Shown piece by piece: positions 1 through 22,716 of a stretch of 22,716 bases of DNA. Position 1 is the stretch's first letter; each line of letters opens with the position of its first letter. This DNA is from a virus. Under the pieces are notes generated by a model. It was not told the origin of the DNA and did not search any database. It saw nothing but the letters and a program-made list of their open reading frames with translations. The position numbers and the translations under genes were made by a program. Location: positions 1 to 22,716 of the IMG/VR virus record IMGVR_UViG_3300046657_000038; one strand, 5' to 3'.

Positions 1-190
1 AGCCGTAGAGGCGAAGAGCGCGCATCCTAGCCGCCTTCCTCATCTTCCTCCACTCGTAGTCCCGCCACAGGGTCGCGAGCTTTATCAGCGGCGGCGGGTC
101 GAACGGCGCGTAGCCGTTCCCGTTGTCCTCGCCGTTCCCGTCGAACTCGTCGCGCTCGACGGGAGGCGTCTCTCTCGATTGTTTCGTCAT
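1..190 (-). CDS. Unknown phage protein, N-terminal 63 residues (runs off the window)
   Basis: The frame starts at the ATG at 190-188 and stays open to the window edge, so the C-terminus is missing. An in-frame TGA lies five codons upstream, which makes this ATG the natural start; the only Shine-Dalgarno-like string is a weak AAAGAA. The visible part has an acidic, Asn/Gly-rich N-terminus (EFDGNGEDNGNGY, about residues 15-27), a proline run (FDPPPL), then a basic amphipathic stretch rich in Arg and Lys (about 40-63). It follows the DUF3597 gene by 30 bases in the same direction and uses the same C/G-ending codons, which supports it as a real late gene. I recognise no family; a DNA- or RNA-binding role is only a guess from the basic segment. 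Confidence 0.6.
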   Translation of the reverse strand, partial: MTKQSRETPPVERDEFDGNGEDNGNGYAPFDPPPLIKLATLWRDYEWRKMRKAARMRALRLYG

Positions 191-220
191 GAAAATGTTC
201 TTTCACGGCGAGGGGTCTCT

Positions 221-577
221 TCAGTCGGCTCCGGGGAGAGCGAAGTTGTTCTCCCTCAGCTCCTTCATCACCGCGGCGTGAAGAGCCTTGTTCGACGCGG
301 CCGAGCCGTCGACCGGACCGTCGAAGCCGATCTCCCGCGCGAGCGCGCGGCGAGCCGGCATCCCGTCGTCGCGACCGAGGAGCTTGAGGAGGTCGACGAT
401 CGACTCCCTCCAGTCGTCGAGGCCCTGGCCGGGGCGCCGAGCGACCTCGTCGGCGAGCGCCGCGTCGACCTCGTCCTGGGTCCAGCCTCGCTCGCGCTGA
501 TCCTCGTTCCGGTCCTTGTGAAAGAGGTCGCAGAGCTTCCGGATCGCCGCGACGATCCCGTGAAGAATTATTCCCAT
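221..577 (-). CDS. DUF3597-family protein
   Basis: 118 residues. The C-terminal two thirds carry the DUF3597 pattern: a W-R-x-S-I-V-D-L-L-K-L-L-G segment (about residues 56-68), an A-R-R-A-L-A-R-E-I-G-F segment (about 75-85) and a closing K-A-L-H-A-A-V-M-K-E-L block (about 97-107). DUF3597 is a small helical domain of unknown biochemical function found in proteobacteria and their phages. The first 25 residues are amphipathic (MGIILHGIVAAIRKL) and could touch a membrane. AGGAG six to seven bases before the ATG supports the start. It follows the holin-like gene by 30 bases, at the end of the lysis block, but a role in lysis is not shown. Confidence 0.82.
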   Translation of the reverse strand: MGIILHGIVAAIRKLCDLFHKDRNEDQRERGWTQDEVDAALADEVARRPGQGLDDWRESIVDLLKLLGRDDGMPARRALAREIGFDGPVDGSAASNKALHAAVMKELRENNFALPGAD

Positions 578-607
578 CTTCGTCTCCTCTGGAGTTGAAC
601 CTTGAAA

Positions 608-940
608 CTAGGCCGCGATCTTGGCCTCGACCTTAGCGACGGTCGCCTCCTCAAGCTTCCGGACCTCCTGCTTGTCGGAGGCGGACGCCTGAGGCGGCGT
701 CTGCATGACCAGCTTGGTATTCCCGGGGAGCTGACCGGCCGCGTCGTTGAGGAGGTTCTGGGGACGGTTCGTCCACCACGCACGGGCATTGCCGACGAGG
801 AGGATGATTCCTCCGGTGAGGTACGCGGCCATCTCCGCGTCGTACCACCCGGTCTTCGCGCCGACGGTGGTCACGAGCGGGACGAGGACGGCGTAGGCCG
901 TCCGCTCCGTCATCCCGATGCCCTGAACTGAGTTGATCAT
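608..940 (-). CDS. Holin-like protein from an in-frame internal start
   Basis: 110 residues starting at the ATG at 940, inside and in frame with the DUF1353 ORF. Two hydrophobic segments (about residues 13-29 and 37-53) are followed by A-W-W-T-N-R-P and a motif with LPG, then a charged, Lys/Glu-rich C-terminus (88-108). Two spans, small size, charged tail and position just after the muralytic gene fit a phage holin; the TNRP...LPG layout resembles proteobacterial phage holins I know, but I could not run a search. GAGGAGG sits six bases before the ATG, one of the best ribosome sites in the window. Expected role: pores in the inner membrane that release endolysin at the end of infection. Confidence 0.65.
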   Translation of the reverse strand: MINSVQGIGMTERTAYAVLVPLVTTVGAKTGWYDAEMAAYLTGGIILLVGNARAWWTNRPQNLLNDAAGQLPGNTKLVMQTPPQASASDKQEVRKLEEATVAKVEAKIAA

Positions 941-1465
941 CTTAGTCCTCCTCGCCCCGAGCGCGGCCCGGAGCTTCTCGTTGTAGGTGACCATCGTCGT
1001 CTCGACACCGCAGATAGTCCCGATTCGGACCCCGGCGTAAAGCGCGGTGCGCGCTAGCCACCCGACTCCGCTAGCGAACATCGCCTCGCGGAAGACGCGG
1101 TCCGCGTCGGTCCGCGTCGGCGCCTCGTCGTGAGGGCGACCCATCGCGACGAGGCAGCAGAGGTAGTCGTGGACCACTCCGGCGCGGCTCCAGCTCCCCC
1201 ACACCGGGAGGACGGCCCACAGGAAGCGCGGGACCGACGGGCCGTCCGTGACGAACTCCGCCGGGACGACGACGAGGCGCTCGGGGAGCGAAGGGAACTG
1301 ACCGAACCCGGACGCCTCAAGCTCCGCGCGAGCGCGCCGTCGCTCCGCGTTGACTTCGGGCGCGACGTCGTAGACGAGCGGCTCGTCGATCCTCCAGAGG
1401 CGCCACGCGCCCGGCTCGGCGGAGAGCTGAGCGACGCGAAGCTCGCTCGCGAACGTCGCCGTCAT
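608..1465 (-). CDS. DUF1353 domain fused in frame to a holin-like domain
   Basis: 285 residues as one uninterrupted frame. Residues 1-175 are a DUF1353 protein: the hallmark F-V-T-D-G-P-S-V-P-R (71-80), V-V-H-D-Y-L (97-102) and a T-D-A-D-R-V-F helix (119-125) are all present. DUF1353 is common in phages, often near lysis or tail genes, and has no settled function. Residues 176-285 look like a separate small membrane protein with two hydrophobic segments and a charged C-terminus (see the nested entry). No stop codon separates the halves. The ATG at 1465 overlaps the TGA of the preceding gene (ATGA) and is preceded by AAGGGGA. Either the full fusion is made, or only part of it with the C-terminal part initiated separately. 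Confidence 0.75.
   Translation of the reverse strand: MTATFASELRVAQLSAEPGAWRLWRIDEPLVYDVAPEVNAERRRARAELEASGFGQFPSLPERLVVVPAEFVTDGPSVPRFLWAVLPVWGSWSRAGVVHDYLCCLVAMGRPHDEAPTRTDADRVFREAMFASGVGWLARTALYAGVRIGTICGVETTMVTYNEKLRAALGARRTKMINSVQGIGMTERTAYAVLVPLVTTVGAKTGWYDAEMAAYLTGGIILLVGNARAWWTNRPQNLLNDAAGQLPGNTKLVMQTPPQASASDKQEVRKLEEATVAKVEAKIAA
938..953 (-). promoter_or_regulatory. Internal ribosome binding site and start of the holin-like product
   Basis: On the minus strand GAGGAGGA is followed by CTAAG and ATG, near ideal for initiation. The same bases encode Arg-Arg-Thr-Lys in the upstream DUF1353 frame, so the site lies inside a coding frame with no stop between. This site decides that the C-terminal 110 residues can be made as a separate protein. 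Confidence 0.6.
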
Positions 1466-2091
1466 CTTCCCCTTCGGAGCCACGCGAGGACCTCTGGCCT
1501 CATCGACCCCGGACACGTGTTGAGGACGCACGCCTTGCCGTGGGCCATCTGCCTCGGGGTCGGGTTGTAGTACGCGCGGTCGGCCATGAGCTGAGCGATC
1601 GTCTTTCCGGCCATGTTCCCGCAGATCAGCGGGCACGGGTAGAGGGTCGAGCCGTCGTTCACGGCCGGGGCCGCCGTCCTCGTCCGGGACTCGATCTTCG
1701 CCGCCGGGCGGGGAGCCTTCGGCCGTGCCTTCGAGGGGGTCGCCGCCTTCGGGACGGAGACCGGAGCGACCTTCGGCGCCGGAGGGGTTGGCGCCGAAGC
1801 TACGGGAGGCGCCGGCTCGACGCGGGCCGCGGGCAGGGCCTCCGTAGGGGCCGGGGCGGGAGGCCTCTCCGCGGGCTCCGTAGGGGCCGGCCAGACGAGG
1901 TCCGGGGGAGGGGTCCAGAGGTTCTCCGGGATCGGTATCGGTATCAGGGCCGGCCGCTCCGGGAGGAGCGGGACCGGCGCGGGCCGGCCGCGGTCGCGGA
2001 ACTTCCCGACCTCCCGCGTCAGGGTCGTCTCGCCGACCGCGGGGAGGGCCGCGGTCACGAGGATGGCGAGGGCGAGGAGAATCCGGATCAA
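1462..2091 (-). CDS. Secreted Pro/Ala/Lys-rich protein with C-terminal cysteine motif
   Basis: 209 residues. I chose a TTG start at 2091 because it overlaps the stop of the preceding gene (TTGA), has GGAG seven to eight bases upstream, and places a clear signal peptide first: RILLALAILVTAALPAVG (about residues 3-20). Residues 37-132 are a low-complexity rod rich in Pro, Ala and later Lys/Arg, like the periplasm-spanning segment of TonB-type proteins. The C-terminal domain (148-209) has four cysteines in the pattern C153-x3-C157 and C188-x4-C193, probably disulfide-bonded once exported. It sits between the muralytic gene and the DUF1353-holin gene. A periplasm-spanning or spanin-like role is plausible from architecture and context, but the family is not recognised. 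Confidence 0.7.
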   Translation of the reverse strand: MIRILLALAILVTAALPAVGETTLTREVGKFRDRGRPAPVPLLPERPALIPIPIPENLWTPPPDLVWPAPTEPAERPPAPAPTEALPAARVEPAPPVASAPTPPAPKVAPVSVPKAATPSKARPKAPRPAAKIESRTRTAAPAVNDGSTLYPCPLICGNMAGKTIAQLMADRAYYNPTPRQMAHGKACVLNTCPGSMRPEVLAWLRRGR

Positions 2092-2627
2092 GTCGTCTTC
2101 TCCGGGGCCGGATCGCGAGGAAAGATTTTTCCGATAGCGCGCAGCGCGCCCATCCCGAGCGTCGCGGCGGTCTTGACCGTCGGGGACGCCCCGCCGATGA
2201 GCGAGAGGATCGGGAGCCCGAACGTCGTGACGAGGCTCGTGATCGTCGGAGCGGCGGAGAACGCGTCGCCCTGAACCCCGGCCTGGGTCGCGGCGATCGA
2301 CCCGAGGAAGGTCGAGATCGCCGAGGCGCCGTTGATCATCCACGACGGGGTGTCGGCGAGCGGCCCCTTCTTCGCGGGAGCCGTCGTCGTCGGAGCCGAC
2401 GTCCCGACCGTGTCGGCGAGCGGCGGAGCCGTCGTCCCCGGGAGGAGGACGCGCGGAGGAACCTTCCCGCCGAGCGCGACGACGATCGAATCCATCATCT
2501 GCTGACGGACGTCTCCCATCGACGCGCGGACCTTCGCGACCTCCTGCTCCAGGATGGGGCGAAGACGATTGAGTATTCCCTCGACGATCGGGTCGGTCCC
2601 CGTCGTCTGAGTCGGTTGGTCTGGCAT
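2088..2627 (-). CDS. Possible separate membrane-associated protein from an in-frame internal start
   Basis: 179 residues beginning at the ATG at 2627, in frame with the last part of the muralytic ORF. AGAGGAGGA lies directly upstream with a short CCT spacer. The N-terminal 50 residues form a predicted amphipathic helix (IVEGILNRLRPILEQEV and onward), followed by a Pro/Thr linker (about 57-90) and two moderately hydrophobic segments (about 101-118 and 129-147), then a basic C-terminus. The preceding residues of the large ORF look like a linker ending an enzyme domain, so this could be a cistron whose upstream neighbour has lost its stop. A holin-like or antiholin-like role is a guess from context; the hydrophobic segments are weak. 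Confidence 0.5.
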   Translation of the reverse strand: MPDQPTQTTGTDPIVEGILNRLRPILEQEVAKVRASMGDVRQQMMDSIVVALGGKVPPRVLLPGTTAPPLADTVGTSAPTTTAPAKKGPLADTPSWMINGASAISTFLGSIAATQAGVQGDAFSAAPTITSLVTTFGLPILSLIGGASPTVKTAATLGMGALRAIGKIFPRDPAPEKTT

Positions 2628-4892
2628 AGGTCCTCCTCTGGACGGCGGAATGAAGACGTCGGGCTCGGTCGGCGGCTTGCGTCCGGCGGTGACGGAGGCC
2701 TCGACAAGCATCTCGATCGAGCGCAGGAGCGAGTCTGCGTCCGGTGAGACCTCGACGTCCTTCCTCCGGATCGGTCCCCAGTGCCCGTTCGGCCCGCCCA
2801 TGAAGCGGAGCCCGACGGCGGCGACCTCGACGGCGAAGGCCGGCTTGCGCTTCGCGAGCCTCTGGAAGTCCGCCCCCGTCCCGGAGCCGACGGTCTCCTC
2901 CGGCTCGGAGGGGACGCCCTCGCGGAAGACGGCGACGAACCCGTCGAACGCACTCGCCGAGTAGGTTCGCAGGAGCTTCGGTATCTCGGGCGAGGCACCG
3001 TGCGAGTCCCAGCTCTGTTGAAAGAGCCCGGCCTCGGCCGTATCGGCGGTCTGCTCGCTCATCGGGACGGACTGGTCTCGTCCCTCGTTGTACTGGCCGC
3101 TGCTCTCCATCATCCCGAGGCCGAACATGATCGTGAACAGAGAGCGGAGCGACGCGATCCCGGACGGAGGTCTCCCGATCTCCGGGGCGTACCACGTGAG
3201 GACGTCCTCCTGGCGACCGGACGGAGCGGCGGCCATCGTCGTCGCGGCGGAGCCGGCCGCGGCTAGTTCAAGGTAGCACTTCGCGTACGCCTCGCACATC
3301 CCCTTCGTGTACCCAAGCGGGGCGCGACCGCGGTCGGCCCAGTCGTGAGACGCGAGCGGGGACGACCCGGCGAGAGCGGCGATCCTCGCCACGAGTTCGG
3401 GAGAGAGCATGACCCCGAGGACGGCGCCGCTACTCGGGACCGCCGGCTTGTCAGACGCGAGGGCCGGCCACGTCTCCTCGCCGATCTCGCCGTCGACGCC
3501 GAGGCCGCGCGAGGCCTGGAACATCATCGTGGCGTTGTGGGTCTCGTTGTCGAAGGTCCCGCTCTGCCGAATCCCGAGGAGGCGCTGAGCCTCCGAGACG
3601 AACGGGCCGAAGTCGCTCAGCCTGATCAGGGGCCTCAGCTCCGGCGGGACCTTCGAGACGTCGATCGGGATCGCGACCGCGTCGATCGTCGGCGGCCGGC
3701 GAACGGAGCGGACGCCGTCGATCGAGAACTGACTGATCTTGACGCCGTCTGACTGGTTCCCGCCGATGCAGAAGAGGACGTCGCCCTCGCGGTGGTCGAG
3801 GAAGGTTATGTGATGAGGGTCGTGGAGGACGACGACGTCGCCCGGACGAGCCTGGTCTATCGGGACGAGTTCAGCGCCCCACGGCGTGTCCTCGAACGCG
3901 TCGACGTACATCCAGCGGAGGACGTCTCGCGCGCCGAACGGGGGCCGCGTCCCGTAGCACTTGAAGAGGACCCACGCGATGAATATCCCGCACCACGACG
4001 TCGCCGCGGTCGCCTCCCTCGCGTACTCCATCATCTCGGGGAAGGCGGCCCCGATCTCCGCGGCGAGGACGGGGACCTTCGGCCCGTCGACGATCCTCCC
4101 CTGAAGCGACTTGGCGAAGACGAGGTGCTTGGGCTCGGCCATGACTTTAGGCTCCGTTTGTTTCGACGCGGTCGTCGGCAGCTTGACGTCGACGACGTTC
4201 TTGCCGCCGTACTCATCGTCGGAGAAGTCGTGGGTCACGGAGATGTTCTTCTGGACAGTGATGTCAGAAGCGATCCCCCTCGCCCATGAGTCGTCCTTCC
4301 CGAACGAGACGAAGAAGACCGGGAAGTCGTCGTCCTTATCAGCCTCGCGCCTGAGCGTCGCCATACTCGTCAAGCTACCGGCACCCTCCTCGGCGATGAT
4401 CCCCTCGCAGCGTCGGACGAGATCAGTCGGGTCCTTGCCCTGTTCGATCAGCGTCCCCGGGTTCTTCGCGAGGACCGCGAGGCCGAAGCGAAACGCGACA
4501 GAGATCGCGTCGGCGACGTCGGCGACGCCGTACGCGTCCCAGTTGTCCAGCTCGACAAAGAGGAAGCCGCGAGCGCGACGCCGCCTGAACTGGTCCTCCA
4601 GGTTCTTTTTCCACCCGGCCCCGGCCGGGTTGATCCTCCCCTCCTTGTAGTCGCGGGAGGTCTCCGTCGGCGGGAGGTAGGGGCCGTAGTCACCGGTCCC
4701 GCCGTCCTCGTCGAACTTGTAGCTCTCGCTCTGGTCGAGGAGGTTGCAGTATCCGACGCCGATCCCGTGGATCGGAGGAAGGTCACAGTCCCACGGAACG
4801 ACCGTGACGACGTCGTCGGCCCCGAGGAGGACCTCGTCTCCCTCGCTCGCTCCGAGCGCGTACCTGATACGCTTACCACTCAACTCACTCAT
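2088..4892 (-). CDS. Multi-domain peptidoglycan-degrading (endolysin-like) protein
   Basis: 934 residues. Domains in order: residues 30-240, a barrel-like domain with FLFVELDNWDAYG (110-122) that recalls glycoside-hydrolase-like (GH114-type) folds; 265-400, a CHAP/NlpC-like amidase (TIGR02594-like) with W300-C301-G, H360/H361 and a GGNQSDGV segment (377-384); 425-478, a type 1 peptidoglycan-binding domain; 495-735, a lysozyme-like domain with candidate catalytic E596 in GLGMMESSG and E620-AGLFQQSW; 756-934, a C-terminal extension with two hydrophobic segments. There is no signal peptide, so release would depend on a holin. The ATG at 4892 has AGAGG about seven bases upstream. It is far longer than a usual endolysin and might instead be a virion-associated lysin. 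The C-terminal part has its own ribosome site. Confidence 0.8.
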   Translation of the reverse strand: MSELSGKRIRYALGASEGDEVLLGADDVVTVVPWDCDLPPIHGIGVGYCNLLDQSESYKFDEDGGTGDYGPYLPPTETSRDYKEGRINPAGAGWKKNLEDQFRRRRARGFLFVELDNWDAYGVADVADAISVAFRFGLAVLAKNPGTLIEQGKDPTDLVRRCEGIIAEEGAGSLTSMATLRREADKDDDFPVFFVSFGKDDSWARGIASDITVQKNISVTHDFSDDEYGGKNVVDVKLPTTASKQTEPKVMAEPKHLVFAKSLQGRIVDGPKVPVLAAEIGAAFPEMMEYAREATAATSWCGIFIAWVLFKCYGTRPPFGARDVLRWMYVDAFEDTPWGAELVPIDQARPGDVVVLHDPHHITFLDHREGDVLFCIGGNQSDGVKISQFSIDGVRSVRRPPTIDAVAIPIDVSKVPPELRPLIRLSDFGPFVSEAQRLLGIRQSGTFDNETHNATMMFQASRGLGVDGEIGEETWPALASDKPAVPSSGAVLGVMLSPELVARIAALAGSSPLASHDWADRGRAPLGYTKGMCEAYAKCYLELAAAGSAATTMAAAPSGRQEDVLTWYAPEIGRPPSGIASLRSLFTIMFGLGMMESSGQYNEGRDQSVPMSEQTADTAEAGLFQQSWDSHGASPEIPKLLRTYSASAFDGFVAVFREGVPSEPEETVGSGTGADFQRLAKRKPAFAVEVAAVGLRFMGGPNGHWGPIRRKDVEVSPDADSLLRSIEMLVEASVTAGRKPPTEPDVFIPPSRGGPMPDQPTQTTGTDPIVEGILNRLRPILEQEVAKVRASMGDVRQQMMDSIVVALGGKVPPRVLLPGTTAPPLADTVGTSAPTTTAPAKKGPLADTPSWMINGASAISTFLGSIAATQAGVQGDAFSAAPTITSLVTTFGLPILSLIGGASPTVKTAATLGMGALRAIGKIFPRDPAPEKTT
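2625..2639 (-). promoter_or_regulatory. Internal ribosome binding site inside the muralytic ORF
   Basis: On the minus strand AGAGGAGGA-CCT-ATG. The same bases read Arg-Gly-Gly-Pro-Met in the large ORF (residues 752-756). It matches the Shine-Dalgarno strings used by other genes here, though the four-base gap from GGAGG to the ATG is slightly short. It marks where the C-terminal 179-residue product would start. Confidence 0.5.
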
Positions 4893-4907
4893 GACCTAGC
4901 CTCTAAC

Positions 4908-4925
4908 CCGATTCTACTTCAACCG
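4908..4925 (-). repeat. Hairpin/dyad motif, copy 1, between divergent genes
   Basis: On the minus strand CGGTT-GAAGTAG-AATCG can fold into a five-pair stem (one G-U) with a seven-base loop, followed by GGTTA. A second copy lies at 19509-19527 with loop GAACTAG. Here it falls in the 47-base gap between the divergent starts of the muralytic gene (4892, minus) and the small plus-strand gene (4940). It could be an operator, a phage promoter element or an RNA structure in the leader. No sigma70-type -35/-10 pair is evident around it. Confidence 0.5.
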
Positions 4926-4939
4926 TGAAAGGACCAGCC

Positions 4940-5155
4940 ATGGAACCCGCCGTCGTCGCCTTCAAGATCGCCCTCGTCGTCGTCCTCTCCGGCCCGGACA
5001 AGGACACGATCATCTATCCGTTCGGAGACTGGAAGGCTTGCAAGGCGAAGGAGGAGCAGGTCCTCGCCGTCGCTCGCCGGACCGGGGACGAGGAACTCGT
5101 CGTCGGCTGCCGGCGCGACGTTCGCCTGAGCTTCTCTACGTCGCATACTCGGTGA
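4940..5155 (+). CDS. Small plus-strand protein with hydrophobic N-terminus and two cysteines
   Basis: 71 residues, the only plus-strand gene I accept. The ATG at 4940 follows AAAGGA with a six-base spacer. Codons are dominated by GTC, GCC, AAG, ATC and GAC, the same preferences as the minus-strand genes, which argues that this strand is coding. The N-terminus is hydrophobic (VVAFKIALVVVLS, residues 5-17) and may act as a short signal sequence; C34 (DWKAC) and C57 (LVVGCRRD) could pair in the periplasm. It is divergent from the muralytic gene and its 3' end overlaps the end of the adhesin gene by 20 bases. I do not recognise a family. Independent transcription suggests a moron-like accessory gene. 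Confidence 0.65.
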   Translation: MEPAVVAFKIALVVVLSGPDKDTIIYPFGDWKACKAKEEQVLAVARRTGDEELVVGCRRDVRLSFSTSHTR

Positions 5156-6509
5156 GGGTGAACCAGCTCTCCGGAAACGCGGTGAGGAATACGGCCCCGG
5201 CGCTGGGGCGGCTTAGGAAGATGGTGGCGGCCCCGACGTCGGGGCTGAGCCTGAGCGTGAAGTCGTAGCCGTTCGGGTTAGGCGGTGTTCCCGAGCGCCG
5301 CCGGTGCTTCATCATCAGCGGCGTCATCTGGGCATTACCCAGGACCATGGCGGCGGTCAGCGCGTTGGCGTCGCTGTCCTTGAACAGCGCGGCTATCGCG
5401 TTGCCGGACGACGTAGCCACGTGCAGGTGGGCCTCGATCTGAAGGAAGTTGCAGGGCGACGTTGGCTTGATGGTCGAGAAGTACGCCTGACTGCCCTCGT
5501 TGCTCTGAGGGATCGTGTTGTCGGCCGGGATGATCGTGCCGGGGGAGAACGAGCCGGAGCTGACCGACTTGACGGCAACGCACTGAACGATCTCTCCGGG
5601 GAACTTCGTGGCCGGCCCCGCCAGCGCGATCACGTTCGGCCCCACGGTCCACGCTCCGGCGGAGCCCAGTCCGTTGTTCCAGTCCATGAACGCGACGAGC
5701 CTATAAGGCTTCTGCACCAGCGCAATCCCGGGCGTATGGAAGACGCCCGAGATGCCGGAGGGAGTAGTGTTAGCGACACCGCTCTCGGGCAGCACGAATA
5801 TCGTGTTGACGGTTCCCGCGACGTTGAGAGCCAGCACGGGCGCTCCGTCGTTGTCGAAGACCGCGAGCCAGACGCGGAAGGGATCGTTGCCGCCCTGAGC
5901 GAGCGCGCCGTTGGTGGTGATGGAGACGGGCGCCACGATCGTGAGGATGTGATAATCGCCCAGCAAGGGATTGGCGTTGCGAACCACAACGAAGATGGGA
6001 TCGGCTGGCGACGGGTCGGCACCGAGCGCGGTCTTAACGGCCACCGTTACGAAGTTCGCCGCGACGGAGACGACGACGGACCCGTTGATGAGGGTGTACC
6101 CGGCGCTCGGAAGGTTCGGTATGTTGTTGTGGGTCGCCTGAACTCCGGCGAGGGGATCGCCGGGGAACCACGGTCCGGCGACGGTCCGGCTCATATCGAC
6201 GGCCCGGACCCAGTAGAAGAACCCTCCTCCCTGGGGAGAGACAACGTGAGTGAAGCCGGACAGATTGCCGTCCCCGAAGTGAGCCGCCGTGGCTCGGTCG
6301 TTCGTCTTGGAGGCCCAGACTTCTACGGCATCGACGCCGAGCGCGTCGGCCAGGGTCCACGAGAGGACGACCTGGCCCTGGCCCGGGGTCGCCGTCAGGG
6401 ACGCGACGACCCCGAGTGGAGCCATAGACGCCGCGCTCCGGCGAAGCGTCGCGAGGAACCTCATCTGAGGGCCGAAATAGGGCCGAGCTATGAAGTGAAG
6501 AGCGTCCAC
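5136..6509 (-). CDS. Adhesin/tail fibre with FnIII domain and receptor-binding-type C-terminus
   Basis: 457 residues. Residues 31-128 form a fibronectin type III-like domain (LTATPGQGQVVLSW, then FFYWVRAVD), similar in style to those of the J protein. Residues 135-300 are a beta-rich domain (VVVRNANPLLGDYHILTIV). Residues 305-457 match a C-terminal tail-fibre head pattern: GTIIPADNTIPQSNEGSQ, LFKDSDANALTAA, and a closing FTLTEYA. Such domains usually make host contact; that role is inferred. A GTG start at 6509 follows AGAGGA by seven bases, one base after the previous stop. Codon choice is unlike the neighbours, with many CTG and GTG codons where other genes favour CTC and GTC, which suggests recent acquisition. 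Confidence 0.75.
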   Translation of the reverse strand: MDALHFIARPYFGPQMRFLATLRRSAASMAPLGVVASLTATPGQGQVVLSWTLADALGVDAVEVWASKTNDRATAAHFGDGNLSGFTHVVSPQGGGFFYWVRAVDMSRTVAGPWFPGDPLAGVQATHNNIPNLPSAGYTLINGSVVVSVAANFVTVAVKTALGADPSPADPIFVVVRNANPLLGDYHILTIVAPVSITTNGALAQGGNDPFRVWLAVFDNDGAPVLALNVAGTVNTIFVLPESGVANTTPSGISGVFHTPGIALVQKPYRLVAFMDWNNGLGSAGAWTVGPNVIALAGPATKFPGEIVQCVAVKSVSSGSFSPGTIIPADNTIPQSNEGSQAYFSTIKPTSPCNFLQIEAHLHVATSSGNAIAALFKDSDANALTAAMVLGNAQMTPLMMKHRRRSGTPPNPNGYDFTLRLSPDVGAATIFLSRPSAGAVFLTAFPESWFTLTEYAT

Positions 6510-6510
6510 G

Positions 6511-6762
6511 TCATCTTCCTCTCACGACGTCGTCGGGGACCTCCGGGAGGGCGAGCTTCCCGCCGACCGTCTCGCACTTGTCGCAGACGTAGAAGACGTG
6601 AGGCGACCAGTCGGCCGTCACCAGGCCTCCGTCGGCCCCGCAGTTCGCGCAGAAGACGCGCTCCATGAGGACCCCGCCGAGCGACATCGTCGTCGCTCTA
6701 CGTCGATGACCGGTCAGTCGGCAGTCGGGGAGACCTCCCTCAAGCTCGCGATCCCAGCTCAT
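6511..6762 (-). CDS. Small zinc-ribbon protein
   Basis: 83 residues with two CxxC knuckles, C38-A-N-C41 and C60-D-K-C63, separated by a GGLVTADWSPHVFYV segment: a treble-clef or zinc-ribbon layout that binds one zinc ion. The C-terminus is acidic then basic (EVPDDVVRGR). The ATG at 6762 overlaps the preceding stop (ATGA) with GGAGG upstream. Methionines at residues 26 (6687) and 33 (6666) are alternatives and would give a protein starting close to the zinc ribbon; their ribosome sites are weaker. Small zinc-ribbon proteins recur in fibre and late regions of alphaproteobacterial phages, with no known function that I can name. Confidence 0.7.
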   Translation of the reverse strand: MSWDRELEGGLPDCRLTGHRRRATTMSLGGVLMERVFCANCGADGGLVTADWSPHVFYVCDKCETVGGKLALPEVPDDVVRGR

Positions 6763-7241
6763 CCTCCCTCCGCGAACTCGACCGAGCCGTCGAAGGTCAC
6801 GCTCGCGGTTATCGAGAGCGACGTGATCTCGAAGTCGACTGGGTTCACGGCGTTCGGCATCATCTTGAACCTAGCGTCGGGCTCGACGGCGACCCACCCT
6901 CCCATCCCACCGTTCTGGGAGAAGCCGACCGTCAGGCGCGAGACGAGCGTGCCGCCTGGCGTTATCGCCGAGACGTCGTCCTTCCACGCGGTCTGCGCCG
7001 CCGGGAGGCGGAAGTTCTTCGGGGCCGGCGTGCGCGCAGTCCCGCCGCTCGCGACCGTACCTACGTTGTGCTTGAGGCGAAGCTGGGCCCCTCCGGCGGT
7101 CCCGAAGCGAGCGGCGGCGTAGAGCCCGGAGATTCCCGCCGACTCCTGGTTCGCGACGGTCTGGGCCCACCAGTGAGTGATCTCGGTCCCGGGAGTAACG
7201 TGAGTGGTCAGGGCCTTGTTCAGATCGTAGTAGAACGTCAT
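6759..7241 (-). CDS. Hypothetical beta-rich virion protein
   Basis: 160 residues, no signal peptide or membrane span. The sequence alternates short hydrophobic strands with Gly, Thr and Ser (GLYAAARFGTAGGAQLRL; ITSLSITASVTFDGSVEF), which suggests an all-beta structural protein. AGGAAGGA precedes the ATG with a spacer, and the leader closely resembles that of the beta-helix fibre gene. It lies in the block of fibre genes, so a role in the tail tip or fibre network is likely by position only. No family recognised. Confidence 0.6.
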   Translation of the reverse strand: MTFYYDLNKALTTHVTPGTEITHWWAQTVANQESAGISGLYAAARFGTAGGAQLRLKHNVGTVASGGTARTPAPKNFRLPAAQTAWKDDVSAITPGGTLVSRLTVGFSQNGGMGGWVAVEPDARFKMMPNAVNPVDFEITSLSITASVTFDGSVEFAEGG

Positions 7242-7263
7242 GGCGCTCGTTCCTTCCTGAAGT

Positions 7264-7650
7264 TCACAGAAGATTCTTGATCGCCGCCTTGTACTGAGCC
7301 ATCGTTATCTGCGGCTGAGACGCGAGGGAGCGAATCCGGTTCTCGTGGTTGAAGAGGAGGCGGAGGACGATCCCGATCGCGCTCCCGTCGTCGAGCTGAC
7401 TTATGTAGCGGTCCTTCCTCCGGTCGACCGCGTCGGGCATCCCATTCGTCGCCGACTCCGGAGCGTGGTCGATCAGGAGGTCCCACAGCTCGGCCTCCGA
7501 TCCGATCCTGGAGGTGAAGTTCCCGGGCACCGCGAGCCAAGCCAGATATACCGCCTCGGCCGACGGAACGTACGACGAGCGAGAGCTGGAGAACACCTGA
7601 GCCTCGTTTCCTCCGACGAACCAGTAGTTGTTCTTCAAGTCCATCAGCAT
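7264..7650 (-). CDS. Hypothetical fibre-associated protein
   Basis: 128 residues. The N-terminus has Y-W-F-V-G-G-N-E, then V-F-S-S-S-R-S-S-Y-V-P and A-V-Y-L-A-W-L-A, a pattern I associate with small proteins encoded beside tail fibres in alphaproteobacterial phages. The C-terminal half is helical and ends QYKAAIKNLL. I start at the ATG at 7650, with GGAGG nine bases upstream; the ATG two codons later (7644) is an alternative. It follows the beta-helix fibre by 18 bases. It may be a fibre assembly factor or minor virion protein; this is inference from context. Confidence 0.6.
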   Translation of the reverse strand: MLMDLKNNYWFVGGNEAQVFSSSRSSYVPSAEAVYLAWLAVPGNFTSRIGSEAELWDLLIDHAPESATNGMPDAVDRRKDRYISQLDDGSAIGIVLRLLFNHENRIRSLASQPQITMAQYKAAIKNLL

Positions 7651-7668
7651 CTTCGTCTTCCTCCGCTC

Positions 7669-9135
7669 CTAGATGTACTGGCCACCGTTCGCCACGCTGC
7701 CGGCCGCGTTCCCCGGGAAGTAGTTCGCGCCTCCGGCGGTGTAGATGAGACCGGCGAAGTTGGCGGAGTATCGGGACCCGGTCGCGGCCCCGCTGTACGT
7801 GTTTCCGTCGGCGATGATCCCGGAGAGTGTCGCGACGCGAGCGAAGGAGTTGCCGAAGTTCGGAGTCCCGGTGAGCGTGACCGTCTTGGCCTCGACGTAG
7901 ATGACCGCGCCGGTCCCGCCGGTGAACATGTGGGCTCCGCCTGCGCCGCCGGAGATCGTGTAGTTCCCGGTGCAAAAAATCTGAGCACCGCCGGTCTCCG
8001 CGAACATCTGTTCGCCGGCGCAGGCCCCGAAGTTGAGGTTCTGAAACTGAACCAACCCCGCCGCCTTGAGATGTATGGCGTTTCCGGAGGTCGTCGTCTG
8101 GAGCTTCATATCCTTGAGCGCGACGGTTCCCGGCAGCGGGCACGTGAAGAAGAAGCAGGGCTGAGCCGACACGTTGATCAGTACGTTGGCGGGAGTCCCC
8201 ACGTTTCCTGCCACCGTCAGGGCGCCGCCGCCGACCCAGGGGGCGGCCACCGTCAGCCCCGTGGTGTACGTCCCGTCGGCGATAGAGATCGTAACGGTCT
8301 GAGCCCCGAAGTCGAAGTCCGCCGCCGCGAGGTCGTAGGCCTTCTGGATCGTCTTGACGGCGTTACCGGAGCCGGTCGCGAGCCCGTCGTTCACGTTGTT
8401 TCCGTTCGTGTCGTCCACGAATATCGACACGGGTCCGAGGAGCTTCCACCTCTTCTCTCGGTTTATGATCCACACGTTGTTCTGATTGAAGACGAACGCG
8501 GACTGACCCGGGTAGAGGCGGAAGTTCGTCCCGCCGCTGATCAGGACGTCCTTCGCCCGCGTCGTGTCCTCGTTCAAGACCATCACGTTGAAGTCGGCGT
8601 CGTACCCGGACGCGGCGGAGAACGTCAGCGCGTAGAACGCTCCTCCGGCGAGGGCGATGGTCTTCGCCTTGTCGGCGTTCACGACGGTATAGGCGGCGGT
8701 CTTCGCGAGCCGAGTGTTCGACCACGCTCCTCCGCCTCCGGCCGCCGCCGGGACGGCCTGAATGCGAGCGAGAATCCTCCAGTTCCCCGAGCCGAGGTAC
8801 ATCGCGATGACGAGGTCGTTCGGGAGGATCGATAGGCTCGCTCCGGTCGGAGAGATCATCGACGTCGCGTTGTGAGTTATCGTCAACGTCCCGGAGAACC
8901 TGATCCACTTGAGCTGGTTCGCCAGGAGGTTGGCGTGGCTCCCGAAGGAGGAGATCGTCGCCGATCCAGTCACGATGACGTTGATGTCGGAGACGCTCCC
9001 GAGGTCCACGGTCGCGGCACTCGCGATCGACGATACGGGACCCGACACGACGTTCGAGAGCGCGGTGTTCAGGGCGGCGACGAAGGCCGCCCCGGTCAGC
9101 GGAGGGGTCGTCGTTATCTGGAGGGTCGTCGCCAT
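7669..9135 (-). CDS. Tail fibre with beta-helix domain
   Basis: 488 residues. Residues 1-30 resemble the capsid-proximal end of fibres (GAAFVAALNTALSNVV). Residues 36-124 form a domain shared with the adjacent collar-type fibre (TVDLGS, TGSATISSFGS, MYLGSGNWR). Residues 140-232 are a second beta module (KTAAYTVVNADKAKTIAL; LYPGQSAFVF). Residues 236-440 look like a right-handed beta-helix: it opens with SIFVDDTNGNNVNDGL and KTIQKAYDLA, followed by short Gly-rich repeats. The C-terminus has SRYSANFAGLIYTAGGANYF, then PGN and GGQYI, a motif seen at the end of several phage fibres. It probably trimerises and binds or degrades a surface polysaccharide; no catalytic residues can be assigned. Confidence 0.8.
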   Translation of the reverse strand: MATTLQITTTPPLTGAAFVAALNTALSNVVSGPVSSIASAATVDLGSVSDINVIVTGSATISSFGSHANLLANQLKWIRFSGTLTITHNATSMISPTGASLSILPNDLVIAMYLGSGNWRILARIQAVPAAAGGGGAWSNTRLAKTAAYTVVNADKAKTIALAGGAFYALTFSAASGYDADFNVMVLNEDTTRAKDVLISGGTNFRLYPGQSAFVFNQNNVWIINREKRWKLLGPVSIFVDDTNGNNVNDGLATGSGNAVKTIQKAYDLAAADFDFGAQTVTISIADGTYTTGLTVAAPWVGGGALTVAGNVGTPANVLINVSAQPCFFFTCPLPGTVALKDMKLQTTTSGNAIHLKAAGLVQFQNLNFGACAGEQMFAETGGAQIFCTGNYTISGGAGGAHMFTGGTGAVIYVEAKTVTLTGTPNFGNSFARVATLSGIIADGNTYSGAATGSRYSANFAGLIYTAGGANYFPGNAAGSVANGGQYI

Positions 9136-9150
9136 GGCGTTCGTTCTTTC

Positions 9151-10455
9151 TCAGAGGGCGAGGTACTTCGACACGAGAATGAAGGGGTCCATCTTGTTGT
9201 AGGCGGTCCCGGAGCCGCCGAGCGGCGTGCTCGCGGTGATCCCGGTCGTGTTAGTCGTCGTGTTGTTTCCGGCTCCCGGAGTATTGATGACGCCGACGCC
9301 AGCCGTATTGACCGCCTGCGACGAATTGGCGTAGCCGGTATAGACGTGAAGGTGTCCCGGGTCGGTGATGTTAGTCGTCAGCGTCACGACCGGAAGATTC
9401 CCCTGAGTGATGGCGAGGGTCTGAAGTCCCCCGACGGCCCCGAGCGTCGTACCGTTCGGCGTCGCGGTCGTGGAGGTGATCCTGCCGGCGGCAGATGCTC
9501 CGTTGTCGTCGAGAGCGTGGTCGCTCCTCCCGCGCGCGTCCGGGAGAACTATCGTCTTGTTCAAGTTGTAGTCCGTGATCGCGGCCGCCCGCGTGTTCCC
9601 GGGAGCCGTCCGACCTCCAGACACCGTGAGGTTCGCGTCGGAGACATAGAGGAAGATGAAGAGGTTCACCGTGTCGGCGTTCGCCCGCTCCGTCGCCGAC
9701 GACGAGGCGTTCCCGATCGTGTTCCCGTTCGCCCTCACGGCTCCTGCCAACGTACCGGTCGTGTAGAGAGAGAACAGTTCTCCGGTCTGCTTCCGGAGCC
9801 CGGAGCCCTTCTGCCAATCGAAGACGCGCCAGTTCCCGGAGCCGAGGTAGACCGCCTGGATCGTGTCGCCCGGGCCGAAGTTCAGGTCCACCGATCCCGG
9901 GAGCCTCATCGTCGTCGCGTTCTGAGTGATCTGCCCGGCGACGACGAACTCGACGAACTTCGACTCGCCGGGGTTCAGGAGGGCGCTGCTCCCGAAGGAC
10001 GTAATCGGAGTTCCCGGCAGAGACCCGGTGACGGTCAAGTACGAGGATCGGATCGACCCGAGGTCGACGGTCGTCCCGGACGCTATCGTCCCGACCCCTC
10101 CTCCGACCTTCGGCATCGCGACGTGGTTGACGCTGTCGTAGGAACCCCTGTTGACGAACACCGCCCCGTCCCAGATGCGGTGATCGTAGATGCCGGACCC
10201 TGGCGACGTGTCCATCCAGTCCTGGAACTGGGAGACGCCGATCCCCACGGTCGGGAAGTTGTTCGGCGCCGACGTCCCGGAGTTCTTGCTTATGATCGCG
10301 GTGAGCGCCGTGTTCATCGTCCCGGCGAACGTCGTCGGCGACATCGGTCCCGTCGTCGGGACGTTGAGCGAGCCCTGAGCGGCCCAGAGGATCGAGGCGC
10401 ACGCGAGCAAGAGCGCCGCGAGAGCGCCCCCGAGGTAGAAGATCGACTTCTTCAT
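9151..10455 (-). CDS. Collar-type tail fibre with signal-peptide-like N-terminus
   Basis: 434 residues. Residues 1-27 are a lysine pair and a long hydrophobic stretch (MKKSIFYLGGALAALLLAC), including an L-L-A-C sequence that fits a lipobox with Cys19. After it comes an ordinary fibre N-terminus (SPTTFAGTMNTALTAI, about 39-54). Residues 124-214 are homologous to residues 36-124 of the next fibre. Near 304-316 is VLPDARGRSDHAL, then HLHVYTG, and the end KMDPFILVSKYLAL is typical of phage tail-collar (T4 gp12-like) fibres. The ATG lies one base after the J stop (TGA-C-ATG) and only a GGGG is visible upstream, so translation is probably coupled to J. The leader could be a signal, an anchor or a mis-assigned start. 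Confidence 0.78.
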   Translation of the reverse strand: MKKSIFYLGGALAALLLACASILWAAQGSLNVPTTGPMSPTTFAGTMNTALTAIISKNSGTSAPNNFPTVGIGVSQFQDWMDTSPGSGIYDHRIWDGAVFVNRGSYDSVNHVAMPKVGGGVGTIASGTTVDLGSIRSSYLTVTGSLPGTPITSFGSSALLNPGESKFVEFVVAGQITQNATTMRLPGSVDLNFGPGDTIQAVYLGSGNWRVFDWQKGSGLRKQTGELFSLYTTGTLAGAVRANGNTIGNASSSATERANADTVNLFIFLYVSDANLTVSGGRTAPGNTRAAAITDYNLNKTIVLPDARGRSDHALDDNGASAAGRITSTTATPNGTTLGAVGGLQTLAITQGNLPVVTLTTNITDPGHLHVYTGYANSSQAVNTAGVGVINTPGAGNNTTTNTTGITASTPLGGSGTAYNKMDPFILVSKYLAL

Positions 10456-10456
10456 G

Positions 10457-13400
10457 TCAGAAACCCCATGCCTGAAGCGTCACGCTCCGTACGACGCCGA
10501 TCCCGCCGTTCTGAACCTGAACGGTGCAGCCCGAGCGAGTCAGAGCGGAGATTATAGGATCGTCGCCCGGCTGCCTATTGAGGATGGTTATCTGCGTTCC
10601 CGGGAGCGAGGCGGGAGCCGGGAGGATCACGCCGGAGCCCCCGGAGACGACGCCGCCGTTCGGCCCGGCGTTGAACGGAGCCGGTATCCCGGTGTTGTCG
10701 GGAGCGAAGACGACCGGGGTCCCGGCCGCGAGGATCGGCTTGCTAACGAGCGGGTGGTCGGTTCGCGTCGGGGCGTAGATGACGAATATGAACTGGGTCA
10801 GGAACGCGTTTATCTCCGCAGGGTCGAGCGACCGGATGAACATCCGCGCGCGAAACTTCCACCCGTTGTAGAACCCGGCCTGGTAGAGCTGCCACGGCCC
10901 GAAGTTGATGCCGTCGGTCGAGATGCTGATCTCCGGCCGGACCTCGATGAAGCGATTCGCGTCCGACCCGAAGACGTCCTCCTGGTCGAAGAAGTCTGGC
11001 GGGGCGAAGAAGTCGGAGGACACGCGCGACCCGTTCGCGCTCCAGATGACCTGGAGCAGGCACGGCGCGTTCCTCCCCATGCTAGCGACGTGGCTATCCG
11101 GGATCGTGTAGTAACCGCCCAGGCCCAAGTTGATCGCGAAGATGTCCGGGATCGCGAAGATGTCCGGGACGTCGAAGACGTCGGAGAACCCTCCCATCGT
11201 CGTCGTCCGGATGAACGTCCCGTCGTTGAGGACGTCCCCGCTGAGAGTCCCCGGCCAGTTTCCTCCGGAAGTCCCCTCGTCGAAGCTCGCGAGGATGTTG
11301 ATCGGGAGTACGCTCCCGTTGATCGTTAGGAGGGTCGGGTTCACGGAGTACGCCACGACGTCTGCCATCCGGAAGACCGCCTTCACCCAGTAGAACGCGT
11401 CGCCGATCGCCGGGATGTGAGGGTGAGCGTACGTCCCGACGAGCTGACCGCTGTCCCAGCTCGATCCCTTCCTCAGCTCGTAGAGGATCGGCGAGCGCGG
11501 ATCGACGACGACGTCCCAGTCGAGGTACGCGATGTCGCCGACGTAGGTGTGGACCAGGTTCACGACGTCCGGGAGCGGGAACGCCATCCCGAGGAGCGTC
11601 GCGCCGTCGTTCGTCAGCCACGTCGAGGTGAGGCCGGTCGCGCTCACCGCCCTCACGCGGAAGCCGTAGACCCCGCTGGCGAGGCCGAAGACGTCGAAGG
11701 TGAGGGCGCTCGTCGCCGCCGTCGCCTGCCACGTCCCGTCCGGCGGGCGGACCTGTATCTCGTAGAGGACCGCGCGCGGGTCGGGCGAGGCCTGCCACGA
11801 GAGGAGAACGTGGTTCAGAGACGGCCCGGTCGGGCTTATCCCCTCACTGAAGAGGAGGGGCGCCGGAGGAGGGGCAAGCGACCCGGACGGGAGGACCGAG
11901 TAGTTCGGCGGGACGACGATGACGTTCTGCTCTATGCGCGCGTACTTCGTCGGGTCGTGAAGGATCGCCGAGAACGCGAAGAGGTTCCTCTCGTTCTCGA
12001 TCCTCGACACGACGCGGAAGGTCCGCGGCGAGACGTCGGTCGAGGCGAGGACCCACATCGCGTTCACGACCGGAGGGGGCGAGAGCGCCGCGGCGAACGA
12101 GAGGACGTTCGTCGTCGCCGGGGCGTTCGTCAGGGTCCGCTCGACGACCGTGTCGTCGGAGAGGACGACGGAGAGCGTGTAGACCTTCGCGACCTCGATC
12201 GTTATCGGGCGGTCGACCGTGACGCTGAGGTTGTCGCCGGCGACGGCGGCGAGCCTCCCGCCGAAGTCGACGCCGGAGTACGCCGGGTCGGCGATCTTCA
12301 CGATCTCCCCCGGGACGACGTCGGCCTGGTCGAAGCTCGCGGTCCACGAGACGACCTCCGACTCGTTCTTCTCGCTGTCGAGGAGCCACCGCCCGAACCG
12401 GTTCGCCTGACCCCGGCTCGTGCAGCCGAAGGCGACGACGTCGGCCGGTCGCCAGCCCCAGCGCGTGATCTCTCCGCCGTCGCCCTCGACCGACTCGGTA
12501 TCGTCCTCGTACCCGATGTCAGGGTTCTTCCACGACACGTTCGCGAACGTGTGGCGAGCCTTCAGCGACGCCCCGGAGTAGTTGAAGTTCCCGTCGAACA
12601 CGTTCGCCGGGGCGAGGACCTTCGCCGCGTCGGCCGGCATGTCGGCGGCGACCGAGACGACGCCGGGTCCCCAGAAGAGCATCCCGCGGAACATCCCGGC
12701 GAGGATGACGAGGACCTTCATGGCGTCGTCGGCCGACGCGATAACTCCGTTGAACGTCAGGCGCGGCTCCGTCCCTCCCTCCCCGTCCGGGACGAGGCCG
12801 TCGCAGTACTGAGCGATAGCGTAGAGCGCGAACTTGTCGACCGACTCGGGCGAGATGAACTGACCGAGGCCGTAGCGGTCGTTGACGATGAGGTCGTAGA
12901 AGACCCACGCCGGGTTATCAGTCCATGCCGTCTTGAAGGTCCCGTTCCAGATGCCGACGTAGACCCTCGTCGTCGGGTCGTAGTTCACCGGGACCGATAT
13001 CTTCAGGCCGATGACCTCGTAGGTCCTCTTCGGGACCGACGAGCCGAACTGCTGAGCGTCGACGGCAATCCCGACGAGGGCCGAGTTCGGGTAGCTGAAC
13101 TGGTGGTCCTTGATCGTCGTGAACGAGTCGAAGAAGGTCTTGTTCTGGAGGTTCACCGACGTCGAGTCCGGGGTCTGCCTCCTGATCCTGAGGTCCCACG
13201 GCCCGGTCCCCGACAGCGAGAAGCGGTACGACCGCTGGTACGCCGACGTCGTCTTCCCCGTTATCGTATCGAGCGCGACCTGAACGAACGACCCTCCATT
13301 CGGCTTGATGTCGATGGCGTACTGGACCGTCGTCGGGTTGATGTCCCCGGTCGTCTTGTCCGTGTTCGCGAGGCCGGGGAAGCCCATCACGATCAGGACG

Positions 13401-13753
13401 GAGGTCGCGGCGACGTCGGTCACGGTCCTCGTCACGGTCGTCACGAACGTGACCTCGACACCGACCGGGGTCACCGTCTCGACGTTGGAGAACCCGAGCA
13501 TCGCCGGCTGGTCCGGCGTCCCCGGGGTGGTGACGACAGTCACGCCGTTGAAGTTGAACGACCCGTCGTTGTTCTGGAGCGGCGTGTCGTCGAAGAAGAC
13601 GCTCTTGAGACCGTCGACGAGGCCGACGATCTCCCCCTCCGAGATCAGGTCCACGATACGCGCGGTCGTCTTCGACTGAAGAGTGTTCGGCGCCTCAACG
13701 GGGACGTGAGGCTCGTCGCTACCGCCGCCTCTTCCTCTGACCACGAGTCCCAT
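10457..13753 (-). CDS. J: Tail tip / host specificity protein J
   Basis: 1098 residues, close to lambda J in length. The N-terminus has the J signature LQSKTTARIVDLISEGEIVG (about residues 25-44) followed by L-V-D-G-L-K-S-V-F-F-D-D-T-P-L. The middle carries tip-attachment domains with LISEGEI-type and WKNPDIGYEDDTE segments. Two FnIII-like domains follow (about 630-720 and 722-830), then hexapeptide repeats at 858-875 and 914-931 flanking a Gly-rich stretch, and a C-terminal domain with EVRPEISISTDGINFGPWQL. Lambda J forms the trimeric tail tip fibre that chooses the receptor. The ATG directly follows the stop of I (TAG-ATG). Position after K and I is as in lambda. Confidence 0.92.
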   Translation of the reverse strand: MGLVVRGRGGGSDEPHVPVEAPNTLQSKTTARIVDLISEGEIVGLVDGLKSVFFDDTPLQNNDGSFNFNGVTVVTTPGTPDQPAMLGFSNVETVTPVGVEVTFVTTVTRTVTDVAATSVLIVMGFPGLANTDKTTGDINPTTVQYAIDIKPNGGSFVQVALDTITGKTTSAYQRSYRFSLSGTGPWDLRIRRQTPDSTSVNLQNKTFFDSFTTIKDHQFSYPNSALVGIAVDAQQFGSSVPKRTYEVIGLKISVPVNYDPTTRVYVGIWNGTFKTAWTDNPAWVFYDLIVNDRYGLGQFISPESVDKFALYAIAQYCDGLVPDGEGGTEPRLTFNGVIASADDAMKVLVILAGMFRGMLFWGPGVVSVAADMPADAAKVLAPANVFDGNFNYSGASLKARHTFANVSWKNPDIGYEDDTESVEGDGGEITRWGWRPADVVAFGCTSRGQANRFGRWLLDSEKNESEVVSWTASFDQADVVPGEIVKIADPAYSGVDFGGRLAAVAGDNLSVTVDRPITIEVAKVYTLSVVLSDDTVVERTLTNAPATTNVLSFAAALSPPPVVNAMWVLASTDVSPRTFRVVSRIENERNLFAFSAILHDPTKYARIEQNVIVVPPNYSVLPSGSLAPPPAPLLFSEGISPTGPSLNHVLLSWQASPDPRAVLYEIQVRPPDGTWQATAATSALTFDVFGLASGVYGFRVRAVSATGLTSTWLTNDGATLLGMAFPLPDVVNLVHTYVGDIAYLDWDVVVDPRSPILYELRKGSSWDSGQLVGTYAHPHIPAIGDAFYWVKAVFRMADVVAYSVNPTLLTINGSVLPINILASFDEGTSGGNWPGTLSGDVLNDGTFIRTTTMGGFSDVFDVPDIFAIPDIFAINLGLGGYYTIPDSHVASMGRNAPCLLQVIWSANGSRVSSDFFAPPDFFDQEDVFGSDANRFIEVRPEISISTDGINFGPWQLYQAGFYNGWKFRARMFIRSLDPAEINAFLTQFIFVIYAPTRTDHPLVSKPILAAGTPVVFAPDNTGIPAPFNAGPNGGVVSGGSGVILPAPASLPGTQITILNRQPGDDPIISALTRSGCTVQVQNGGIGVVRSVTLQAWGF
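10961..11014 (-). repeat. Hexapeptide repeat cluster B in J
   Basis: Residues 914-931 of J read DFFAPP-DFFDQE-DVFGSD, three six-residue units of the form D-hydrophobic-F-x-x-x. The DNA copies (clusters of gaagaagtc and gaagacgtc on the plus strand) are diverged, so this cluster is older than cluster A. Confidence 0.6.
11129..11182 (-). repeat. Hexapeptide repeat cluster A in J, with a perfect 18-bp tandem duplication
   Basis: Residues 858-875 of J read DVFDVP-DIFAIP-DIFAIN. On the plus strand the 18-mer atcgcgaagatgtccggg occurs twice back to back (11133-11150 and 11151-11168), with a degenerate third unit beside it. The perfect copies indicate recent slippage or duplication. Confidence 0.8.
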
Positions 13754-14419
13754 CTAGTCGACTATCGTGTGGAAGTGTTCGAAGTTATGGCCGAACGACT
13801 GACCGGTCAGCTGCTCGACGTTTATCCCGACAGAGACGACGACGGAGCCGGTGCGGAACCTCCCGTAGACGAGCGGGACCGGTCCGCCCTGGTTCGAGGT
13901 GTTCGTCTGTCCCCCGAGGAGGAAGGACGCGTTCTGAGCGACGCCGTCCTTGGTCTCGGTCGACGGCGCGAGGAGCTGAGCAATCCCGCTCAGTGCCAGC
14001 GACGCGCCCACGGCGAAGACGACGCCGGTGATAGTGAAGCCCGCCACGGAGCCGGCGAGCGCGCCCCCGGCCCCGAAGAGCGCGGGCGACGCGTACGGGG
14101 CGATGATGGCCGCGACGACGAGCGCGACGCCAACGATGATCTTGATCGTCCCGCTATTTCCCGCCGACCCGGCGACGACCGGGACGACGTGAAGCTCGCG
14201 CGCCCCGCCCATCCTCATCGAGAGAGTGTCGACGTCGTACTCGTAGCCAGAGAGGCTCCCGCGGACAACGCGGTAGCTCCCGCGGAGGACGCTCTCCTTG
14301 AAGCCCCTCACCATGATGCAGAGCGCGCGGATCGCCTCAGCCGGGGTCGAGACGTCGAGCGGGAACGACTCCCCGAACTCGTCGCGGAGGCGACCGTGAA
14401 GGACGACGCGGCGCATCAT
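13754..14419 (-). CDS. I: Lambda I-like tail assembly protein
   Basis: 221 residues. The N-terminal half has the family pattern RVVLHGRLRDEFG (about 3-15), S-T-P-A-E-A-I-R-A-L and R-V-V-R-G-S-L. Lambda I-like features follow: ARELHVVPVVAGS, then two strongly hydrophobic Gly/Ala-rich helices (TIKIIVGVALVVAAIIAPY and the AGSVAGFTITGVVFAVGASL region), then a polar end with a GPVPLVYGRFRTGSVVVS segment. In lambda, I is needed for assembly of the tail tip with K, L and J. I start at the ATG at 14419, which overlaps the K stop (ATGA) and follows GGGAG; the adjacent ATG at 14416 is equally possible. The gene ends immediately before the J start. Confidence 0.88.
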   Translation of the reverse strand: MMRRVVLHGRLRDEFGESFPLDVSTPAEAIRALCIMVRGFKESVLRGSYRVVRGSLSGYEYDVDTLSMRMGGARELHVVPVVAGSAGNSGTIKIIVGVALVVAAIIAPYASPALFGAGGALAGSVAGFTITGVVFAVGASLALSGIAQLLAPSTETKDGVAQNASFLLGGQTNTSNQGGPVPLVYGRFRTGSVVVSVGINVEQLTGQSFGHNFEHFHTIVD

Positions 14420-15129
14420 GACGCGCTCCCGTGCCTGAGGTAGTCGACGACGTACTTCCGCCACGGCCCGATCGGCTCGCGCCGGGAGAGGCGATTCGGG
14501 AGGTGATGAAGGATCAGGCCGTCCGCGAGGAGGACCACGGCGTGGTGCGGCACGCTCTCCCTGATCTGAAGGAGGAGGACGTCCCCCGGAGCGACGTCGG
14601 CCGCGTCGATCCGCGCGAAGCCGGCCTCCGGAAACTTCTCCCGGTACATGTCGACGCCGGACCTCCACCACCCCGTCGACCTCGGGAACTCGGGTAGCTT
14701 GATCCTCCGCTCCTGCCAGTAGTACGAGCGGACGAGGGAGTAGCAGTCGCGGACGCCGTGAGCGAAGCTCCTCCCGACGAGCGGCTCGTCGAGGAGGAAG
14801 TCGCCGATCCACACCGGTCCTCCGGCATCCTTCCCGTCGCTCAGCACGATCCCGTAGATGGGGACGCGAGTCTCGATCTGGCTCTCCATGTCCTCGGCCG
14901 ACGGGTTTCCGTTGTGGCGGGGGGCACAGTGGCTGTGGACCACCGCCTCGACCGGGTAGAAGTCCACGAGCGCAGAGGCCGGGAGGACGAAGCTCTCCTC
15001 CGGCTCCGGCGAGACGTTCGCGAGAGGGTGGTACTTCCACGAGCGGACGACGCCACACGACTCGCGCGGGTACTCCCGGAGCGCGTGAGCGCGAGCGGCC
15101 TCGTCGACGTCGGGTCCGAACATGCTCAC
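14416..15129 (-). CDS. K: Lambda K-like tail tip hydrolase (JAMM plus NlpC/P60)
   Basis: 237 residues with two domains. Residues 1-110: a JAMM/MPN metal-binding domain with PRESCG (E23), then H65-S-H67 and S77-x2-D80; the gap between the second His and the Ser is nine residues rather than the usual seven. Residues 118-237: an NlpC/P60 cysteine peptidase domain with catalytic C129 in HGVRDCYSLVRSYYW and H195/H196 in VPHHAVVL. Family knowledge: K-like proteins join the tail tip and may cut peptidoglycan during DNA entry. The GTG at 15129 overlaps the previous stop (GTGA); the ATG at 15123, with GGAG five bases upstream, is a good alternative start. Confidence 0.9.
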   Translation of the reverse strand: MSMFGPDVDEAARAHALREYPRESCGVVRSWKYHPLANVSPEPEESFVLPASALVDFYPVEAVVHSHCAPRHNGNPSAEDMESQIETRVPIYGIVLSDGKDAGGPVWIGDFLLDEPLVGRSFAHGVRDCYSLVRSYYWQERRIKLPEFPRSTGWWRSGVDMYREKFPEAGFARIDAADVAPGDVLLLQIRESVPHHAVVLLADGLILHHLPNRLSRREPIGPWRKYVVDYLRHGSAS

Positions 15130-15314
15130 TCCGTCTTCCTCTTCGTCTCGATCATCAGGTTGCCGACCTCGTCCCTCGACACGACGAGCGCGAGCGGGAG
15201 CTCAAGCTCGTCCGGCCTCAGGAGCATCTTCCCGCCGACCTTCGTGATCACGACGGCGAGGACCTTAGTCGCGATCTCGGAGAACTCGTCGACGGGGACC
15301 TCTGCTGTCGTCAC
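15126..15314 (-). CDS. Small unknown protein between tail tip genes L and K
   Basis: 62 residues from a GTG start at 15314 that overlaps the L stop (GTGA) and has GGGAGG five bases upstream; its own stop overlaps the K start. The sequence has an acidic start (TTAEVPVDEFSEIATKV), two hydrophobic strands (VLAVVITKVGGKMLL; LPLALVVSRDEVGNLMI) and a basic end (ETKRKTE), which suggests a compact alpha/beta or beta fold. Lambda has no gene here, although other lambda-like tail modules sometimes carry a small ORF at this point. The double translational coupling indicates it is made in step with L and K, so a tip assembly role is likely by position only. Confidence 0.7.
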   Translation of the reverse strand: MTTAEVPVDEFSEIATKVLAVVITKVGGKMLLRPDELELPLALVVSRDEVGNLMIETKRKTE

Positions 15315-16018
15315 CTGAACCTCCCGACCCCGGGGAAGCCGCCGAACGGCAGCGAGCCCGTTGGAAACCTCTTCTGACAGCACGTGTCGATCCGCTTGCT
15401 GAAGACCTCGTTGGCTTCCCCGACGACGACGTTCCCGTTGACGTCGAAGATCGTCGCGCCGACGTAGGGGCAGACGACGTGGGTGTAGTCGAACGCGACC
15501 CCGGTCCAGTGACGCGTCCTCCACGGGCACGCGCCCTGGAGCACCGGCCGCCCGGGGAGCTTCCTCCCCTCCTGGTCGATCACGGTCGCAAGCTCCCACT
15601 CGACGAAGAGCTTGTTCTGAGCGACCTTGCGGTCGACGCGGTAGACGTCCGGCGCGTACTCCGCCGTCGGGTCGGCCTCGCTCTCGCCGTCGAGGAACCT
15701 CCGGAACGTCCTGTGCCTCGTCACGATGCACCCGAGGAGGTCGTGGAACGAGATCGCGATCCCGGAGAAGGCGAGGTTCACGTTCGCGACCTTGAGGTGA
15801 GGAGTCGGGAGCGTCCCCGACCCGTCGGCCGCGAACCCGGTCGCCGTCACGGGGATCGGCGCGTAGGTGTTCCCCTGCCACGTCACCGTCGACGACCCGA
15901 AGGCTCCCGCGAGGAAGCGATTGACGCTCCCGCCGAGCGACGTCGCGTCCAGCTCGAACAGCTCGACGAACTCGTCCGTGACGGCTCTCTGACTCAGGGT
16001 CTCGATCGTCTCCGGCAC
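15311..16018 (-). CDS. L: Lambda L-like minor tail protein with Fe-S type cysteines
   Basis: 235 residues, the length of lambda L. The N-terminal half is beta-rich with F-V-E-L-F-E-L-D-A-T and a V-T-W-Q-G-N-T-Y-A-P-I-P motif typical of the L family. The C-terminal domain carries cysteines at 164 (GACPWR), 183 (VVCPYVGA) and 213/214 (DTCCQKRF), matching the set by which lambda L and relatives hold a [4Fe-4S] cluster; Cys97 is extra. L sits at the end of the tail tube and links tube to tip. A GTG start at 16018 follows GGAGG by five bases. The stop overlaps the next small gene. Confidence 0.9.
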   Translation of the reverse strand: MPETIETLSQRAVTDEFVELFELDATSLGGSVNRFLAGAFGSSTVTWQGNTYAPIPVTATGFAADGSGTLPTPHLKVANVNLAFSGIAISFHDLLGCIVTRHRTFRRFLDGESEADPTAEYAPDVYRVDRKVAQNKLFVEWELATVIDQEGRKLPGRPVLQGACPWRTRHWTGVAFDYTHVVCPYVGATIFDVNGNVVVGEANEVFSKRIDTCCQKRFPTGSLPFGGFPGVGRFR

Positions 16019-16031
16019 GGCTTCCTCCGGC

Positions 16032-16394
16032 TCATAGGTCGAACACTCTCTTCAGCTCCACGCGGAGGCTCCTCACGGCGTTCGCCGTCGGGCCTCCAAC
16101 GTAGCTCGGCGTCTTCGAGGTCCACATCCACTTCATCGCGGTCGCCTCCAGGGGGAGAGTGTAGATGAAGGCGACCCCTCCGCCGTGGGCGTCGAAGAAC
16201 CCGTTGATCTCGGCGAACTTCGTCGGGTTCAGGGACGGCCACGTCAGCGACGCCGTCCGGTCCTTGTAGTTCAGTCCGTCCGGGGCACGCTGAGAGTATC
16301 CGTCGCCGAACGGGGCGTTGCGTATACGATCGACGTCGCTGACGGAGCTTCCTCCGGGCGCGGGCGCTACGGACGGGGTGAACGTGTCGGTCAT
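16032..16394 (-). CDS. M: Lambda M-like minor tail protein
   Basis: 120 residues. It has the family's FGDGYSQRAPDGLNYKDRTA segment (about 29-48), a W-P-S-L-N-P-T-K-F-A-E-I motif and the F-F-D-A-H-G-G-G-V-A-F-I-Y stretch. M-like proteins form part of the tail tip hub with L and J; this is family knowledge. The ATG at 16394 overlaps the tape measure stop (ATGA), and only a weak AGGA-like site is seen, so translation is probably coupled. Order H-M-L is conserved with lambda. Confidence 0.9.
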   Translation of the reverse strand: MTDTFTPSVAPAPGGSSVSDVDRIRNAPFGDGYSQRAPDGLNYKDRTASLTWPSLNPTKFAEINGFFDAHGGGVAFIYTLPLEATAMKWMWTSKTPSYVGGPTANAVRSLRVELKRVFDL

Positions 16395-18616
16395 CCTGCG
16401 AGGAGCCCCCTGGGTCTCCGGTGAACGCGTATCCGGTCGTCTATCATCGCCTCGAACTGAGCGCGCATCGCCCGCCCGGTCATCTGGGCCTGCTCCTCGT
16501 CGACGGCGGTCCTCCCGCCCTCGACGACGACGGTCGGGGCGAACGTGATCACGTCGCCTCCTCCGGCCCCGGCTCCCTTCGGGACGACCTTCTCGCCGCG
16601 CTGAAGGAGCGTGAGGAACTCGTCCGACGCCACCCCGCCGCTGTGCATCCGCGGGATCGCCCTGTCGTAGGAGGAGAGGTCGATCGTCCTCGTCGGGAAG
16701 GTCGTCGTCCCGACCTCGCCGCCGGAGTGAGCGACCGCGACCGGTGCCCCGGTGGCGCCGGGAGCCGGGAGGAAGCCGCCGAGAGACGACTGAAGGCTCT
16801 TCGCGATCGGAGCGATGATCAGCATCTTGATTATCATCTCTTCGAGCGAGCGGATGACCTGGAGTCCGAGCGTCCGGAATCCCTCCTTCGCGGAGACCGT
16901 CCCCATCGTGATGTCAGTGAGGCCGGTCGCTAGGTTGTTCAGGGATGTAACGGTGAACTGATCCACCTGCTTCGTCAGATTCCCGAACTCCAGCTCCAGG
17001 CTCTTGAGGCCCGGGAGCGTCGCGGCCCTGACCTGGAGCTGGTCGAAGGCCTCCTTCGACTCCTTCCCGGCGATCTTCGCGGCGAGCGAGAGTTCGTCCG
17101 CGTCCTTTATCCCGGCGCGCGCGGCGTCGTGCTTGACCTGGCGGAGCTTAGTCGTGAACACCTCGTCCTCGCGCGCGACGCCGAGGCTCTCGCGAATCTT
17201 CGCGATCTCCTGCTCGTGAGCGAAGCGGGCCTCGGCTCTTGCTTGGTTGATCGCCTTGATCGTCGTGGTGTTCTTCACCTCCGCCGCGTCGAGTTCGAGG
17301 AGGCGAGCGGTGAGCGTCTGGGCCGGCGTCGCGGCGGCTCCGAGGACCCCCATCATCTCCTTGTTGAGGTTCGCCGCGCGGAGCGTGTCGGCGTTCCTCT
17401 TCTCCAGCGCGGTCATCTCGTCCTTCCGGTTCCCGGCCGGCAAGTTCTTGATCGAGAACGGGTCGAACCCGGGGTCGGTGTCGGGGAGCTTGTTGCGGTC
17501 CCTTATCGCCTCGTTGATTCCGCGAAGAATCCCGAGCGTCCCCTGAAGGACGGCCGACCCCTTGACCGCGGAGCTGCCGACGATGTTCCAGAACTGGTTC
17601 CACTTCGCCATGTCCATCTCTCGAATGATCCGAGAGATGTCGAGGAGCGAGTTCGAGAACGTGTTCATCCCCTCCAGCACCGGGCCGGCGAAGGTCGCCG
17701 TGATGTTCTGCTTCGCGGCCCTCATGTTCTCGTTGATCTTGTCCCCGAGCGTGTCCCAGTGCTCGGCCTGAAGAACCGTTATCCGGTCGACGGACTTGAG
17801 CTGGCGTTCGAGTCCGGCGAGGCCTCCGGCCTCCGCGCTCGCGCCCTGAAGCCGCGTGATCTCGACACCGCCGCGGCCGAAGACCGCGCGAGCGAGCTTG
17901 TTCCTCTGCTCCAGGTCGGCCTTCTGAGACGCCTTGGCGAGGAGGTCCCACGCCTGGGCGAGTTCGGTCGTAAGCGATATCTGCTTCGCAAGCTCCGGGT
18001 CGATCTGGCGCAGCGCGTCGTAGACTGGGCCGGTCGCCTGCTTGATGTCGTCCATCGCGACGGAGAACCTCTCCAACCCGCGGTTCACCGACTCGGCCGT
18101 CACGCCGACCTGAGCCCCGGCCTTCTCCAGGGCCTGGAGCTGAATGACGGAGAGGCCGGTCGTCTCCGAGAAGTCCTTCAGCTTCCCGGCCCGGTCGGCG
18201 AGGTGCATCGCCGCGTCGGCGACCTGCTTCAGGCCGAGCGCGAAGCCGCCGAAGATCGCGGCGGTCGCGAGGCCGCCGGGACCGAGCGCCGTGAGGAGCG
18301 CGCCGACCCTCCCGAGCGAGCCGGCGAGCTGGTTGGCCTGATTCGCGAACTCGCGCATGATCCCGCGCATCGCGGTGAGCTGGTCGGCCGTCCTCCGGTG
18401 AACGTCGAGGCCGCGCGCGGCGTTGTCGTTGGCCGCCTTCGCGGCGGCGGAGTCCTTCGCCCGCTGCTCGGAGAGGGACCGAAAGCGCTGCTGGACCTGC
18501 TCGACGGTCTCGCCGGTCCGGCGCGCGACGGCCTCGTAGTTGCGGAGCTGGTCGGTCCCCTCCTTGAGGGACTTGCTGTCGACCGTTATGCCGAGGGCGG
18601 CGATGTCGTCTGCCAC
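16391..18616 (-). CDS. H: Tail tape measure protein
   Basis: 741 residues, largely alpha-helical with long charged segments. Hydrophobic stretch near residues 104-136 (LLTALGPGGLATAAIFGGFA) and a second near 595-620 (LEEMIIKMLIIAPIAKSL). The C-terminus has the lambda H/phage tape measure end motif: MHSGG...DEFLTLLQRGEKVVP (657-679). The protein sets tail length and is ejected into the host envelope. At about 1.5 angstrom per residue, the length predicts a tail of roughly 110 nm; that figure is an estimate. A GTG start at 18616 follows GAGGAGGG by eight bases, just after the GT stop. Confidence 0.92.
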   Translation of the reverse strand: MADDIAALGITVDSKSLKEGTDQLRNYEAVARRTGETVEQVQQRFRSLSEQRAKDSAAAKAANDNAARGLDVHRRTADQLTAMRGIMREFANQANQLAGSLGRVGALLTALGPGGLATAAIFGGFALGLKQVADAAMHLADRAGKLKDFSETTGLSVIQLQALEKAGAQVGVTAESVNRGLERFSVAMDDIKQATGPVYDALRQIDPELAKQISLTTELAQAWDLLAKASQKADLEQRNKLARAVFGRGGVEITRLQGASAEAGGLAGLERQLKSVDRITVLQAEHWDTLGDKINENMRAAKQNITATFAGPVLEGMNTFSNSLLDISRIIREMDMAKWNQFWNIVGSSAVKGSAVLQGTLGILRGINEAIRDRNKLPDTDPGFDPFSIKNLPAGNRKDEMTALEKRNADTLRAANLNKEMMGVLGAAATPAQTLTARLLELDAAEVKNTTTIKAINQARAEARFAHEQEIAKIRESLGVAREDEVFTTKLRQVKHDAARAGIKDADELSLAAKIAGKESKEAFDQLQVRAATLPGLKSLELEFGNLTKQVDQFTVTSLNNLATGLTDITMGTVSAKEGFRTLGLQVIRSLEEMIIKMLIIAPIAKSLQSSLGGFLPAPGATGAPVAVAHSGGEVGTTTFPTRTIDLSSYDRAIPRMHSGGVASDEFLTLLQRGEKVVPKGAGAGGGDVITFAPTVVVEGGRTAVDEEQAQMTGRAMRAQFEAMIDDRIRVHRRPRGLLAG

Positions 18617-18619
18617 GGA

Positions 18620-19452
18620 CTAGGCCCTCCTCTTCGAGGCGGCGATCTCCGCGAGCGCACGGCCCTCCATCTCCTCGGCCATCTCCTCGGCCGCGGAGAG
18701 CGTCGGCGGGGTCATCCGCTCGCGCTTCTCGTCGAGGTGCTCGCGAAGGGCCACGTCCAGCCTCCTAATCACGCCGACCTCGAACGGGCCGACGTCTATC
18801 CTCATCAGCCTCGACCACGACTCGATCTCCTGGTGAGTGATCGGGCCGAGGTCGTCGAAGCCCGAGGAGCGGCAGAACGAGAGGTCGAGGAACCAGTCCC
18901 AGATGTAGCCGACGTGAGGAGGCGGAAAGTCCTCCTGGTCCGGGTCTCCCTCTACTCGCCGCCACTCCCGTCGCGCTCCTTCGACGAGTTGAGCCGCGAG
19001 GCCGGGATAAAATTTGCGCGCACGCCGACGAACTGGTCGCCCTGGTCCTTCAGCCACGGGTACTTCGTGTAGGCGGCCCGATAGGAGGCCTGATTCGACG
19101 GAGGGACGGTCCCGCCGAGGACGACGTCCCACTTCATGGTCGCGGCGACGAGAAGCTCGATGTCGTCGCGCTCGATCGAGGCCGACATGATCGGGCTCCG
19201 AGTCCGCGCGTTCTGCTGAGCGCGGCGGTCGTTCTGGGCCCGAGAGATCGAGCGGACGGCCTCGCTGTCCTGGCCGTGGTAGGTGATCGTGAACGGTCTC
19301 CCGTCCTCGTGGCGGAGGACGTCCCCGGTCTTCGGGCTCCTGACCTCCATCACGGCTCCGGCGTCCGCCCCGGCGACCGTGTCGAAGTCGGAGATGTCGG
19401 AGGCGACGACGGGGTCCGCCGTCGCCTCGTCGGTCTTGGTCTGGTCGTTCAT
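18620..19452 (-). CDS. GT: Tail assembly chaperone GT, -1 frameshift product
   Basis: This product uses the G start, slips back one base at the A AAT TTT site, and continues in the T frame to the stop at 18622-18620. The expected fusion has 277 residues: 148 from G, then 129 of T beginning YPGLAAQLVEG. The T part carries YIWDWFLDLS, ITHQEIESWSRLM and VIRRLDVALREH, typical of lambda T-like C-termini. In lambda, G and GT coat the tape measure protein and bring tube subunits to it, and the ratio matters. The T frame has no plausible start of its own at the overlap, which supports frameshifting. It ends three bases before the tape measure start. Confidence 0.88.
18952..19452 (-). CDS. G: Tail assembly chaperone G
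   Basis: 166 residues. Acidic N-terminus (residues 1-32), a small beta region (VMEVRSPKTGDVLRHEDGRP, about 34-53) and a helical core with I-E-R-D-D-I-E-L-L-V-A-A-T-M-K-W-D (about 93-109), a pattern common in phage tail assembly chaperones. Eighteen residues follow the slippery site before the stop. Position between tail tube and tape measure genes is diagnostic. The ATG at 19452 has AAGGGA at a good distance, but that string lies in a possible alternative hairpin in the leader. Confidence 0.88.
   Translation of the reverse strand: MNDQTKTDEATADPVVASDISDFDTVAGADAGAVMEVRSPKTGDVLRHEDGRPFTITYHGQDSEAVRSISRAQNDRRAQQNARTRSPIMSASIERDDIELLVAATMKWDVVLGGTVPPSNQASYRAAYTKYPWLKDQGDQFVGVRANFIPASRLNSSKERDGSGGE
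19009..19015 (-). promoter_or_regulatory. Programmed -1 frameshift site
   Basis: On the minus strand GCA-AAT-TTT-ATC contains the heptamer A AAT TTT in the exact X XXY YYZ phase of the G frame. After a one-base slip both tRNAs can re-pair (AAA and TTT), and the new frame stays open for 129 codons with T-like sequence. About 25 bases downstream, CTCGTCG and CGACGGGAG could form an imperfect stem; it lies farther than is usual for a stimulator. Confidence 0.88.
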
Positions 19453-19455
19453 CGC

Positions 19456-19499
19456 GTTCCCTTCTATCTCGAAAGAGGGTTCCCACCCACTCCGGGAAC
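19456..19499 (-). promoter_or_regulatory. Leader of the chaperone gene with alternative stems at the ribosome site
   Basis: On the minus strand GTTCCC (19499-19494) can pair with either of two GGGAAC copies: one at 19484-19479 (nine-base loop) or one at 19461-19456, which contains the AAGGGA ribosome site of G. The two pairings exclude each other. One leaves the ribosome site free; the other hides it. Confidence 0.45.
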
Positions 19500-19508
19500 A
19501 TCCTTAGC

Positions 19509-19527
19509 CCGATTCTAGTTCAATCGG
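19509..19527 (-). repeat. Hairpin/dyad motif, copy 2, just after the tail tube gene
   Basis: On the minus strand CCGATT-GAACTAG-AATCGG is a perfect six-pair inverted repeat with a seven-base loop, starting one base after the tail tube stop. It matches the copy at 4908-4925 in loop, stem and the following GGGyTA bases. No U-tract follows, so a classic intrinsic terminator is not supported. Confidence 0.6.
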
Positions 19528-19528
19528 T

Positions 19529-20239
19529 CTACGGGGCGAGGGTCTCGACGAACGTCTCCGGCCGGAAGCTGATCTCGGTCTTGACCTGACGGAGGTTGTT
19601 AGGTCCCCCGTACCCGGTGCCGAACCCGAAGACCTCGCCCTTCCAGTCCTTCGTCGAGCCGAGCGGAATCTCCGTGTAGGTGTGCGTTCCCGACTGCGTG
19701 CCGGTCGTGACGATCGCAGCTCCGCCGGCAGTCGTCGAGAGCTGGAACGCCGAGGTCGTGAAGCCCGCCGCGATGACGTAGTACGTCGTCCCCGCGACGA
19801 GGCCGGTCGGGAGCGCGCCGGTCGTCGAGAGCTTGACGCGGTCGCCGATGTTCAGGCCGTGGGTCGCGGGCGAGACCGCCGTGAAGACGCCGGGCGAGGC
19901 GATCGTGACCGTGAACGTCCCGGTCGCGGCGAGGCCGCCGTCCGGGTCCTCGACGCGGAAGTTGTAGAGGACCTCGCGCGACGAGGCCGCGGCCTTGAGC
20001 GCGATCTGACCCGGGTCGGTGTTGTTCCGGTTCAGCGTGACCGCGAAGTTCGGGAAGTTCTCCGTCCCCTTCATCGAGTAGGTGACGGGGTTCCCGATCT
20101 CCTCGACGTTGATCGCCGCGAACTGACGCATCACGTCGCCGAGGTTCACGGTGTTCTTGATCTCGACCCAGTCGCTGAGGATCGGAGTCCCCGGCTGAGC
20201 CATCCATAACCTGGTAGCAGCTACTGCGCCAATTCCCAT
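19529..20239 (-). CDS. Major tail tube protein with an apparent inserted domain
   Basis: 236 residues, lambda V-like by position before G. The N-terminal part (about 20-108) has I-L-S-D-W-V-E-I-K-N-T, N-P-V-T-Y-S-M-K-G-T-E-N-F-P and L-Y-N-F-R-V-E-D-P, consistent with a tube fold. Residues 109-191 read like a separate small beta domain: FTAVSPATHGLNIGDRVKLS, then GALPTGLVAGTTYYVI and GTQSGTHTY, a pattern found as a free repeat in other phage virion proteins. The tube fold seems to resume at 193-236 (STKDWKGEVFGFGTGYGGP). It polymerises into the tail tube around the tape measure protein. AGGAGA five bases before the ATG and a stable hairpin upstream fit high expression. Confidence 0.82.
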   Translation of the reverse strand: MGIGAVAATRLWMAQPGTPILSDWVEIKNTVNLGDVMRQFAAINVEEIGNPVTYSMKGTENFPNFAVTLNRNNTDPGQIALKAAASSREVLYNFRVEDPDGGLAATGTFTVTIASPGVFTAVSPATHGLNIGDRVKLSTTGALPTGLVAGTTYYVIAAGFTTSAFQLSTTAGGAAIVTTGTQSGTHTYTEIPLGSTKDWKGEVFGFGTGYGGPNNLRQVKTEISFRPETFVETLAP

Positions 20240-20260
20240 GACGATCTCCTGTTATGTTTC

Positions 20261-20276
20261 GCCGCCGCGAGGCGGC
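20261..20276 (-). promoter_or_regulatory. GC-rich hairpin ahead of the tail tube gene
   Basis: GCCGCC-TCGC-GGCGGC on the minus strand, a perfect six-pair stem with a four-base loop, begins two bases after the stop of the preceding small gene and lies upstream of the tube gene's ribosome site. No U-tract follows. It may protect or mark the 5' end of a processed tube mRNA. Confidence 0.45.
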
Positions 20277-20277
20277 C

Positions 20278-20496
20278 CTAGTCTTCGCTCTCCTTCGAGG
20301 CCGGCGCGGGCGACGGCTCGCTCTCCGGCCGGACGACGAACTCTCCCGTGGTGCGGAGGGTCTCGACGCCGTGGTCCGTGAGCTGGACGCCGCGCTCCGT
20401 CTCTCCGCCCATCATCGTGAGCCACCTGTCGTCCGCGGTCGCGAAGCGACGAAGCTCCCCGCAGGTGTTCGTGATCGAGTACTTCTTCTCGGCCAT
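20278..20496 (-). CDS. Small unknown protein upstream of the tail tube gene
   Basis: 72 residues. A short beta-like core (YSITNTCGELRRFATADDRW; RGVQLTDHGVETLRTTGEF) ends in a low-complexity acidic Pro/Ser/Ala tail (about 56-72). AGAGGAGG lies nine bases before the ATG. It sits where lambda passes directly from U to V. It may be a minor tail or neck protein; no family is recognised. Codon choice matches its neighbours. Confidence 0.65.
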   Translation of the reverse strand: MAEKKYSITNTCGELRRFATADDRWLTMMGGETERGVQLTDHGVETLRTTGEFVVRPESEPSPAPASKESED

Positions 20497-20511
20497 GGTC
20501 TTGGTCCTCCT

Positions 20512-20964
20512 CTATGCCGGGATCGGCGCGTAGCAGAAGTAGGGTATCGAGACTGGTATCATCACCCACGGGTCGGAGTCGATCATCGTCCCGTGGTAGG
20601 GAAGTCGCTGAAGCTCGACCCGGAAGCCGTCCTTCGCGAGGACGAGGCCGCGCTGAAAGTGGTTCGAGACCGACGACGCGATCCGCTTCGGGGCGAGGCC
20701 CCCGGCGTTCATCTTGTAGAAGACGTCGACCTGGAATATCCCGTAGTGCTGGTTGTCTCCTCCGACGTCGACCGAGAGCGCGACGCTGTCCGCCGGTAGG
20801 TTCGTGGCTCGGAGGTAGAAGAACGGGGCGACGTCCTTGTCCGGCTTCGTGAACGTCTTGTTCGGGTACGCCATGCGCGTCTCGTCGATCCCGAGGACGG
20901 CGGCGATCGCCGTGTACCGGTTCAGGAGCGCGCTCTCCGCCGCGACCTCGACGGCGTCCGCCAT
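20512..20964 (-). CDS. Tail terminator protein candidate (lambda U-like position)
   Basis: 150 residues from the ATG at 20964, which shares one base with the stop of the preceding gene (TGATG). It has a helical N-terminus (VEVAAESALLNRYTAIAAVL), then VAPFFYLRATNLPADS, a Q-H-Y-G-I-F-Q-V-D-V-F-Y strand and a strand-rich end with FRVELQRLPYHGTMID. The Y-G-I-F-Q-V-D-V-F strand and the position between an HK97 gp10-like protein and the tube protein fit tail terminators of the gpU/DUF4128 kind, which form the ring closing the tube and joining it to the head. The assignment rests more on position and pattern than on a signature motif. Confidence 0.72.
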   Translation of the reverse strand: MADAVEVAAESALLNRYTAIAAVLGIDETRMAYPNKTFTKPDKDVAPFFYLRATNLPADSVALSVDVGGDNQHYGIFQVDVFYKMNAGGLAPKRIASSVSNHFQRGLVLAKDGFRVELQRLPYHGTMIDSDPWVMIPVSIPYFCYAPIPA

Positions 20965-21413
20965 CAGCCGATCCCCCGGTTGACGGCCGCGCGGGACTGG
21001 GCCTCCTGCGAGACCTCCGCGACGGTCTGCCTCCACTGAAGCGCCGCGAGGCGAACGAAGCCAGAGGGAGCCTGAGACGAGTGACCGGCTTCGAGGGCGC
21101 CGACGTAGTTCGCCGTCCACCCGACGTAGATCGTGTCGCCGAGGACGGCCCCGGCGATGACGAGGTTGATCTCGCCCTGGTCCCACGAGACCGCGCCGCC
21201 GCCCTCGTTCTTGAAGTTCGGGTCGATCATCGGCATCTCCGAGAGCGACGCGCGGATGCTCGCCCGCGCGAACCCGGTGTCGACCGGGATGCGGCGCTGG
21301 GCGATCGAGACCGTCCGCTTCGTGCTCTCGCGGAAGACGGCGAGCATCCTCGCCTCGGTCGCGGCGACCCACTTCGAGACGTCGGCTCCGAACTGGAGGT
21401 TGTTGACGGCCAC
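20964..21413 (-). CDS. HK97 gp10 / lambda Z-like tail completion protein
   Basis: 149 residues. The core family pattern is clear: a long N-terminal helix, I-P-V-D-T-G-F-A-R-A-S-I (42-53), then a strand with I-Y-V-G-W-T-A-N-Y-V-G-A-L-E-A-G-H and S-G-F-V near the end. This family works at the head-tail joint or completes the tail. I use the GTG at 21413, which overlaps the stop of the mini-ORF (TAGTG) and has GAGG upstream. The stop overlaps the next start. Confidence 0.85.
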   Translation of the reverse strand: MAVNNLQFGADVSKWVAATEARMLAVFRESTKRTVSIAQRRIPVDTGFARASIRASLSEMPMIDPNFKNEGGGAVSWDQGEINLVIAGAVLGDTIYVGWTANYVGALEAGHSSQAPSGFVRLAALQWRQTVAEVSQEAQSRAAVNRGIG

Positions 21414-21466
21414 TAGTACGGCCTCGGCTTCCGCGGCGGCTTAGGCTTCTTCTTCGACCTGATCAT
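21413..21466 (-). CDS. 17-residue basic mini-ORF, coupled at both ends
   Basis: Sequence MIRSKKKPKPPRKPRPY, ten of 17 residues basic or proline-flanked basic. The ATG overlaps the stop of the upstream gene (ATGA), with GGAGGAG seven to eight bases upstream, and its TAG overlaps the GTG of the gp10-like gene (TAGTG). It fills exactly the gap between two genes. It may be a true microprotein or a leader whose translation couples the flanking genes. Its size alone gives no statistical support. Confidence 0.45.
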   Translation of the reverse strand: MIRSKKKPKPPRKPRPY

Positions 21467-21705
21467 CCTACTCCTCCTGCCTCGTCCTTCGCCTTCTGCT
21501 CCGGGTCGACGGCTCCCTGGATGACGGACTTCAGCGTGTCCGTCATCGCGAGCGCGATCTTCCGGTTCCTCTCGTCGATCGCGAGCGCGATCTCCTCCGC
21601 GAGGCGATCCATCTCCGGACCCGGGAGGCGGTCCGAGTACGGCGCGAGCTTCGACCTCACGATGGTCTTGAGGTCGTCACTTATCGTCGTCGGCATCGTG
21701 ACCAT
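21463..21705 (-). CDS. Small helical protein, unknown
   Basis: 80 residues, predicted mostly alpha-helical with regular hydrophobic spacing (DDLKTIVRSKLAPYSDRL; MDRLAEEIALAIDERNRKIA). Starts at 21705 or at the ATG three codons later (21696, with GGATGG upstream); both overlap the end of the membrane protein gene by 20-29 bases. It belongs to the connector region, but no family is recognised. Confidence 0.6.
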   Translation of the reverse strand: MVTMPTTISDDLKTIVRSKLAPYSDRLPGPEMDRLAEEIALAIDERNRKIALAMTDTLKSVIQGAVDPEQKAKDEAGGVG

Positions 21706-22021
21706 CCGGTATCGCTATGTTGTTCCTCGACAGGACTCGCTCCAGCTTAGATATTCTCCGGTCCTGCTTCTGGTTGTTCGACTCCAGGTCTCCGATCCTC
21801 CCGAGGAGGCGATCGCGCTCGTTCTGAACCGACGTGAGGAGCGAGACGAACCCGGAGACGAGCGAGGCCTGGGCGTCGATCTCATGTCTCTTCCTGTCGC
21901 CGAGCCACTTCCAGAGCCCGGTGACCACGGCCGTAACGACGGCGACGGCCCCGGCCACGATCGCCCCGACGGAGGTCGAGTCGAGGTGGTCCTCCTGAAG
22001 TACCGCCGCGGTCGCGTTCAT
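21677..22021 (-). CDS. Single-span membrane protein with coiled coil
   Basis: 114 residues from the ATG at 22021, which has GAGAGG upstream. One strongly hydrophobic segment (TSVGAIVAGAVAVVTAVVTG, about 16-35) is followed by W-K-W-L and a basic patch (GDRKRH), which places the rest in the cytoplasm by the positive-inside rule. Residues 52-99 have heptad-like spacing (LVSGFVSLLTSVQNERDRLL) of a coiled coil; the end is acidic. Small one-span phage proteins of this layout include holin-like or accessory membrane proteins, but this one lies in the head-tail region far from the lysis genes. Function unknown. Confidence 0.68.
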   Translation of the reverse strand: MNATAAVLQEDHLDSTSVGAIVAGAVAVVTAVVTGLWKWLGDRKRHEIDAQASLVSGFVSLLTSVQNERDRLLGRIGDLESNNQKQDRRISKLERVLSRNNIAIPDGHDADDDK

Positions 22022-22032
22022 CGTCGCACCTC

Positions 22033-22263
22033 TCAGTAGACCTTCGAGTGCTTGATCGCGTCGGTCGCGGACGGAGACCTCCCGGCCGTTCCGCCGCCGT
22101 AGTTCCCCGGCATCACGCCCGGGTGCTTCGCGGCGTCCGCGGCGACCGGGGTCATGCCCGCCGTCCCGCCACCGTTGTTCGGGACGATGCGTCCCTGAAT
22201 GACGTTGTCCTTCGCGACGTCGAAGGAGCCCATCGCATTGCTCGTCGTCTTGTCGTAGTTCAT
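22033..22263 (-). CDS. Small protein with a doubled Gly-rich motif
   Basis: 76 residues. Residues 28-50 and 52-75 are two copies of a unit with G-G-G-T-A-G-x-x-P-x-A-x-D-A-x-K-H. The rest is polar (MNYDKTTSNAMGSFDVAKDN). GAGAGGAG precedes the ATG at 22263, and the gene follows the head protein gene by 15 bases. No family recognised; the repeat suggests a short, possibly extended virion or scaffold-type protein. Confidence 0.62.
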   Translation of the reverse strand: MNYDKTTSNAMGSFDVAKDNVIQGRIVPNNGGGTAGMTPVAADAAKHPGVMPGNYGGGTAGRSPSATDAIKHSKVY

Positions 22264-22278
22264 GGTCGCTCTCTCCTC

Positions 22279-22716
22279 TCACTCGATGCCGGCGAGGAAG
22301 TCAACGTTCGGCTCCCTCCAGCACCTGCAGTTGATCACCTCCTCCGGCGGACCGCTCGGGTCGCCGGGATACTCAAGCTCGTTCCCGTCTCCGGTCGTGA
22401 ACGTCTCCCCCATCGCGCGCTCCTGGCCGTCCATCGCGGCGTGGGAGTCGCGGGTCCGCGAGTCGGCCGTCGCTCGCCAGACGAAAGAGACCTGGTCGCG
22501 CGAGATCGACCCGGTCGCGACCGCCTGCTCCATCGCCTGCTGCTGAGCCTCGTGGAGCGACGCCATCGTCTCCGTCCGCGCTATCGCCTCGGCACGGAAG
22601 CGGAGGGCGCGGTTCTCGTAGGCGTCGACCATCCGCGAGCGAAGCTCCGCCGGGACCGGCTGGCCGACCTCCGCGTACTTCCTCACCGTCGCGTCGAAGC
22701 GCCGGTCGCGGAGCGT
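22279..22716 (-). CDS. Mu gpF/SPP1 gp7-type minor head protein, C-terminal part
   Basis: The frame is open to the window edge, so the N-terminus is missing; 145 residues are visible. The C-terminal domain of the phage head morphogenesis family is clear: a helix with A-I-A-R-T-E-T (Arg-Thr-Glu-Thr), W-R-A-T-A-D-S-R-T-R-D-S-H-A-A-M-D-G-Q, and the closing P-P-E-E-V-I-N-C-R-C-W. These proteins bind near the portal inside or at the head and help DNA packaging or ejection. The Cys pair in NCRCW is typical. An internal GTG at 22686 is not the real start, because the reading frame continues upstream. Confidence 0.9.
   Translation of the reverse strand, partial: TLRDRRFDATVRKYAEVGQPVPAELRSRMVDAYENRALRFRAEAIARTETMASLHEAQQQAMEQAVATGSISRDQVSFVWRATADSRTRDSHAAMDGQERAMGETFTTGDGNELEYPGDPSGPPEEVINCRCWREPNVDFLAGIE

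Follow-up and report, generated by a model that had tools for sequence, protein, structure and literature searches.

The 608-1465 open frame on the minus strand of the window (the whole stretch of viral DNA analyzed here, 22,716 bases) may be a two-in-one lysis gene, which would give a phospholipase A2-like enzyme tethered to the membrane together with a surplus of free membrane protein, and the nearby endolysin gene may be built likewise. We put this reading forward tentatively, as the best explanation of what the sequence holds. The open frame, the identity of its first domain, the catalytic residues, a strong ribosome site and a repeat of the same layout in a second gene can be seen directly; from these we infer that both products are made, insert into the membrane, assemble jointly and act in lysis. 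The host record is that of an unclassified bacterial virus derived from a metagenome, and no near relative of the whole window was found in the collections searched. The features under discussion are collected in Table 1.

Table 1. Coordinates of the nested genes and of their surroundings in the window.
Feature	Position	Strand	Description
DUF3597 protein gene, downstream of the fused gene	221..577	-	own strong ribosome site
Fused open frame, 285 codons + stop	608..1465	-	DUF1353 (phospholipase A2-like), then putative two-helix membrane protein of 110 residues
Nested open frame with own start, 110 codons + stop	608..940	-	predicted helical hairpin and charged tail; orphan
DUF1353 part, residues 1-175	941..1465	-	Pfam match, invariant residues, AlphaFold model
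Shine-Dalgarno GAGGAGG	947..953	-	six bases before ATG 940
Gene lying between fused gene and endolysin gene	1462..2091	-	N-terminal signal or membrane segment, proline-rich middle, Cys-containing C-terminus
Endolysin-like open frame, 934 codons	2088..4892	-	TIGR02594-like region, peptidoglycan-binding domain, phrog_33367 domain, then nested hydrophobic frame
Nested open frame within the endolysin gene, 179 codons + stop	2088..2627	-	two hydrophobic segments; orphan
Shine-Dalgarno GAGGAGG	2632..2638	-	four bases before ATG 2627

A sequence-only reading of this DNA had claimed that no stop separates the DUF1353 domain from the membrane part and that GAGGAGG lies six bases before an in-frame ATG at the boundary. 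Both claims hold, as the minus strand from 1465 to 608 is a single stop-free frame of 285 codons, and the boundary reads GAGGAGG-ACTAAG-ATG, with a spacer of 6 and ATG 940 in frame. A strong internal ribosome site thus stands within the gene, and the long and short frames have a common stop. The start codon at 1465 itself shares bases with the stop codon that ends the upstream gene (ATGA). Homology backs the DUF1353 frame up to the boundary, the nearest relative (locus L024) being 48% identical over residues 3-175. The use of AGG as a stop codon was considered and rejected, as AGG is used 96 times within the window genes.

Comparison of anti-Shine-Dalgarno pairing among the 121 internal in-frame ATGs of the window genes revealed that the site at 2627, within the endolysin gene, is the strongest (-11.9) and the site at 940 the second strongest (-11.6), the latter approaching the values of the window's best gene starts (-11.8 and -12.4). 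Internal in-frame ATGs with AGGAGG 4-10 bases ahead were observed twice; across 2000 synonymous shuffles the mean number was 0.18, and two or more such sites arose in 0.95% of the shuffles (P = 0.0095). The internal starts at 940 and 2627 are therefore unlikely to have arisen by chance. Rough initiation energies with local folding included, which are crude and ignore translational coupling, favored 940 (8.3) over 1465 (16.3) and 2627 (4.3) over 4892 (8.2).

The arrangement at 2627, in the last fifth of the endolysin frame, repeats the layout of 940 and was overlooked in the sequence-only reading. The phrog_33367 domain, in which lysozyme-like motifs were recognized by eye, is common to the Bdellovibrio phage proteins phi1402 gp39 and phi1422 gp01; these end about 10 residues past the shared domain, whereas the endolysin gene of the window continues to 2627. 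No significant relatives were found for the 179-residue piece encoded from there. Each nested start comes just after an enzymatic domain has been completed (DUF1353 homology ends at residue 175), and in both genes that domain continues into an orphan, hydrophobic, separately startable piece.

The window genes lie on the minus strand, where a lambda-like tail module (proteins L and J, NlpC/JAB, tape measure) is followed by the endolysin-like gene, gene 2091-1462, the fused gene and the DUF3597 gene, in that order. Gene 1462-2091 overlaps both of its neighbors, its TTG start overlapping the endolysin stop; it has no family match, and its sequence makes an envelope or spanin-like protein possible. 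In the head-tail connector region, a gene on the same strand (21677-22024) encodes a small protein that has a single strongly hydrophobic segment and a C-terminus resembling a coiled coil, with a weak match to a PHROG labeled 'hol-like chemotaxis'.

At 940, both other reading frames are closed exactly at the start codon, with TAA just before the ATG and TGA overlapping it, all within four bases; only 3 of the 175 ATGs on the minus strand have both other frames closed so near. These stops had been overlooked in the sequence-only reading. The junction resembles an ordinary one between genes, so that one small alteration in the final codons might have fused two separate genes, either biologically or as an error in the record. 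Because of these stops, a serious rival at 940 is that two ordinary neighboring genes lost their separating stop through one small change near the DUF1353 end, by recent mutation or record error, in which case the membrane protein would be made from 940 as a normal gene and the fusion would be incidental or absent. Gene pairs that overlap stop-to-start are common in this phage, as this explanation would have it. The boundary at 2627 is different, since no stop lies nearby in any frame; a length error is thus no explanation for the second case, and lost stops could account for both genes only if the cassette had suffered two of them independently. On balance, we consider the loss of a stop less likely than two products from one gene.

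The relatives of DUF1353 bear on the same rival. Close relatives of the whole 285-residue protein were found neither in phage records nor in viral contigs. That DUF1353 and holin genes are normally separate, which the sequence-only reading had given as known, agrees with 218 DUF1353 loci, most of which end within about 30 residues of the domain, and with fusobacterial phages (phiRTG5; loci L051, L058, L063, L091 and L095). The latter have the same order, enzyme then membrane protein, but, unlike 608-1465, as separate genes, of which the first ends in a stop and the second follows after 9-22 bases; their membrane protein is more hydrophobic than the 110-residue piece, with three to four segments. 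No relative keeps the fusion, and conservation therefore cannot be demonstrated, but L024 also continues in frame past the corresponding boundary, for 57 residues, which speaks against a lost stop. This 57-residue extension has no membrane segment and no internal start, and it is not homologous to the 110-residue piece. Two loci from Lentisphaerae/Kiritimatiellaeota (L105 and L106) carry an extra 135-144 residues or so after DUF1353.

The DUF1353 part of the fused gene is likely a membrane-lipid-cutting, phospholipase A2-like enzyme, judging from its family and active-site residues. Pfam DUF1353 (PF07087) matches residues 63-146 with an E-value of about 1e-20 to 3e-20 and a score of 72-73 bits, against a curated cut-off of 22.5. 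Within the family, TtaP has been proven to be a phospholipase A2 that has a His/Asp dyad, and the authors of that work considered the same activity likely in other DUF1353 proteins (PMC11525133). Across 78 aligned DUF1353 members, His99, Asp100 and Asp122 do not vary; they correspond to H70, D71 and D85 of TtaP as described in PMC11525133. TtaP is a single-domain protein of 125 residues, whereas the domain of 608-1465, with the Pfam family and the catalytic His-Asp and Asp residues in common, leads on into a putative membrane hairpin that has its own internal start. The AlphaFold model is confident over DUF1353, and its last helix (158-182) crosses the boundary into a less certain hairpin. The top PDB fold match of the model was a bacterial phospholipase A2 (8k1w), not significant (E 0.66; TM-score 0.48 by target), and no PDB fold matched below E 0.001; the only PDB match of the sequence profile, a Streptomyces phospholipase A2, was likewise not significant (E 0.74). 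In PHROGs, the DUF1353 family (PHROG 1158) goes under the name 'tail assembly chaperone', which phage records have taken over; given a member with proven phospholipase A2 activity, this name is probably mistaken in many phages.

The suggestion that a fusion could tether DUF1353 to the membrane proved sensible, because one DUF1353 protein is a proven phospholipase A2 and hydrophobic tails are fused to the domain elsewhere. Such C-terminal tails occur in a minority of the 218 loci, mostly actinobacterial, and have one to four segments (L093, L099, L115, L128, L135, L136, L137, L139, L142, L197 and L257); from their sequences, these proteins are candidates for membrane-bound phospholipases. Membrane tethering of DUF1353 is therefore probably not unique to 608-1465, and the strong nested start is its standout feature. 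These loci (L257 judged by its tail), which have the hydrophobic tail and lack a strong internal start, would favor a single product from 608-1465, that is, a phospholipase anchored by a C-terminal hairpin, with the internal ribosome-site-like sequence unused. We regard this as improbable, given the strength and spacing of the 940 site, its position where the domain ends, the second such site at 2627 and the weaker-looking start at 1465. In phages Bjorn, AH02 and phiRTG5, DUF1353 has an endolysin or holin gene next to it or not far away; at L093 and L099 it lies among tail genes rather than lysis genes.

The 110-residue piece had been described as a two-span membrane protein and as holin-like. 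The first description stands in part: there are two hydrophobic segments and a modeled helical hairpin (residues 187-205 and 210-232, AlphaFold) with a charged tail, but hydrophobicity is only moderate (best 17-residue Kyte-Doolittle mean 1.28) and no homologue was detectable. As for a holin, no relative of the piece was found: Pfam and NCBIfam gave no match, PHROGs none of significance, and phage records and fetched loci no relative. The lone match in 385 alphaproteobacterial genomes (L268) was spurious, lying antisense to an ABC-type ATPase gene. The protein is small and is encoded in the lysis cassette, two genes downstream of the endolysin-like gene; given the moderate hydrophobicity and the lack of a detectable homologue, 'holin-like' is a guess from shape and position.

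The sequence-only reading had gone further and proposed a timing switch like that of a holin/antiholin pair, the ratio of long to short form setting lysis time; as an antiholin, the long form would block the short holin. In known dual-start holins, the long form differs by a short charged extension. The switch seems very improbable here, as the long form bears instead a 175-residue domain with enzyme active-site residues and the 110-residue piece is a holin only putatively, even though the long and short forms would have the same membrane part and some phages are known to make holin and antiholin from two starts (dual-start motifs, mentioned in PMC9671378).

We hypothesize that the two-in-one gene would work as follows. 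Initiation at 1465 would give a phospholipase A2-like enzyme with a C-terminal membrane hairpin, while initiation at 940, where the ribosome site is much stronger, would yield a surplus of the hairpin protein on its own. This short product would collect in the inner membrane, acting as a holin or holin-like partner, and recruit the long form with its enzyme, which would focus lipid cutting on the membrane lesion. The endolysin gene would follow the same plan, with a long enzyme and a free membrane protein from 2627. Against this two-in-one reading stand a fusion that is kept in no relative, an orphan and moderately hydrophobic piece, the stops at 940, and the position of L093 and L099 among tail genes.

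The closest known systems are endolysin genes, which commonly yield two in-frame products, some of which form mixed oligomers (PMC9430671). Two-polypeptide endolysins (PMC9430671; CTP1L, PMC4777826; LysIME-EF1, PMC7098653) resemble 608-1465 in being lysis genes with an in-frame nested frame, a common stop codon and a ribosome site of its own near a domain boundary. Their short product is the soluble cell-wall-binding part and their hosts are Gram-positive, whereas the short products predicted from the window resemble membrane proteins, and one of its predicted long products appears to be phospholipase A2-like. A potential fusion of a holin with the major capsid protein has been proposed in Gordonia phage EpicDab (PMC9671378), in which, as in 608-1465, a holin-like membrane segment is part of a larger functional protein; there the holin-like part is N-terminal and is proposed to be freed by a protease, whereas in 608-1465 the membrane part is C-terminal and has an internal start.

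The coding trick and the enzyme family are both already known; the new part appears to be their pairing with membrane proteins, twice in one cassette, and an enzyme with a nested membrane protein in such a double arrangement was not found in the open-licence papers searched. It is conceivable, if rather doubtful, that the whole forms a module in which a phospholipase A2 and a multidomain endolysin are both membrane-tethered, strong internal starts give free membrane proteins, and both lipid and wall are cut at the lesion by mixed enzyme-holin assemblies. Soluble binding subunits are the known outcome of internal starts in lysis genes. If the two-in-one reading is true, one frame would encode both a lysis enzyme and its membrane gate, which would then be produced together and could co-assemble. 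The case also points to a lysis role, as phospholipases, for the large and mostly unassigned DUF1353 family of phage proteins.
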